From: Candidatus Thiothrix anitrata
GTDB taxonomy: Bacteria > Pseudomonadota > Gammaproteobacteria > Thiotrichales > Thiotrichaceae
Length of the DNA stretch: 64,000 nucleotides
Assembly: GCF_017901155.1 (NCBI RefSeq)
Contig: NZ_CP072800.1
Location: 2,011,283 to 2,075,282, forward strand
Direction of reading: 5' to 3'
Part shown: positions 1 to 64,000 of the stretch, one piece after another
How the letters are laid out: each line of letters starts with the position of its first letter
Numbering within the stretch: position 1 is the stretch's first letter
Translations under genes and position numbers: made by a program
The notes under the pieces: model-generated
The model's database searches: none
What the model saw: the letters and a program-made list of their open reading frames with translations, nothing else
What the model was told of the DNA's origin: nothing

Positions 1-1465
1 CGCAACGATCAATCACTTCCTGACAACGGCGTTGCATTTCCGGGTTGCCGCGTTGCACTGAGGCAAAGTCGAGATTTTCAGCACTCGTGCCGCTCGCCAT
101 TGACGAAGCCGCACCGCCGCCCAAACCGATTAACATCGCTGGCCCGCCCAATACCACAATTGGTGTGCCTTCTGGCAGCGGATTTTTGTTGATGTTTTGT
201 TCGCGGATATTGCCCATGCCACCAGCAATCATGATTGGCTTGTGGTAGCCGCGCAGCTCCATGCCTTTCGCGCCGGGAGCCTGCATTTCAAAGGTACGGA
301 AATAGCCGGTAATGTTGGGACGACCGAATTCATTATTAAACGCCGCCGCGCCAATCGGCCCTTCGAGCATAATATCGAGCGCGGAAACGATGCGCCCCGG
401 CTTACCGAAATCGTGTTCCCACGGCTGTTCGTAACCCGGAATCCGTAAGTTAGACACCGAGAAACCGCTCAAACCCGCCTTGGGTTTGGAACCGTTGCCG
501 GTCGCGCCTTCGTCACGAATTTCCCCACCCGAACCCGTTGCTGCCCCGGCAAAGGGCGAAATGGCTGTCGGGTGATTGTGGGTTTCCACCTTCATCAGAA
601 TGTGAACAGGCTCATTGGTGTAATGGTATTCGCCGGTTTTTACATCCGTCAAAAAGCGCGTCGCCAAAGGCCCTTCAATGACGGAGGCGTTATCATGGTA
701 GGCGGAAAGGATGCCTTCGGGCGCGTGCGCGTGGGTATTGCGGATCATGGCAAACAGCGATTTGGGCTGTTCCTTACCGTCAATAATCCAATCGGCGTTG
801 AAGATTTTGTGGCGGCAATGTTCGGAGTTAGCTTGCGCGAACATCATTAATTCCACGTCACTTGGATTGCGCCCCAATTCCGCGTAATTTTCTGCCAAAT
901 AGTCGATTTCATCGGGGGAAAGTGCCAAACCCCACGCGCTATTCGCGCTTGCCAGTGCCGCTTTCGGGTCTTCGGAAATATCCACGTAACGCAGCGGTGC
1001 AGGTTCCGCTTGGCTAAATAACACCACCGCGTCTTGCTTGTCTGCCAGCACCATTTCGGTCATACGGTCGTGTAAGCGGGCGGCAATCACGGTTTTTTGC
1101 GCATCCGTCAACGCTTCGCTGGTCTGCACATCGTAGGCAATGCCGCGCTCAATGCGCTCCACCGTATTCAAACCGCAGTTGTGCGCAATGTCAGTGGCTT
1201 TACTTGACCAAGGCGAAATTGTGCCAGTGCGCGGGGTCACTAAAAACAACGTGCCGCGCACATTATGATCACCTTGCACTTCCTCGTAAGTCAGCAGTGC
1301 TTGTAAACGGGCGTGTTCATCCGCCCCCAATTCACAGCGAGTGCGCACAAAATGGACATATTCCGCTTGCACAGCCGTCACGCTAGGCACAACAGTTTGC
1401 AAAGCATTCAACAACTTGGCGCGGCGAAAATCAGAAAGAGCAACGCTACCGGAGAGGATCAGCAT
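1..1465 (-). CDS. purL: Phosphoribosylformylglycinamidine synthase (partial, N-terminal part)
   Basis: This is the glutamine-dependent amidotransferase of step four of purine synthesis, converting FGAR to FGAM in the cytosol. About 488 of the usual ~1290 residues lie in the window and the rest runs off the left edge. The start codon is the ATG at 1463-1465, giving the family's typical MLIL opening. Family motifs on the minus strand include the [11 protein letters not shown] segment and the [13 protein letters not shown] segment of the large single-chain PurL. It is transcribed away from the aminotransferase gene, so 1466-1724 should hold both promoters. Confidence 0.95.
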
Positions 1466-1724
1466 AGAGGTCAACCAACGGGCAGTTCATCAAGTCCGGT
1501 ATGATAACGGAAAGTGCTGGAGGATTGTAGGAGCTAACGGGGTAGGGAAGGCGAGACATTACACACTAACACAGAACCGCCCAAAGAATTACCCGGAAAA
1601 TTTGACGTTGCTGTCTTATGCGCGAGGTCATCTTACAGTAACATTACGCATCGCAATAGGGTCAAACGTCCGGCAGCCGATAGCACTTGCCGGGTTTATG
1701 GTAAAACGAATACGGTTAGTCTCA

Positions 1725-2900
1725 GTGGATATACAACTTTCAGGGCGCGTCGGGCGCGTCAAACCTTCACCTACACTGGCAATCACAGCACTGGCAGCAC
1801 AGCTTAAAGCGTCTGGTCGCGATATTATCGGTCTTGGGGCGGGTGAACCCGATTTCGATACCCCGGATCACATTAAACAGGCCGGGATTGAAGCCATCCA
1901 ACAAGGTGAAACCCGTTATACCGCCGTTGACGGCACGCCGAAGTTAAAACAGGCGATTATCCGCAAGTTTAAACGTGATAACGGTCTGGATTTCACCGCG
2001 AAACAAATTCTGGTGTCGTGCGGTGGTAAGCAAAGTTTTTATAACTTGTGCCAAGCCATGCTGGATGCCGGTGATGAAGTCATTATTCCCGCGCCGTACT
2101 GGGTTTCTTACCCCGACATGGTGTTGCTGGCAGATGGAACACCCGTCATCGTGGCGGCTGGGCAGGTGGAAAATTTCAAGTTATCGCCAGCGCAACTCGA
2201 AGCAGCGATTACCCCTAAAACCCGTTTGTTTGTGATTAATAGCCCGTCAAATCCTACCGGCGTGGCGTACACCTTCGACGAGTTGGCGGCGTTGGGCGAA
2301 GTATTGCGTCGTCATCCGCAGGTGTTGATCGCGACGGATGATATGTACGAACACGTGTTGTTTGAAGGCAGAAAGTTCGTCAATATTCTCAATGCCTGCC
2401 CGGATTTGTACGAGCGCACCATTGTGCTTAATGGGGTTTCCAAAGCCTATTCCATGACCGGCTGGCGGATTGGTTACGCAGGCGGCCCAGAAAAGCTGAT
2501 CCAAGCAATGAGCATGGTGCAGTCACAAAGCACCTCAAATCCAACTTCGATTTCGCAATACGCGGCGGCAATCGCGCTGGATGGCGATCAAAGCTTCATT
2601 CAAACGATGGTGGCAGCTTTTGAACGGCGTCATGCATTTGTATTGCAAGCGTTTAACGCGATGGATGGGGTGGAATGCTTGCCTGCTGACGGCACGTTCT
2701 ACAGCTTCCCGAATGTGGAAGGCATGATTAAACGTTTAGGCTTAAATAATGATGCGGAATTAGCGAGTTATTTGCTCGATAAAACCGGCGTGGCAGTCGT
2801 GCCGGGTTCGGCGTTTGGTTTGGAAGGACATATCCGCATTTCTTTCGCGACCAGCATGACCAATTTGGAAAATGCACTGGGGCGGATTGCTTCCGTTTAA
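1725..2900 (+). CDS. Pyridoxal-phosphate aspartate aminotransferase (class I)
   Basis: A fold-type I aminotransferase of the AspC/AatA group, predicted to move the amino group between aspartate and 2-oxoglutarate. Visible motifs are the N-terminal IGLGAGEPDFDTP segment (35-47), NSPSNPTG (172-179) and the PLP lysine at about K240 inside SKAYSMTGWRIGY. I chose the GTG at 1725 (391 aa) because family members begin close to the IQLS..V..KPSPTLA motif. The ATG at 1698 gives nine more residues and is possible, since neither start has a clear ribosome site. An open frame runs on to 1341, but that part overlaps purL and looks non-coding. Substrate specificity (aspartate versus prephenate or other acceptors) cannot be fixed by eye. 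Confidence 0.88.
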   Translation: MDIQLSGRVGRVKPSPTLAITALAAQLKASGRDIIGLGAGEPDFDTPDHIKQAGIEAIQQGETRYTAVDGTPKLKQAIIRKFKRDNGLDFTAKQILVSCGGKQSFYNLCQAMLDAGDEVIIPAPYWVSYPDMVLLADGTPVIVAAGQVENFKLSPAQLEAAITPKTRLFVINSPSNPTGVAYTFDELAALGEVLRRHPQVLIATDDMYEHVLFEGRKFVNILNACPDLYERTIVLNGVSKAYSMTGWRIGYAGGPEKLIQAMSMVQSQSTSNPTSISQYAAAIALDGDQSFIQTMVAAFERRHAFVLQAFNAMDGVECLPADGTFYSFPNVEGMIKRLGLNNDAELASYLLDKTGVAVVPGSAFGLEGHIRISFATSMTNLENALGRIASV

Positions 2901-2920
2901 ACTTGCCTGATGAGGGTTGC

Positions 2921-4666
2921 TTATCTTTTAAAGCGCAAACTCTCCGGGTAGGGGAATACGTCTTCGTATTTCCCTGCACGGATTCGGGTTTGTTTATCCT
3001 GCCAATATTTAGCATTTAACAAATCCTTGTGCCGTTTCAGAAACACCTTACGAATCCGAGGGTTTGACAGCAGGAACGTACCGAACTCTTCCGGGAATAC
3101 GTCGTTCGGTTCAATGGAATACCAAGGTTCTGAGCGGAATTCGTCTTCAGGAAAACGTGGCGGCGGAATCTTACGGAAATTGCATTCCGTCATGTAGCTG
3201 ATTTCGTCGTAATCGTAAAATACTACGCGCCCTAATTGGGTCACCCCAAAGTTTTTGTAAAGGAAATCGCCGGGGAAAATGTTCGCGCCCGCCAATTGTT
3301 TAATCGCCATCCCGTAATCGTCGATGACTTTTTCTAATTGCTCATCACTGGCAGTTTCAATAAACATATTGAGTGGAATCATGCGGCGTTCAAGGTAAAT
3401 ATGGCGGAACACTACGTCATCATTTTCGTAACTCATACTGCTGGCGCACGTTTCTTGCAATTCTTGCAATAAGTCCGGGCAAAACCGTGCAATCGGTAAC
3501 GCGACCATTGAGTATTCCAGCATATCCGCCATGCGTCCCACGCGGTCATGACGTTTCACCAGTTGGTATTTTTCCTCAACCACCTTACGGGTAAACTCTT
3601 TTTGCGGGGCGAATTTATCCTTAATAATTTTAAACACATAGGGGTAAGAGGGCAGGGTAAATACCATCATCACCATGCCGCGAATTCCCGGAGCAATAAT
3701 GAACTGATCGGTGGAATGCTTTAAGTGATGCAAAAAGCTCCGGTAAAAAGCCGATTTACCCTGTTTGTGTAAACCCAAAGCAGAATACAGTTCTGAGGTA
3801 TCGCGTCGCGGTAACAGATTTTGCAGGAAAGAAACGACCGCTGAAGGTACTTGATGCGGCATCATAAAATACGCCTGCGAATAACTGAATACCACTGACA
3901 GGGATTTTTCCCCCAGTAATAGCGTATCAATATACAAACCACCATTTTCATTATTTAAAATGGGCAGGCAAAACGGAATTTCTTCACGTCCATTGATCAT
4001 GCGCCCGACAATGTAAGCTGCTTTATTGCGGAAAAATGGGCTACGAATAACAGCCAACTGAAAATTGAGCTGTGCCTGACGGCTGGCTTTTTTGCGATAG
4101 TGGCGCACAATGGTTTTATAAATACTACGTAAATCCCGCCCTAAATCTTCAAATGGCAGTGAAAATCCCGCATTACTTAAAATTTGGGTAATACTCTCGC
4201 GCAATCCGATAACACCGGGATAATAAGCAATGTAGCTAGCCTCCGCAGATTCGATGTATTCCGTGGAAATTGAGCTGCGGATAAAAATAAAGTCGTTGGT
4301 GTAATATTTACGTGGAAATTGACGGCAAAACACTGAAGTGTAAAAGGTTTCTGCTAGTTCCGGTTGCTGGTGATCCAACAACATGCGGATGTAACAATGC
4401 TTGACCTCTTGCCACAGTTTGTCATCCAGCGTTTTGATCTCATGCAAGTCACGCACCAGCGCAATGGTTTCCTCAATGCGGCGGTCATATAACACAATGC
4501 GTTCCCGCGAGGCCAATTGCACGGCTTGCCAGTCAGCAGCTTCAAAGCGTTTGATGGCATCCACAGTAATACGCTGGAATATTTCAAAGTGGCGGTTAAA
4601 GCCTTGCAGGATGGTGGTGGCAATGCCACGCGCCAGTTGATTGCTGTGTAATAAAAGCTCTGACAT
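2921..4666 (-). CDS. aceK: Isocitrate dehydrogenase kinase/phosphatase AceK
   Basis: A bifunctional enzyme that phosphorylates and dephosphorylates isocitrate dehydrogenase, setting the split between the TCA cycle and the glyoxylate shunt. The length of 581 aa fits the family (about 570-600). The conserved nucleotide-binding stretch starting APGIRGMVMMVF lies at about 325-348, followed by the lysine in YVFKIIKDKF. The N-terminal regulatory half and the C-terminal kinase half both appear complete. No aceA or aceB is adjacent. The gene converges on the aminotransferase, with a 20-bp gap and no obvious terminator between them. Confidence 0.95.
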   Translation of the reverse strand: MSELLLHSNQLARGIATTILQGFNRHFEIFQRITVDAIKRFEAADWQAVQLASRERIVLYDRRIEETIALVRDLHEIKTLDDKLWQEVKHCYIRMLLDHQQPELAETFYTSVFCRQFPRKYYTNDFIFIRSSISTEYIESAEASYIAYYPGVIGLRESITQILSNAGFSLPFEDLGRDLRSIYKTIVRHYRKKASRQAQLNFQLAVIRSPFFRNKAAYIVGRMINGREEIPFCLPILNNENGGLYIDTLLLGEKSLSVVFSYSQAYFMMPHQVPSAVVSFLQNLLPRRDTSELYSALGLHKQGKSAFYRSFLHHLKHSTDQFIIAPGIRGMVMMVFTLPSYPYVFKIIKDKFAPQKEFTRKVVEEKYQLVKRHDRVGRMADMLEYSMVALPIARFCPDLLQELQETCASSMSYENDDVVFRHIYLERRMIPLNMFIETASDEQLEKVIDDYGMAIKQLAGANIFPGDFLYKNFGVTQLGRVVFYDYDEISYMTECNFRKIPPPRFPEDEFRSEPWYSIEPNDVFPEEFGTFLLSNPRIRKVFLKRHKDLLNAKYWQDKQTRIRAGKYEDVFPYPESLRFKR

Positions 4667-4748
4667 GTATGCACAAAACCCAGTAAAACGCTAGAGGAAG
4701 CGATTGATACTACAAGATATAATTGTGCATCGCAACAAGCATACAGCA

Positions 4749-4776
4749 AAAGCCCTGAACCTTGATTCAGGGCTTT
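4749..4776 (-). terminator. Rho-independent terminator downstream of ygfZ
   Basis: Perfect 11-bp stem (AAAGCCCTGAA / TTCAGGGCTTT) with a 6-nt loop. Read on the minus strand it ends in TTTTGCT. It lies just past the ygfZ stop, between ygfZ and aceK, and should separate their transcripts. Confidence 0.75.
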
Positions 4777-4787
4777 ACGGCAATGGC

Positions 4788-5816
4788 TTACGCGTCTTCT
4801 AGCGGGTAGGGCAAGTCCAATACCTTGACGGTAAACTCACCGAAATGCAGCGGTGTAGCTGCTGCGGCGATTTTCATGACAACCAAGGCTTCCACCTCGC
4901 CATCCGGGTTCAGGGTGGCATTGAGGATTGTGCCTGCTTCCGGGTCGTTGTCGGAGGCAATCAACGCCCCAACAGCAGGTACTTTAACGCAATGTGGAAC
5001 GCCAATGCGGTACATCTGGCGTTTACTTTTACCGAGGTACTTTAAGCGAGCCACAATTTCCTGACCGGGGAAGCAGCCTTTGGTAAAGCTGATACCGTTA
5101 ATCAAGTGCATGTTCAGCATTTGAGGAACCCAGGCCTCGGTACTGGCCTGCGAAACCATCGGTACACCTGACAGGACGTTAAAATATTCCCAACTGCTGC
5201 GCCCGACACATGCCGAATTCACATTTAAGCGTTCCCAGAGTTTTTTGGCTTCACTCAGATCACCCAAAATCTTGAAACGCGGAATGGGTGCGGGTTGGCG
5301 CATAATGGTCAACTGACCGACTTGCACGGTGTCATAAGCCGCAGCGGGCGCGACCCCAAACAGTTCCATCAGGCGTTTATCGCCATCCGGGGCGGCATAA
5401 CCAAAATGCACCAAGGACGCACTGGCATCTTCCAGCACGACCTTTGAACGCATCACATACATCCGCAGGCGTTTGAGCATCGGTTCGAGTAGATCACGCG
5501 CCAAGCTCAGGTAATAAATACCACGGCGTTGGGTAATGAAAAATGTCGCCAGTGCTCGTCCCTTAGGGGTGCAATAGGCACTAAGCTGTGACATGTTCTC
5601 AGTCACTTGCTTGATGTCGTTGGTTAATTGGCCTTGCAAAAAACTCGCCGCATCGTCACCGCTGACGCTAATTAAACCAAAGTGTGAAAGATCACACAGA
5701 ATCGCGCCTTGCGGTGGGATACGGCGTTCGCGTTCAGGGTTGCCAAAGGATACGAGCGAATCACCCGCAAACTCCGCACCATGACCAATCAGAAAATCTT
5801 TCCATTCTGGTTTCAT
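4788..5816 (-). CDS. ygfZ: Folate-binding protein YgfZ (GcvT-like, Fe-S cluster maintenance)
   Basis: A member of the GcvT/YgfZ family. In E. coli this folate-dependent protein supports Fe-S enzymes such as MiaB. The signature KGCFPGQE is at 246-253, with the conserved cysteine present. The length of 342 aa is normal. The stop is followed by a terminator. The gene lies 5 bp downstream of the PpiC-type isomerase gene, so the two probably share a transcript. Confidence 0.92.
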   Translation of the reverse strand: MKPEWKDFLIGHGAEFAGDSLVSFGNPERERRIPPQGAILCDLSHFGLISVSGDDAASFLQGQLTNDIKQVTENMSQLSAYCTPKGRALATFFITQRRGIYYLSLARDLLEPMLKRLRMYVMRSKVVLEDASASLVHFGYAAPDGDKRLMELFGVAPAAAYDTVQVGQLTIMRQPAPIPRFKILGDLSEAKKLWERLNVNSACVGRSSWEYFNVLSGVPMVSQASTEAWVPQMLNMHLINGISFTKGCFPGQEIVARLKYLGKSKRQMYRIGVPHCVKVPAVGALIASDNDPEAGTILNATLNPDGEVEALVVMKIAAAATPLHFGEFTVKVLDLPYPLEDA

Positions 5817-5821
5817 AGTGA

Positions 5822-6718
5822 TTACTTCTTCTCGGCAGGTTTCTCTTCTGCCTTAGGTTCTTCCGGTTTCGCGTCAGTTTTATTGTCGTCTGCTTTAGCT
5901 TCTGCCGATTTTTCTTCAGGCAGGGTAATTTTTACGTCAGCTTTCGCACGCAAGTCATCCATGAACTTAAGCATTTTTTCCTGCTCCAGTTGGCGTTGTA
6001 ATTGCGGTTTCACACTGTCGAATTCGGGAGTTTTGATCTCGCGGCGTTCTTCCAGCTTGATAACATGCCAGCCGAATTCTGTTTGCACTGGTTCTTTGGT
6101 GACTGTGCCCGGTTCCATTGCTGCGACCGCATCGGCGAAAGGTTTTACCATCGACGCTGCTTTGAACCAGCCTAGGTCACCACCGTTGGCGGCTGACGGG
6201 CCATCAGAGGATTTCTTAGCCAAATCCGCAAAATCGACCTTATTTTCCAAATCCTTGATGATACTCTGTGCCTCGTCCTTAGTTTTCATCAGAATGTGGC
6301 GTGCTTTGTATTCGTACTTGTCACCCGCAGCAATTTGCTTGTCGTAAGCCGCTTTCAATTCCTCGTCAGTGTGTTTGAAAGACGCAGCTTTTTCCTGTGT
6401 CCAAGCATTTAAGACGAGCTTGTCAGTGAAATCTTTCACTTTTTGCTTAACGTCTTCACGTTCTGCCAATCCTGATTTGTTGGCTTCCTGACGTGCCAGC
6501 TCAGTAATGATCAAATCTTCCAGAATGGTTTTTTGATCAATCGCTTCCCCACCTTGGGTAGAACGCTTAACCATTTCGACAACTGTGTTCAGGGTTTCTT
6601 TGGTAATGGCCTGACCATTGACAGTAGCGACGGTGGTTTCTTCGGCGTACAAGTTGCTTGCCATTAAGCTAAAACCAAGTAGCCCGGAGATCAAGATTTT
6701 GTTAGTTTTCATGCGCAT
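5822..6718 (-). CDS. Periplasmic peptidyl-prolyl cis-trans isomerase (PpiC/parvulin type)
   Basis: A secreted folding helper of 298 aa. It has an N-terminal signal peptide (KTNK, a hydrophobic stretch, then YAEE), a SurA-like N-terminal helical part, and a parvulin domain at roughly 130-225 containing ARHILM, DLGWF and GWHVIKLE. The last 40 residues are a low-complexity Lys/Glu/Ala tail, possibly disordered. Two ATGs (6718 and 6712) are possible. The first is used because GAGG lies 12 nt upstream. It may equally be called SurA/PrsA-like. Confidence 0.9.
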   Translation of the reverse strand: MRMKTNKILISGLLGFSLMASNLYAEETTVATVNGQAITKETLNTVVEMVKRSTQGGEAIDQKTILEDLIITELARQEANKSGLAEREDVKQKVKDFTDKLVLNAWTQEKAASFKHTDEELKAAYDKQIAAGDKYEYKARHILMKTKDEAQSIIKDLENKVDFADLAKKSSDGPSAANGGDLGWFKAASMVKPFADAVAAMEPGTVTKEPVQTEFGWHVIKLEERREIKTPEFDSVKPQLQRQLEQEKMLKFMDDLRAKADVKITLPEEKSAEAKADDNKTDAKPEEPKAEEKPAEKK

Positions 6719-6741
6719 TGTTTTAGTTTTCCTCTATGGGT

Positions 6742-7041
6742 TTAAGGTAAGACTTTTTTGAACGGTTTGACCGTGACTCGTTGATAAACGCCCGCATCTC
6801 GGTAAGGGTCTGCGTCTGCCCAAGCTTGAGCGGCTTCCAACGAATCGAATTCGGCAATAATAACGCTGCCACTGAAGCCCGCTTCGCCGGGGTCGGTAGC
6901 ATCAATCGCTGGGTTTGGTCCAGCCAGTAGTAAACGTCCCGCATCACGCAAGGCAAACAGGCGTTCCAAATGTGCCGGACGTGCGGCTAAGCGTGCGGAT
7001 AAACTGTTTTCAACATCTTCGCCGATAATGACATACAACAT
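6742..7041 (-). CDS. yciI: YciI family protein
   Basis: A 99-aa protein of the YciI/YCII family (ferredoxin-like fold with a conserved His-Asp pair). No biochemical role is agreed. It opens with [14 protein letters not shown], and the H-L-E-R and DPY segments typical of the family are visible. An upstream in-frame extension to 7086 exists, but the ATG at 7041 matches the family start. It is divergent from yciO, with the shared promoter region at 7042-7105, and lies 23 bp upstream of the isomerase gene, so it could be co-transcribed with it. Confidence 0.85.
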
Positions 7042-7105
7042 AACGCAAGCGTCCCTCGTATTGGTATAATGTTCGGAGTTGCCCATTCTAAACGATAATT
7101 GAACA

Positions 7106-7732
7106 ATGAGTCAGTATTTTCAAATTCATCCCGAAAACCCCCAAGTGCGCTTAGTGCGTCAGGCGGTTCAAATCATCCGTGACGGCGGCGTTGTGGTATT
7201 TCCAACCGATTCCAGTTACGCAATTGGCTGTAGCTTGGATAATAAAACAGCAATGGAGCGTATTCAGCGGATTCGTCGCATTGATAATAAGCACAATTTC
7301 ACCTTGATTTGCCGCGATTTATCAGAAATTGCCACTTACGCGATTGTGGATAATATTAATTACCGACTGATTAAATCCTTAACACCGGGGCCGTATACCT
7401 TTATCCTGCAAGCAACCCGCGAAGTGCCACGGCGTTTGCAAAACGCTAAGCGTAAAACAGTAGGGGTACGTTTGCCCGATCATATCGTGACGCAGGCTTT
7501 GTTAAGGGAGCTGAACGAGCCGCTAATGTCGAGCACCCTGATTTTACCAGGTGACGATTTGCCGATGATTGACCCTTATCAAATCCGGCTATCACTGGAA
7601 CATCAGGTGGATTTGGTGATTGACGGCGGTTTTTGTGGGCATGAACCCACTACGGTGGTCGATTTGATGGAATCACGTCCGCAAGTGCTACGCGAAGGTA
7701 AGGGCAGTATTGGTTGGCTGGTGGAGCATTAA
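7106..7732 (+). CDS. yciO: YciO, Sua5/YrdC-family protein
   Basis: A 208-aa YrdC-domain protein. The sequence follows E. coli YciO closely in style from the opening [13 protein letters not shown], with [11 protein letters not shown], the [12 protein letters not shown] segment and the [11 protein letters not shown] segment. The family binds tRNA or nucleotides and is related to the threonylcarbamoyl-AMP synthase TsaC, but YciO itself is not an established t6A enzyme. It is followed two bases later by the M50 protease gene, implying an operon. Confidence 0.9.
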
Positions 7733-7734
7733 TA

Positions 7735-8391
7735 ATGGATTTTGATTTAAATACCTTCCTGTACGGGGTGGCAACTTGGGCGATTCCTGTCCTGTTTGCG
7801 ATTACCTTGCATGAGGTGGCTCACGGTTGGGTAGCGCATAAATTGGGTGACAGCACCGCAAAAATGTTGGGGCGGTTGTCGTTAAACCCGATCAAACACG
7901 TTGATCCGATTGGTACGGTGGCGGTGCCAGCCGTGCTGTTATTGTTGAGTGCGCCGTTTCTGTTTGGCTGGGCAAAACCCGTGCCGGTCAATTTTCGGAA
8001 CTTGAAAAATTACCGCAAAGATATGATTCTGGTGGCTGCCGCTGGGCCGGGTGCTAACCTGATCATGGCGATTTTGTGGATGCTGGCATTATCCTTGTCA
8101 GCGGGTTTGATCGCAGATGAGAATATCGCACGCGGTTTCATGGATATGAGCCGTAACGGGGTTGTGATCAACTTGGTGTTGTTGGTATTTAATTTATTAC
8201 CGATTCCACCCTTGGATGGTGGGCGCGTGTTGTCCGGCGTATTGCCGCCAAATTTATCGCGGGTGATGGATCAGGTAGAGCCTTACGGTTTGATTATCGT
8301 GGTGGCATTGCTGTATTTTGGTGTCTTGAGTGCCATTATGTCGCCCTTGGTGGCATCGTTGGCTTCTCTGTTGGGACACATTTTTTTGTAA
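7735..8391 (+). CDS. Site-2 protease family (M50) membrane protein
   Basis: A small intramembrane zinc metalloprotease-like protein of 218 aa with about five or six hydrophobic segments. The zinc motif HEVAH is at 26-30. The second metal site lies in NLLPIPPLDGGRV near residue 160. It lacks a PDZ domain, so it belongs with the short YwhC/Rv-type M50B proteins rather than RseP. The start is the ATG at 7735, two bases after the yciO stop. The substrate is unknown. Confidence 0.88.
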   Translation: MDFDLNTFLYGVATWAIPVLFAITLHEVAHGWVAHKLGDSTAKMLGRLSLNPIKHVDPIGTVAVPAVLLLLSAPFLFGWAKPVPVNFRNLKNYRKDMILVAAAGPGANLIMAILWMLALSLSAGLIADENIARGFMDMSRNGVVINLVLLVFNLLPIPPLDGGRVLSGVLPPNLSRVMDQVEPYGLIIVVALLYFGVLSAIMSPLVASLASLLGHIFL

Positions 8392-8424
8392 TCTTTAACT
8401 GCAAACATAACACAAGGTATTAGC

Positions 8425-9645
8425 GTGAGTAGTACGCCTTCACACAATCAACGCGTCGTTTCGGGGATGCGTCCTACGGGTTTGTTACATCTGGGACATT
8501 ATCACGGTGTCTTGAAAAACTGGGTGGAAATGCAGCTTAATTACGAGTGCTTTTTCTTTGTTGCCGATTGGCACGCACTGACAACCCATTATGAAAAACC
8601 CGATGGCATTTCCCAACACGTCGAAGACATGGCGATTGACTGGTTGGCGGCTGGCATTAGCCCTAGTTCGGCGACCATGTTTACTCAATCGCACGTGCCG
8701 GAACATGCGGAATTGCATTTGTTATTGTCGATGATTACTCCGTTGGGTTGGTTGGAACGTGTTCCGACTTACAAAGATCAGCAGGAAAAACTCAAAGAGC
8801 GCGATTTAGCGACTTACGGTTTCTTGGGCTACCCGTTGCTGCAATCGGCGGATATTTTGATCTATAAAGCGGATCGTGTGCCGGTGGGTGAAGATCAGGT
8901 AGCGCATATTGAGCTGACCCGTGAAGTGGCGCGGCGTTTCAATTACCTTTATGGGCGCGAAGTCGGTTTTGAGGAAAAAGCCGAACAAGCCGCCACTAAA
9001 ATGGGCAAGAAACACGCGAAAATGTACCGCGATTTGCGCCGCCAATACCAAGAAAAAGGTGATGGTGAAGCGTTGGAAGTTGGGCGTGCGTTACTGGAAT
9101 CGCAGCAAAACCTGTCGCTGGGTGATCGTGAGCGTTTGTTTGGTTATTTGGAAGGCTCCGGCAAAATCATCCTGCCTGAACCGCAAGCCGCGTTAACCAA
9201 AGCCTCGAAAATGCCGGGATTAGATGGGCAGAAGATGTCCAAGTCCTACAACAATACCATTGCCTTGCGCGAATCGCCGGAAAACGTCGAGAAGAAAATC
9301 CGTACCATGCCGACTGATCCGGCACGTTGCCGCCGTACTGACCCCGGTGATCCGGCTAAGTGCCCGGTGTGGCAGTTCCACGAAATTTATTCCAATGAAA
9401 CTACTAAGCAGTGGGTACAGGAAGGTTGTCGCAGTGCGGGCATTGGCTGCATTGAGTGCAAACAGCCAGTGATCCAAGCGGTACAAGCTGAGCTTGCACC
9501 GATTCAGCGACGGGCAGCGGACTTTGAAGAAGATCGTGGGCGAGTGCGTGATATTTTACGTGATGGCGCGGAATCCGCTCGGCAAGTGGCGCGGGAAACC
9601 TTAGCTGACGTGATGGAAGCAATACGCTTTACGCATCATTTGTGA
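8425..9645 (+). CDS. trpS: Tryptophan--tRNA ligase
   Basis: Class I aminoacyl-tRNA synthetase charging tRNA-Trp. The HIGH-type motif reads HLGH (22-25) and KMSKS is at 270-274. At 406 aa it is longer than E. coli TrpS (334 aa). An insertion around 190-245 and a cysteine-containing segment (PAKCPVWQFHE...GCIECKQ) are typical of the longer proteobacterial form. The start is GTG with AGG upstream. Its last codons overlap the scpA start by 4 bp (ATGA), implying coupling. Confidence 0.95.
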   Translation: MSSTPSHNQRVVSGMRPTGLLHLGHYHGVLKNWVEMQLNYECFFFVADWHALTTHYEKPDGISQHVEDMAIDWLAAGISPSSATMFTQSHVPEHAELHLLLSMITPLGWLERVPTYKDQQEKLKERDLATYGFLGYPLLQSADILIYKADRVPVGEDQVAHIELTREVARRFNYLYGREVGFEEKAEQAATKMGKKHAKMYRDLRRQYQEKGDGEALEVGRALLESQQNLSLGDRERLFGYLEGSGKIILPEPQAALTKASKMPGLDGQKMSKSYNNTIALRESPENVEKKIRTMPTDPARCRRTDPGDPAKCPVWQFHEIYSNETTKQWVQEGCRSAGIGCIECKQPVIQAVQAELAPIQRRAADFEEDRGRVRDILRDGAESARQVARETLADVMEAIRFTHHL

Positions 9646-10451
9646 TGAGGGAGGGGGTGCAGACCGAGATACCGCTGGCGATTGTACGTGGTGAGAAAGT
9701 CATCACCATGCCGGAGGATTTGTACATCCCACCGGACGCGCTGGCGGTATTTCTGGAAGCGTTTGAAGGCCCGTTGGATTTGCTGCTGTACTTGATTCGG
9801 CGGCAAAACTTCGATGTTTGCGACATCCCGATTGCGCACATTACTGAGCAATACATTGCCTACGTCGAGTTGATGAAAGAGTTTAACCTCGATTTGGCGG
9901 CGGAATATTTGCTGATGGCGGCGATGTTGGCGGAAATCAAATCACGCTTGTTATTGCCGCGCCAAGCCGCATTGGAGGAAGAGGAAGACGACCCGCGTGT
10001 GCAATTAATGCGCCAGTTGCAGGAATACGAACAGTGTAAACACGCCGCTGCCGAACTGGACACCTTGCCGCGTCTGGAACGTGAGCATTGGGTGACGCAT
10101 ATCACAGCGGACTTTCCGCAAGCTCCGCGCCCGCCGCCGCAAGTGTCGTTATGGGAATTATTGTTGGCGTTTCAGGATGTGTTGAAACGGGCGGATATGT
10201 TTAGCCATCATCAAATTCGCCGCGAACAGTTGTCGATCCGTGAGCGTATGACGCACATTTTGAGCTTGTTGCAAGAGCGCGGTTATGTACCTTTCGTGGA
10301 TTTATTCAATGTTGAGGAAGGGCGGCGCGGCGTAGTCGTGGCGTTAATGGCGGTGCTGGAATTGCTCAAAGCGCACCTGATTGACGCGGTGCAAGGCGAT
10401 GAGGCGTATGCAGCATTTTACATACGCCCCGCGAGCAGCGATTATTTTTGA
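9642..10451 (+). CDS. scpA: Segregation and condensation protein A
   Basis: The kleisin subunit of the SMC-ScpAB chromosome condensation complex, 269 aa. The family signature FEGPLDLLLYLIRRQNFDV lies near 45-63, with the AEYLLMAAMLAEIKSRLLLP helix after it. The start ATG overlaps the trpS stop by 4 bp. The usual partner scpB is not next to it. A convergent gene of unknown function overlaps its 3' end by 10 bp. Confidence 0.93.
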   Translation: MMREGVQTEIPLAIVRGEKVITMPEDLYIPPDALAVFLEAFEGPLDLLLYLIRRQNFDVCDIPIAHITEQYIAYVELMKEFNLDLAAEYLLMAAMLAEIKSRLLLPRQAALEEEEDDPRVQLMRQLQEYEQCKHAAAELDTLPRLEREHWVTHITADFPQAPRPPPQVSLWELLLAFQDVLKRADMFSHHQIRREQLSIRERMTHILSLLQERGYVPFVDLFNVEEGRRGVVVALMAVLELLKAHLIDAVQGDEAYAAFYIRPASSDYF

Positions 10452-11014
10452 CTTTCCAACATGCCTAAGCGTGCTAACACCCGTTTGTAAGTGTTTAACG
10501 TTTCTGGCATCAATACGCGTTGGATGTAGTCTAACACCCATTTTCGATCACGCGGCCCCACCGCTTCTGCGATGAAATTACCGAAAGCCAAGCCCATTGA
10601 AAAGCCCGGTTCTTGCCCGACTTTTCCCCACGTGGTGTCGGCGTAATCTTCCATGCGCTGGTTCAGTTTATTGATGAACGGGTTGCGGTAGTCGCCGGGG
10701 CCGCCAAAATCACGCGCATTATCTTGCACATGATCCGCGATTTTCAGCGCGAACATCGTGATCATCGCCGCACGGTCTTCATCATTCAGCACTTCATGCG
10801 CAATGCGGTCAAGGACGTGGATCAGAAACGCCATGATTTCTTCCATGATCATCACGCGCTGCATTTGGGTATCGGTCTGGAAATTCTCGTTTTCGATTTC
10901 CAATAGCGTTTGCATCCCGATTTTCCAGGTATTAAACGCCAGCACACTGACGGTATCTTCTAACGAAACTTCACGTTCCTGCTTATTCCACTTGGTTTTC
11001 AGGCGTATGCGCAC
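10442..11014 (-). CDS. Conserved protein of unknown function
   Basis: I do not recognise this 190-aa soluble protein. It has no signal peptide or membrane segment and looks mainly helical, with a charged N-terminus (IRLKTKW) and a central methionine-rich helix. I place the start at the GTG at 11012-11014, because AGAGAGGA lies about 7 nt before it. The TTG at 11032 used by the longest frame overlaps that ribosome site. It converges on scpA with a 10-bp overlap. A role linked to ScpA is only a guess from position. Confidence 0.7.
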   Translation of the reverse strand: MRIRLKTKWNKQEREVSLEDTVSVLAFNTWKIGMQTLLEIENENFQTDTQMQRVMIMEEIMAFLIHVLDRIAHEVLNDEDRAAMITMFALKIADHVQDNARDFGGPGDYRNPFINKLNQRMEDYADTTWGKVGQEPGFSMGLAFGNFIAEAVGPRDRKWVLDYIQRVLMPETLNTYKRVLARLGMLESQK

Positions 11015-11103
11015 TGGTTGTTCCTCTCTCAAAACTAAAACGTTGCGGCATTATAGAGGTAGGGGATGGGGGAATGCGAATGGTGGGGAAATGTTGGGTG
11101 TGT

Positions 11104-11475
11104 TTAGTGAGATTCCTGCCAGCCACAACCCAATTCAATGGCAATATCACGTAGGCGTTTGTCCCGTGTCCATAGTTGTGTTCCGGGGGACAGCAGTACC
11201 GCCGTTAATAGATGCAAATCGACATAGCCAATCCCTTTTCCCATCAGTTTACGTTGTTCCAAACAGTACATGGTTTCCGTATGGGTTGCTTGTTTGAGGA
11301 CGGGAAGACCTTGCCACAAGCGCAGCAGGGTTGGACGGTTTTTCAGATTGCCACAGGCAAGTTCGCCCCACACCATTGGGTGCATACACACTTGCACCTC
11401 ACCCAAAAGCATCGTCAAACGTTCCTCTTTCACTCGTAGATGATCAATCCAGACGGAAGTATCAACTAGAATCAT
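11104..11475 (-). CDS. vapC: VapC-type PIN-domain ribonuclease toxin
   Basis: A 123-aa PIN domain with the family layout: N-terminal MILVDTSVWI (Asp5), the Glu in WGELACG, a central YVDLHLL aspartate and the late WTRDKRL segment. PIN toxins cleave tRNA or rRNA and are neutralised by the partner. The ATG overlaps the antitoxin stop by 4 bp, the usual antitoxin-toxin arrangement. The pair forms the left edge of the accessory island. Confidence 0.9.
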   Translation of the reverse strand: MILVDTSVWIDHLRVKEERLTMLLGEVQVCMHPMVWGELACGNLKNRPTLLRLWQGLPVLKQATHTETMYCLEQRKLMGKGIGYVDLHLLTAVLLSPGTQLWTRDKRLRDIAIELGCGWQESH

Positions 11476-11675
11476 ACGGCTTCTTCCGTGATGCGGCGGC
11501 GCGGAGGTGTTTCCAATTGCGGTTCTGAACCACCTAATAAAGCGAGGCGGCGGGAGCTTTCGCGCTCGATCAGGGCTTTTAGGCTTTCACGAAGTAAGGC
11601 GGCTTTTTCGGTGATACCCGTTAGTTCAAAGGCTTGGCGTAACAGGTCGTCATCAAGGTTGAGGGTGGTGCGCAT
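11472..11675 (-). CDS. vapB: VapB-type antitoxin
   Basis: A 67-aa partner of the PIN toxin. The N-terminal MRTTLNLDDDLL is a ribbon-helix-helix style DNA-binding segment, followed by the EKAALLRESLKALIERES helix, and the C-terminal tail should wrap the toxin. The start is the third ATG, because AAGGA lies about 9 nt before it and only touches the two earlier ATGs. It probably represses its own promoter at about 11676-11740. Confidence 0.88.
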   Translation of the reverse strand: MRTTLNLDDDLLRQAFELTGITEKAALLRESLKALIERESSRRLALLGGSEPQLETPPRRRITEEAV

Positions 11676-11817
11676 AGTCATCATTCCTTGGCATCAATAT
11701 AAGGCATCATTGTATGTCTTATTTGATGTCTTGAACAAGTGATACGGTGTTATGGTTCATTGAAAATGATGTATGCTTAGCGTACAGAACCTTTACCCTC
11801 TATTTACTGAGCTAAGC

Positions 11818-13674
11818 ATGAGCAAATACGATCACCTGAGCAAAGAACAACTGATTGCCTTGCTGGAAAAACGTGACCGTACCCGCAAATTGGGTTTGGT
11901 ATGGGAACGTAACGAATTGGAAGCCGAAAATGCGCTAAACGACGATTTTGTGCTGATGGATTTGCTTCCAGAGTGGTCGTGTGGGCAAACGCCTTACCGC
12001 AACTTGCTGATTGAGGGCGATAACTTCGATGCGTTGCGCTACTTGCGCATGACGTTTCAGGGGCGCGTCAAGTGCATTTACATTGACCCGCCCTACAATA
12101 CCGAAAATAAAGACTTCATTTATAACGATAAATTGATAGATAACGAAGACTCTTATCGCCACTCCAAATGGCTGGAACACCTGTATCAACGCTTGCGAAT
12201 TGCGGCGGAGTTGTTGCGGGATGATGGCGTTTTGTTGGTTTCCATTAATGATGAAAATTGTGCGAAATTGGATTTACTGTTAGAGCAAATTCTGCCGGAT
12301 TGTCGTCTTGGATCTTTTGTTTGGCGCACTAAGGATACCGGCAATGATAGGGGCGGAAACTTGTCTCAAGTGCATGAGCATATTTTGGTTTATGCGCGTG
12401 AAAAATTTGCATTTCGGGGCAATCCACTGAATACCAGCAATTACCGCAATAGCGATGATGATGAACGCGGTGCATGGCGCAGCCAACCTATTACGAAAGC
12501 CCATTCACTTAATGAGCGTCCGAATACCTATTATCCTATTCAAAATCCTGCGACAGGTTTGTGGTATCCGTGTGATCCCGATAGGGTATGGGCTTATGCG
12601 TCTGAGACTATTATCAAACAGGCGCAGAAGTTGCGCTCTGGCACGATTGAACAACTTATTGCAGCCGACGAAATTTATTTCCCTGAATGTGATGAGAAGG
12701 ACGTGTTTTTTTACCCTACGTTAGCAGCTCTCAATGCTGCGATTGATGCAGGGAATGTGCCGGTTTTGCCACAAAAGAAAACCCCCTTGTTACGCCACGA
12801 TTTGCCCGATTTAGAATTTTGGGTAGGAAAACGTATTGCTTCTGGGCGACCGTCTCGCAAACACTTCTTGGAGCGTAAGGAAAATCTGCTTTCCCCTTTA
12901 TCCAGTTGGATTGCGGGGCTTAATGAGGTGGTGGATTATGATGCGGATTTTGCCGATGAGTTAGCGACTATTCGTTCACCGCGAGGGCGTGAAGGGTCGG
13001 ATTCGATTAAACACATCATGGGCAGCAACGCTTTTCCTTACCCTAAGCCGCCTACCTTAATCAGGCATTTGGTTGATCAATCCACTAATCCCGATGATAT
13101 TGTGTTGGATTTTTATGCTGGTTCTGGCACTACAGGGCAGGCTGTTTTGCAATTGAATCAAAACGATGGCGGGAAACGTCAGTTCATTTTGGTTTCCAGC
13201 ACGGAAAAAACGGATAAAGAGCCAGAGAAAAATGTGTGTCGGGATGTGTGTGCTCAACGTTTGCGCCGCGTGATTGAAGGTTACAGCGTCGGTAAGCAAA
13301 ACGTGGCTGGGTTAGGTGGTTCGTTTGCGTATTTGCAGGCGGTCAAGATTGCGCAAAGTCACCTCCAAACTGACATTCGGCATGACCAAATTTGGTTTGC
13401 CCTGCAATTGCTCACGTTTGATGCGGTTGAACCTTTTGATGCGGATAAAACAATCCATTGCGTCGAAACAGATCAACACCGAATGTTGTACTTGCAGCAA
13501 TCCACGCCGGACATCATTGAGCAAGCCAATGCTTTATTGCAAGGTGATACTAAACCCGCCACGCTTTATACATGGCAACGTAACGGCGTGATGCAGCGCA
13601 TCCCTTTTGAGCATGTGACGGTTGAGCAAATCCCGGATTATTTGATTGAGCGGTTTGCCAAGGGGCAACAATAA
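11818..13674 (+). CDS. mod: Type III restriction-modification methyltransferase (Mod)
   Basis: A site-specific DNA adenine methyltransferase of 618 aa. DPPYNT (motif IV) at 90-95 precedes the AdoMet-binding VLDFYAGSGTT (motif I) at 429-439, the beta-class order of Type III Mod proteins. The stretch between them holds the target recognition domain. I start at the ATG at 11818 (MSKYDHLSKEQL). An upstream ATG at 11773 in frame adds 15 residues of doubtful origin. The stop is 2 bp before the restriction subunit. The recognition sequence cannot be read from the protein. Confidence 0.93.
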   Translation: MSKYDHLSKEQLIALLEKRDRTRKLGLVWERNELEAENALNDDFVLMDLLPEWSCGQTPYRNLLIEGDNFDALRYLRMTFQGRVKCIYIDPPYNTENKDFIYNDKLIDNEDSYRHSKWLEHLYQRLRIAAELLRDDGVLLVSINDENCAKLDLLLEQILPDCRLGSFVWRTKDTGNDRGGNLSQVHEHILVYAREKFAFRGNPLNTSNYRNSDDDERGAWRSQPITKAHSLNERPNTYYPIQNPATGLWYPCDPDRVWAYASETIIKQAQKLRSGTIEQLIAADEIYFPECDEKDVFFYPTLAALNAAIDAGNVPVLPQKKTPLLRHDLPDLEFWVGKRIASGRPSRKHFLERKENLLSPLSSWIAGLNEVVDYDADFADELATIRSPRGREGSDSIKHIMGSNAFPYPKPPTLIRHLVDQSTNPDDIVLDFYAGSGTTGQAVLQLNQNDGGKRQFILVSSTEKTDKEPEKNVCRDVCAQRLRRVIEGYSVGKQNVAGLGGSFAYLQAVKIAQSHLQTDIRHDQIWFALQLLTFDAVEPFDADKTIHCVETDQHRMLYLQQSTPDIIEQANALLQGDTKPATLYTWQRNGVMQRIPFEHVTVEQIPDYLIERFAKGQQ

Positions 13675-13676
13675 CT

Positions 13677-16151
13677 ATGAGAACTTCCCTCAAATTGTTC
13701 CAACAGGAATGTGTCGCCAATGCTACCCAGTCCTTGGGTTATTGCTTACAACAATTGGAGCAGGTCAAGCACACCGCTAATTACGCTAATAGCCGTCGCC
13801 TGATTATCGAGAATGGTGGTGTCCTGTTGTTTGAAGCCCCGACGGGTACGGGGAAAACCTTGATGGCTGGCGAAACGGTGAATCGCCTCAGTGCTAACCA
13901 TAAAATCTTATGGTTTTGGTTTGCGCCTTTTTCCGGGGTCGTGGCGCAAACTAGCAGCGTTATTCGTACCGAGTTTCTGAATTTGCGTCTCAAAGCCCTT
14001 GCTAATGAGCGTTTTATCGAAAATTTGCGTTCCGGGGATACCTTTGTTGGCACATGGGGTAGCGTTGCGGTTTCCAATAAGGAAAGTCGCAAAAGTCGGA
14101 CAACCACCGAAACCCAATTGGGATTGGATGAATTGCTGCAAGCCGCCCGTGCGGATGGTTATTTTATCGGTTGTGTGATTGATGAAGCCCATCATGGGTT
14201 TAAGTCACAAACCCAAGCCTTTGCTTTTTATAATGATCACCTGAAACCGGATGCAACTATCCTTTGCACCGCTACCCCTAAAGACCGCGATATTGAAACG
14301 TTCAAAAAGCTGGCAGGCATCGGTTACATCCACAAAGTCAGCGTATCCCGTGCGACTGCCATTGATCAGGGACTTATCAAACAAGGGGTGCGGGTTGCGG
14401 TTTTCACGGTCAAGCATGTTGATGAGAATTTGGTCGATTTTCGCAAAACTGCCTTGCATTACGGTGTATTGCAGCATCAGGCATTGAAACAGCAATTACA
14501 AACCTACGGCGCAGGCTTTGTGCCGTTGTTGCTGGTGCAGGTCAATGGCGATGATGAAATTGAGGAAGTTAAACATTGGCTGCGCGAATACGGAATGCGG
14601 GATGCAGCCATTCGCGTACACACGGCTAATGAACCAGACCCGGATTTAGTCGCCATTGCGCACGACGATGAAACCGAAGCCCTGATTTTCAAATTAGCGA
14701 TTGCTACGGGGTTTGATGCGCCACGTGCATCCACGCTGGTGTCGTTACGCAATGCCCGTGATAAAGATTTCGGCATCCAGATTGTCGGACGGCTAATGCG
14801 GGTGGAACGACGGCTACAGGGGCAGAAGGATGTTCCTGATGATGTGCGCTACGGTTATGTTTTTCTTGCGAATAAGGATGAGCAAACCGGATTGTCGATT
14901 GCCGCACAAGAAATAAACACCATCAAAGACCAATTGAGCGATCTGACGCGCAATACACGGGTGGTTGTGGTGCAAGTGGGGGAACAAGAGCCAGCCGCGC
15001 AAACACCGGATGCAGGCGGGCAATTGCACTTGCTGGGTGACACGCATCAGCCGGAGAAAAGACCGCCGGTTCGCGATGAGAACAAACTTATCTTGACCAC
15101 AGGGGAACAGGGTTCGTTGTGGGATACTCAAGAAACGCCATCCACTACAACGCCGACACCAAACGAGAAAACGGATAAACAAGCTCCTGTCAATGCCAGT
15201 GGTTTGTACCATTATGCGCTACGTAACGATTTGGCGTTTCCCCAACATTTTCTGAAAGTGATGGTGTCATTGGACAACGCTAGTATCGTCAACGACATTG
15301 TGAACACCTTCAGCTTTGGTGAGGATGTGCTGACATCGGCATTCAAAGATTCTGTGCAAATCATCAAGGAAATGAAGGAAGTATTTTCTGGTGTTGTTGA
15401 TGCACCTGAGAAAATCAATGCTTCCTTGGCACAAAACGCGATTGCTGCCAAAGCGCAACACAGCTTGTTGAAAGCCAACGACGGTTATATCGACATCCGC
15501 GAATTGCAATTTGCTTTGGAACGTCGCTTAAAACGGGTATTGGAAGATAAAGGCTGGACAAAATTCACGTCTCCTGAAGATATTCGCAGTGCGATGAATA
15601 ATATTTTGGCACTGACACCCCAAGCCCTAAAACAAGCCTGTCGTAATGCTTTGCTGAAACACATGGAAAACGAAGCAACCGCACCGTTGCCCGCAATCTT
15701 TAACAGTTATGAACCACTGGATGCTTCTCGCCTCAATATTTACGGGCGAATGCCTGCCGATTTGAACACATGGGAACGGGAGTTCGCCGAAGAACTGGAT
15801 AGAGATGTGGATAACATTGTCTTGTGGTGGCATCGCAATCCTGTCCGACAGCCGCATTCTGTACATTTACCGTTGGAAGGGCAGCCCTTGTTTTACCCAG
15901 ATTTTATTGTCGGTATCCAAGGTCGCAAACGCAGCACAGACAATATTTTACTGATTGAAATCAAAGGGCAGTACAACGATCATCAATTTAATGCGCAAAC
16001 CAAATCCCAAGCCCATCATCTTGCTTATGGCAATGTGATGATGTTGTATCGTGAAGCGGCGGATACTTGGCGCATTGTCGACTATGACAGCAAGCGGGAG
16101 AAGAATATTCTAGGGCAGGTTCTGGATTTTGAAATGATGGAAAGGTACTGA
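13677..16151 (+). CDS. res: Type III restriction enzyme subunit (Res): helicase plus nuclease
   Basis: An 824-aa ATP-dependent restriction subunit that works with Mod to cut unmodified DNA. Walker A EAPTGTGKT is at 53-61 and the DEAD-type box IDEAHH at 168-173. SF2 helicase motif VI-like sequence (IVGRLMRVER) is near 365. The C-terminal PD-(D/E)XK nuclease is intact (PDF at 741, EIKG at 761-764). A linker around 430-510 is rich in Gln/Pro/Thr. Together with mod this appears to be a complete system. Confidence 0.93.
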   Translation: MRTSLKLFQQECVANATQSLGYCLQQLEQVKHTANYANSRRLIIENGGVLLFEAPTGTGKTLMAGETVNRLSANHKILWFWFAPFSGVVAQTSSVIRTEFLNLRLKALANERFIENLRSGDTFVGTWGSVAVSNKESRKSRTTTETQLGLDELLQAARADGYFIGCVIDEAHHGFKSQTQAFAFYNDHLKPDATILCTATPKDRDIETFKKLAGIGYIHKVSVSRATAIDQGLIKQGVRVAVFTVKHVDENLVDFRKTALHYGVLQHQALKQQLQTYGAGFVPLLLVQVNGDDEIEEVKHWLREYGMRDAAIRVHTANEPDPDLVAIAHDDETEALIFKLAIATGFDAPRASTLVSLRNARDKDFGIQIVGRLMRVERRLQGQKDVPDDVRYGYVFLANKDEQTGLSIAAQEINTIKDQLSDLTRNTRVVVVQVGEQEPAAQTPDAGGQLHLLGDTHQPEKRPPVRDENKLILTTGEQGSLWDTQETPSTTTPTPNEKTDKQAPVNASGLYHYALRNDLAFPQHFLKVMVSLDNASIVNDIVNTFSFGEDVLTSAFKDSVQIIKEMKEVFSGVVDAPEKINASLAQNAIAAKAQHSLLKANDGYIDIRELQFALERRLKRVLEDKGWTKFTSPEDIRSAMNNILALTPQALKQACRNALLKHMENEATAPLPAIFNSYEPLDASRLNIYGRMPADLNTWEREFAEELDRDVDNIVLWWHRNPVRQPHSVHLPLEGQPLFYPDFIVGIQGRKRSTDNILLIEIKGQYNDHQFNAQTKSQAHHLAYGNVMMLYREAADTWRIVDYDSKREKNILGQVLDFEMMERY

Positions 16152-16177
16152 TTTCTCAAGTTTGAGGGAGGATTAAA

Positions 16178-16366
16178 ATGTTACCAGTAAATCCTTTGCA
16201 GGAACGCCTAGTAGAAGAAATTAGCCAGATTCCCGATACCAAATTTGCGGAAGTGCTGGATGAGTTAAAACATTGCATCCGCCAACCAAACCCCGCACCT
16301 GTCGGTGATTTTTGCCTAGACTTAAGGAATTACCGCTTTGATCGGGAGGAAGCCAATGCCCGCTAA
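16178..16366 (+). CDS. Small antitoxin-like protein
   Basis: A 62-aa protein with a good GGAGG ribosome site. The first half (ERLVEEISQIPDTKFAEVLDEL) resembles the short helical N-terminus of DUF2281-like antitoxins. The second half (LRNYRFDREEANAR) looks like a partner-binding tail. Its stop overlaps the start of a truncated MNT gene copy by 11 bp, suggesting an original antitoxin-MNT pair. The last ~19 codons are repeated almost exactly at 17447-17506. The family call is tentative. Confidence 0.6.
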   Translation: MLPVNPLQERLVEEISQIPDTKFAEVLDELKHCIRQPNPAPVGDFCLDLRNYRFDREEANAR

Positions 16367-16441
16367 CCAACGCACGTTAAGCATCGTTGAACTCCGCGCT
16401 CTGCTGTCGGCTTTCAAACAACAGCACGGCGCGAAATACAG
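16307..16441 (+). repeat. 135-bp direct repeat, left copy
   Basis: It matches 17447-17581 at 132 of 135 positions, with mismatches at 16342, 16409 and 16434. The spacing is exactly 1140 bp. It holds the 3' end of the small antitoxin-like gene and the 5' end of the MNT nucleotidyltransferase gene. The two copies enclose the Rpn nuclease gene. Confidence 0.95.
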
Positions 16442-16466
16442 TGAACTGCTTTTAGTTCAGGCATAA
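16356..16466 (+). pseudogene. 5' fragment of an MNT nucleotidyltransferase gene
   Basis: This frame begins with the same ATG and the same first 28 codons (one changed, E to K) as the intact gene at 17496. It then departs from homology at 16442 and stops after 36 codons, before the GSY and DxD catalytic motifs. It is the truncated half of the direct repeat and cannot encode a working enzyme. Confidence 0.8.
16442..16459. repeat. Small inverted repeat at the repeat/insert junction
   Basis: TGAACT / AGTTCA arms around a 6-nt loop begin on the first base after the left 135-bp repeat. It is too short to be a convincing terminal inverted repeat, and no mate is seen at the right junction. Confidence 0.4.
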
Positions 16467-16517
16467 CCCATCGGTGATGTGCTGCACCCGCGCTGCACAG
16501 AATGCTATACTTCCCGC

Positions 16518-17357
16518 ATGGGAAACAAAGACATCATCAGTAAATCAGTGCTAGGTCATTTGGCAGCAGACATCGCCAATCTGCTGTTAGGCTTAGGCGT
16601 GGATATGGATGCGGTGGAACTGCTCGACACCGAACAGCAACGGGTAGAGCAACGCCGCGCCGACTTAGTGGCACGGATGCGCCGCCAAGCCGACGGTGAA
16701 CACTTCATCCTGCACATCGAAATCCAAAATCAGAACGACAGCACCATGCCGTTGCGGATGTTGCGTTATTTCACCGACATCCAGCTTGCCTACCCGAAAG
16801 AAGCGGTGCATCAGCACCTGATCTACATCGGCAAGGAACGCCTGACCATGCCGGACTATTTTGCCGCTCCAGCGTTCACTTATCGCTATGCCCTGCTCGA
16901 CATGCACACCGTCGATTGCAGCATCCTGCTGGCACAAGACACCCCCGACGCGCTGGTATTGGCGATTTTATGTGATTTCCGTGGTAAACCTGTACAGGAG
17001 GTGGTTAACCACATCGTGCTGCGCCTGCGTGAACTCATGGGCGACGACGAAAGCGGCTTTCGCAACTACTTCGAGATGCTCGAAACCCTCGCCGAAAACC
17101 GCGACCTGCAACCCAACATCAAAGAGGCTGAAGAAATGTTGACACAAGTAGACGTAACTAAATTTGCCTCCTATAGCTGGGGTATGAGGGATGGTATCGA
17201 AAAGGGTATCGAGAAAGGCAGATTGGAGGGTGAGTTAAAGAAATCCCAAGAGGTTGCCCGTGGTCTGTTGCAGTTGGGGGTTATTGCTGAGGCAGATATT
17301 GCCCGCATTGCTGGTTTGTCTGTGGAAGAACTCCAGAAGCTGCGGGTTCAGCACTAG
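16518..17357 (+). CDS. Rpn-family recombination-promoting nuclease / PD-(D/E)XK transposase-like protein
   Basis: A 279-aa protein of the Rpn/YhgA-like family. The nuclease core shows Asp49 (RADLV) and the E-x-Q dyad at 68-70 (HIEIQNQ). The C-terminal part has the charged repeats GIEKGIEKGRLEGELKK and a DxARIAGLSVEELQKL tail common in this family. E. coli Rpn proteins cut DNA and raise recombination. I use the ATG at 16518 (MGNKDI). An in-frame start at 16479 is possible. The gene lies alone between two 135-bp direct repeats, which makes it look recently inserted. Confidence 0.85.
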   Translation: MGNKDIISKSVLGHLAADIANLLLGLGVDMDAVELLDTEQQRVEQRRADLVARMRRQADGEHFILHIEIQNQNDSTMPLRMLRYFTDIQLAYPKEAVHQHLIYIGKERLTMPDYFAAPAFTYRYALLDMHTVDCSILLAQDTPDALVLAILCDFRGKPVQEVVNHIVLRLRELMGDDESGFRNYFEMLETLAENRDLQPNIKEAEEMLTQVDVTKFASYSWGMRDGIEKGIEKGRLEGELKKSQEVARGLLQLGVIAEADIARIAGLSVEELQKLRVQH

Positions 17358-17446
17358 GCTTATTCTTTCCTTACCATCCAGCAACTTGTGGGGGATTTTT
17401 TGGCGGATGTAGAAGAACAACGGCGGCAATTGGCAAAACCAGCATC

Positions 17447-17581
17447 GATTTTTGCCTAGACTTAAGGAATTACCGCTTTGACCGGGAGGAAGCCAATGCC
17501 CGCTAACCAACGCACGTTAAGCATCGTTGAACTCCGCGCTCTGCTGTCTGCTTTCAAACAACAGCACGGCGCGGAATACAG
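17447..17581 (+). repeat. 135-bp direct repeat, right copy
   Basis: The mate of 16307-16441 (97.8% identical). Here the MNT gene continues intact past the repeat. The antitoxin-gene part is preceded by 17358-17446, which in another frame reads like the helical end of a different antitoxin (LADVEEQRRQLAKPAS) one base out of phase with the repeated tail. Confidence 0.95.
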
Positions 17582-17807
17582 CCTACGCGCTTTAGGCTAT
17601 TTCGGCTCTTACGCCCACAATACCGCCACCCCAGACAGTGACGTGGACATCGTATTCGAGACCGACAACCCCAGCCTGTTCCTGACCGCCATGATGAAAC
17701 AAGACTTGGACGCCGTGTTGGAAAAACCCGTGGATGTATTGCACCTGCGCGGACTCACCAACTCACGCCTGAAAGCCCGTATCGAACAGGAAGCCGTTTA
17801 TGTATGA
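17496..17807 (+). CDS. MNT-domain nucleotidyltransferase (MntA-type antitoxin)
   Basis: A 103-aa minimal nucleotidyltransferase. The motif GSY at 37-39 followed by DVD at 49-51 (GYFGSYAHN...PDSDVDIVFE) is the catalytic pattern. In MntA-HepT systems this enzyme adds AMP to the HEPN toxin and silences it. The start has GGGAGGA upstream. The HEPN gene expected downstream is reduced to a 20-codon stub, so the enzyme is probably an orphan here. Confidence 0.85.
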   Translation: MPANQRTLSIVELRALLSAFKQQHGAEYSLRALGYFGSYAHNTATPDSDVDIVFETDNPSLFLTAMMKQDLDAVLEKPVDVLHLRGLTNSRLKARIEQEAVYV

Positions 17808-17862
17808 CCGTCAACTGCCGATTGAAATGTCGCAAATCTCCTTGATTTTTATTTTTTTGTAA
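17800..17862 (+). pseudogene. Stub of a HEPN toxin gene (HepT-like)
   Basis: The ATG overlaps the end of the MNT gene by 8 bp, as hepT genes usually do. The first ~14 residues (MYDRQLPIEMSQIS) look like a HepT N-terminus. The frame then turns into a T-rich run and stops after 20 codons. The HEPN R-x4-6-H motif is absent, so the toxin is deleted. The family call rests mainly on position. Confidence 0.4.
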
Positions 17863-17875
17863 CTACAATTAAATC

Positions 17876-18151
17876 ATGATTACATGGACAGAAGAGAAAC
17901 GCGCTTTGAACAAGGAGCGGCATGATGGCATTGATCTTGCCGATCTTGAGTGCGTATTCGATTCTCCTATGGTGACAGTGGAAGATGCCCGTGCTGCCTA
18001 CGGCGAGGAACGGCTGCAAAGCCTATGTTGGTATCGGGGGCGGGTGGTTTTTCTAGTATGGACAGAACGCGGCGATGAGGCACATCTCATATCCTGCCGC
18101 TATGGTGATAAGCATGAAACGCGCAACTACTTCAAAGCCCTTGGCTTTTAG
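17876..18151 (+). CDS. brnT: BrnT-type toxin
   Basis: A 91-aa RelE-fold ribonuclease of the BrnT family. Typical segments are visible: ADLECVFDSP, the YGEERLQSLCW block, VVFLVWTERGD and the final YGDKHETRNY. Toxin precedes antitoxin, the normal order for BrnTA, and the two genes overlap by 38 bp. An A/T-rich stretch at 17845-17870 may carry its promoter. Confidence 0.9.
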   Translation: MITWTEEKRALNKERHDGIDLADLECVFDSPMVTVEDARAAYGEERLQSLCWYRGRVVFLVWTERGDEAHLISCRYGDKHETRNYFKALGF

Positions 18152-18434
18152 CCCTGAACAGATGGCGGTGGCACTTGACGATGCGCCTGACCACATCAAT
18201 GACCCTGATTGCCCCTACGATCCCAACGATCAAGCAGCGGTGGATGCCTTCTGGGCGCAAGCAAAAGTGCGCCTTCCCGGTCAGCGTGGCTCACAGAAAG
18301 CCCCCGTCAAAGTTGCGGTAACAGTCCGCTACAGCCCGGATGTATTGGCTTGGTTTAAGTCAACGGGTGATGGCTGGCAAACGCGCATGGATGAGGCATT
18401 GCGTGACTATATCGCCAACCACAAAGCCGCCTGA
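18114..18434 (+). CDS. brnA: BrnA-type antitoxin
   Basis: A 106-aa antitoxin with the BrnA layout: an N-terminal toxin-binding stretch containing DDAPDHINDPDCPYDP and a C-terminal ribbon-helix-helix (VAVTVRYSPDVLAWFK ... MDEALRDYI). I use the ATG at 18114. The frame is open back to 18075 inside brnT. The pair should autorepress. Confidence 0.9.
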   Translation: MKRATTSKPLAFSPEQMAVALDDAPDHINDPDCPYDPNDQAAVDAFWAQAKVRLPGQRGSQKAPVKVAVTVRYSPDVLAWFKSTGDGWQTRMDEALRDYIANHKAA

Positions 18435-18438
18435 ATGA

Positions 18439-18684
18439 TCATAACGCCCCACAATCCTTCAACTGAATAATATTTCCCAAGTGCTTGGTCTTCTCGTAAT
18501 GTCGCTTATCTGCCGTAACAAGTGTGGCATCGTTACACATGGCCATTGCATGGAATACACTATCGTAAATGGAAGGGTAGCCGCTTTGTGGATGTCTCTG
18601 CTGGGTGATCTCGATGGCTTTTTTCATTTCCGCCCGTGTGAGTGTCCGCAATGGCAATAAGTGACGGGTTTGAAAATCCAGCAA
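18439..18684 (-). pseudogene. N-terminally truncated VapC PIN-domain toxin
   Basis: The 81 residues correspond to the second half of a PIN domain (YPSIYDSVFHAMA, ATLVTADKRHYEK). The N-terminal Asp-containing strand and the central Glu are missing. An ATG with a strong AGGAG site sits at 18687-18689 but is out of frame, and 18690-18750 encodes no antitoxin. The gene is therefore probably dead, left by a 5' deletion. Confidence 0.65.
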
Positions 18685-18749
18685 GCTGCATAGTGCTTAC
18701 TCCTGAGTAATACTATTGGTGAGTATAGCGTGACATGACTGGCGGATCA

Positions 18750-19892
18750 TTAACGAAACGGCGGAAATCCATCAAAAAACGGGTCAAACCCAAAGTCTGG
18801 TTCTGGTAGCCGGAAGCTTTTCAGCCATGCTTTAAGATTTTTCACATCTTTAAACTGCCGCAGATCTTGCTGAATCCGTTTAATCTCGGCCTGCATCGTT
18901 TGAACGTCTTGCTTGAGTAACATCGCTAGGCGTTTGGGTGAAAGCGGTTCAAACGGTGGAATCTGTACCATCATGCGGATTTGGTCTTCCTTGAGCATGA
19001 CTTCTTCTTGTAATTCAGCGAGTTGGTCGCTGAGGACTTTGTTGTAATGCTTGAGGCGTTCGGCACTCAGGCTGCTGAGTTTGCTTTGGTCGATTTGCTC
19101 AACCGCGAGTTGTAATTCCAACAGTTTCAGCAAATCTTTATTGCCGTAAGCGACGGTCACTTGCTGCATCAGTTCGGTTTTGCGTTCGCGTTCTGTCGGG
19201 TCTTGTTCGCGATCGGGGTGCAAGGCACTGGTGAGTTGGCGGTAAACGGCTTGGATGGATTTGCTGACATTGGCGGCTTCTTCCGCATCCTTGGCTTCTT
19301 TTGCCAGTTGTTTAGCGGATTTTTTGCGTTGAGGGCGGGCAGCAGCAGCGGCTTCTGCCTCGGCTTCGCGTTGTTTGACCTTTGCGGCGAGGCGTTCGGC
19401 GGTTGCTTGTGGGTTTGTCAGGTCGAAGTCATCGTCGTCTAAGGTTACACCGAATTCTTTTTCAAGCATGGATTTCATGAAGTCGTTTGCCATCATTTGT
19501 TCTTCTTCCGCTTCGGTATCGTAGTCGCTGGCGGTGTATTTGTTATACATGGCTTTCAATTTGTCGTTGTCGCCACTGCGTAGCAATTCTTCGCAGAGTT
19601 CTACAATAAGGTGGGTTAGCTTTTCTTGTTGGAGTTTGGTGAATTTGTTGCTGGTGAATTGCTGATCTAACAGGTGTGCCATTGCCGTTTGGTGTTCGAT
19701 CATGGTTTTTTTGAGTGGCTCTAGCTTTTCCATTGCATCTTGGCGGCAATGCTCGAATGTTTCCTGCCATTCCTTGAGTAGCTGTTTGTGTGCGTCGATC
19801 TTTTTGATCAGGGCGTTAAATTTCTTTTGTGCAGGCGACAGAGGGGCTTGGGCTGGTGTGGTTTTGATATGAACAACTTTTTTGGTAGGCAT
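18750..19892 (-). CDS. J-domain-containing coiled-coil protein
   Basis: A 380-aa soluble protein. Residues 20-120 and 260-350 are helical and probably coiled coil, and 175-210 is an Ala/Lys/Glu-rich linker. A degenerate J-domain spans about 210-260, with HPD at 225-227 and the preceding AVYRQLTSAL helix, so it may recruit a DnaK-type chaperone. The J-domain is internal rather than N-terminal, unlike DnaJ. The C-terminus is Phe/Asp/Pro-rich. No partner gene is adjacent. The function is unknown. Confidence 0.75.
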   Translation of the reverse strand: MPTKKVVHIKTTPAQAPLSPAQKKFNALIKKIDAHKQLLKEWQETFEHCRQDAMEKLEPLKKTMIEHQTAMAHLLDQQFTSNKFTKLQQEKLTHLIVELCEELLRSGDNDKLKAMYNKYTASDYDTEAEEEQMMANDFMKSMLEKEFGVTLDDDDFDLTNPQATAERLAAKVKQREAEAEAAAAARPQRKKSAKQLAKEAKDAEEAANVSKSIQAVYRQLTSALHPDREQDPTERERKTELMQQVTVAYGNKDLLKLLELQLAVEQIDQSKLSSLSAERLKHYNKVLSDQLAELQEEVMLKEDQIRMMVQIPPFEPLSPKRLAMLLKQDVQTMQAEIKRIQQDLRQFKDVKNLKAWLKSFRLPEPDFGFDPFFDGFPPFR

Positions 19893-19911
19893 GGGGTAGT
19901 CCTAATTGGGC

Positions 19912-19946
19912 ACAAAAAAAAGCCCAAGTGTTAATGCTTGGGCTTT
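19912..19946 (-). terminator. Rho-independent terminator after tRNA-Leu
   Basis: A 10-bp stem (AAAGCCCAAG / CTTGGGCTTT) with an 8-nt loop. On the minus strand it is followed by a run of eight T. It lies 33 bp past the tRNA 3' end and closes that transcript before the J-domain gene. Confidence 0.85.
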
Positions 19947-19978
19947 CTGCTAGTCCAGCATGAGCTGAGCTATAAATG

Positions 19979-20065
19979 TGGTGCCGGGAGCGAGACTCGA
20001 ACTCGCACAATGTTACCATCGGCGGATTTTGAATCCGCTGCGTCTACCGATTCCGCCATCCCGGC
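19979..20065 (-). tRNA. tRNA-Leu (anticodon CAA)
   Basis: An 87-nt class II tRNA with encoded CCA. The acceptor stem is GCCGGGA/TCCCGGC, the anticodon arm GCGGA-TTCAAAA-TCCGC gives anticodon CAA, a long variable arm is present, and the T arm contains GTTCGAGTC. It closely resembles E. coli leuX. tRNA-Leu genes are frequent integration sites, but no integrase or att duplication is seen here. Confidence 0.97.
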
Positions 20066-20144
20066 TTGATGTCGTGGAGGCGCATTATAGAGATGTTTTA
20101 AACATTTGTCGAAAGAAATTTGCGATTTATGTTAAAATGTTCCC

Positions 20145-21179
20145 ATGCAATTAAGTGACTTTTACTACGATCTTCCTTCTGAGTTGATCGCTTCCGAGCC
20201 GTTGTCTGAACGTACTGCCAGCCGTTTACTTCGGGTGGGGATTGATGGTGTGTGCCATGACGGGAAATTTACCGATGTGTTGGCTTTGCTCCAGCCTGAT
20301 GATTTGTTGGTGTTTAACAATACGCGGGTTATTCCGGCGCGGTTGCATGGCCAGAAAGTCTCAGGGGGGCAAGTCGAGGTTTTGATTGAACGGGTGTTGG
20401 ACACGCACACGGCGTTGGCGCATGTTCGTGCCAGTAAATCACCAAAACCTGGCATCCGGTTGCATTTGGAGTCTGCGGTGGATGTTGAGGTGACAGGGCG
20501 GCAGGATGATTTGTTTGTGCTGCGTTTTTTACAGCAGGAAAGCGTGCTGAGCTTGTTGGAACAATACGGGCACGTGCCGTTGCCACCGTATATTGAGCGG
20601 CAGGATACGCCAGCCGATCGGGAGCGTTACCAAACCGTATTCGCACAAACGCCGGGGGCGGTGGCAGCACCGACGGCGGGATTACATTTTGATGAGGCCT
20701 TATTAGCTGCATTGCGTGCGAAAGGGGTGGCAACTGCCGCAGTGACCTTGCACGTGGGGGCGGGTACGTTCCAACCTGTGCGAGTACAAGATTTGTCACA
20801 ACATATTATGCACGCTGAGTACGCGGATGTTTCCCCGGAAACTTGCGCAGCCGTGAATGCGTGTAAGGCACGCGGTGGGCGTGTGGTGGCGGTGGGGACA
20901 ACTTCTGTGCGTAGTTTGGAAAGTGCGGCGAAGCAGGGAATGATTCAACCCTTTCAGGCAGATACCCGCTTGTTTATTACGCCGGGTTATCGTTTTAACG
21001 TGGTAGATGCAATGATTACCAATTTCCACCTGCCAGAGTCTACTTTGTTGATGCTGGTTTCTGCGTTTTCGGGTTATGAGGCGATAATGAAGGCTTATGA
21101 ACATGCCGTTCGTCAAGGTTATCGCTTTTTTAGCTACGGTGATGCTATGTTTCTTGAGTGTGTCAGCCACAATTCTTAG
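20145..21179 (+). CDS. queA: S-adenosylmethionine:tRNA ribosyltransferase-isomerase
   Basis: This is the penultimate enzyme of queuosine synthesis, transferring the ribosyl part of AdoMet to preQ1 in tRNA. The length of 344 aa is typical. Characteristic segments include [47 protein letters not shown] and [18 protein letters not shown]. The usual partner tgt is not downstream, so the operon is split here. Confidence 0.96.
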
Positions 21180-21400
21180 TCTTGTTGACTATAATTCAGT
21201 GCAGCCTTTTTACAACTGATCGTGTAAAACGCAACACTTGTTGTAAAAGTGGTGTTGTTGCCATGAAAGGTAGCCTATTTTTATCTATAATTAGTATCGA
21301 ATGTGGCGCAATTGGAAGCCCCTCTTTCAATGTGTGTTTTTTAGCTTTGTTTCAGGTGACTCACCCCGTAGTCAGACGGGCGAGTAGTCGGAGGTTGATT

Positions 21401-22228
21401 ATGAAAAAAGGAATGACAATAAAGCCGATGTTGGCTTTGGCCGCAGGTCTGCTGTTGTTTGCAGCTCCAATGATGAGCCAAGCAGCACTGCCGATGCCTG
21501 CTGATAGCAAGCAGGTTTTTCGTGTGCAGGGCATGACTCCGGGTAATGTGCTGAAAATGTATCAAGAGCCTGGCAAGGATGTCATCGTAAATATCCCACA
21601 TAATGCAACTTGGATTGTGCGTCGTAATGCGCAGAAGACGGTTGATAAGGTCGTGTGGGAAAAAGTGAGTTGGGATGATCAAACCGGTTGGGTTGTCTCG
21701 GATGCATTGACATTTGACCCGGAAGCAACGGATGTGGCTAAGGCGCGTCGTGAGTGTATGGCTGATCCCAAAGTTCAGGATAAGGAATGCTGTGGTTACC
21801 CAGAGGCTGCTAAAGGCGGGGTATTCCGTTCAGTACCGATTTACGGGGTACAGCAGTTGAAGGCTGGTGAAAGCTTAATGATGTACGTCGATAAAGGTAC
21901 AGATGCGATTGCTGTTGAAATTCCACACAATGCGACATGGGTTGCGAAGCTGGGTCAACGTGCTGAAGCAGGTAAATTTGCAATGGAGCGGGTGCGTTGG
22001 GCGGGTCAGAATGGCTGGGTAAATGCAGCTAATCTGAAATTTGATGCTGAAACGACTAAAGAAGGTGACCGTAAGCGCCAAAAATGCGGTGGCATGACTT
22101 CAGGCGAAGTGGATTTCCGTCAATCTGATGTTGTTTGTTTGCCTGCTCCGGTGATCCGTCGTTTACAAGAGTCCGGCGCGTTAGATGCTGAAACCATTAA
22201 TAAATTGAAAGCGCAGGCCAATAAGTAA
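21401..22228 (+). CDS. Secreted protein with two SH3-like repeats, unknown function
   Basis: A 275-aa exported protein. The signal peptide covers about 1-28 (MKKGMTIKP, hydrophobic core, SQA). Two related domains follow, each running from a VFR start through IPHNATW to a tryptophan-rich WxxxTGWV/QNGWV end. The first copy is about 39-115 and the second about 146-225. A four-cysteine segment (ECMADPKVQDKECCGYP) joins them and could form disulfides. The ATG has a GGAGG site 7 nt before it. The frame extends upstream without coding character. It resembles bacterial SH3 envelope proteins. Confidence 0.8.
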   Translation: MKKGMTIKPMLALAAGLLLFAAPMMSQAALPMPADSKQVFRVQGMTPGNVLKMYQEPGKDVIVNIPHNATWIVRRNAQKTVDKVVWEKVSWDDQTGWVVSDALTFDPEATDVAKARRECMADPKVQDKECCGYPEAAKGGVFRSVPIYGVQQLKAGESLMMYVDKGTDAIAVEIPHNATWVAKLGQRAEAGKFAMERVRWAGQNGWVNAANLKFDAETTKEGDRKRQKCGGMTSGEVDFRQSDVVCLPAPVIRRLQESGALDAETINKLKAQANK

Positions 22229-22235
22229 TACTGAA

Positions 22236-22272
22236 TGGCAAAAGTCTGGGGTTTGTACCAGACTCTTTGCCA
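22236..22272 (+). terminator. Hairpin downstream of the SH3-repeat gene
   Basis: TGGCAAA-AGTCTGG pairs with CCAGACT-CTTTGCCA around an 8-nt loop, 8 bp after the stop. The T tract is poor (ATTAGTGTT), so it may be a weak terminator or a 3'-end stabiliser. Confidence 0.5.
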
Positions 22273-22401
22273 TTAGTGTTAATTATAAAATTAATCATTG
22301 GGCATTGGGTAATTAATGCAAAAACACGGCAACCCATGTCACGATAATTAAAATCTTGCTAAGGCATCCTTGATGGGTGTCTTAATTTTTTCCATAAACG
22401 C

Positions 22402-23259
22402 TTAAAACGGGTGCTTGGCACTCGCTTCTAACGTATTTTTCATCAGCATAGCAACGGTCATCGGCCCCACGCCACCCGGCACAGGCGTAATCCACGCTGC
22501 ACGTTCTGCCGCTGCTGCAAATTCCACATCGCCCGCCAGTTTGCCGTTTTCCAGCCGGTTGATACCGACATCAATCACGGTTGCGCCCGGTTTGATCCAA
22601 TCGCCTTTGACCAGCCCCGGTTTGCCTGCTGCTGCCACCACGATGTCGGCTTGGCGTACCAGTTCGGGGGTCATGCTGCCACTGAAACGGTGGGTGACGG
22701 TGACGGTTGCACCTGCCAGCAACAATTCCAGTGCCATTGGGCGACCGACGATATTGGACGCGCCAACGATGACCGCGTGACGACCTTTGTACACTTCACC
22801 CGTGCTATCCAATAAGCGCATCACGCCGTAAGGGGTGCAGGGGCGCAGGCTGGGAATGCGTAACGTCAATCTGCCGACATTGGTAGGGTGGAAACCATCC
22901 ACGTCTTTGCTGGGGTTGATTTGCTCAATGATCAGCGAAGCATCCAGATGCGCGGGCAGTGGCAGTTGTACCAGAATACCGTCAATCAAGGGGTCGTGGT
23001 TCAGTTCGTTAATTAACTCGACCAATTCGTGCTGGGTGGTTTGTGGGGGCAGGTCGTAAGAGCGCGACATAATGCCCACCTCATCGCAGGCTTTACGCTT
23101 GTGGCTGACGTAAACTTGTGAGGCAGGGTCGGAACCGATCAGGATGACGGCAAGACCGGGGCGGCGTTTGCCTTGTTGCAGGCGGGCTTCCACACCTTGT
23201 TTGACTTCGGTGCGGACTTCGGCGGCAATTTTTTTGCCATCAATGATCTGGGCTGTCAT
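22402..23259 (-). CDS. folD: Bifunctional methylenetetrahydrofolate dehydrogenase/cyclohydrolase
   Basis: FolD interconverts 5,10-methylene-THF and 10-formyl-THF with NADP, supplying C1 units to purines and fMet. The length of 285 aa is normal. Family motifs are visible: the [14 protein letters not shown] active-site lysine, [29 protein letters not shown] and the terminal [14 protein letters not shown]. It stands alone, 46 bp upstream of the convergent-free gap before ppsR. Confidence 0.96.
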
Positions 23260-23305
23260 GGCATTCCTGCGGGGGCTTTGAAAAGCGCGTATTGTCGCAC
23301 TGGAT

Positions 23306-24136
23306 TCACTCCCCGTACAACTGCCGTTTCAAGCCACTGCGATTCAATATCGTCGTGGCAATTTCTTCAATGGAAGTCGCCGTGGTTTCGATGAAGGGGA
23401 TTTTCTCCCGCCGATACAAACTTTCCTGCCATTGCAGTTCCTGTTGGCATTGGCTCAAGGATGCGTAACGGCTGTTCGGTTTACGCTCTTGGCGAATACG
23501 TTGCAATTGCTGCGCGGTAATCGTCAAGCCAAACAACTTATTGCGGAAAGGATGCAGGATTTTAGGCAAACCCGACGCATCCATATCCTCCTCCGTTAGC
23601 GGATAGTTAGCCGCGTAAATGCCGTATTGCATTGCCAGATACAAACACGTCGGGGTTTTACCGGAACGCGATACGCCGATTAGCACAATCTCGGCTTCGG
23701 CGAAATTTTTGGCACTGATACCATCGTCGTTAGCTTGCGCAAAATTAATCGCGGAAATCCGTTTGGAATACGACGCATCGTTGTGCAGCCCGTGCGAACG
23801 CCCGATAGCGTGGGAAGAGGGTTGCCCCAGTTCTTTTTCCATCGAGTCGATAAAGCTGTCGAAAAAGTCGTAAATCGCGCAATCTGCCGCTTCGATATGC
23901 TGACGCACGATAGGATTGATTAGGGTGCTAAACACCAGTGGGCGGCAACCATCCAGTTGCGCCATGAGGTTGATTTGTTCAGCAGCATCCCGTGCTTTTG
24001 CTTCGGAGTCGAGAAACGGGATGCTAACTTTGCGCCATTGGATACCGTCAAACTGGGTCAACAAACTGTGACCCAGCGTTTCGACGGTAATCCCCGTGCG
24101 GTCAGATAGGTAAAATACTGTCCGCCGATTGCTCAT
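23306..24136 (-). CDS. ppsR: Phosphoenolpyruvate synthase regulatory protein (kinase/pyrophosphorylase)
   Basis: A 276-aa DUF299 protein that inactivates PEP synthase by ADP-dependent phosphorylation and reactivates it by Pi-dependent removal. The P-loop GVSRSGKT is at 154-161. The first base overlaps the last base of ppsA, so it is translated right after its target. In E. coli the two genes are divergent, whereas here they form an operon. Confidence 0.95.
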
Positions 24137-26517
24137 TATTTACCATCCAGACTGGCAAGGTGCAGCCACGTATCCACCACCGTATCCGGGTTCAGCGACA
24201 GACTGCTTATGCCTTGCTCATGCAACCACACCGCGAAATCGGGGTAATCCGAAGGCCCTTGCCCACAAATGCCGATGTATTTACCTTGCTTGTGGCAAGC
24301 GTCAATCGCCATTTTCAGCAGCTTTTTCACCGCAGGGTTACGCTCATCAAACAGGTGCGCAATCAGGCCGGAATCGCGGTCAAGACCCAGCGTCAACTGC
24401 GTCATGTCGTTGGAACCGATGGAGAAACCGTCGAAGTATTCGAGGAATTCTTCCGCCAGCACCGCGTTGGAAGGAATTTCGCACATCATGATTAGGCGCA
24501 ACCCGTTTTCGCCGCGCTTAATGCCTTGAGTTGCCAGCAGTTCGGTGACTTGCTGCGCTTCTTCCAAAGTACGGCAGAACGGGATCATGATCTCAACGTT
24601 GGTTAAGCCCATTTCATTACGGACTTTGCGCAACGCACGGCATTCCAGCTCGAAGCAGTCGCGGAAATTGGCAGACAAATAGCGCGAAACGCCACGGTAG
24701 CCGATCATCGGATTTTCTTCGTGCGGCTCGTAACGGTCGCCTGCCATCAGGTTGGCGTATTCGTTCGACTTGAAGTCGGACATGCGCACGATGACCTTGT
24801 TAGGTGCGTAAGCCGCTGCAAGGGTGGCGATGCCTTCGACCAGTTTTTCCACGTAGAAATCGACCGGGCTGGCGTAACCGGCAATCTTCGCGCCGATGTT
24901 GGCTTTCAGATCCGCAGGCAGATTATCGAATTCCAGCAAGGCTTTCGGGTGAATGCCGATGGTGTTGTTAATGATGAATTCCAAGCGAGCCAAACCCACA
25001 CCGGCATTCGGCAGGCGTGAGAAGGCGAAGGCGCGGGACGGGTTGCCCACGTTCATCATGATTTTCACCGACAAATCAGGCAGGTTGCCAGTGTCAGCAG
25101 TGCGTACTTCAAACGGCAGCAAGCCGCTGTAGATGAAGCCGGTGTCGCCTTCCGCGCAAGACACGGTGATTTCGTCGCCAGCATTGATGCGTTGAGTTGC
25201 GTCGCCACAACCGACGACGGCAGGGATGCCCATTTCACGCGCAATGATCGCCGCGTGGCAAGTGCGTCCGCCGCGATTGGTGACGATGGCGGAGGCGCGT
25301 TTCATGATCGGTTCCCAGTCGGGGTCGGTCATGTCGGTAACGAGTACGTCGCCTTCTTTCACCTCGTTCATCTGGCTGATGCTCATAATGATGCGGGCAG
25401 AGCCTTGACCGATTTTTTGACCAATGGCACGGCCTTCGGCAACCACTGTGCCTTTTTCTTTGAGTTGGTAGCGTTCGATAATGGTGGCAGAAGCGCGGCT
25501 TTCGACCGTTTCAGGGCGGGCTTGCACGATGTAGAGCTTGCCGTCGCCGCCATCGAGTGCCCATTCAATGTCCATCGGACGTTGGTAATGCTTTTCGATA
25601 ATCATGGCTTGGCGGGCGAGGGATTCAACCTGTTCTTCACTCAGGCAGAAACGTTCGCGGCGAGCGGCATCGACTTCGCGGGTCAAGGTGGCTTTATTGT
25701 GTGCGTCACCAGCCGAGGCTGCGTACACCATTTCAATCGCTTTGCTACCCAAACGGCGTGACAGAATCGCAGGGCGACCGGCTTCGATATTGGGTTTGTA
25801 GACGTAGAATTCGTCGGGGTTGACCGCGCCTTGTACCACAGTTTCGCCCAAGCCATACGCGCCCGTAACGAATACCGCATCGCGGAAACCGGATTCGGTG
25901 TCGAGGGTGAACAATACGCCGCTTGCGCCAATGTCGCTGCGTACCATTTTTTGTACGCCAGCCGACAGGAACACTTTGTCATGTTCAAAATGCTGGTGGA
26001 CGCGGTAGGCAATCGCACGGTCGTTGTACAACGAGGCAAACACCTCCTTGATGGCGGCGATAACATTATCTAGCCCGCGCACATTGAGGAAAGTTTCTTG
26101 TTGGCCTGCGAAAGACGCATCCGGTAAGTCTTCGGCAGTGGCGGAAGAACGTACCGCGAAAGAGGCAGTATCGCCTGAACCCGCTGCGAGTGTGTCGTAG
26201 GCTTCGCGCACGGTTTCTAACAATTTTTCGGGTAATGGCGTATCCATGACCCAACCACGGATGGTTTTACCGGCATTGGTGAGGGCGTGGATGTCGTCTA
26301 CGTCGAGGGAATTGAGTAGCGCGTTGATGCGGTCAGCCAGACCGTCAGCGCGGATAAAATCTTGGTAAGCGTGTGTGGTTGTGGCAAAACCGTTCGGGAC
26401 GCTAACGCCCACATTTGCCAAGTTACTGATCATTTCCCCAAGGGAGGCGTTTTTGCCGCCGACGATGTTAACGTCGTGCATCCCCAACTGGTCGAACCAA
26501 AGAATGTAATCTGCCAT
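24136..26517 (-). CDS. ppsA: Phosphoenolpyruvate synthase
   Basis: This enzyme makes PEP from pyruvate and ATP for gluconeogenesis or carbon anabolism. It has 793 aa with the three expected domains: an N-terminal ATP-grasp ([10 protein letters not shown] near 21), a central swivelling domain with the phosphohistidine [15 protein letters not shown] (His about 421), and a C-terminal TIM barrel with the [17 protein letters not shown] and [10 protein letters not shown] segments. It is the first gene of the ppsA-ppsR pair. The promoter must lie in 26518-26610. Confidence 0.97.
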
Positions 26518-26610
26518 TGCGCGATCTCCGTCAGTCGAATTTGGAATTCTGGATGTTGATATTTTAGTTGTTTTAAGGTTGAAGGGTTATTGTTTCATAG
26601 GGGGCGGGGG

Positions 26611-26643
26611 ATAAAAAGAGCGGCGTTCTATAACGAACGCCGC
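26611..26643 (-). terminator. Strong minus-strand terminator with no annotated gene upstream
   Basis: A perfect 9-bp GC-rich stem (GCGGCGTTC / GAACGCCGC) with a 6-nt loop, followed on the minus strand by TCTTTTTAT. The only gene to its right is on the plus strand, so it must end a short noncoding minus-strand transcript. Confidence 0.7.
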
Positions 26644-26700
26644 AAGCACCACAGTTAGCATAGATAAGCACTCGTGGTGAGTGCCTAGCTGCGGCGTAAG
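26611..26700 (-). ncRNA. Candidate small RNA between ppsA and a LysR regulator
   Basis: Read on the minus strand, a GCACTC-ACCAC-GAGTGC hairpin (about 26669-26685), a ~20-nt unpaired stretch and the terminator stem at 26611-26643 form a compact ~90-nt unit, like an Hfq-type sRNA. An A/T-rich stretch at 26705-26760 could hold its promoter, but no strong -35/-10 pair is clear. It matches no family that I recognise. Confidence 0.35.
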
Positions 26701-26791
26701 ATACCGAAAATAATGCATTGTAAAAAATCAATTGTTTCAATTATTACTATTGTATTGCACAATAGTGACATCATTCGGAGGATCAATTTAA

Positions 26792-27703
26792 GTGGCAATG
26801 CTCTATTACAAGCAAACGCGCTATAAGCTGTTGCGGACTTTTTGTGTCGTGGCGCAAAAAGAAAATATTACTCATGCGGCGGAACAGCTACATATTAGTC
26901 AACCGACTGTTTCTCTACAAATACAAGCACTTGAGCGTGAAATGGGGGAGCAGTTATTAGAGCGGCGCGGCCCTAGTGTACGCTTAACCCCTGAAGGCAA
27001 GATACTGTATCAACTGGTTCAGCCCATTGCTGCGGGTATTGATGGTTTGCGTGAAAGTTTTGCAGCAAATTTGGGTAAAATGGAAAAGGGTGAGTTGAAT
27101 ATTGCTGCTGGGCAATCGACTGCATTGTACGTCTTGCCCGAATATCTAAAGCGGTTTCATCAGGCTTACCCCGGTATTCGTATTAATCTGCATAATGTGA
27201 CTGGGCAAAGCGGCATGAAAATGTTGCTGGAAGATCAGGTGGATTTGGCTGTGGGGCCGTTGCTGCAAGTGCCTGAAGGCATTATTTATCAGCCATTTGC
27301 ATCATTTGGGTCGATTCTGATTGTGGCGCAAGATCATCCGCTTGCAACCCAAGATCAGGTAACACTAGAAGACATTGCCCCTTACGGTTTGATTTTGCCC
27401 CCGCGAAATATGAGCACTTGGCGGATGGTGGATACGGTATTTCGTCAACATGAGGTTCCCTATAACGTGGCTATGGAAGCGGGTGGTTGGGAAATAGTGA
27501 AAAAATACGTGGAGATGGGCTTAGGTGTTTCGATCGTCACTGAGGTGTGTTTGACCGGGAACGAAAAAGTTAAAGCGATACCATTACATGATTATTTCCC
27601 CGCCCGGAGTTATGGTCTAATCGTGCGGCGCGGCAAGTTTTTCAGTCCTCAGGCTAAGCGATTCATCGAGATGTTTGATGAAAACTTTTTTATGTCAAGC
27701 TGA
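26792..27703 (+). CDS. LysR-type transcriptional regulator
   Basis: A 303-aa LTTR. The winged helix-turn-helix is at about 12-65 (ENITHAAEQLHISQPTVSLQIQALE, split here by family convention) and is followed by a periplasmic-binding-protein-like effector domain from about 95. The GTG start is favoured because GGAGG lies 10 nt before it. The ATG two codons on is too far. The overall look is CbbR/CysB-like, but the target genes cannot be told from context. The neighbouring glycosyltransferase remnant overlaps its 3' end by about 55 bp. Confidence 0.88.
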   Translation: MAMLYYKQTRYKLLRTFCVVAQKENITHAAEQLHISQPTVSLQIQALEREMGEQLLERRGPSVRLTPEGKILYQLVQPIAAGIDGLRESFAANLGKMEKGELNIAAGQSTALYVLPEYLKRFHQAYPGIRINLHNVTGQSGMKMLLEDQVDLAVGPLLQVPEGIIYQPFASFGSILIVAQDHPLATQDQVTLEDIAPYGLILPPRNMSTWRMVDTVFRQHEVPYNVAMEAGGWEIVKKYVEMGLGVSIVTEVCLTGNEKVKAIPLHDYFPARSYGLIVRRGKFFSPQAKRFIEMFDENFFMSS

Positions 27704-28886
27704 TGAGGTACGCATTCCCGTGCACGATCTTCCTGTAGAGCGGTGGCATACAATTCCTGATATTGGTGGGTAATCTGCTGAATGCTGTAGTGGCGTTTAA
27801 TGCGTTGTATGGCGCGTTGTCCTTGTTCTTCGCGCCATGTTGCTCCCGCATTAATCCATTCTAACCACGCAAACGCTAATGCCGAAGGGCTGGCATCTCG
27901 CAAAATGTACCCGGTATTGCCAATAATCGCGGGACATCGCCGACATCCGTTGCAATACAAGGGATACCGCAGGCCATGGCCTCACCAATGACGTTGGAGA
28001 AGGCATCGCCGTAGCTGGAAGTGAGGGTGAACATGTCTAATCGCATTCATAATCGCCGCAATATCCTGACGTGCGCCTGTCAGGTGCAAATTCGCTTGCA
28101 ATGCGGGAAACGTTTGAGCAATTGCTGGATTTCACGGTTTTCGTGGGTAACGTCATGTCCGGTTAAAATGAAATGCACATGCTTTTGATGTTTATTCAGG
28201 AGGTTGGCGGCCTCTAAAAATAACGCATGATTTTTCATGGGGTGGTAGTGCGCTACCATGCCAATGACGAACAGCATCTTCTGGAATGGCTAGGCTGTAG
28301 CGAATGGTTTCCCGGCTGTAGATGTTGGGTGCAAATACATGAGTGTCAAAACCATTGGGAATAATGTGCGCGTTATGTTCCTTAAAACCGAAGTCTGCAT
28401 GTTGTTCCGCCGCTTGGTACGCATTGTAAATAATCCCGGTTGCTTTGCCAGAGCGTTTCGGCTGCAAGCCGGATTGCCCATTGCATCGCGGTGGATTCAA
28501 AGCTGATGTCATACAGGCTTTGCCGAATATTCCAAAACACCGGATGGCGATTAGACAGCGCCATGATTGGCGATGGATGCAGCCAGATTGCCATGATATA
28601 GCCAGCCCTGAATCATGTCCGGGTCCAGTTCTCGCAGCAGTCTCACTAAGCGCAAAATATGCCAGCCAGAGGTGAGGCTGTTGGCCATGTTCAGGCAATG
28701 CACCGGAATACCGTGAGCGCGGATTTTGTCAGCATGACCGGTGTCTTCGTCCAAGCTAATCACAACGGGATAATAGTGACTGCGGTTGGTGTGCGCGAGT
28801 ATCCGATACAGCATAGTTGCCGCACCATCGGTGGCGAGGCTGGTGATAATGTGCACTACGTAGATTTGGCTGGTTTTTTTACGCAT
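27649..28886 (-). pseudogene. Family 4 glycosyltransferase, multiply frameshifted as read
   Basis: Pieces of one GT4 protein lie in order on the minus strand: an N-terminal sugar-acceptor domain from MRKKTSQIYVVH, WNIRQSLYD, the IIPNGFDTHVFAPN hinge, VIGMVAHYHPMKNH, then TSSYGDAFSNVIGEAMACG with the E-x7-E type nucleotide-sugar site, and a C-terminal helix. The frame changes near 28556, 28465, 28275, 28114, 28040 and 27930. Protein similarity is good in each frame, so the breaks look like single-base indels. It may be an intact gene misread in this sequence. Its sugar donor and acceptor are unknown. Confidence 0.75.
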
Positions 28887-29259
28887 TGGAGTGGCCTGAA
28901 GATCAAGTTCCGTAACGCTTTTGAGCATAACACTCAATGTTGCGATGACTGTGGCGGTGGGCGGGTAGCCGGATACGTTGCGGCGATAATCGGAAGCACG
29001 GGCGATGATTGGTAACGTATTGATGTACTTGCTTATTCTTTGTTCCATTGTGAAGTGAGCTATTATCTGATATAAGTCATGGAATCGGCAATTTCTTGAA
29101 GTGTGGCTTGCGATTGCCAGTCGCTCTATTGACTTTTATCAAGCATGGCAATATCCTCTGTGATAGATGCTTCGCAGGTCGGAGTGTGTGATTTCACGCA
29201 GTGCGCTTGTGTGTGATGGTTCAGTCCCGGTATAGCCTTTAACTCTGTCGGAGGGATTT
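28887..29259. other. Noncoding region upstream of ccoN
   Basis: A 373-bp gap between divergent genes. Apart from the FNR-type box at 29129-29142 and the ccoN ribosome site (GGAGG at 29250-29254), I see no conserved gene. An in-frame upstream extension of the glycosyltransferase to 29048 lacks coding character. Confidence 0.5.
29129..29142 (+). promoter_or_regulatory. FNR-type box upstream of ccoN
   Basis: TTGACTTTTATCAA fits TTGAT-N4-ATCAA at 9 of 10 conserved positions. It lies 118 bp before the ccoN ATG. With fnr about 7 kb away, it predicts induction of the high-affinity oxidase at low oxygen. Confidence 0.7.
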
Positions 29260-30695
29260 ATGCAAAATCAGCAGACCTACAATTACAAGGTCGTGCGGCA
29301 GTTTGCCATTATGACGGTGATCTGGGGGATCGTCGGCATGTTGGTAGGCGTGCTCATTGCCGCGCAGTTACGTTGGCCGGAACTGAATTTTGATGTTTCG
29401 TGGCTCACGTACAGCCGTTTACGTCCGCTGCATACCAATGCAGTTATCTTCGCTTTTGGCGGTTCTGCTCTGTTTGCGACCTCGCTGTATGTGGTACAGC
29501 GTACTTGTCATACCCGGCTGATTTCTGATGATTTGGCATGCTTTGTGTTTTGGGGATGGCAATCGGTCATTCTGCTGGCGGCGATTACGTTGCCGTTGGG
29601 TATCACGTCTTCCAAAGAATACGCGGAACTGGAATGGCCGATTGACTTGCTGATTACGGTGGTGTGGGTTGCCTATGCGATCCTGTTCTTCGGTACGATC
29701 ATGAAGCGCAAAACGCCGCACATCTATGTGGCGAACTGGTTCTACGGCGCATTCATCCTGACTGTTGCGTTGCTGCATGTGGTGAATAGTGCTGCGCTGC
29801 CAACGGCATTGTTTGGCGCAGGCGACATGATGAAGTCTTACTCTGCTTATCCAGGTGCGATTGATGCGATGGTGCAGTGGTGGTACGGGCATAATGCGGT
29901 CGGTTTCTTCCTGACAGCCGGCTTCTTAGGGATGATGTATTACTTCGTTCCAAAGCAGGCTAACCGTCCGGTTTATTCTTATCGCTTGTCAGTTGTGCAT
30001 TTCTGGGCGTTGATTTCCACCTATATGTGGGCAGGCCGCACCATCTGCATTACACCGCGCTGCCTGACTGGACTCAGACTTTAGGTATGGTGTTCTCGCT
30101 GATTCTGCTGGCTCCAAGCTGGGGTGGGATGATCAACGGGATTATGACGCTTTCCGGTGCTTGGCATAAATTGCGTACTGACCCGATTCTGCGCTTCATG
30201 GTGGTTTCATTGTCATTCTACGGCATGTCGACCTTTGAAGGGCCGATGATGGCGATCAAAACCGTTAACGAACTTTCTCACTATACGGACTGGACAGTTG
30301 GTCACGTTCACTCTGGCGCATTGGGCTGGGTAGCGATGATTTCCATTGGTTCGATTTACGCTTTAGTACCGAAATTGTTCGGACGTGAAGCCATGCACAG
30401 CGTTAAGTTGATCGAAATCCATTTCTGGGTGATGACGGTTGGCGTGGTGTTGTATATCGCTTCCATGTGGATTTCTGGGTGATGCAAGGCTTGATGTGGC
30501 GTGCAGTGAATGCCGATGGCACGTTGACTTACAGCTTTGTACAGTCTGTTGAAGCCACTTATCCGTATTATACCGTGCGTTTGCTGGGTGGTCATGATGG
30601 TGCTGAGCGGCATGTTTATGATGGCATATAACGTGTGGAAAACCGTTGTGGGCGGCAAACCTGCTACTGACGCGATTCCCGCAGCAGCACATTAA
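29260..30695 (+). pseudogene. ccoN: cbb3-type cytochrome c oxidase subunit I (frameshifted as read)
   Basis: The catalytic haem-copper subunit, about 478 codons and normal in span. The N-terminal half to MWAG is in one frame. A lost G near 30035 (GGGCC read as GGCC) shifts into [11 protein letters not shown], a second loss near 30477 follows MWISG, and a third shift near 30588 precedes the final [12 protein letters not shown] and the PAAAH end. Copper/haem histidine regions ([24 protein letters not shown]) are all present across frames. I think these are sequence errors in a working gene. A strong GGAGG site precedes the ATG. Confidence 0.9.
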
Positions 30696-30706
30696 GGAGG
30701 CTAGCC

Positions 30707-31327
30707 ATGAGTAGCAATAGCAGGCCACGCAGTCGTTGAGAAAAACGTCGGTTTAATGGCTATTCTGATTTTGATCGTGGTGAGCTTTGGGGGCTTGGCG
30801 CAAATCGTGCCGCTGTTCTTCATGAAAGATACCACCGAGCCAGTGGCGGGTTTGAAACCGTACAGTGCGTTACAGCTTGAAGGGCGTGATGTGTATATCC
30901 GTGAAGGTTGTTATAACTGCCATTCACAGATGATCCGTCCGTTCCGGGCTGAAACTGAGCGTTACGGGCATTACTCGGTGGCGGGCGAATTTGTCTACGA
31001 CCATCCATTCCAGTGGGGTTCCAAGCGTGCTGGCCTGATCTGGCACGGGTTGGCGGGCGTTACAGCAATGACTGGCATCGGGTTCACCTGATTAACCCGC
31101 GTGACGTGGTGCCGGAATCCAATATGCCGGGTTATCCTTGGTTGGCTGAAGCCGTGCTGGATGGCGGTGATACGGCTGCCAAAATGACAACCATGCAGGT
31201 GCTAGGCGTGCCTTATACCGATGAGGAAATCGCCAAGGGTGCAGACGAAGTGAAAGGCAAAACCGAAATGGATGCTGTCATCGCTTACCTGCAAAATTTG
31301 GGTACTGCCATCAAAACACAGCGGTGA
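30707..31327 (+). pseudogene. ccoO: cbb3-type cytochrome c oxidase subunit II (frameshifted as read)
   Basis: The monohaem membrane cytochrome that carries electrons to CcoN. AAGGAGG precedes the ATG at 30707. The frame breaks almost at once (near 30726), then gives one N-terminal membrane helix ([19 protein letters not shown]) and the haem motif CYNCH with the SQMIRPF signature. A second break near 31034 (GGGCC to GGCC) leads into [15 protein letters not shown] and the C-terminus ending in AIKTQR. The total span of 207 codons fits the family. Confidence 0.9.
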
Positions 31328-31332
31328 ATACG

Positions 31333-31464
31333 ATGGAATACAGTGATTTCCGAGGCATTTCGACGTTGCTGGTGATGATCGCGTTCTTCGTCGTCGTGTG
31401 GTGGGCTTACAGCAAGCGGCGCAAACAGCGTTTCGACACGTGCTGCAAACTCCATCTTCGATGA
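31333..31464 (+). CDS. ccoQ: cbb3-type oxidase subunit CcoQ
   Basis: A one-helix accessory subunit. The 43 residues read MEYSDFRGISTLLVMIAFF, then VVVWWAYSKRRKQRFD, followed by a basic-to-cysteine tail (TCCKLHLR) that is unlike the family. A one-base slip near 31441 would instead give AANSIFDEQ, the expected acidic end, stopping at 31504. The C-terminus as read is therefore probably wrong. It sits between ccoO and ccoP, as in most clusters. Confidence 0.75.
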   Translation: MEYSDFRGISTLLVMIAFFVVVWWAYSKRRKQRFDTCCKLHLR

Positions 31465-31508
31465 GCAGAGGAGAAAGTGCACAGTGCGTCAGTTAAGGAG
31501 GTAGACAA

Positions 31509-32408
31509 ATGAGTGGTTTCTGGAGTGGTTGGATTATCCTGATCACATTGGGCAATATTTTTGCCTGTTACTGGCTGATTCGCTGGACAACGAAAACCCG
31601 TCCGGGTGAAGCAGCACATGGTGACGTGACAGGCCATCAATGGGATGGTCTGGAAGAGTACAATAACCCGATGCCGCGCTGGTGGCTGTGGTTGTTTTAC
31701 ATCACCATTATCTTCGGGCTGGTTTATCTGGCACTGTTCCCCGGTTTGGGTTCGCTTCAAAGGCTTGTTGAACTGGTCTTCACAGGGCAGTCAATACGGC
31801 GCTGAAATGGAGCAAGCGGCGGCTACTTACGATCCGATCTTCAAGAAATTCGCGGCATTACCCATCGATCGGATGTGGCGAAAGACGAAGAAGCGCAAGG
31901 CATGGGTCGGCGTATGTTCCTGAGCTACTGCGCTCAATGCCACGGCTCGGATGCGGAAGGTGCGAAGGGCTTCCCTAACCTTGCGGATAGCGGATTGGCT
32001 GTACGGCGGTTCACCAGAGCAGATCAAGCAATCCATCCTTGCCGGGCGTAATGGCGTCATGCCACCGCACAAGGATCGGGTCGATGAAGCCGGTATTGAT
32101 GCACTAGCCAATTACGTCATGAGCCTGAGCGGGCGCGAAGCCGATGCTGCGAAAGTAGCGCAAGGTCAGCAATTGTTCACCGCGAACGGCTGTCTGGCTT
32201 GCCATGGCATGGATGGTAAGGGCAACCAGGCACTGGGTGGTCCGAACCTGACTGACAACATCTGGTTGTACGGCTCTTCGGCTGACACCATCAAAGAAAC
32301 CATCGCCAACGGACGCATGGGCAGATGCCTGCGCACGCTGACTTCCTTGGGGAAGACAAGGTGCACTTGTTGGCAGCTTATGTGTATGGGTTGTCGCAGA
32401 AGAAGTGA
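31509..32408 (+). pseudogene. ccoP: cbb3-type cytochrome c oxidase subunit III, dihaem (frameshifted as read)
   Basis: A membrane-anchored dihaem cytochrome c of about 300 codons. The N-terminal helix pair ([26 protein letters not shown]) and the [10 protein letters not shown] signature are in the first frame. Apparent indels lie near 31755 (extra C), 31871 (lost G), 31992 (extra G) and 32320 (lost G). Across frames the haem sites CAQCH and CLACH, DSDWLYGG and a normal end ([11 protein letters not shown]) appear. AAGGAGG precedes the ATG. It is probably intact in the organism. Confidence 0.9.
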
Positions 32409-32425
32409 GACCTCATCGACCCTTC

Positions 32426-32486
32426 CCTCAAGGGAGAGGGCTAAGCTCTTGTCCCTCGCCCTTGAGGACGACCTGTAATGGGTCGT
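32426..32486. repeat. Intergenic inverted-repeat element
   Basis: A 15-bp stem with one mismatch (CCTCAAGGGAGAGGG at 32426-32440 and its complement at 32453-32467) is followed by ACGACC/GGTCGT (32468-32486) and GGGGTGAGGGG. The composition is that of the common CCCTC-rich intergenic repeats. It could act as a ccoP terminator or 3' stabiliser. Confidence 0.6.
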
Positions 32487-32631
32487 GGGGTGAGGGGTAA
32501 TCTTGACAATATCCGAAAAGTGGTTTGTAAAGCAAAAATCGGTTTTCCAATCCGCTTTTTATCAAATAAATTCACCGTGTTGCGTGCTAACTTACGGGTC
32601 TTGTGACTCATTCAGGTTGAAGGGTATTGGT

Positions 32632-34003
32632 ATGTCCAGCAATAAGCAAAGTAGCGGGTTCTACAAAGAACACCAGAAAATCTACCCACGCCAAACCAGA
32701 GGTTTGTTTACCACCTTGCGCAAGATTTCGGTGTGGAGCTTGTTGGGGTTGTTTTATTTGTTGCCTTGGCTGAAATGGAATGACCAGCAACTGGTGTTGT
32801 TCGATTTGCCTGCGCGTAAATTCTATTTGTTTGGCATGACCTTTTGGCCGCAGGACTTTTTCTATCTGGCGGTTATCCTGATTCTGGCTGCATTGTTGCT
32901 GTTCTTTGTCACCGCGCTGGCGGGGCGGGTGTGGTGCGGTTACGCTTGCCCGCAAACGGTGTGGAGTGAGGTGTTTATCTGGATTGAGCAGTGGGTGGAA
33001 GGCGACCGCCCGCAACAAATCAAGCTGGATAATGCGCCGTGGAATAGGGTCAAAATTGGTAAGAAAGCGATTAAACACGCACTCTGGTTGTTTTTCTCGC
33101 TGTGGACAGGTTTTACTTTCGTTGGCTTCTTTGTGCCAGTGGAAGCACTGTGGTTTGAACTCAGCAGCGGCATTATTGGTGGCTGGACATTGTTCTGGAT
33201 TCTGTTTTACGGGCTGGCGACTTACGGCAATGCGGGTTTCCTGCGTGAACAGATTTGCCTTGTACATGTGTCCGTATGCGCGTTTCCAAAGTGCCATGTT
33301 CGACAAGGATACCTTAATCGTGTCGTATGACGAGGCACGCGGTGAGCCACGCGGGGCGCGTAAACGCGTGGTGGAAAAACCCGGTGATAAAGGCGATTGC
33401 GTCGATTGTACGTTGTGTGTGCAGGTGTGCCCGACCGGGATCGACATCCGCAACGGCTTGCAATACGAGTGCATTGGTTGCGCGGCGTGCATTGATGCCT
33501 GTGACAGTATTATGGACAAGATGGGCTACCCGCGTGGTCTGGTGCGTTACACCACGGAACATGAATTACAAGGTGGCAAAACCCATATCCTGCGTGGTCG
33601 CACCTTTATTTATGCCGGTTTGTTACTCGCGATTACGGCGGCGTTAATGTATTCCGTGATGCAACGTGTGCCGCTGGAAATGGATATTATCCGTGACCGC
33701 AACGCGCTGTTCCGTGATACTGGCGATGGTAATATCGAGAATGTTTTCACTTTAAAAATCATGAATATGGATGAGCGCGAACATCACTACGCCATTAGCG
33801 TGGCAGGCATTGACGGCATCCGGCTGCAAGGTGCAGAAAAGGTGCATCTCGGTGCTGGCAAAGTGGCGGAAGTACCGGTCAAGGTGGTGGTCAACCCTGA
33901 TAAAATGAGCAGCCGCAGTCAGGAAGTGATGTTCCATATCGAAGCGCAAGATGACCCAACCGTGGCACAAACCCAGAAAGCCCGTTTCTTGGGGCCAAAC
34001 TAG
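32632..34003 (+). pseudogene. ccoG: cbb3 oxidase assembly ferredoxin CcoG/RdxA (one frameshift as read)
   Basis: A membrane polyferredoxin that helps reduce copper for cbb3 assembly. About 457 codons hold an N-terminal membrane part, WCGYACPQTVW, then after a shift near 33256 (extra C, GCC for GC) MCPYARFQSAMFD, and two 4Fe-4S clusters in CVDCTLCVQVCPTGIDI and CIGCAACIDACD. A third helix and a C-terminal immunoglobulin-like IG-FixG domain with YAISVAG follow. One base correction restores the full frame. It begins the assembly half of the cluster. Confidence 0.9.
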
Positions 34004-34019
34004 TTAAGAGGTAGAGCGT

Positions 34020-34523
34020 ATGTACGTTGATGTGAAAGATAACACCCCTTGGTACAAGCAACCGTGGCCCTGGTTACTGATGATTATGCCTGCCACGGCG
34101 GTGGTGGCGGGGCTGTACACATACTCGCTGGCGGCATCCGGCAGCAGTGGCTTGGTGGTGGATGACTACTACAAGGTCGGTAAGGCGATTAATTATTCGC
34201 TGGCAAAGGGGCACAAAGCTACCGAGCTGGGTTTGCAAGGCAATATGGTATTGAGCGGGCAAGCCGTCACCCTGACACTGGATAATGCCGTGGTGCAAGA
34301 TCAGCAGCAATTGGTGCTGAAACTGTTCCATGCTACGTTCCCCGATCGTGATCAGGAAGTGCTGTTGAGCAAGAGTGCCACGGGGCAGTGGACAGGGCGT
34401 ATCCATGCCTTGTCTGCGGGGAAGTGGTATACGCAGTTATTGCCGCTGGATGCAAGCTGGCGTTTGGATGGTGTCTTGCCGCAGGCTGATGCCGCGAGTG
34501 TGGTGCTGAATCCGGCGCAATAA
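34020..34523 (+). CDS. ccoH: cbb3 oxidase assembly protein CcoH/FixH
   Basis: A 167-aa FixH-family protein. A short cytoplasmic N-terminus ending in WYKQPWPW leads into one membrane helix (to about 40), then VDDYYKVGKAINYSLAK, the family signature, and a periplasmic beta domain. It follows ccoG by 16 bp. The copper ATPase ccoI and ccoS, normally next, are absent from this locus. Confidence 0.9.
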   Translation: MYVDVKDNTPWYKQPWPWLLMIMPATAVVAGLYTYSLAASGSSGLVVDDYYKVGKAINYSLAKGHKATELGLQGNMVLSGQAVTLTLDNAVVQDQQQLVLKLFHATFPDRDQEVLLSKSATGQWTGRIHALSAGKWYTQLLPLDASWRLDGVLPQADAASVVLNPAQ

Positions 34524-34537
34524 GCGGTGTAAAAAGA

Positions 34538-34557
34538 AGCCCTCTGAAAGGAGGGCT
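34538..34557 (+). terminator. Hairpin after ccoH
   Basis: AGCCCTC / GAGGGCT stem with a 6-nt loop, 15 bp after the ccoH stop. The following TAAATGCTTT is a weak T tract, so termination efficiency is uncertain. The rest of the gap to hemN shows only an orphan AGAGGAGGT with no start codon after it. Confidence 0.5.
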
Positions 34558-34688
34558 AAATGCTTTAGGGTATGTAGAGCGTTGAAGACTGCTTATGCAG
34601 AGGAGGTAACGAACATCAGTTCAAGCAGCCTTCAGGGGTCATTAAACCTTGTTCTTTAGGGGTTTACAATCCATCAACTTGTAGTTTC

Positions 34689-34702
34689 TTGATGCAAATC
34701 AA
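34689..34702 (+). promoter_or_regulatory. FNR box upstream of hemN
   Basis: TTGATGCAAATCAA is a perfect TTGAT-N4-ATCAA site, 95 bp before the hemN ATG. Anaerobic activation of hemN by FNR/ANR is well known in gammaproteobacteria. Confidence 0.85.
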
Positions 34703-34797
34703 CTAAGTTAGATGTTTTCTGGCAAAACCTTGCAATTGTATCAAGAATACCGCATTTATAGACGCTGCCATGTTCCGGGCAGAATAATGAGGTAAGT

Positions 34798-36183
34798 ATG
34801 AGCTTAGTCCAATTCGATGCAGCGTTGATTCGTCGTTACGATACAGCGGGGCCGCGTTATACGTCTTATCCGACGGCGGTTGCATTTGGATCATTCACCG
34901 AAGATGAATACAAGGCTCATGCTTACATGAGCAATGAAGACCCAATTCCGTTGCCATTGTCGCTGTATTTCCATATTCCATTTTGCGATACGGTGTGTTT
35001 TTATTGTGCCTGCAATAAGATCGTGACCAAAGACCGTAGCAAATCAGAGACCTATTTGCAGTACCTGTTCCGTGAAATCGAAATGCAAGCGAAGCTGTAT
35101 GACCGTGATCGTATGGTGGAGCAATTGCATTGGGGTGGTGGTACGCCAACTTTTTTGAATCACGAGGAAATGCGGGGATTAATGGCAAAAATCCGTCAGC
35201 ATTTTTCGTTGTATGATAATGATGACGGTGATTACTCCATTGAAATTGATCCTCGCTCGGTCACCCCGGAAACCATTGGGGTATTGCGTGAGATTGGTTT
35301 TAACCGCTTCAGTTTGGGCGTGCAGGATGTGGATAAGCGCGTGCAAATTGCAGTGAATCGGGTGCAGCCGATTGAGCAAACCTTGGCAGTGATTGAGGCG
35401 TGCCGTGCTTACGGTGCGAAGTCTATCAGCGTGGATTTGATCTATGGGTTGCCCTTCCAAACGGCGGAGAGTTTTCGACAAACATTGGATACCATGATTG
35501 AACTTGCCCCAGATCGGATCTCGGTGTTCAACTACGCGCACATGCCTAACCTGTTTAAGCCACAACGCCGTATTAATGAAGCTGATTTACCATCGGCTGA
35601 AACTAAACTGCAAATCATGCAGTTAGCGGTGGAGCACCTGACTTCGGCGGGTTATGAATACATTGGGATGGATCATTTCGCCAAGCCAGATGATGAGTTG
35701 GCTATTGCGCAACGTAATGGTACTTTGCATCGTAATTTTCAAGGCTATACCACTCACGCGGATTGCGATTTGGTGGCGATGGGGGTGAGTTCCATTAGTA
35801 GTGTGGCGGAATGTTACAGCCAGAACGTGAAAACGCTGGATGAATACTACGCATTACTTGATACGGGGCGTTTGCCGGTGATTAAAGGCCTTACGCTGGA
35901 TGATGATGATGTATTACGTCGTGAAGTTATTCAGCAGCTTGCTTGTCATTTCCGTTTGGATTTTTCGCCAATAGCTCGTGCTTATAATATAGATTTTGCA
36001 GCGTATTTCGAGCGCGAACTAGCGTTGTTACAGCCAATGGCAATGGATGAATTGTTGGTGTTCACTGATGGGGGATTCGAGGTAACGCCACGAGGGCGTT
36101 TCCTGATTCGTAACATTTGCATGGTGTTTGACGTGAGTTTGCGTAAAAACGGAGTGCAGCAGCGTTTTTCACGGGTGATTTAA
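34798..36183 (+). CDS. hemN: Oxygen-independent coproporphyrinogen III oxidase
   Basis: A radical-SAM enzyme of haem synthesis used without oxygen. The cluster motif C-x3-C-x2-C is at 63-70 (FCDTVCFYCACNK), with the extra Cys72 typical of true HemN. YTSYPTA near 21-27 and HWGGGTPTFL near 114 are also present. The length of 461 aa matches. It overlaps the fnr stop by 4 bp, tail to tail. It supplies haem for the adjacent oxidase under the same regulator. Confidence 0.96.
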   Translation: MSLVQFDAALIRRYDTAGPRYTSYPTAVAFGSFTEDEYKAHAYMSNEDPIPLPLSLYFHIPFCDTVCFYCACNKIVTKDRSKSETYLQYLFREIEMQAKLYDRDRMVEQLHWGGGTPTFLNHEEMRGLMAKIRQHFSLYDNDDGDYSIEIDPRSVTPETIGVLREIGFNRFSLGVQDVDKRVQIAVNRVQPIEQTLAVIEACRAYGAKSISVDLIYGLPFQTAESFRQTLDTMIELAPDRISVFNYAHMPNLFKPQRRINEADLPSAETKLQIMQLAVEHLTSAGYEYIGMDHFAKPDDELAIAQRNGTLHRNFQGYTTHADCDLVAMGVSSISSVAECYSQNVKTLDEYYALLDTGRLPVIKGLTLDDDDVLRREVIQQLACHFRLDFSPIARAYNIDFAAYFERELALLQPMAMDELLVFTDGGFEVTPRGRFLIRNICMVFDVSLRKNGVQQRFSRVI

Positions 36184-36932
36184 CGCGCTTCACTCGCAGG
36201 GCGACAAGTATGGTGCGCTAATTGTTTGAGGCGTGCCATGTCTTCTATCTTAATTAAACGGTGCTGCACAGCAATGACTCCATCGTCTTGTAAGCGCGAG
36301 AACATCCGACTTAAGGTTTCCACGGCCATGCCAAGATAATTGGCAAGGTCGTGGCGAGCCATCGGCAGATTAAATTCGCTGGAAGAAAAACCACGTTCTC
36401 TGTTGCGTTCCGATAAGCTGGAGAGGAAGGTGGCAAGGCGTTCTTCGGTGCGCATCTGTCCCAGCGTTAACAGCAGCATGTGTTCGCGCTCAATTTCCGC
36501 GCCAATTTGACGCATCATTTGCCCACGCATACTGCTGAGTTTGCCACAAAGCTCCTGAAAATTGTCCATGCTCAATTCGCAAACAAGAGCATCGTCCAGT
36601 GCTTGCGCGTCACAGGTGTGACGGTTGTTTGCAAATGCATCAAAGCCTAGTAAATCACCGGGTAGGTAGAATCCTAATATCTGCTCTTCACCATCGGGTG
36701 TGGACAACGACGTTTTTACTGCACCCGCTTTAACCGCATAGATGGAGTGTTGTTGTTCATCACGGCGAAACAGGTAGTCTTTCTTCTTGATTTTAACCGT
36801 TTTATTAATGGCATTTTCCAGCATTTCAAGCTCATCACGGTTTAGGCCGCGAGGTAAGCACAACTCACTCAAACTGCAATTATGGCAGGCGACGGCTGAT
36901 TTTTTGGCTGTTTGTATTGACACTGTTTTCAT
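36180..36932 (-). CDS. fnr: FNR/ANR-family oxygen-sensing regulator
   Basis: A 250-aa Crp/Fnr protein with the oxygen-labile cluster ligands Cys16, Cys19 and Cys25 (CHNCSLSELC) and Cys107 (HTCDA). It has a cyclic-nucleotide-binding-like beta barrel, a dimer helix and a C-terminal HTH (MARHDLANYLGMAVETLSRMF). The ATG at 36932 has AGGG a few bases upstream. A TTG at 36953 extends it by seven residues and is less likely. It should bind the boxes at 29129, 34689 and 37018, the last on its own divergent upstream side. Confidence 0.95.
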   Translation of the reverse strand: MKTVSIQTAKKSAVACHNCSLSELCLPRGLNRDELEMLENAINKTVKIKKKDYLFRRDEQQHSIYAVKAGAVKTSLSTPDGEEQILGFYLPGDLLGFDAFANNRHTCDAQALDDALVCELSMDNFQELCGKLSSMRGQMMRQIGAEIEREHMLLLTLGQMRTEERLATFLSSLSERNRERGFSSSEFNLPMARHDLANYLGMAVETLSRMFSRLQDDGVIAVQHRLIKIEDMARLKQLAHHTCRPASEAR

Positions 36933-37017
36933 AGGCACCCTGAACCGTGACAATTATCAACGATCTACGTGAAAGGTGGTAAATGCCCTCGCGTAGCACA
37001 AATAATCCGATAGTTTT

Positions 37018-37031
37018 TTGATGTAAATCAA
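37018..37031 (+). promoter_or_regulatory. FNR box between fnr and the DUF3149 gene
   Basis: TTGATGTAAATCAA is a perfect FNR half-site pair. It is 75 bp upstream of the DUF3149 ATG and 86 bp upstream of the fnr ATG, so it could activate the mini-gene, autoregulate fnr, or both. Confidence 0.85.
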
Positions 37032-37105
37032 AGTTATGTGAGCGTATTCACTTAAACTGTGCATTGTACACGTTTATTTTCATTAGTATAGGAGAATAGG
37101 CTATC

Positions 37106-37225
37106 ATGGCAGAACTACTGTTTGGGAGCTGGATGGGTATTTTGACTATTTCGGTCATTGCTTTCATGTTGGTGATGATGGGCTATTTGGCTTGGATATT
37201 CATGAAAAAGTCTGGTGAGAACTGA
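37106..37225 (+). CDS. DUF3149 one-helix mini-protein
   Basis: A 39-aa protein, MAELLFGSWMGILTISVIAF followed by a second hydrophobic run and the end MKKSGEN. The form (short LFGS head, single membrane helix, basic end) matches DUF3149. It is preceded by AGGAGA and an FNR box. DUF3149 has no assigned role. Its setting suggests a low-oxygen membrane function, perhaps with the cbb3 oxidase. Confidence 0.75.
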   Translation: MAELLFGSWMGILTISVIAFMLVMMGYLAWIFMKKSGEN

Positions 37226-37439
37226 TCAGCCACACAAAAATACATTCCACTTTGGCAGAATGCTGGCTAATATCCTGCTGGCAGCGAGTGCGTTTAGTCT
37301 TGTATACACGGTCTGGATGATTTATCAAAATATCACCCAGATCGTGCAGCAGCCTGCGGTAAGGCCGCCCGCTCCTACAGCAATATCAGTTACACCAGCT
37401 ACTGGGGACACGAAGTGGAAGAACAATCATCACAATTAG
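37215..37439 (+). CDS. Small single-helix membrane protein
   Basis: A 74-aa frame starting with GTG inside the end of the DUF3149 gene (11-bp overlap) and running 25 bp into pssA. It has one membrane helix (LANILLAASAFSLVYTVWMI) and a Pro/Thr-rich tail. The chained overlaps with both neighbours favour a real coupled gene, but I recognise no family, and the tail may be noncoding. Confidence 0.5.
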   Translation: MRTDQPHKNTFHFGRMLANILLAASAFSLVYTVWMIYQNITQIVQQPAVRPPAPTAISVTPATGDTKWKNNHHN

Positions 37440-38194
37440 CAGCACGTCCGCGCCGGGGTGTTTACCTTTTACCGAATTTATTGACGACTGGGGCTATGTT
37501 CTGTGGCTTCTACGCGATCGTGGCTGCAATGCAAGATAAGTTTGCAGCTGCCGCTATTGCCGTTTTTATTGCCATGATTTTAGACGGTTTGGATGGGCGT
37601 GTGGCACGCATGACTAATACTCAGTCTGAGTTCGGGGCGCAGTACGACAGTTTGGCTGATCTCATTTCCTTTGGGGTAGCTCCGGGTTTGGTGATGTATC
37701 AATGGGCATTGGTGCATCTACAGGCTTATGGTTCTGCTTGGGGTAAGGCTGGGTGGCTGGTTGCCTTCATTTATGTGGCGTGTGCGGCATTACGTTTGGC
37801 GCGTTTCAATACTCAAATCGGTAAGGTTGATAAGCGTTTTTTCGTTGGGTTGCCTAGCCCCGCAGCGGCGGCGGTGGTTGTTGGTATGGTATGGGTATTC
37901 CATGATCTCGAAGTTTTAGGGCGTAATGTGCAAATGCCCGCATTGTTGCTAACTCTTGCTGCTGGTTTATTAATGGTCAGCAATATCAGTTTCTACAGTT
38001 TCAAAGATTTTGATCTGCGCAATCGTGTGCCGTTTCTGGCGGTGTTGGTGATTGTGTTACTGTTTTCTTTGATTACCATAGCTCCCCCGAAAGTCTTATT
38101 TGGGGTGTTTTTGTTGTACGCTTTGTCAGGGCCGCTATTATGGGTTTGGCGGCGTTATCGTAAGTTGCAACGCCGCAAAAAAGGTATTGAGTAG
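37415..38194 (+). CDS. pssA: CDP-diacylglycerol--serine O-phosphatidyltransferase
   Basis: A membrane enzyme making phosphatidylserine, the precursor of phosphatidylethanolamine. The CDP-alcohol phosphotransferase signature D-G-x2-D-G-R-x-A-R-x8-G-x3-D-x3-D begins at about 57 (DGLDGRVARM...EFGAQYDSLAD). It has 259 aa and about eight hydrophobic segments. The start is GTG. It is the last gene of the strand before a convergent small gene whose stop abuts its own. Confidence 0.92.
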   Translation: MEEQSSQLAARPRRGVYLLPNLLTTGAMFCGFYAIVAAMQDKFAAAAIAVFIAMILDGLDGRVARMTNTQSEFGAQYDSLADLISFGVAPGLVMYQWALVHLQAYGSAWGKAGWLVAFIYVACAALRLARFNTQIGKVDKRFFVGLPSPAAAAVVVGMVWVFHDLEVLGRNVQMPALLLTLAAGLLMVSNISFYSFKDFDLRNRVPFLAVLVIVLLFSLITIAPPKVLFGVFLLYALSGPLLWVWRRYRKLQRRKKGIE

Positions 38195-38446
38195 TTAGCG
38201 GTGAACCACCGTGTGTAGCACGGTGTTACGCTCGAAATATACTGAAAATGTTCCGTAATTCCACACGGTAATGCGTGGCCACTGCTTTTTCACTTTGCCT
38301 TTAGAAACACGCACGCTATGCGGCTGACCGTATTGTGCCTTTACGCTGGTCATTTTTGTGCCGCGTGTGGGGTAATCGGCAAACGCAGTGGTGGTAAAAA
38401 AAAGTACGCACAGTAGCGCGATGGTAAACCATTTCGACAAACGCAT
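38195..38446 (-). CDS. Small exported protein, unknown function
   Basis: An 83-aa protein with a clear signal peptide (to about AFA, residue 23). The mature part has YPTRGTKM..V...YG.P..V then WPRITVWNYGTFSVYFERNTVLHTVVHR. This W-x-Y-x-x-F-x-V-Y-F-E end is a recurring BamE/SmpA-like small-domain pattern in gammaproteobacteria. Its role is not known. It is divergent from lolC. Confidence 0.75.
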   Translation of the reverse strand: MRLSKWFTIALLCVLFFTTTAFADYPTRGTKMTSVKAQYGQPHSVRVSKGKVKKQWPRITVWNYGTFSVYFERNTVLHTVVHR

Positions 38447-38532
38447 GTCTTAATCTCCGGTATTGGTTTTATTGAACGGCACTCGTCAGTTAATGCTGTG
38501 TTTTTTTCATTGTCACGGTACAATCGCCAGCC

Positions 38533-39780
38533 ATGTTTACACCACTTGAATTATTTATCGGTCAGCGTTACACGCATTCGCGGCGGCGCAACCGTTTCAT
38601 CTCGTTCATCTCGTTCGCTTCTATGCTCGGCATCATGCTGGGGGTCATGGTATTGATCACGGTTTTGTCGATTATGAACGGCTTTGAAAAGGAACTCAGG
38701 GATAAAATACTGGGTGTGGTTGCTCATGTCACGGTTTCGGGGACAAATGGGCAACTCGCGGATTGGACGGCACAATTAGAGCGATTAAAGGATGCTGATC
38801 ACGTGATTGGTGCGGCTCCTTATGTGCAAAAACAAGTCATGTTAACCAATGGCAATCAGTTGCGGGCGGTGATGTTGCAGGGCATTGATCCGGCACAGCA
38901 AGGGCGGGTGAGTGATGTCGATTTTAAAATGTTGGATGGCAGTTTTTCCAATCTCAAACCGCGTGAATACGGCATTGTCTTGGGTGTGGAAGTGGCTTCG
39001 GGTTTAGGGGTGATGCCCGGTGATAAAGTGACGGTGGTGGTTCCACAGGTGCAGGTCACGCCTGCTGGGGTATTGCCGCGTATCCGACGATTTACGGTGG
39101 CGGGTGTGTATCAAATTGGTCACCCTGAATATGATGGGATGATGGGTTTTATTGAGTTGGGTGATGCCTCGCGTTTGTTTAAGTTGGGCGACGATGTGGG
39201 TGGTATTCGCTTGCGATTGGACGATTTGTTTGCGGCGCAAGGCGTACAGGCAGATTTACAACACACTTTGGGCGATGAGTTTAAAGTCACCGACTGGAGC
39301 GAGGAACACGGTAGTTTGTTCCGCGCAGTGCGGATGGAACGCATCGCGATGACGATGATTTTATTCTTGGTGGTGTGCGTGGCTTTGTTTAATTTGGTGG
39401 CATCGTTAATGATGGCGGTCAATGATAAAGAGGCCGATATTGCCATTTTGCGCACTTTTGGGATGCCGGGGCGACGTGTGATGCACATTTTCATGATTCA
39501 AGGCAGCATTATCGGGGTGTTCGGTACGCTTGTGGGCGTGGCGTTGGGCGTGTTGTTGTCACTGAATATCAGCGCGGTTATGGCGTTTTTAGAAACCACC
39601 TTTGGGTTTAAAGTTTTTTCTGCCGATTTGTTTTACATCAGCGAAATTCCTTCGGATTTGCGTTGGGAAAATGTGATCTGGATTACCATCGCGGCATTGA
39701 TTGCGTCGGTACTCGCCACGGTGTATCCGGCACGCCGCGCCGCTCAAATTCAGCCTGCGGAGTCGCTGCGTTATGAATAA
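38533..39780 (+). CDS. lolC: Lipoprotein-releasing ABC transporter permease LolC
   Basis: An inner-membrane permease of the Lol system, which extracts outer-membrane lipoproteins and hands them to LolA. It has 415 aa, an N-terminal helix after the LFIGQRYTHSRRRNRFISFIS head, a large periplasmic domain, and three C-terminal helices with DKEADIAILRTFGM. Assignment as LolC rather than LolE or LolF rests on order only. The stop overlaps the next permease gene by 8 bp. Confidence 0.9.
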   Translation: MFTPLELFIGQRYTHSRRRNRFISFISFASMLGIMLGVMVLITVLSIMNGFEKELRDKILGVVAHVTVSGTNGQLADWTAQLERLKDADHVIGAAPYVQKQVMLTNGNQLRAVMLQGIDPAQQGRVSDVDFKMLDGSFSNLKPREYGIVLGVEVASGLGVMPGDKVTVVVPQVQVTPAGVLPRIRRFTVAGVYQIGHPEYDGMMGFIELGDASRLFKLGDDVGGIRLRLDDLFAAQGVQADLQHTLGDEFKVTDWSEEHGSLFRAVRMERIAMTMILFLVVCVALFNLVASLMMAVNDKEADIAILRTFGMPGRRVMHIFMIQGSIIGVFGTLVGVALGVLLSLNISAVMAFLETTFGFKVFSADLFYISEIPSDLRWENVIWITIAALIASVLATVYPARRAAQIQPAESLRYE

Positions 39781-41038
39781 ATTGTTTCATCCGCTGGAAT
39801 TGTCGGTGGGCTGGCGTTATACCCGTGCGCGTCGTCAAAAGCATTTCATCTCATTTATTTCATTGGCTTCGATTTTAGGCATTGCGATTGGCGTATTGGT
39901 GCTGATTACGGTGTTGTCAGTGATGAACGGTTTTGAGCAAACCATGCGTGAACGTGTATTGGGCATGTTTGCGCACATTACGGTGTCAGAAGGCGATACG
40001 GTGGTGTCGGATTGGCAAAAAGTGAGCGAGTCGCTGCAAGCCTTTCCGCACGTGAAAGCAGTGTCACCCTTTGTGGAAAAGCCTGCGATGCTTAACCAAG
40101 GCGATGAGGCGCGAGGCGCGTTACTGCAAGGGGTCATGCCGGAGCTGGAAGGGCAGGTGAGTGCAGTGTTTAAGCATGTTATCAAAGGTGATATGCAGGC
40201 ATTGCAGCCCGGTAGTTTTAAGATTGCCGTCGGTGCGACTTTGGCTAAAGAGCTGAAAGTGGACGTGGGTGATTCGCTGACCTTGATTAGCCCGTCAGAA
40301 GGCGCGTTGGATATGGGGGAGTTGCCTGCGTTACAACGTTTCACCATTGCGGCGATTTTTCGGGTTGATATGCAGCAGTACGATTCTGCCTTCGCTTACA
40401 TTCACCTTGCGGATGCACAGGAGACATTTAAGCTCGGCACGGATGTGACCGGATTGCGTCTGAAGCTGGATGATTTGTACCTTGCGCCTAAAATTGCGCA
40501 AAATATTTTGGCGCGTATGGGTGCGACCTGGTCGGATATGTGGGTGAGCGATTGGACACGTCTCAATGAGAATCAATTTAAAGCGATTCAATCGCAGAAA
40601 TCAGTCATGTTTGTGATTTTATTGCTGATTATTGCGGTGGCGGCGTTCAATTTGGTTTCAACATTGGTGATGGTTGTGACTGATAAGGAAAGCGATATTG
40701 CGATTTTACGTACCTTGGGGTTGTCGTCTGGGCGGGTCATGCAGGTGTTTATGGTGCAGGGCACGTTGATCGGTGTGATTGGCACGGTGTCGGGTGTGCT
40801 GTTGGGTATCTTACTGGCAAGCAATGTGGATGTGATTGTGCAGTTTTTGGAACGTTTGTTTGATACTCGTTTCATTAATTCAGAAGTGTATTTTATCAGC
40901 GAATTGGAATCGCGCATTAACGTCGGTGACGTGGTGTTGATTGCGTTAAGTTCGTTACTGATGTCTGTGTTAGCGACGCTTTACCCGGCTTGGCGTGCGT
41001 CCAAAGTTCAACCTGCGGAGGCTTTGCGCTATGAGTGA
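39773..41038 (+). CDS. lolE: Lipoprotein-releasing ABC transporter permease LolE
   Basis: A second permease, 421 aa, paralogous to the preceding one (shared [20 protein letters not shown] head and [14 protein letters not shown]). I use the ATG at 39773. The open frame upstream is a shadow of lolC. It overlaps lolD by 8 bp. Gene order here is C-E-D, with the ATPase last, unlike the C-D-E order of E. coli. Confidence 0.9.
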
Positions 41039-41714
41039 TGTGATTATTTCCTGCCAACAATTAAGTAAACGTTTTCAAGAAGGGCGTTTGGATGTGCAGG
41101 TGCTGCGCGGGGTTGATTTGCGAATCCATGCTGGCGAAAAAGTGGCAATTTTGGGCAGCTCCGGCAGCGGTAAAAGTACCTTGTTGCACATCCTTGGTGG
41201 CCTGGATTTACCCTCAAGCGGGCACGTGGAAGTGTTGGGTAAACGCATGGATCAGCTTTCCGATACCGAACGTGGTCAATTGCGTAATGAATCACTGGGT
41301 TTTATTTACCAGTTTCACCACCTGTTGCCGGAATTTACCGCGCTGGAAAACGTGGCAATGCCTTTGTTGATTCGTGGTGTGAAAGTTGCCGAAGCGAGTC
41401 AGCAAGCGGCAGATATTCTCGATAAAGTTGGTTTGGGTGAGCGTTTGGCGCACAAACCCGCACAATTATCAGGTGGGGAACGTCAGCGGGCGGCGATTGC
41501 ACGCGCTTTAGTGACACGTCCGCAAGCGGTATTAGCCGACGAACCGACCGGCAACCTTGATCAGCAAACGGCTGAGAATGTGTTCAATTTGATGCAAGGC
41601 TTGAACACTGCGATGAAAACCGCGTTCGTGGTTGTGACCCACGACTTGCAATTGGCAAGCCGGATGGACACGGTGTATCGCATTACTGCTGGGACATTGA
41701 CTCGTGAACGTTAA
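41031..41714 (+). CDS. lolD: Lipoprotein-releasing ABC transporter ATPase LolD
   Basis: A 227-aa ABC ATPase. Walker [10 protein letters not shown] is at 42-50, the signature is LSGGERQR, and Walker B is AVLADEPTG. The LolD-typical [21 protein letters not shown] segment is present. It powers the LolCE permeases and ends with a 4-bp overlap onto the convergent DUF2062 gene. Confidence 0.95.
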
Positions 41715-42271
41715 TGTTGTGGCGGCGTATCGCTGTCGGTTACGGGTTTTTTAGGGCGTAATTTACGCGCACGGCGTTCTTTCAAATGTTGCAGCAAGTG
41801 TAAACGCCACAATAAGTGCACGCCGTAATATCCCAGTAACGAAGAAATTACCGCCATTACTGTGAGGCCAAGGAAGAAGGGTTTCCAGATGAGGATTAAC
41901 CCGTTTTTTAGCCATTCAAGGCTGGGTTCAAAGTTAAAACCCGTGCTTGGGTGTCCTATAATCATCGCGCCCAATTCATATGCAGCGTATAACATGGGTG
42001 GCATAGTGATGGGATTGGTGATAAACACCAAGACAACGGTTAACGGTAAATTGGCACGAAAGAATACGGCTAGTATCGCGGCAAGGATGGATTGGAACGG
42101 AATCGGCAGCCACATGCAAAACAAGCCAATTGCAAAAGCTTTAGCCACATTGTTACGGTTCAAATGCCAGAGGTAGGGCAGGTGTAGGGTATCTCCTAAA
42201 AACTGGAGATGCTTATGCTGCTTGAGCTTGGCTGGATCTGGTGAGAATTTCCGTAAAAATTTCCGTGGCAT
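41711..42271 (-). CDS. DUF2062 membrane protein
   Basis: A 186-aa membrane protein with the DUF2062 pattern: an [13 protein letters not shown] head, [21 protein letters not shown], and [14 protein letters not shown]. Three or four hydrophobic segments and a basic C-terminal tail are present. The ATG at 42271 matches the family start. The frame extends upstream to 42313. Function unknown. Confidence 0.88.
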
Positions 42272-42325
42272 GAAGCACAATAACACCAAAAGAAGAAGCA
42301 CCACATTATCCATGGTTTCATTTCA

Positions 42326-42352
42326 ATGCGCACCTTTTCAGTGAGTTTTTTT
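42326..42352. repeat. 27-bp direct copy of the comEC start (left)
   Basis: ATGCGCACCTTTTCAGTGAG plus seven T is identical to 44091-44117, the first nine codons of comEC. Homology ends abruptly on both sides. The two copies bound the 1.74-kb segment carrying the AAA ATPase gene. Confidence 0.95.
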
Positions 42353-42362
42353 CAGGAATCGG

Positions 42363-43964
42363 TTACGTACCCCAAACCCAAATGTTACGTTGCAGCATTG
42401 ATGTGGTGCTTTCCGAAATTTTTTCATCCCATGACACTCCGGCACGGCGATCAAACACGATCAAATGGGCTTCGTCTGCACCGCATTGATCCGCGTATCC
42501 GGCGGTTTGAATGAGTCCTTCTGCTACGGTGGTTTCGCGTGATTTGTATAAAATCTTTAGCTCTAACACGATGCGTTGCACTTCGCCGTAGTAACCATCA
42601 GTCAGACTGACAGGCCATTCAATGTAAATGTCGGTACGTTTCCTTCCCAACCCGTATTCACGGTTAATGCGCCCGCCACCGTTGATAATGCGCTGTAAAA
42701 AGGCTTGCAGCAGCAGTTGCGGCCCTGCTTCTTTGTAATCAAACTGTTCAATCCAACTGTCAGCATTTTCGCGGAAAAACTGTTGGAATGCCCGGAGTAA
42801 TTTGGGCATATCAATGCGTCGTTGTGGGGTGAGATACCATGCTTGCTGGTGTGCCAACGAGTATTGCGTGCCGTATACCAATTCACGGGGAATCGTTTCG
42901 CGGTAGATGCGGTTGGCAATAGCCAGCACGGGATTGCGCCGAATAAGTCCCAGATCCTCTACGTATTGCAGGTCGTCGCTGGATAAGCTTCTGACGCTAT
43001 CTGCATCACTACTCAATAAGCGGCTAATAGCAGCATGAACCCGTGGCTCGCGTAATTTATCCGTCAATTGATCAAGGTGGGTTGCGCGTGATTGAATGAG
43101 GCGTTCACGTGCGGCGCGGTATTGTTCGAGGGTAATGATTTGAGTACGGTCATGTGCATTGGCATTTTCCCATGTCAGTTCGTTGCCTAGTGCATTGACT
43201 AGCCAAGGTTGTCCGGTCGAGTCTTCCCATAATTCGGCGTAGATGGCTTCATCAAATATTTGTCCGGTGTCTTGGGTGTGTTGCTCATAAAGCTGGCGTA
43301 TTTCGTCGGGGGTGAAATTCCCCAAACGCAGGGATTTGGTTTTGATATTAAACGCACTGCCACCTGTAATGATTTCATGGTGGCTGGTATGAATGCGGTA
43401 ATCCCGCACATCACGTAAGCCGCATAGAATCACGCTTTGTGGGAAGGGAATAGCAGGTCGCCCGATATAACCTTCGCGCAATTGGCGCAGCAAAGAAATC
43501 AGGGTGTCGCCGACCAATGCATCCACTTCATCAATCATTAGCACGATGGGCTTAGCAGATTCGGCTGCCCAACGGCTTAACAGGGTTTGTACGACCGAGG
43601 TACTACCGCCGGATTGCCATGCTTCGGTTAACCAGGTTTGCAGGCGCGTATCGTGTAAACGGTATTTTGCACCTTCAACAATGCGGCTGGCGATGGTGCG
43701 CATTCCCTGTTCAACGTCATTGCGTGCTGCTTGTGCGGCTTCGACATTGATGAACAATGCCGTGTATTCAGCGGATGCATTCAGCTTGTCGGCTAGCGCA
43801 AGCAGGGTACTGGTTTTGCCTGTTTGACGCGGGGCGTGCAGTACAAAAAACTTTCCAGTTCCGATAAGGTGTTGTATTTCTTTAAAATTCACCCTTGTGA
43901 GCGGATCAACGCAGTAATGCTCATTGCTACGAACGGGGCCAGCGGTGTTGAAATGTCTGGACAT
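42363..43964 (-). CDS. AAA ATPase with possible C-terminal PD-(D/E)XK-like domain
   Basis: A 533-aa protein of the large AAA_35-like ATPase group found in multiple copies in filamentous and mobile-rich bacteria. Walker A APRQTGKT is at 44-51 and Walker B VLMIDEVD around 141-148. A helical STAND-like lid and winged-helix region follows. The last ~120 residues show GLGRKRTDIYIEW and VLELKILY, a pattern like the D...ExK core of a restriction-fold nuclease. It has no partner gene. It sits between direct copies of the comEC start, opposite in strand, which suggests acquisition. Function unknown. Confidence 0.8.
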   Translation of the reverse strand: MSRHFNTAGPVRSNEHYCVDPLTRVNFKEIQHLIGTGKFFVLHAPRQTGKTSTLLALADKLNASAEYTALFINVEAAQAARNDVEQGMRTIASRIVEGAKYRLHDTRLQTWLTEAWQSGGSTSVVQTLLSRWAAESAKPIVLMIDEVDALVGDTLISLLRQLREGYIGRPAIPFPQSVILCGLRDVRDYRIHTSHHEIITGGSAFNIKTKSLRLGNFTPDEIRQLYEQHTQDTGQIFDEAIYAELWEDSTGQPWLVNALGNELTWENANAHDRTQIITLEQYRAARERLIQSRATHLDQLTDKLREPRVHAAISRLLSSDADSVRSLSSDDLQYVEDLGLIRRNPVLAIANRIYRETIPRELVYGTQYSLAHQQAWYLTPQRRIDMPKLLRAFQQFFRENADSWIEQFDYKEAGPQLLLQAFLQRIINGGGRINREYGLGRKRTDIYIEWPVSLTDGYYGEVQRIVLELKILYKSRETTVAEGLIQTAGYADQCGADEAHLIVFDRRAGVSWDEKISESTTSMLQRNIWVWGT

Positions 43965-44090
43965 GGTAGTGCTTGCTTTGGTGTCAATACGGCAAGTATA
44001 GCACGCTGGTTTGACCGCTTGGCGAGGGACTGATTAAGGTGTGTTTGGCGTGTGTTAGGATGCCATGTAAATCATCTGCATGAGATTGAG

Positions 44091-44117
44091 ATGCGCACCT
44101 TTTCAGTGAGTTTTTTT
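44091..44117. repeat. 27-bp direct copy of the comEC start (right, in the gene)
   Basis: The mate of 42326-42352, identical over all 27 bp. This copy is the true comEC 5' end. Confidence 0.95.
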
Positions 44118-46400
44118 ATCGGCACGCTGCTGTTATTGCTGCTGCCGCACATGCCTAGCCTTGATGCGTTATTTTGGGGCATATATTTCGGCGTTTTCTT
44201 GTTGTTGTTGAGTGGCTACTGGATGCTGCGGCAACGTTTGCCCATGCCGGTATTATTGTTGGTAACGGGATGTTGGTTAGGTGGTGGTTATGCGTTGCAT
44301 ACAGCAGAAGGAGTCTTGGCCAGTTGGTTGCCCGCCGCGTGGGAGGGCGAAGATGTCCTGTTGAGCGGAACGATTGCTGATGTGCCTGCAACCACAGTAG
44401 GTGGATTGAGTTTTGTGTTTGATGCCGATCATCCTGAGTTTAAAGGGCGGTTGCGGGTGGCATGGTATGCCGATGAAATACCATTGGTGTATGCGGGGGA
44501 GCGTTGGCAGTTTTTGGTGAGGGGGAAGCGTCCGCACGGTTTCAGTAATCCTAACGGTTTTGATTATGAGCAGTGGTTGTTTTCCCAGCGTATTGGCGGA
44601 AGTGCTTATGTGCGTGCATCGCCTGACAATCAACGTTTGGCTGAGGCTTCGCCTTGGGCAGTGAATGCTTGGCGGCAAGATTTGAAAATAGCGATTGAAA
44701 CGGCTCTGGCGGATTCGCCCGCGACAGGTTTGGTGCAGGGGTTAGCCGTGGCTTACACCAAAGCGATTACCCAAGAACAATGGGAGGTGCTGCGCGATAC
44801 CGGTACGATTCATTTGCTGGCGATTTCAGGGTTGCACATTACGATGGTGGCGGGGCTGGGTATTTTGCCAGTGTGGGGTATTTGGCGGCTATTTCCGGGG
44901 TTGTATTCATGGTTGCCGCTGCGGGTGGCGGCGGGTATTGCCGGTGGTGGGTTGGCAACGGGGTATGCGTTGCTGGCGGGATTCAATATTCCTACGCAAC
45001 GCACTCTGTTGATGTTGTTGGTGGTGTTGCTGGGGTTGGTGTGGCGGCGACAAATTCCGTTTAGTGTGATTTTGGCGACGGCGTTGTTGGCGGTGTTGCT
45101 GCTTGATCCTTTGGCGGCGTTGGCGGTGGGTTTTTGGTTGTCATTTATTACCGTGGGTTTGTTGGCTTGGCTGGGGTTGCGTCAGCGGCGTGTGGGTAGC
45201 GGATCGGTGGTATGGATACAGCTCGTGTTGTCACTGGGGTTGTTACCATTAACGGCTGGTTTTTTTGGGATGGTGTCGCTGAGTTCGCCGCTGGCAAATT
45301 TGCTGGCAATACCGGTGATAACGTTTTTGGTAACGCCGTTGGTGTTGCTGGGCATTGTGTTGGTCGGTTGGTGGTCAGCGGCCGCCGCGTGGGTGTGGTC
45401 GGGTGCGTCAATATTATTAACTGGGTTAATGGCTGTGTTGGAATGGTTGGCGGCTTTGCCCTTGGCTGCGGTAGCGATGCCTTTGGTGCCGTTGCTTTGG
45501 TTAGGGGTGGCACTGGTCGGTTTTGGGTTATTGTGTCTGCCAAAGGGAATGCCGGGTCGGTGGTTGGGGTTGTTGCTGATGTTGCCGATGCTACTTTATC
45601 AACCGGAAAAACCCGCTGAGGGGGCGTTTCGGGCGAGTGTCTTGGATGTGGGGCAGGGTTTGGCAACGGTGGTGCAAACCGCGCAGCATACTTTGGTGTT
45701 TGATACTGGCCCTAAAACCTCAGATACTTTTGACACAGGGGCGTTAGTGGTGCTGCCTTGGTTATATGGGCAAGGTTTGCGCAGTGTCGATCGCTTGCTG
45801 GTGTCGCACGCAGATAATGATCACAGCGGTGGTGCGCAAGCATTGGTCAATACCATGTCCGTTGGCGATATTTGGGTGGGAACGCCGGATATTTTACCGC
45901 AACAGTCAACCGCCTTGTGCGAGGCAGGGCAGCAGTGGGAGTGGGATGGGGTGCAATTTAGCGTGTTGCACCCTTCGCCCGCGTTCAAAGAGCCGCGTGA
46001 TAATAACCGTTCTTGCATGTTAAAAGTAAGCAATGCGCACCACAGTTTATTATTGACGGCGGATATTGAACGTCCGGTTGAGCAGTGGTTGCTTAAACAA
46101 CGTGCCGATTTGGCGGCTGATGTGCTGTTATTGCCGCATCATGGCAGTAAAACTTCGTCGAGTCCTGCATTTATCAATGCGGTTGCGCCGCGTTTGGGTA
46201 TTGTTACCAGCGGGTATCGCAACCGTTATCATCACCCGCATCCGTCCGTGACTGCACGTTATGAAGCACGCGGTATAAAATTACTGAATACCGTAAATAG
46301 CGGGGAATTGCGTTTGGATTTTCCTGATACAAATACAGCATTTGAGATTCGTGAGTGGCGTCAGGTGCGGCCGCATATTTGGCAGAAGCCTGCAATGTAA
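44091..46400 (+). CDS. comEC: DNA internalisation competence protein ComEC/Rec2
   Basis: The inner-membrane channel for incoming single-stranded DNA in natural transformation. It has 769 aa: an N-terminal DUF4131 region, the Competence domain with about ten helices (HLLAISGLHITMVAGLG near 240), and a C-terminal metallo-beta-lactamase domain from about 510 with SHADNDHSGG and LLPHHGSKTSSS. I use the ATG at 44091, which is also the start of the duplicated 27 bp. The frame extends upstream to 44052. The gene looks fully intact. Confidence 0.95.
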   Translation: MRTFSVSFFIGTLLLLLLPHMPSLDALFWGIYFGVFLLLLSGYWMLRQRLPMPVLLLVTGCWLGGGYALHTAEGVLASWLPAAWEGEDVLLSGTIADVPATTVGGLSFVFDADHPEFKGRLRVAWYADEIPLVYAGERWQFLVRGKRPHGFSNPNGFDYEQWLFSQRIGGSAYVRASPDNQRLAEASPWAVNAWRQDLKIAIETALADSPATGLVQGLAVAYTKAITQEQWEVLRDTGTIHLLAISGLHITMVAGLGILPVWGIWRLFPGLYSWLPLRVAAGIAGGGLATGYALLAGFNIPTQRTLLMLLVVLLGLVWRRQIPFSVILATALLAVLLLDPLAALAVGFWLSFITVGLLAWLGLRQRRVGSGSVVWIQLVLSLGLLPLTAGFFGMVSLSSPLANLLAIPVITFLVTPLVLLGIVLVGWWSAAAAWVWSGASILLTGLMAVLEWLAALPLAAVAMPLVPLLWLGVALVGFGLLCLPKGMPGRWLGLLLMLPMLLYQPEKPAEGAFRASVLDVGQGLATVVQTAQHTLVFDTGPKTSDTFDTGALVVLPWLYGQGLRSVDRLLVSHADNDHSGGAQALVNTMSVGDIWVGTPDILPQQSTALCEAGQQWEWDGVQFSVLHPSPAFKEPRDNNRSCMLKVSNAHHSLLLTADIERPVEQWLLKQRADLAADVLLLPHHGSKTSSSPAFINAVAPRLGIVTSGYRNRYHHPHPSVTARYEARGIKLLNTVNSGELRLDFPDTNTAFEIREWRQVRPHIWQKPAM

Positions 46401-46501
46401 CGTAGCGAAATTGGGTTATTTGTGCCAAAATCCTGATTCATATTCCATTAATCAAAGACTCGAATCACCCAACACGTGACAGTGGGCTAGCAGGAACCAA
46501 C

Positions 46502-48826
46502 ATGAATTTGGAAGAAAAGGACATCGAAATATTCAAGAAATTGGATTCCAACGTTTATCTCACTTTGAATGATAAGCAGGCATTGAAATCCGGCTTGGAT
46601 GAGTTGGAGCGTCGTTTACAGGAGCGTGAACGGCGTTTGCAGGATATTTCCGGGTTATTGCTGGAAAAAGATGGGCATGTGCGGGTGCGTGATGCGCGGA
46701 TTGATGAGCGCGATAAGCGTGTTGCGGAGCTGGCGCAATTACTCGCTGAAAAAGAACAAATTTTACTCAAGATTAGTCAGGCTACGGCTGAAAAAGACAC
46801 CGTATTGCGGATTCGCGATGAGCATTTGAGCGGCAAAGATAAAACCATTCACCAACGTGATGCGGCGTTAGCCGAACGTGAAGCACGGCTTAAAATTGTC
46901 GAACAAAATCTGGTTAATTACGAAAAATTATTGCAGGAAAAAGAGCTGCAAATCCAAGCGCGTGACCGCAGCATGGAGGATAAAGACCGCTCCTTAATGC
47001 GCATTGATCAGGCGATTCAAAGTAAAGATAAATTACTGCAAAGCCGCGACGACAGCATTAGCAAAAAAGATCAGCAATTACTGGAGCGCGAAGCTCTGTT
47101 GCAAGAGCGTACCCGGCAGACGCTTGAACAAGAGCGGATGCTTAAAGAGCGCGATAAACATTTAACCGAACGCGATACTCAAGTGGCGGAACGTGATCGC
47201 CAACTCGCGGCGCGTGACGAACACATCAACCTTGTCAGCAAGCAGTTGCAAAACCGCGATACGCAACTGGATGAGCGCGATCAGCAAATTCACAGCCGCG
47301 AACGCTTGCTGGCGGAAAAAGAAAACCTGCTGCAAGAGCGCGATCAAACCCTTGGCATTCAGCAGCAGCAGCTTGAAAAGCGTGACCATACTTTAAGCGA
47401 ACGTGACCAACAACTCAGTGAGCGTGACCGTACCGTTGCCGAGCGTGATGCTGAATTACGCGCCCGTGAAGAAGCGATTCGCAACCGTGACCAACAGGGT
47501 CTGGAATTTCTGCAAACCATCCGTGAGTTAGAAACGCACTTGCAAGAACGCGATGGGCAGCTCAGTGAACGTGACCGCCAGTTGTCATTGCGCGATGAGC
47601 GCATTAATAAAGCTGATGAAGATTTACGTGACCGCGATACCCGTTTGGGCAGTCGTGACCGCACCGTGGAAGAGCGCGATGCGCAAATGTCAGAGCGTGA
47701 CCGGCGCATTAAAGAGCGCGATATTTCCCTGCGTGAACGTGACACCCGCATCAGTGGGCAAGATTTGCAACTGCGGGAGCGCGATAAACAGTTACAACTG
47801 CGTGATTCGCAAATCCAAAGCCGCGATGTCACCATCGGCGAACGTGATCACAGCCTCAAGGAACGTGACAGCCACGTTTCCCAGCTCAATGCGCAAATGC
47901 AGGAGCGTGACGAAACCATTCACGACCGAGATTCCCTGATTACTGAGCGCAATGCGGTGATTCAAGGGCGCGACGAAACCATTGGCGAGCGTGATTTACA
48001 ACTGGCGGCGCGTGATTTGAGTGTGCAGCAGCGCGACACCAGCGTGCAGCAACGCGATGTCAATATTGAAGGATTGACCCTGCAAATTCACGAGCGCGAT
48101 AAAAGCTTGCAACAGCGTGATAAAGAAATCGCCGCCCGCGATACCCAAGTGCGCGATTTGCAACTTGAAGTGCATTTGCGTGACCAAAGCGTGGCGGAAC
48201 GCGATGTGCAATTGCAGTTACGCGATCAAACTGTGCAAGACCGCGATGAACAGCTTGATGTGCGCGATGAAACCGTGGCGGAACGCGATGCCAGCATTGC
48301 GGAGCGCGACGCACAATTAGAGCAGCGCGATTTACACATCCAGAAAAAAGAAGAAGCGTTACAAGAGCGTGACCACCAAATCAAAACCCGCGATACGACG
48401 GTGGCGATGCGTGACCTCAGTTTGAATGAGCGTGACGGGCAACTGGCAAAGCGTGATGGGCAATTAGCCGAACGCGATGCACAGATCAAAAACCGCGATG
48501 TCAGCCTGCATGACCGTGATCAAACCATTATCGCCAAAGAAGGCCACATTCGCCGCCGCGATGAGCGCATTCAAGAATTAACCTTACACATCCAGCATTT
48601 AGAAAACCTCTCGAAGGAACAAATGCAGCAATTGCAGCAGCGCGATGAAGCGTTACGCCAGCGCGATTTGATCGTTGCCCAGCGTGACCGTCAAATCGAC
48701 AAGCTCGACAAAAGCGTGGTTAAGTACGCGGCTGGGGCGCAAAGCATTTTTATTAAAGGCGCGGTAACGGGATTGCTGGCGGCGTTTGCGTTTGTGTTGG
48801 GGCTGCGGTTGTTGGCGATTTTGTAA
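46502..48826 (+). CDS. Giant E-R-D heptad-repeat protein with C-terminal membrane anchor
   Basis: A 774-aa protein. After a ~60-residue helical head, roughly 60-735 is an almost unbroken series of about 90 seven-residue units of form E-R-D-x-x-(L/I/V)-x, with occasional RD or KD variants. A C-terminal hydrophobic segment (GAVTGLLAAFAFVLGLRLLAIL) would anchor it, tail-first, in the inner membrane with the helix in the cytoplasm. Only one position per heptad is hydrophobic, so it is either a highly charged coiled coil or a single stable helix. Units use varied synonymous codons, so the repeat is not a recent DNA expansion. I know no family for it. The function is unknown, perhaps a scaffold or spacer. 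Confidence 0.85.
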   Translation: MNLEEKDIEIFKKLDSNVYLTLNDKQALKSGLDELERRLQERERRLQDISGLLLEKDGHVRVRDARIDERDKRVAELAQLLAEKEQILLKISQATAEKDTVLRIRDEHLSGKDKTIHQRDAALAEREARLKIVEQNLVNYEKLLQEKELQIQARDRSMEDKDRSLMRIDQAIQSKDKLLQSRDDSISKKDQQLLEREALLQERTRQTLEQERMLKERDKHLTERDTQVAERDRQLAARDEHINLVSKQLQNRDTQLDERDQQIHSRERLLAEKENLLQERDQTLGIQQQQLEKRDHTLSERDQQLSERDRTVAERDAELRAREEAIRNRDQQGLEFLQTIRELETHLQERDGQLSERDRQLSLRDERINKADEDLRDRDTRLGSRDRTVEERDAQMSERDRRIKERDISLRERDTRISGQDLQLRERDKQLQLRDSQIQSRDVTIGERDHSLKERDSHVSQLNAQMQERDETIHDRDSLITERNAVIQGRDETIGERDLQLAARDLSVQQRDTSVQQRDVNIEGLTLQIHERDKSLQQRDKEIAARDTQVRDLQLEVHLRDQSVAERDVQLQLRDQTVQDRDEQLDVRDETVAERDASIAERDAQLEQRDLHIQKKEEALQERDHQIKTRDTTVAMRDLSLNERDGQLAKRDGQLAERDAQIKNRDVSLHDRDQTIIAKEGHIRRRDERIQELTLHIQHLENLSKEQMQQLQQRDEALRQRDLIVAQRDRQIDKLDKSVVKYAAGAQSIFIKGAVTGLLAAFAFVLGLRLLAIL

Positions 48827-50054
48827 GCTCGTTGAGCCAACGGATTACCCCACGTCCCGCGTGATACCCGCTCGCAAAACACCCCGTCAGCAAATACCCA
48901 CCTGTCGGGGCTTCCCAGTCCAGCATTTCCCCCGCGCAAAACACCCCTGGTAGGGCGTTTAACATCAGGTTTTCATCCATCGCCGTAAACGCCACACCAC
49001 CCGCCGTACTAATCGCCTCATCCAGCGCGGTAGTGGCAGTCAGCGTGATTGGAACCGCTTTCAACGCCGCCGCTACCCGCTGCGGGTCGTTACGTTGCGC
49101 GGCATCCAGCGTTTCAAACAACAGTGCGGCTTTTACCCCATCGAGTTTCAACCGGCTTTTGAGGAAATGCCCCAGCGTTTTGTGGGCGGGGCGTGTCGCC
49201 AGCAACGTGAGCAACGCTTCTTGGCTGTGGTCGGGTAATAAATCGAGGTAAAACGTCGCGCTTCCGTGCGCCATCAAAGTGTCGCGCAAGCGTGCGGAAA
49301 ATGCATAAATTAAACTGCCTTCCACGCCTTGTGCGGTGATGATCATTTCACCTTTGCGGCTTGTGTGTTGCCCGCGCTCATCGGTGAAATGCAGTGCGAC
49401 GGATTTCAGCGGTGCACCCGCGAAACGGCTGCGTAAATGTTCACTCCAAGCGCATAAAAAACCGCAGTTGCTGGGCAGTAACGGCGCGGTTTCCACCCCG
49501 CGTGCGTTTAATAGCGGCATCCACGCGCCATCGCTGCCAAGTTTTTTCCAACTGCCGCCGCCCAACGCGAGGATGACAGCGGTGTAAGCTACCTTGATAG
49601 CACCGCTGGGGGTATCGAATTGCAACTGCCCGTTTTTACTCCAGCCTTGCCAGCGATGGCGCGGATGAATCCGCAAACCGGTGTGTTTTAAGCGGGTTAA
49701 CCATGCCCGCAGCAACGGTGCGGCTTTCATTTCACGCGGAAATACCCGCCCGGATGTGCCGACAAAGGTTTCTACCCCTAAATTTGCGCACCATTCACGC
49801 AAAGCATCCGCGCCAAACTGGGTTAAGAGCGGTGTCATCTGCGTTTCGCGGGGTGCGTAACGGCTGCAAAAAGCGGGGAACGCTTCCGAGTGGGTGATGT
49901 TTAAACCGCCGATTCCCGCCAGCAGGAATTTGCGCCCGACTGACGGCATGGCATCGTACAAATCCACCGCAAATCCGGCGTTGAGGAGTTGTTCGGCTGC
50001 CATGAGTCCAGCAGGGCCGCCGCCAATGACGACAATAGGGTGTGTGATATTCAT
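48753..50054 (-). CDS. BaiN/HI0933-type NAD(P)/FAD-dependent oxidoreductase
   Basis: A 433-aa flavoprotein of the YhiN/HI0933 group. The N-terminal FAD-binding motif is GGGPAGLMAAEQLL and is followed by GRKFLLAGIGGLNITH, a family hallmark. The middle insert carries GRVFPREMKAAPLL, and the C-terminus has GGVAFTAMDENLMLNALPGVFCAGE and PTGGYLLTGCFASGY. I use the ATG at 50054. The C-terminal 24 codons overlap the heptad-repeat gene by 74 bp, tail to tail, and the tail is Pro/Thr/Gln-rich. Substrate unknown. Confidence 0.9.
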   Translation of the reverse strand: MNITHPIVVIGGGPAGLMAAEQLLNAGFAVDLYDAMPSVGRKFLLAGIGGLNITHSEAFPAFCSRYAPRETQMTPLLTQFGADALREWCANLGVETFVGTSGRVFPREMKAAPLLRAWLTRLKHTGLRIHPRHRWQGWSKNGQLQFDTPSGAIKVAYTAVILALGGGSWKKLGSDGAWMPLLNARGVETAPLLPSNCGFLCAWSEHLRSRFAGAPLKSVALHFTDERGQHTSRKGEMIITAQGVEGSLIYAFSARLRDTLMAHGSATFYLDLLPDHSQEALLTLLATRPAHKTLGHFLKSRLKLDGVKAALLFETLDAAQRNDPQRVAAALKAVPITLTATTALDEAISTAGGVAFTAMDENLMLNALPGVFCAGEMLDWEAPTGGYLLTGCFASGYHAGRGVIRWLNELTKSPTTAAPTQTQTPPAIPLPRL

Positions 50055-50163
50055 GGCAGGCAATGTAAAAGCCGCTCCGGTAAATTGCAAGCGAGGCGCG
50101 TGTCTGTGCTAAAGTTAGGCGATTCATAGGGCAGATTTATCAATAACAGTAAAGGGCTAAACC

Positions 50164-50820
50164 ATGACTATCGAAACAGAAGATGCACCTAAACCACCGT
50201 TTACCGCCGAGGAGTTGCGTGTCTTGGGTTGTTTGCTGGAAAAACACCTCACCACACCAAACAATTACCCGTTGACACTGAATTCGCTGATGTTGGCGTG
50301 CAACCAAAAAAGCAGCCGCGAACCGCTGATGAACCTCAAAGAAGGCGTGGTCGGGCGCATTGCCAAGGACTTGGTGGAAGCAGGGTGGGCAGCGATTCAA
50401 AACAGTGAGCGGGCGCAACGTTTTGAGCATAAAGTAACGCGCCGTCTGAAATTGACCCAACAGCAACACGCGATTTTGGCGGTGTTGTTGTTACGTCGCC
50501 CGCAAACCTTGAATGAAATTAAAACCCGCACCGAGCGTATGGCAGAATTTAGTGGCACGAATGAAATCCGCGATATTCTGGATGCGTGGTTAAGTGATGC
50601 GCAACCGTTGGTGATGCGCTTACCGGCGGGTCATGGGCGGCGCGAAGACCGTTATTATCATACTCTTGGCACGGAAATCGCGGAGGATTTACAAGACGAA
50701 ATCCCGTCAGCGAGTGCGGCAATATCTGTCCGCCACGACGATGCTTATACTGCGCTGGAAGCACGGATCATGGGGTTAGAACAGCGGTTGGCGGCACTGG
50801 AAGTGCACTTGGAAAGATAG
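50164..50820 (+). CDS. yceH: YceH family protein (DUF480)
   Basis: A 218-aa winged-helix-type protein. DUF480 pattern: EELRVLGCLLEKHLTTPNNYPLTLNSLMLACNQ near 15-50, then the YYHTLGT segment and a C-terminal leucine-rich helix (RIMGLEQRLAALEVHLE). Role unknown in any organism I recall. It stands alone. Confidence 0.9.
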   Translation: MTIETEDAPKPPFTAEELRVLGCLLEKHLTTPNNYPLTLNSLMLACNQKSSREPLMNLKEGVVGRIAKDLVEAGWAAIQNSERAQRFEHKVTRRLKLTQQQHAILAVLLLRRPQTLNEIKTRTERMAEFSGTNEIRDILDAWLSDAQPLVMRLPAGHGRREDRYYHTLGTEIAEDLQDEIPSASAAISVRHDDAYTALEARIMGLEQRLAALEVHLER

Positions 50821-51002
50821 CAGAGCGTGTTTGTGGGGCTTATGCTGAACTTTTTACCGATTATGCCGACCAATCGTAAATCAAAACGTGCAAGTTAAGC
50901 CCGTTTGGTAGGTTTTTTGCGTAATCTAAATCCGTTAGACTCACGAAAGGGCACGTTAGGCACAACCATCTTAAGTGCTGCAACCAACGCAAAGGGGATT
51001 TT

Positions 51003-53006
51003 GTGGAACACTTATTACACAACATTTTGTTGTTATTGGTACTTTCTGTTGCAGCGGTTGCGGCATTCCGTTCGTTTAATTTACCACCGATTCTGGGCTA
51101 TTTACTGGTTGGGGCATTGACTGGACAGTATGCATTGGGCTGGTTGAACGACGCTAATGAGGGCTTTGTCCTGATGGGGGAGGTCGGCGTGGTGTTTTTG
51201 TTGTTCGCCATTGGGTTAGAGTTTTCGGTTAAACAATTCATTGCGATGCGCCGTACTATTTTGGGGTTGGGCGGAATGCAGGTGCTGTTGTCTACCTTGA
51301 GCGGTTTGGCGATTTTTGTGTATTTCGATATGTCTTGGCAGGGAGCTTTGATTGCTGCTGGTGCCTTGGCGATGTCATCGACCGCGATTGTGGTTAAGCA
51401 ATTAACCGATCAGGCGGAAATGCGGGCGAAACACGGGCAAATGGCCTTGGCTATTTTACTGTTTCAGGACATTGCAGTAGTGCCGTTTCTGGTGATTATT
51501 CCTGTGTTGGCGGGCGATATGGCGAGTGCACAAAGTGCCACGCAAATTACCCTAGATGTTCTGGCGGCGATGGCATTATTTGCTACCATGATGGTGGTAG
51601 GGCATTACACCTTGCGTCCGTTGTTCCACTACATTGCACGAGCGCAATCGACCGAATTGTTCAATATCACAGTGTTATTGGTGGCGTTGACCGCTGCTTG
51701 GATTACCGAATCCTTGGGGCTTTCCTTGGCGTTGGGAGCGTTTCTCGCGGGGATGTTGTTAAGCGAAACCGAGTATAAGCACCAAATTGAAAGCGAGATC
51801 CGCCCATTTCGCGATATTTTAATGGGCATTTTCTTTATTACCGTGGGTGCGAAATTAAATGTCGCGGTATTGCCTGAATTATGGCAACCCATCTTGTTGT
51901 TGGTGCTGGGGTTACTGGTGGGGAAAAGTCTGTTAGTCGCTTTTTTGGCGCGTTATTTCTCCGCTGATGATGGTACTGCGTTACGTACAGGATTGGTGCT
52001 GGCGCAAGGTGGTGAATTTGGTTTTGCGTTGATGGCGTTGGCATTGACCAATGGTTTACTGGGTGCAAAAGAATCACAAATTGTATTGGCGACCATTATT
52101 ATTAGCATGGCTTTAGCACCGCTCATTATTCGTTATAACGATGCCATAACAAAACGTTTATTGGGTAAAAGTTATTTACGACAGTCTCACAATGATACTT
52201 ATGAGGTCAGTAGTGCAATACAGGAGTTGGACGGTCATGTATTGATCTGCGGTTATCGGCGTATGGGGCAAAATTTAGGGCGGTTACTGGATCAACAGGG
52301 TGTGCCTCATGCGGCCTTGGATCTTGATCCGTTGATTGTACAGGCGGCGTGGGAGGCAGGTGATAAGGTGTATTTTGCTGATGCGGCCCGCCCTGAAATT
52401 TTGTTGGCGGCAGGTTTGGCACGGGCGCGGATGGTGATCATTACGATGACTGACATGGAAGTGGCAAAGCGGATTACCGAGTCTGTGCGTAACACGAACG
52501 CGGATATTCCCATTTTGGTACGTATCCGCGAAGACAGTTATATGGAGCCACTATTGGCATTGGGAGCGACACAGGTGTTGCCTGAAATGCTCGAAGCGAC
52601 TGTAATGATTGCGGAAAATATGTTGCAACAGCTAGGGATGTCGCCGGATGAGTTACTGCCATTGATCGAAGGTATCCGTAGTGATGGCTATAAAAGTTTA
52701 CGTAGTTATTATCACGGCGATAAGATCAAACCAACTCGTATTGTCGGTGAGACGTTTTTGCATACCTTCGTTTTACAGCCAACTGATTCTGCTAATGGTA
52801 AACTAATCAGTGAGTTGGATCTTGAGCGTCATGGCTTTAGCATTAAAAGTTTACGACGTGGCGACATTCGTGGGGATAATCCAGACACGACGATGCGCTT
52901 GCAGGCTGGTGATAAGCTGGTGCTGGAAGGTAAGGCCGATGATTTCCGTAAGGCAGAAAATGTGCTACGTGTTGGTGGTAAAATAAGCAAAATATCCGTA
53001 GCTTAG
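51003..53006 (+). CDS. CPA2-family cation:proton antiporter with TrkA domains (KefB/C-like)
   Basis: A 667-aa K+/H+ or Na+/H+ antiporter. The first ~390 residues form a 12-13-helix transporter (PPILGYLLVGALTG, GEVGVVFLLFAIGLEFSVKQ, FQDIAVVPF). A TrkA-N NAD-binding domain (HVLICGYRRMGQNLGRLL) at about 410-530 and a TrkA-C domain at the end follow. The start is GTG with AAGGGG upstream. It lacks the KefF/KefG partner genes, so glutathione gating is uncertain. Confidence 0.9.
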   Translation: MEHLLHNILLLLVLSVAAVAAFRSFNLPPILGYLLVGALTGQYALGWLNDANEGFVLMGEVGVVFLLFAIGLEFSVKQFIAMRRTILGLGGMQVLLSTLSGLAIFVYFDMSWQGALIAAGALAMSSTAIVVKQLTDQAEMRAKHGQMALAILLFQDIAVVPFLVIIPVLAGDMASAQSATQITLDVLAAMALFATMMVVGHYTLRPLFHYIARAQSTELFNITVLLVALTAAWITESLGLSLALGAFLAGMLLSETEYKHQIESEIRPFRDILMGIFFITVGAKLNVAVLPELWQPILLLVLGLLVGKSLLVAFLARYFSADDGTALRTGLVLAQGGEFGFALMALALTNGLLGAKESQIVLATIIISMALAPLIIRYNDAITKRLLGKSYLRQSHNDTYEVSSAIQELDGHVLICGYRRMGQNLGRLLDQQGVPHAALDLDPLIVQAAWEAGDKVYFADAARPEILLAAGLARARMVIITMTDMEVAKRITESVRNTNADIPILVRIREDSYMEPLLALGATQVLPEMLEATVMIAENMLQQLGMSPDELLPLIEGIRSDGYKSLRSYYHGDKIKPTRIVGETFLHTFVLQPTDSANGKLISELDLERHGFSIKSLRRGDIRGDNPDTTMRLQAGDKLVLEGKADDFRKAENVLRVGGKISKISVA

Positions 53007-53093
53007 GTTAATCGCAAAGAAAAAAGCACGATGCTGATATATTTCAACTACAATTAGCCAGCTTATTTGGTTTGAATACTTAGGAGCAAGCCC

Positions 53094-53603
53094 GTGCGAA
53101 AACGCAATCATTACCTATTTGTTGCCCTGTTTTGTTTGGCAATGTTCGGCACTGCTTTGTTTTTCCAATTGGTCGTTGGTTTAGAGCCTTGCCCATTATG
53201 TGTGTTTCAACGCATTGCGTTGTTATTTATTGGGTTAGTCGGTTTGGTAGCGTTTTTGCATAACCCGCGTGGTTTGGCGGATCGTATCTACAGCGCGTTG
53301 TTGGTATTGGGTGGCTTGGGTAGTTTAGGTGTGGCCACTCGTCATGTGTGGTTGCTGAGTTTACCAAAAGACGAGGCGATTTCTTGTGGCCCCGGCATGG
53401 AGATTTGGTTGGATCGTTTTATTGTCTTATTGCCTCAGGGCAATGTCACAGAAACTCTGTTTCGTAGCGGTGCGGAGTGCACGGAAATGAGCTGGACATT
53501 GCTTGGTTTCAGTATGCCACAGTTGGTTTTTCCAGTTATAATACTGCTGTTTATTTACTTGGCGTGGTTGTTCTTTAAACAGGATAGACGTATGTTTTAC
53601 TGA
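53094..53603 (+). CDS. dsbB: Disulfide bond formation protein DsbB
   Basis: An inner-membrane quinone reductase that reoxidises DsbA. It has four helices and 169 aa. The first cysteine pair is CPLC (33-36), and the periplasmic pair is Cys98 (ISCGPGM) and about Cys126 (GAECTEM). The start is GTG with AGGAG before it. The gap after it (53604-53742) contains a GGTCATT/AATGACC inverted repeat and the dusB promoter region. Confidence 0.94.
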   Translation: MRKRNHYLFVALFCLAMFGTALFFQLVVGLEPCPLCVFQRIALLFIGLVGLVAFLHNPRGLADRIYSALLVLGGLGSLGVATRHVWLLSLPKDEAISCGPGMEIWLDRFIVLLPQGNVTETLFRSGAECTEMSWTLLGFSMPQLVFPVIILLFIYLAWLFFKQDRRMFY

Positions 53604-53742
53604 GGGTCATTTAGCTTAATGCATCATTAAAATTCTCATGGAATGACCGCTTATAGGGTGTTTTTATACCATTTATCAATTGCTGATTAAAAATTAGTAT
53701 ATTTTTGTGGTAATCTTTTAACTGAAGTGATGCGTTAACTAG

Positions 53743-54723
53743 ATGCTTTCGATTGGTTCCTATACACTGGATAGTAACCTGTTACTCGCCCCAATGGCGG
53801 GGGTAACAGATTACCCATTTCGACGTTTGTGCAGGCAATACGGAGCCGCCTTAGCAACGTCGGAAATGCTTAGTGCTGATGTGAGCTTGTGGGGAACTAA
53901 GAAATCCCGAACGCGAATTCCTCAGCAACAAGAGGCTGCTCCGCGCAGTGTCCAAATTGCGGGAAGTGAGCCTCGGCAAATGGCTGAAGCAGCCTACGCC
54001 AGTGTGCAACAGGGTGCTCATATTGTGGATATCAATATGGGATGCCCGGCTAAGAAAGTTTGCAACAAAGCGGCTGGTTCGGCGTTACTTAGGGATGAGG
54101 TTCTGGTTCGGGATATTTTGCAGGCTGTAGTTGCAGCGGTGAATGTGCCTGTTACCTTGAAGTTCAGGACAGGTTGGGCAGTATCGAACCGTAATGCGGT
54201 AACGGTTGCACAAATTGCCGAAGATGTTGGCATACAAGCAATCGCGATTCATGGTCGAACCCGTGCTGATGCTTACCGAGGGTACGCTGAGTATGAAACG
54301 ATCAGGCAAGTGAAGGTGAATGTCGGCATTCCGGTTATCGCGAATGGTGATATTCAAACACCGCTTGATGCCGCTTTCATTCTGGATTACACGCATACTG
54401 ACGGCTTGATGCTTGGACGTGCGGCTTGGGGACAACCTTGGATATTTTGGCAAGTGGGTGAGTTTCTCAGAACAGGGGAACTTCCTGCGGTGCCTGATGT
54501 CTATATGAGGTCACAGGTTGTGCTTGCACACATCAGGGCTATTCATGACTTTTACGGTGAGGAAACAGGTGTTCGGGTTGCAAGGAAGCACATCGGTTGG
54601 TATTTGGATCGGATGACATCCGATTCGGAGTACAAGCGAAGGATATTTTCTGCCACTTGTTCCAATAATCAGTTAGCTGCGGTTAATGATGCATTAGGTA
54701 TGATCGCACTAACACAATATTAA
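53743..54723 (+). CDS. dusB: tRNA-dihydrouridine synthase B
   Basis: A flavin enzyme reducing uridine to dihydrouridine in the tRNA D loop. It has 326 aa, with the FMN-binding APMAGVTDYPFRRL near 16 and the catalytic Cys101 in INMGCPAKKVCNK. It forms the conserved dusB-fis operon, 16 bp before fis. Confidence 0.95.
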   Translation: MLSIGSYTLDSNLLLAPMAGVTDYPFRRLCRQYGAALATSEMLSADVSLWGTKKSRTRIPQQQEAAPRSVQIAGSEPRQMAEAAYASVQQGAHIVDINMGCPAKKVCNKAAGSALLRDEVLVRDILQAVVAAVNVPVTLKFRTGWAVSNRNAVTVAQIAEDVGIQAIAIHGRTRADAYRGYAEYETIRQVKVNVGIPVIANGDIQTPLDAAFILDYTHTDGLMLGRAAWGQPWIFWQVGEFLRTGELPAVPDVYMRSQVVLAHIRAIHDFYGEETGVRVARKHIGWYLDRMTSDSEYKRRIFSATCSNNQLAAVNDALGMIALTQY

Positions 54724-54739
54724 AAAAGGTTGTACAAAC

Positions 54740-55000
54740 ATGACGAATACATCTTCTCGTACAGTAGGTCTGGACTCTTCTTTGTCTGAAACGGTTAACC
54801 GTACATTACAAGATTATCTGGACGCACTTGGTGATCACGAAGCCAGCAACATCTATCGCCTCGTGCTGGATGAAGTTGAACGTCCAATGCTGGAAATTAT
54901 GATGCGTTACACGCACGGCAATCAATCACGGGCAGCGCAATGCTTGGGGATTAACCGTGCCACGCTGCGTACCAAACTGAAACGTCACAATCTGTTGTAA
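54740..55000 (+). CDS. fis: DNA-binding protein Fis
   Basis: An 86-aa nucleoid protein with a C-terminal HTH (HGNQSRAAQCLGINRATLRTKLKRHNL, the usual Fis end). The N-terminal hairpin needed for Hin recombination is shortened. It is co-transcribed with dusB, the standard arrangement in gammaproteobacteria. Confidence 0.95.
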   Translation: MTNTSSRTVGLDSSLSETVNRTLQDYLDALGDHEASNIYRLVLDEVERPMLEIMMRYTHGNQSRAAQCLGINRATLRTKLKRHNLL

Positions 55001-55031
55001 TTAACGTTTTTTCGTGTGCTTTCTATACAAC

Positions 55032-55051
55032 CAGCACCCTATCGGGTGCTG
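55032..55051. terminator. Bidirectional terminator between fis and the helix-hairpin-helix gene
   Basis: CAGCACCC / GGGTGCTG stem around TATC, 31 bp after the fis stop and 19 bp after the converging gene's stop. TTGTTT follows on the plus strand. Confidence 0.65.
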
Positions 55052-55070
55052 TTGTTTATTGGGATTGGGG

Positions 55071-55664
55071 TTACCCTTTAAGGGCTGCTTGATGTGCCTT
55101 TAAGCCTTTCCAGTCACCAGCAGCGGCCAGTTTCGCTTGTTCGGCCCAGCTTTCTGCATTTGCCTTGGTATAACGGATATTGCTACCGGCTAACACTTGG
55201 CTGATTTCTTCCGTGCTCATACTTGTCAATTGCGCATAAGAGCGAATTCCCGCAGCTTTCATGGCTTCTGCGAGTTTAGGGCCGATGCCTGTTAAACGAG
55301 TCAGGTCATCGTCATTTGTTGGCGCAGTGGCGGTTGCTTCTGTTGCAGTGACTGTTTCCTCAGCCGTTTCTGTAACGGGGGTTGTGAGTTCGTCCGTAGC
55401 ACTCTCCTGTACTGGTGGTGATTCCTCTGCTACTTCCGCAGTGGTCGGTGTAGCGACTTCAACACTCGGTACTGTTTTTGCTGCGGTTAGTGCTGTTTGT
55501 AATTCACGGTTTTGTTGTTGCAGTAACGTTGTTTCTTTACGACTTGCTTGTAGGGCAGTTTCCAATTTTCGTTTTGGATTTGGCACAAACAAACGGACAA
55601 AAATCCATTCTAGTAACCAACCGCATAAGATCCCCAGGATAAAAACTCCTGCTAGTTGTGACAT
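55071..55664 (-). CDS. Membrane-anchored protein with a helix-hairpin-helix domain
   Basis: A 197-aa protein. The N-terminal membrane helix (AGVFILGILCGWLLEWIFV) is followed by a coiled-coil-like Lys/Gln stretch, a Thr/Glu/Val-rich low-complexity linker (about 70-115), and a C-terminal H3TH/HhH-like domain (LTRLTGIGPKLAEAMKAAGI, then SMSTEEISQVL). The end resembles DUF4332-type DNA-binding domains. It may tether DNA to the membrane, which is a guess. The function is unknown. Confidence 0.7.
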   Translation of the reverse strand: MSQLAGVFILGILCGWLLEWIFVRLFVPNPKRKLETALQASRKETTLLQQQNRELQTALTAAKTVPSVEVATPTTAEVAEESPPVQESATDELTTPVTETAEETVTATEATATAPTNDDDLTRLTGIGPKLAEAMKAAGIRSYAQLTSMSTEEISQVLAGSNIRYTKANAESWAEQAKLAAAGDWKGLKAHQAALKG

Positions 55665-55843
55665 GAGTAAGCTCCATTCATTTTTAACATCGTGGCTTGT
55701 TGATGAGCCATGTACATCCTAACCTCGGATGTGTGCTGAAAAGAATACACCAAAAGGTAGGGATAAGCAGATGAGCTTGCTCACTCCTTGATTTAAAGCA
55801 ATGTAATAATACTTGTCATAACCCCAATATTATTCAATGACAA

Positions 55844-57283
55844 ATGCGACTATATTTTTTTATTTTGGCGGCTTTTTTGCCATTGCTGATGAGTTGTGAA
55901 TCTCGTCCTGTCAATGAGCAAGAAACATACATACCAGCGAATGCATCAGCTTCCGTTTTACGATCAGAATGGGATATTGCATTGTCTGAGGTGATTAAAC
56001 AGCAGGGCTTAACAGGTAACCCGGTACGCACTTCAACCCCAAGCATTGATAGCCCTAAGGCGCAATTGGGCATGTTGTTGTTTTTTAATAAGGCGTTATC
56101 TGGAAATTTAGATGTTGCTTGCGCTTCTTGTCATCATCCATTATTGGGCGGCGGTGATAATTTATCGTTGTCAGTGGGGGTGGATGCCGCCGATCCTGAT
56201 TTATTAGGACATGGTAGGGTCGTGGGTGGCAATCAGGCCATTGGTGTGCCGCGTAATGCACCCACTACTTTCAATATCGGTTTGTGGCAGCAGGTGATGT
56301 TTCACGATGGGCGCGTGGCGCAAGTTACAGACGGTATCACTACCCCAGACAAAGATTTCCCCAGAGTGGATCCGCTGGCTGGCAGGAATTTAGTACACGC
56401 CCAAGCACGTTTTCCAATTACTTCGGTTGCAGAAATGCGCGGTAAGCAATTTGACAAACATGGTACTGCGCAGTCGTGTCGCGAAGCACTGGCAGGGCGT
56501 TTGGGCGGCTATCAAAAAGCTCCCAAAGCGTTACAGAAAGCGGCAACCCGTTATTGGCTTGATGCCTTTCGTCAAGCATATAATTCCCCGACAGCCTCAC
56601 CTAAAGCACTGATTACGGAACAGAACATTGCAGAGGTCTTAGCTGAATACCAACGTTCACAGGTATTCGTCAATAACCCTTGGCGGTCTTATATCAACGG
56701 TGATTTGGACGCGATCAATACAACCGCGAAGCAAGGTGCGTTGTTGTTCTTCAAAGGACGTGATCAAGGTGGTTATGCTTGCGCTAGCTGTCATCGTGGT
56801 GATTTCTTTACTGATGAAGGTTTTCATAATATTTTATTGCCGCCATTGGGACCCGGTAAAGCCGCACAAGAAGGTGGAGCAACACAATTGGATTTAGGGC
56901 GTTTTTTGGTGACGCAACGTGAGGAAGATAAATTCCGCTTCCGCACTCCGAGTTTACTCAATGTTGAAGTGACCGGGCCGTGGGGTCACAACGGCGCGTA
57001 CACCAGCTTAGATGCTATGGTGGCGCACATGCTGCATCCGTTTAATGGGGCAATTTATTATGATTCTGCACAACTGCGCCAGCCGAATGTGCAAACGCAA
57101 CATTTACGTGAAAACATTCGGGAAATACTGCGTAGCAACAGCGATTTGAGCGGGCAGGGCTATGAAGAGCAGCATGTGCGCCAATTGGTTGCCTTTTTGC
57201 AAACGCTTACTGATCCTTGTACTAGGAAAAAAGAATGTATCGGAAAGTGGGTGCCCACAGCAGAGCGTCAAGATCCTATGGGG

Positions 57284-57313
<30 letters not shown>
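55844..57313 (+). CDS. Dihaem cytochrome c peroxidase/MauG-like lipoprotein
   Basis: A 489-aa exported protein with a lipobox cysteine at about 18 (FLPLLMSC), so it is likely membrane-lipidated. It has two haem c sites, CASCH at 93-97 and CASCHR at 313-318, plus LFFNKALSGN and the family's TPSLLNVEVTGPWGHNGAYTSLDAMV. It is longer than standard CcpA peroxidases (about 330 aa), closer to MauG-type and RoxA-like relatives. The end overlaps tcdA by 30 bp, tail to tail. Substrate unknown. Confidence 0.87.
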
Positions 57314-60599
<3,286 letters not shown>

Positions 60600-60611
60600 G
60601 GTATGGGTTAG

Positions 60612-60803
60612 TTAAATCACAAAGAGCAATAGGATACCAGCAATTACACTCGCCAGACCAATGCTTCGTAAGGTTTTATTGGGTAAATTGATCAGTTGTG
60701 CGTAGGTTTGTTTGAGACGGGAGGGGCTGGCGAACGGCAACAACCCCTCCAGAATCAACACCAAAGCCAATGCGTTAAGCAAGTCATGCCAGTTGATATC
60801 CAC
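60612..60803 (-). CDS. DUF2065 protein (YjeT-like)
   Basis: A 63-aa, two-helix membrane mini-protein: DLLNALALVLILEGLLPFASPS, then an LRSIGLASVIAGILLLF segment. It occurs between hflC and hisZ in many proteobacteria. Role unknown. Gaps on both sides are 5-12 bp. Confidence 0.88.
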   Translation of the reverse strand: MDINWHDLLNALALVLILEGLLPFASPSRLKQTYAQLINLPNKTLRSIGLASVIAGILLLFVI

Positions 60804-60808
60804 TGTGC

Positions 60809-61678
60809 TTACGGCGTGGTTTTTTGCTTAAAGTAACGGAAGAACTCGGAGTCCGGTTCTAACACCATCACATCACCCGGTTTTCCCAACGTGTTGCGGT
60901 ACGCGCCTAAGCTGCGGTAGAACGCGTAGAACTCTGCGTCTTGCTGATAAGCACCAGCATATACTTCAGCGGCTTTAGCGTCGCCTTCACCACGAATGGT
61001 TTCTGATTTTTTGTATGCATCTGCCATAATAATGGTTGCTTGACGATCAGCGGCCGCTTTGAGTTTTTCCGCCTCTTCTTGCCCACGTGAACGGAAGTCT
61101 TGGGCTACCCGCTGACGTTCAGAACGCATCCGCTCATAAACTGAATTACTTACAGTATCAGGAAAATCAATTTTGCTGACGCGCACGTCAACAATCTCAA
61201 TCCCCAGTTGTTTAGCAACATCATTGGATTTGCTTTCCAAGCCTTGCATGATTTTGTCACGCTCGGCGGATAGCACTTCTTGAATAGTGCGGCGGCTGAA
61301 TTCATTACGTAAACCGTCTTTCATTAACTGTTCCAAACGGTTTTCTGCGTCAGCTATACGCCCACCACCTGTTGAGCGGTAGAAGTTGGAAACATCGTTA
61401 ATACGCCATTTCACGAAGAAGTCGACAGTAACGTATTTCTTTTCCCCAGTAAGAAATTGCTCTGACTTAGAAGTCATAGTCAAAATCTGTGAGGGGAACT
61501 TGCTGACGGTATTCATGAAGGGCACTTTGAAGTGTAAGCCCGGTTGAATGTCTGCATTCACTATTTGACGGAACTGGAATAAAATGGCTCGTTCACGTTG
61601 GTCTACGGTATACGCTGACATGGACACGCCGAGTACCGCCAGACCGATTACGCCTAAGAGTATATTTTTAATGTCCAT
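60809..61678 (-). CDS. hflC: Protease modulator HflC
   Basis: A 289-aa SPFH/prohibitin-family protein with an N-terminal membrane anchor (LLGVIGLAVLGVSMSAYTVDQRE) and an extended periplasmic coiled part near 180-260. It works with HflK to restrain FtsH. The start shares its first base with the last base of hflK. Confidence 0.94.
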   Translation of the reverse strand: MDIKNILLGVIGLAVLGVSMSAYTVDQRERAILFQFRQIVNADIQPGLHFKVPFMNTVSKFPSQILTMTSKSEQFLTGEKKYVTVDFFVKWRINDVSNFYRSTGGGRIADAENRLEQLMKDGLRNEFSRRTIQEVLSAERDKIMQGLESKSNDVAKQLGIEIVDVRVSKIDFPDTVSNSVYERMRSERQRVAQDFRSRGQEEAEKLKAAADRQATIIMADAYKKSETIRGEGDAKAAEVYAGAYQQDAEFYAFYRSLGAYRNTLGKPGDVMVLEPDSEFFRYFKQKTTP

Positions 61679-62838
61679 TAACGCCCCTCCCTCACGGTAT
61701 CGCGGACAACGTTTCCTTGTGTTTCAGTTGCCGGTTTGGTGGTTGCTGCTGGTGCAGTTTGCAAGGCCTTGGCAGCAGCCATGGCAGCCGTTTCGGTGTT
61801 ATTGGTATCGCCCGCACTAGGCATAGGCACGTAGATCATATTGTTCCCACTTTTTGCATCCACCATGACTTTGCGACTGCCAGCCATGACGGTTTCAATC
61901 GTTTCTAGGTAGAGGCGTTCACGGGTGATGTCTGGTGCTTTACGGTATTCAGCAACTAATTGGTTAAAGCGTGCTGCGTCACCTTCTGCGCGTGCGATAG
62001 CCTGTTGACGGTTCGCTTCAGCTTCTTCTAGTAAGCGGGCAGCTTTACCGCGTGCATCAGGTAAGATTTTATTGCTGTAGGTTTCTGCTTCGTTCTGAAA
62101 CTGCGTGGCGTTTTCACGGGCCTTGTTGGCATCGTCGAATGCCTCTTTCACTTCGGTGGGTGCTTCTGCGTAAGGTAGGTTGACCTTAATAACCTGTAGC
62201 CCTGATTTATAAGTATCCAATACAGATTGCATCAGAGTTTGAGTGTCAATCGCAATCTGTTCACGTCCTTCTTTGAGAATGAAGTCCATGCTATTACGCC
62301 CGATCACTTCACGAGTAGCACCGCGCATGACTTGGTAAAGCGTGCCGCTAGGATCATTGAGATCAACGTCCTTAACATTGAAAGCGTAGTCTTGAATATT
62401 GTTGATTTTGTATTGTGCCGAGACTCCGATTTCGATGATGTTTTCATCTTGAGTCAGCATATTGCTGCGGTCTTGAGCACTACGGTTTTGCTCAACGTCA
62501 ATGATTTCCACAGTTTCAACCGGATAAGGAAAACGCCAGTGTAAACCTGCGCCAGTGACTTCCTGAAACGCACCAAAGCGTAATACCAGACCTTGCTGAC
62601 GTGCATCAACAGTGTAAATCCCAGAAAGTAACCAGCCGATTGTGCCAATGATCAACAGGAAAACAATGCCTTTGACACCATTGCCATTGCTGCCGTTATT
62701 GCTATCACCAGAACCACCGAACAAACCATTGAGTTTTTCGGTCAGTTTGCGGATGAGTTCTTCAGGGTCATTGTTTGAACCCCGCTTTTTTCCTGTCCAC
62801 GGGTCTTGTTGGTTACCACCCGGTTCGTTCCAGGGCAT
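61678..62838 (-). CDS. hflK: FtsH protease activity modulator HflK
   Basis: The partner of HflC, 386 aa. The cytoplasmic head (MPWNEPGGNQQDPW) is Gly/Asn-rich, and one membrane helix is near 65-85 (IVFLLIIGTIGWLLSGIYTVD). The SPFH domain and an Ala/Gln/Glu-rich coiled coil follow. The Thr/Ala tail is low complexity. The usual hfq-hflX genes do not precede it. Instead a noncoding region lies upstream, which must hold its promoter. Confidence 0.94.
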   Translation of the reverse strand: MPWNEPGGNQQDPWTGKKRGSNNDPEELIRKLTEKLNGLFGGSGDSNNGSNGNGVKGIVFLLIIGTIGWLLSGIYTVDARQQGLVLRFGAFQEVTGAGLHWRFPYPVETVEIIDVEQNRSAQDRSNMLTQDENIIEIGVSAQYKINNIQDYAFNVKDVDLNDPSGTLYQVMRGATREVIGRNSMDFILKEGREQIAIDTQTLMQSVLDTYKSGLQVIKVNLPYAEAPTEVKEAFDDANKARENATQFQNEAETYSNKILPDARGKAARLLEEAEANRQQAIARAEGDAARFNQLVAEYRKAPDITRERLYLETIETVMAGSRKVMVDAKSGNNMIYVPMPSAGDTNNTETAAMAAAKALQTAPAATTKPATETQGNVVRDTVREGR

Positions 62839-63008
62839 AGGTTTGCTCCTAAAAATATAAAAATGATTTTTGCTAGAGTTGCTTCACGGCGACAATAATA
62901 TCACCCAAACGCGGAGGATAGCAGATTAGTCGGGGAGATAACCAAACTTACCCAGCAAAATGGGTGAATTAGCCGGTTAGCTAGGGTGTTGTTGCAAAAA
63001 TAGCGGGC

Positions 63009-63035
63009 AAAAAAAAGCGGGTCATAAAGACCCGC
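63009..63035 (-). terminator. Strong minus-strand terminator upstream of hflK
   Basis: GCGGGTC / GACCCGC stem with ATAAA loop, followed on the minus strand by eight T. It ends any transcript entering from the M23 gene or from a local RNA gene. Confidence 0.85.
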
Positions 63036-63160
63036 GCTTTGCTAAAGGTGACGTAAGAATACCGGAATCCCGGTCAGATGCAGGCAAACCCCCTGTTTGC
63101 GCCATTGCACCCGGTGACGACATAACTACTTGCATACACTCCTGTGTGTTTACGAGTATC
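63009..63160 (-). ncRNA. Candidate structured RNA
   Basis: On the minus strand three perfect short hairpins stand in order: ACAC-AGGA-GTGT (63136-63147), GCAAAC-AGGGG-GTTTGC (63084-63100) and ACCGG-GATT-CCGGT (63061-63074), followed by the terminator. GGA-type motifs in the loops recall CsrA-binding RNAs, but there are too few to claim that. It could also be the 3' end of a long M23-gene mRNA. I do not recognise 6S, tmRNA, SRP or RNase P RNA. Confidence 0.35.
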
Positions 63161-63432
63161 TATGTTGGTCTATCCTCAAGTCTAACCCTGCAACCAGCTC
63201 CCCAATGAATGGCCGGTTATCAGGGTCTATTCAAACTACTTCAGCGTGCCATCTCCAAATCTCTTATGCCATTGAGTGTCAGAACGGCGGAACAGCTTAT
63301 TTTTGTATTTCAGATACTTCTGACGACGAAATCGCTACCACAAACCCCAAGTTCACGACTCCTTGCTGAAGTTGAAGCCATAGTAGCGGGCAAGCCATTA
63401 ACTGAAACTGAATCCTAAGGTTGTTTTTTACC
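63161..63432. other. Region without an intact gene before the M23 peptidase
   Basis: I see no conserved gene here. On the plus strand two short frames (to 63369 and to 63418) have a plausible protein look and could be one small protein of about 70 aa split by a one-base slip near 63352. There is no ribosome site before the ATG at 63205, so I do not call it. Confidence 0.3.
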
Positions 63433-64000
63433 CTACAAGAACAGGGCAGGATCAACCGCTTCACCATTGAGGTAAACCGACCAGTGCAAATGCGGCCCGG
63501 TGGCGCGTCCGGTGCTGCCAACTGCGCCGACAATATCGCCTTGTTGCAGGTTATCGCCCGGTTTGACGGCAATTTGACTCAGGTGTGCATACATGCTGAT
63601 GACACCGGAACCGTGGTCAACATACACCACATTGCCGCTGAAAAAGAAATCGCCGGTATACAGGACGCGTCCGGCAGCAGTCACCTTTACTGGTGTGCCA
63701 GTGGCGGCGGCAATATCCATACCGCTGTGTGGGTTGCGTGATTGACCATTAAAAATACGGCGCATTCCAAAACGTCCGGTATCTGCACCGGGGGCAGGGC
63801 GGATAAAATCGAGTGTGGCAGGCTGTGGGGAATAGCGGTTTTTAATACCTTTTTGCACCGCTAATTCTTGCACAATGCGTTGACTGGATTCGTCGTCCGG
63901 TTCAACTTTGTTGTTATCTTTGATGCGGATGCGTTGGGTACGGTACTGTTTGGCATTGACATTGAAAGCAATTGGCGCACCTGCAACCTGCACGTAATGT
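63433..64000 (-). CDS. M23-family peptidase (partial, C-terminal part)
   Basis: A peptidoglycan metallo-endopeptidase or LytM-type amidase activator. The gene enters from the right edge, and about 188 residues are visible. The LytM domain spans the last ~120 residues, with NPHSGMDIA (zinc His and Asp), VVYVDHGSGVISMYAHLS and HLHWSVYLNG. All visible zinc-site residues are kept, so activity is possible. The N-terminus is outside the window. Confidence 0.92.
   Translation of the reverse strand, partial: HYVQVAGAPIAFNVNAKQYRTQRIRIKDNNKVEPDDESSQRIVQELAVQKGIKNRYSPQPATLDFIRPAPGADTGRFGMRRIFNGQSRNPHSGMDIAAATGTPVKVTAAGRVLYTGDFFFSGNVVYVDHGSGVISMYAHLSQIAVKPGDNLQQGDIVGAVGSTGRATGPHLHWSVYLNGEAVDPALFL

What the first reader, a model, noticed from the sequence alone, without database searches (positions are those of the whole stretch)
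42326..44117. AAA ATPase segment flanked by a perfect 27-bp duplication of the comEC start
The first 27 bp of comEC occur again, exactly, 1765 bp upstream. Between the copies lies a single reverse-oriented AAA ATPase gene with a possible nuclease tail. comEC remains intact. A 27-bp perfect direct repeat bounding a foreign-looking gene resembles a target-site duplication, yet there are no terminal inverted repeats or transposase.
Basis: partly seen in the sequence, partly recalled or inferred. Interest (0 to 1): 0.65.

Follow-up and report, generated by a model that had tools for sequence, protein, structure and literature searches.

The report
Nuclease gene inserted at comEC start
A single ATPase-nuclease gene has been inserted at the start of the DNA-uptake gene comEC, copying the first 27 letters of comEC as it went in, much as described before for restriction-modification genes that move without a transposase.

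Summary
The first 27 nt of comEC occur twice, 1765 bp apart, around 1738 bp holding one AAA+ ATPase/PD-(D/E)XK nuclease gene. It is an insertion: 11 of 15 congeners carry the 27-mer once, at an unoccupied comEC start (10 exactly), and G010 has the two flanks joined with one copy. Of 18 clean indels between G000 and G010, only this one has a repeat of 15 bp or more.

No inverted repeats, transposase or attC pattern were found. The window holds a second case: an Rpn-like nuclease gene with a 135-bp duplication, single in G005. Flanking repeats accompany 9 of 92 AAA-family loci against 7 of 676 control genes. Footprints vary: duplication, deletion, filler, ORF swap.

This works like the 'insertion with long, variable target duplication' published for restriction-modification genes. 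New are the cargo, lone nuclease genes, and re-use: G013 carries unrelated 6.3-kb cargo at the same place, with a 27-nt copy on each side. That weakens the idea that this nuclease cut its own way in. Mechanism unproven.

The parts
42326..42352 (+). left copy of the 27-bp target duplication (former comEC start, now beside DUF2062)
42353..44090 (.). 1738-bp insert, absent from the same place in G010 and other congeners
42363..43964 (-). 533-aa AAA+ ATPase (AAA_35) with C-terminal PD-(D/E)XK nuclease domain; Walker and nuclease motif residues present
42353..42362 (.). 10 nt between the gene's stop codon and the left copy
43965..44090 (.). 126 nt upstream of the AAA gene: promoter-like TGCTATACT near the gene, then about 77 nt with no match at E 0.001 in the 56 other genomes searched
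44091..44117 (+). right copy of the 27-bp duplication = first nine codons of intact comEC
44091..46400 (+). comEC, intact (Competence, DUF4131, Lactamase_B)
41711..42313 (-). DUF2062 gene, left neighbour of the target site
16307..16441 (+). related second case: left copy of a 135-bp duplication (132/135 identical)
16442..17446 (.). related second case: 1005-bp insert, absent in G005 and G011, partly present in G009
16518..17357 (+). 279-aa Rpn-like gene (TIGR01784, E 3e-13, 50.2 bits, just under its 52.1 cut-off)
17447..17581 (+). right copy of the 135-bp duplication, running into the start of a nucleotidyltransferase gene

Best explanation
A one-gene unit (short upstream region plus an AAA+/PD-(D/E)XK nuclease ORF) entered the DUF2062-comEC junction by transposase-free insertion with target duplication. 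SHOWN: relatives have the 27 nt once and the flanks joined; the window has two copies, no flank lost, comEC intact; no inverted repeats, transposase gene or attC pattern in the insert; the same place holds other cargo in G013. INFERRED: the two strands of the comEC start were opened 27 nt apart (at the ATG and just after the T7 tract), the incoming segment was joined to the ends by end joining or template switching, and the overhangs were filled in, giving two copies. Insertions that leave the neighbouring gene whole survive, which would explain why the repeat holds a gene start here, at the Rpn-like insert and probably at an Rpn-like gene of G013. Flanking repeats then allow loss or exchange by homologous recombination. 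Whether the encoded nuclease makes the break or is only frequent cargo is open; I put driver at about 0.3.
For: Flanks joined with one copy in G010; one copy at an unoccupied site in 11 of 15 congeners; 1 of 18 clean indels between G000 and G010 has an overlap of 15 bp or more, this one. Second footprint in the window: Rpn-like gene, 135-bp duplication, single copy with joined flanks in G005. Third, probable and without an empty site: AAA gene in G006 between 21-bp repeats. Flanking repeats in 11 of 94 AAA loci against 8 of 677 control genes; 9 of 92 against 7 of 676 without tandem copies, Fisher p 2e-5. Some recent copies at different loci share little beyond upstream region plus ORF: AAA L040/L049, 95.8% from 51 nt upstream to the stop codon; Rpn-like, from about 46 nt upstream to 4 nt past the stop. 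No inverted repeats at the ends of three inserts.
Against: Both repeat ends coincide with features (the ATG; the end of T7), and G013 shows the same two ends with unrelated cargo: more site-specific than random breakage predicts. 83 of 94 AAA loci show no repeat. An empty site was shown for only one AAA insertion. For the Rpn-like insert, G009 has the gene's 3' part joined to the right repeat and target gene, so the site was occupied in another lineage too and the single copy in G005 and G011 could be loss. Some AAA pairs share flank well beyond the ORF (L163/L175 573 nt past the stop, L036/L044 238 nt, L173/L179 170 nt upstream). In L120 (118 bp) and L188 (59 bp) the copies differ largely at synonymous-looking positions (by eye), fitting donor-carried flanks better than a decayed duplication. 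Staggered cutting or end joining was not shown.
Confidence: 0.6

Rival explanations
1. Site-specific integration: the 27-mer is an att core, and a recombinase encoded elsewhere inserts circles (gene plus 27-mer) at the comEC start; AAA in G000 and a DUF1800/DUF1501 pair in G013 are two such circles.
For: Same two junctions with different cargo in G000 and G013; over 14 congeners whose comEC start was located the 27 nt are 96% identical to G000 against 71% for the next 27; att-like length; integron-type integrases over the curated cut-off in 13 of 16 genomes, the window's included.
Against: Family members elsewhere have different repeat sequences and lengths; no attC pattern in the insert; no recombinase gene in the insert; integron insertion is not expected to duplicate 27 bp (recalled).
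Confidence: 0.2
2. Homology-facilitated import: DNA with the cargo next to a donor's comEC start recombined with the host comEC on one side and joined illegitimately on the other, leaving a partial host copy.
For: Explains why the repeat begins exactly at the ATG; G013's own comEC start matches the G000 27-mer at only 22 of 27 while the stray copy matches at 25; mainly synonymous-looking differences in L188 and L120 (by eye).
Against: Needs a donor with AAA upstream of a comEC having the same 27-mer; in none of the 15 congeners does an AAA match lie beside the 27-mer. The 60 nt left and 40 nt right of the repeat are identical in G010, with no donor-like block.
Confidence: 0.13
3. Transposition in trans by an insertion sequence with a target duplication near 27 bp (IS1202-like, recalled).
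For: IS1202-type elements are recalled to make duplications of about 24-29 bp; no tool result supports this here.
Against: No terminal inverted repeats in three inserts; related events give 135 bp and probably 21 bp, a deletion of about 80 bp and an ORF swap. I did not search the genome for such a transposase.
Confidence: 0.04
4. Assembly artefact or chance repeat.
For: None found.
Against: 27/27 match, single-contig genome, single copy with joined flanks in relatives, coherent synteny.
Confidence: 0.01

Closest known systems
Insertion with long (variable) target duplication of restriction-modification genes (Nobusato et al. 2000; Furuta et al. 2010), as described in passages of PMC1643837, PMC3031569 and PMC3874152; the two original papers were not read
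   Same: Single copy in a relative, direct repeats of variable length at the insert's borders, no transposase, nuclease-type cargo.
   Different: Cargo is one ATPase-nuclease gene without methyltransferase; 27 bp is short against 'in the order of 100 bp'; the site is re-used by unrelated cargo; ORF-for-ORF replacement also seen.
Rpn (YhgA-like) recombination-promoting nucleases (Kingston et al. 2017, PMC5350276, passages read)
   Same: Lone PD-(D/E)XK genes, patchy, often several paralogues, proposed as DNA-mobilising; the window's second insert is of this type.
   Different: The AAA protein is not an Rpn; in the passages read the target site stayed unresolved, whereas here a footprint is seen.
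AAA-ATPase_like (PF09820) + PDDEXK_9 (PF08011), the DUF1703 family (PMC6387759, abstract and passages read)
   Same: AAA ATPase fused to PD-(D/E)XK, expanded and horizontally spread; in G011 the AAA_35 gene stands where G015 has such a gene.
   Different: The window protein has no PF09820 or PF08011 match at E 0.001.
Archaeal SSO1545/PABY2304-type ATPases; arCOG03166 (AAA+ fused to HTH and RecB nuclease, 'likely involved in defense', table passage of PMC4158269)
   Same: Best structural matches of the AAA part: 2qen Z 17.2, rmsd 3.6, 313 aligned; 2fna Z 15.6, rmsd 3.9, 313 aligned. Membership in arCOG03166 not tested.
   Different: 15% and 14% identity; the aligned ranges end near residue 360, before the nuclease domain.
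Tn7/CAST/Mu (TnsC, MuB AAA+; TnsA PD-(D/E)XK)
   Same: AAA fold match (7ufi VchTnsC Z 13.0, rmsd 3.7, 247 aligned; 8xvb MuB Z 12.7, rmsd 3.6, 239 aligned) and a nuclease of TnsA's superfamily (recalled).
   Different: No DDE transposase in the insert, no terminal repeats, no 5-bp duplication.

Membership tests
Insertion with long target duplication | single copy of the repeat, flanks joined, in a relative | tested here: met
Insertion with long target duplication | repeat in the order of 100 bp | tested here: not met
   27 bp at comEC; the Rpn-like insert has 135 bp
Insertion with long target duplication | repeat length varies between events | tested here: met
   27, 135 and probably 21 bp
Insertion with long target duplication | cargo is a restriction-modification gene complex | tested here: not met
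   one AAA-nuclease gene, no methyltransferase
DDE transposon or insertion sequence | terminal inverted repeats | tested here: not met
   best end match 6, null mean 5.8
DDE transposon or insertion sequence | transposase in the unit | tested here: not met
Integron gene cassette | attC site (RYYYAAC ... GTTRRRY) after the gene | tested here: not met
   no match in insert and 100 nt around; strict pattern only, no structure test
Integron gene cassette | integron integrase in the genome | tested here: met
   TIGR02249 over cut-off in 13 of 16 genomes, G000 included; 0 of 14 control genomes over it
Rpn (PF04754 / TIGR01784), for the second insert | reaches the curated model score | tested here: inconclusive
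   TIGR01784 50.2 bits, cut-off 52.1; PF04754 12.8 bits, cut-off 21
DUF1703 (PF09820+PF08011) | matches to both domains | tested here: not met
   not listed for the window protein at E 0.001
Tn7-like TnsC | same fold family as TnsC rather than other AAA+ groups | tested here: inconclusive
   TnsC is in the list but ranks below archaeal ATPases, NLR and Orc proteins
Active PD-(D/E)XK nuclease | D, ExK and Q motif residues | tested here: met
   D445, E468, K470, Q486 invariant in 66 proteins, present in the window protein
Active PD-(D/E)XK nuclease | DNA cleavage in vitro | not testable with these tools
   bench assay needed

The most novel reading that the evidence does not exclude
Lone PD-(D/E)XK nuclease genes (AAA+-fused and Rpn-like) are one-gene mobile elements: the protein opens a target with a wide, variable stagger and its own gene, bounded by its promoter and stop codon, is copied in, without terminal repeats or transposase; such genes also displace each other ORF for ORF.
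Probability: 0.22. Interest if true: 0.85.

Novelty: new variant of a known kind. Interest (0 to 1): 0.55.

Why it matters
Genes annotated 'AAA-like domain' or 'Rpn, putative transposase' are many-copied and patchy; relatives of this one are found nearly full-length at 49-68% identity outside the genus, in records named for many phyla and for archaea (most are metagenome-assembled, so some labels may be wrong). How they spread is unsolved. Two footprints in one 64-kb window, in a genus with 15 sequenced congeners, give a defined target, a before-and-after state and a control, so self-movement can be tested directly.

Tried and rejected
Terminal inverted repeats: none in three inserts. attC cassette: no match to a strict pattern. 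Xer/dif: the comEC start shares GGTGCGCAT (reverse strand) with the XerC arm of E. coli dif as I recall it, but the rest of the repeat lies on the wrong side; a recalled comparison, not a tool test. Phage carriage: no match in 50,697 phage records; plasmids: 15 records, all under 60% identity. PADLOC and NCBIfam gave only weak matches to the AAA protein.

An integron-like array was suspected at O-antigen-type loci: the repeated 24-mer beside one AAA gene (L046) is part of the 3' end of what I read as an epimerase gene, copied many times between toxin-antitoxin, Uma2, Rpn-type and AAA genes. I do not count it as a clean duplication, though L046 stays in both statistics.

L054, L049 and L047 gave no clean empty site: rearranged on at least one side. 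The repeat of L175 appears to come from another partial AAA copy upstream, and L147 lies between AAA copies; both were dropped for the second test, as was one control gene that is itself an AAA paralogue, 52% identical. Seven loci that duplicate genus loci were dropped before the count of 94. Of 24 Rpn-like loci fetched, 13 were tested; the other 11, mostly fragments, were left out. Part of the AAA set is orthologous and G000 and G010 control genes overlap, so the Fisher p is optimistic. An early figure of 99% conservation of the 27 nt was biased, because those genomes had been found by that very pattern and one hit was the stray copy of G013; one search corrects it to 96% over 14 congeners (G004's comEC was not located). 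The first structure job (8 sequences) was poor, pLDDT 64, and was replaced by one with 66. The fold searches mainly tested residues 1-435; the nuclease domain was not searched alone.

Full report
What is there. The first 27 nt of comEC recur exactly 1765 bp upstream. Order: DUF2062 gene (-), 27-mer, 10 nt, AAA gene (-), 126 nt, 27-mer as the start of intact comEC (+). What precedes the left copy and follows the right copy is continuous in G010, the congener most alike at this locus (84% over DUF2062 against 73% or less), with one copy. In G000 the 27-mer occurs twice. Of 15 congeners, 12 have one hit (10 exact, one with 1 and one with 2 mismatches) and 3 none within 3 mismatches. Of the 12, 11 are unoccupied comEC starts; the twelfth, G013, is discussed below. 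So 1738 bp entered and 27 bp of target were duplicated.

Which organism. Contigs of two congeners equal named Thiothrix records in length (G012:C23, 244,844 bases, and NZ_FNQP01000003; G007:C5, 446,480 bases, and NZ_JAFMPM010000005), so the genus is probably that of Thiothrix caldifontis. This is inference.

The gene. AAA_35/AAA_22 ATPase with a C-terminal PD-(D/E)XK domain seen from motifs and model: D445, E468, K470 and Q486 are invariant in 66 homologues. Model pLDDT 86.3, pTM 0.80. Nearest solved folds of the AAA part: 2qen (Z 17.2, rmsd 3.6, 313 aligned) and 2fna (Z 15.6, rmsd 3.9, 313 aligned), then NLR, Orc/Cdc6, TnsC and MuB proteins. In the genus 11 of 16 genomes have matches at E 1e-20, up to 11 places in G013, fragments included; in the family 18 of 63 genomes at E 1e-30.

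Is the repeat special? Over 464 kb of G000 against 400 kb of G010, of which only part aligns, there are 18 clean indels. In 17 the flanks lie between 55 bp apart and 5 bp overlapping; in this one they overlap by 27 bp. Of 94 AAA loci 11 have a flanking repeat scoring 14 or more; mispaired flanks give 1 of 1404. Other genes give 8 of 677 (4 of 141 in the same loci, 3 of 274 in G000 without the AAA gene, 1 of 262 in G010), one of the 8 being the Rpn-like insert below. Without tandem copies: 9 of 92 against 7 of 676, p 2e-5. So 83 of 94 show none, and repeats at single loci can have other causes.

A second footprint in the same window. An Rpn-like gene at 16518-17357 lies between 135-bp repeats (132/135). 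G005 has one copy with both flanks joined, overlap exactly 135 bp; G011 has an overlap of 128 bp. In G009 the 3' part of the gene, the right repeat and the target gene are continuous, so that site was occupied there too, and I cannot exclude that G005 and G011 lost the insert. Copies of the gene at 95% identity elsewhere in G001 and G009 share with the window only the stretch from about 46 nt upstream to 4 nt past the stop. In G001 that copy sits in the same kind of target gene with about 80 bp missing instead of duplicated. Beside the window unit lie about 30 and 85 nt of filler; some 75 nt of it occurs in G005, G001 and G009 near their Rpn-like gene, and in G011. Of 13 Rpn-like loci tested 4 have repeats, two of them neighbours in G013.

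Other AAA events. Gene names here are my reading unless a Pfam call is given. In G006 the gene is bracketed by 21 bp of the 3' end of a dusC-like gene; its 45-nt 3' tail is 88% identical to an inner piece of a neighbouring TPR-like gene. A near-identical gene (95.8%) lies at another locus in G000; likeness ends at the stop codon. Not all pairs are so compact: L163/L175 stay alike for 573 nt past the stop, L036/L044 for 238. In G011 an AAA_35 ORF with 9 nt before and 7 nt after stands where G015 has a PF09820+PF08011 gene, between hsdS (Methylase_S) and an arfB-like gene; immediate flanks 98-99% identical.

Site re-use. In G013 the DUF2062-comEC junction holds 6.28 kb with DUF1800 and DUF1501 genes. 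The left copy matches the G000 27-mer at 25 of 27 and ends at about the same nucleotide; comEC's own start matches at 22 of 27. Different cargo, same two ends: the site itself seems preferred. Over 14 congeners the 27 nt are 96% identical to G000 against 71% for the next 27. This is the strongest result against a purely AAA-driven event.

Literature. [quoted passage not shown] also passages of PMC3031569, and PMC1643837); of the original papers one was asked for and not held. Rpn proteins raise RecA-independent recombination, and rpnC seems to have entered one place twice (PMC5350276, passages). A search for the AAA_35 names found no paper with two of three terms; a search for transposase-free single-gene insertion listed 16 papers, none of which, from its listing, describes this. 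That is no proof of absence.

Verdict. Insertion with target duplication: near certain. It works like the restriction-modification type of insertion, but fails two of its usual features (length near 100 bp, restriction-modification cargo), so I file it as a variant, not a member. Agent of the break: unknown.

Noticed in passing
window 16307-17581: Second single-gene insert (Rpn-like nuclease) with a 135-bp duplication at the start of a nucleotidyltransferase gene; single copy in G005.
   Followed up: yes
L297 2439-8774 (G013): Unrelated 6.28-kb insert (DUF1800/DUF1501) at the same comEC-start site with a 27-nt copy on each side.
   Followed up: partly
L093-L099 (O-antigen-type loci of several congeners): Arrays in which the 3' end of an epimerase-like gene is repeated between toxin-antitoxin, Uma2, Rpn-type, DUF1800/DUF1501-like and AAA genes, like cassettes.
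   Followed up: partly
L280/L281 (G015/G011): ORF-for-ORF swap of two different AAA-PD-(D/E)XK genes between hsdS and an arfB-like gene.
   Followed up: partly
window 44091-44117 and comEC starts of congeners: The first nine codons of comEC, with a run of seven T, are far more conserved in DNA than the next codons; reason unknown.
   Followed up: partly
G000:C1:2303995-2304933: Integron-type integrase (433 bits, cut-off 265); 13 of 16 genomes of the genus have a match over the cut-off.
   Followed up: no
window 46502-48826: 774-aa coiled-coil-like protein rich in E-R-D repeats next to comEC, also next to comEC in G013.
   Followed up: no
L282 (G013:C4:3498000-3505500): Two Rpn-like genes about 2.5 kb apart, each between imperfect copies (34 and 28 bp) resembling the start of a nearby ORF.
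   Followed up: partly
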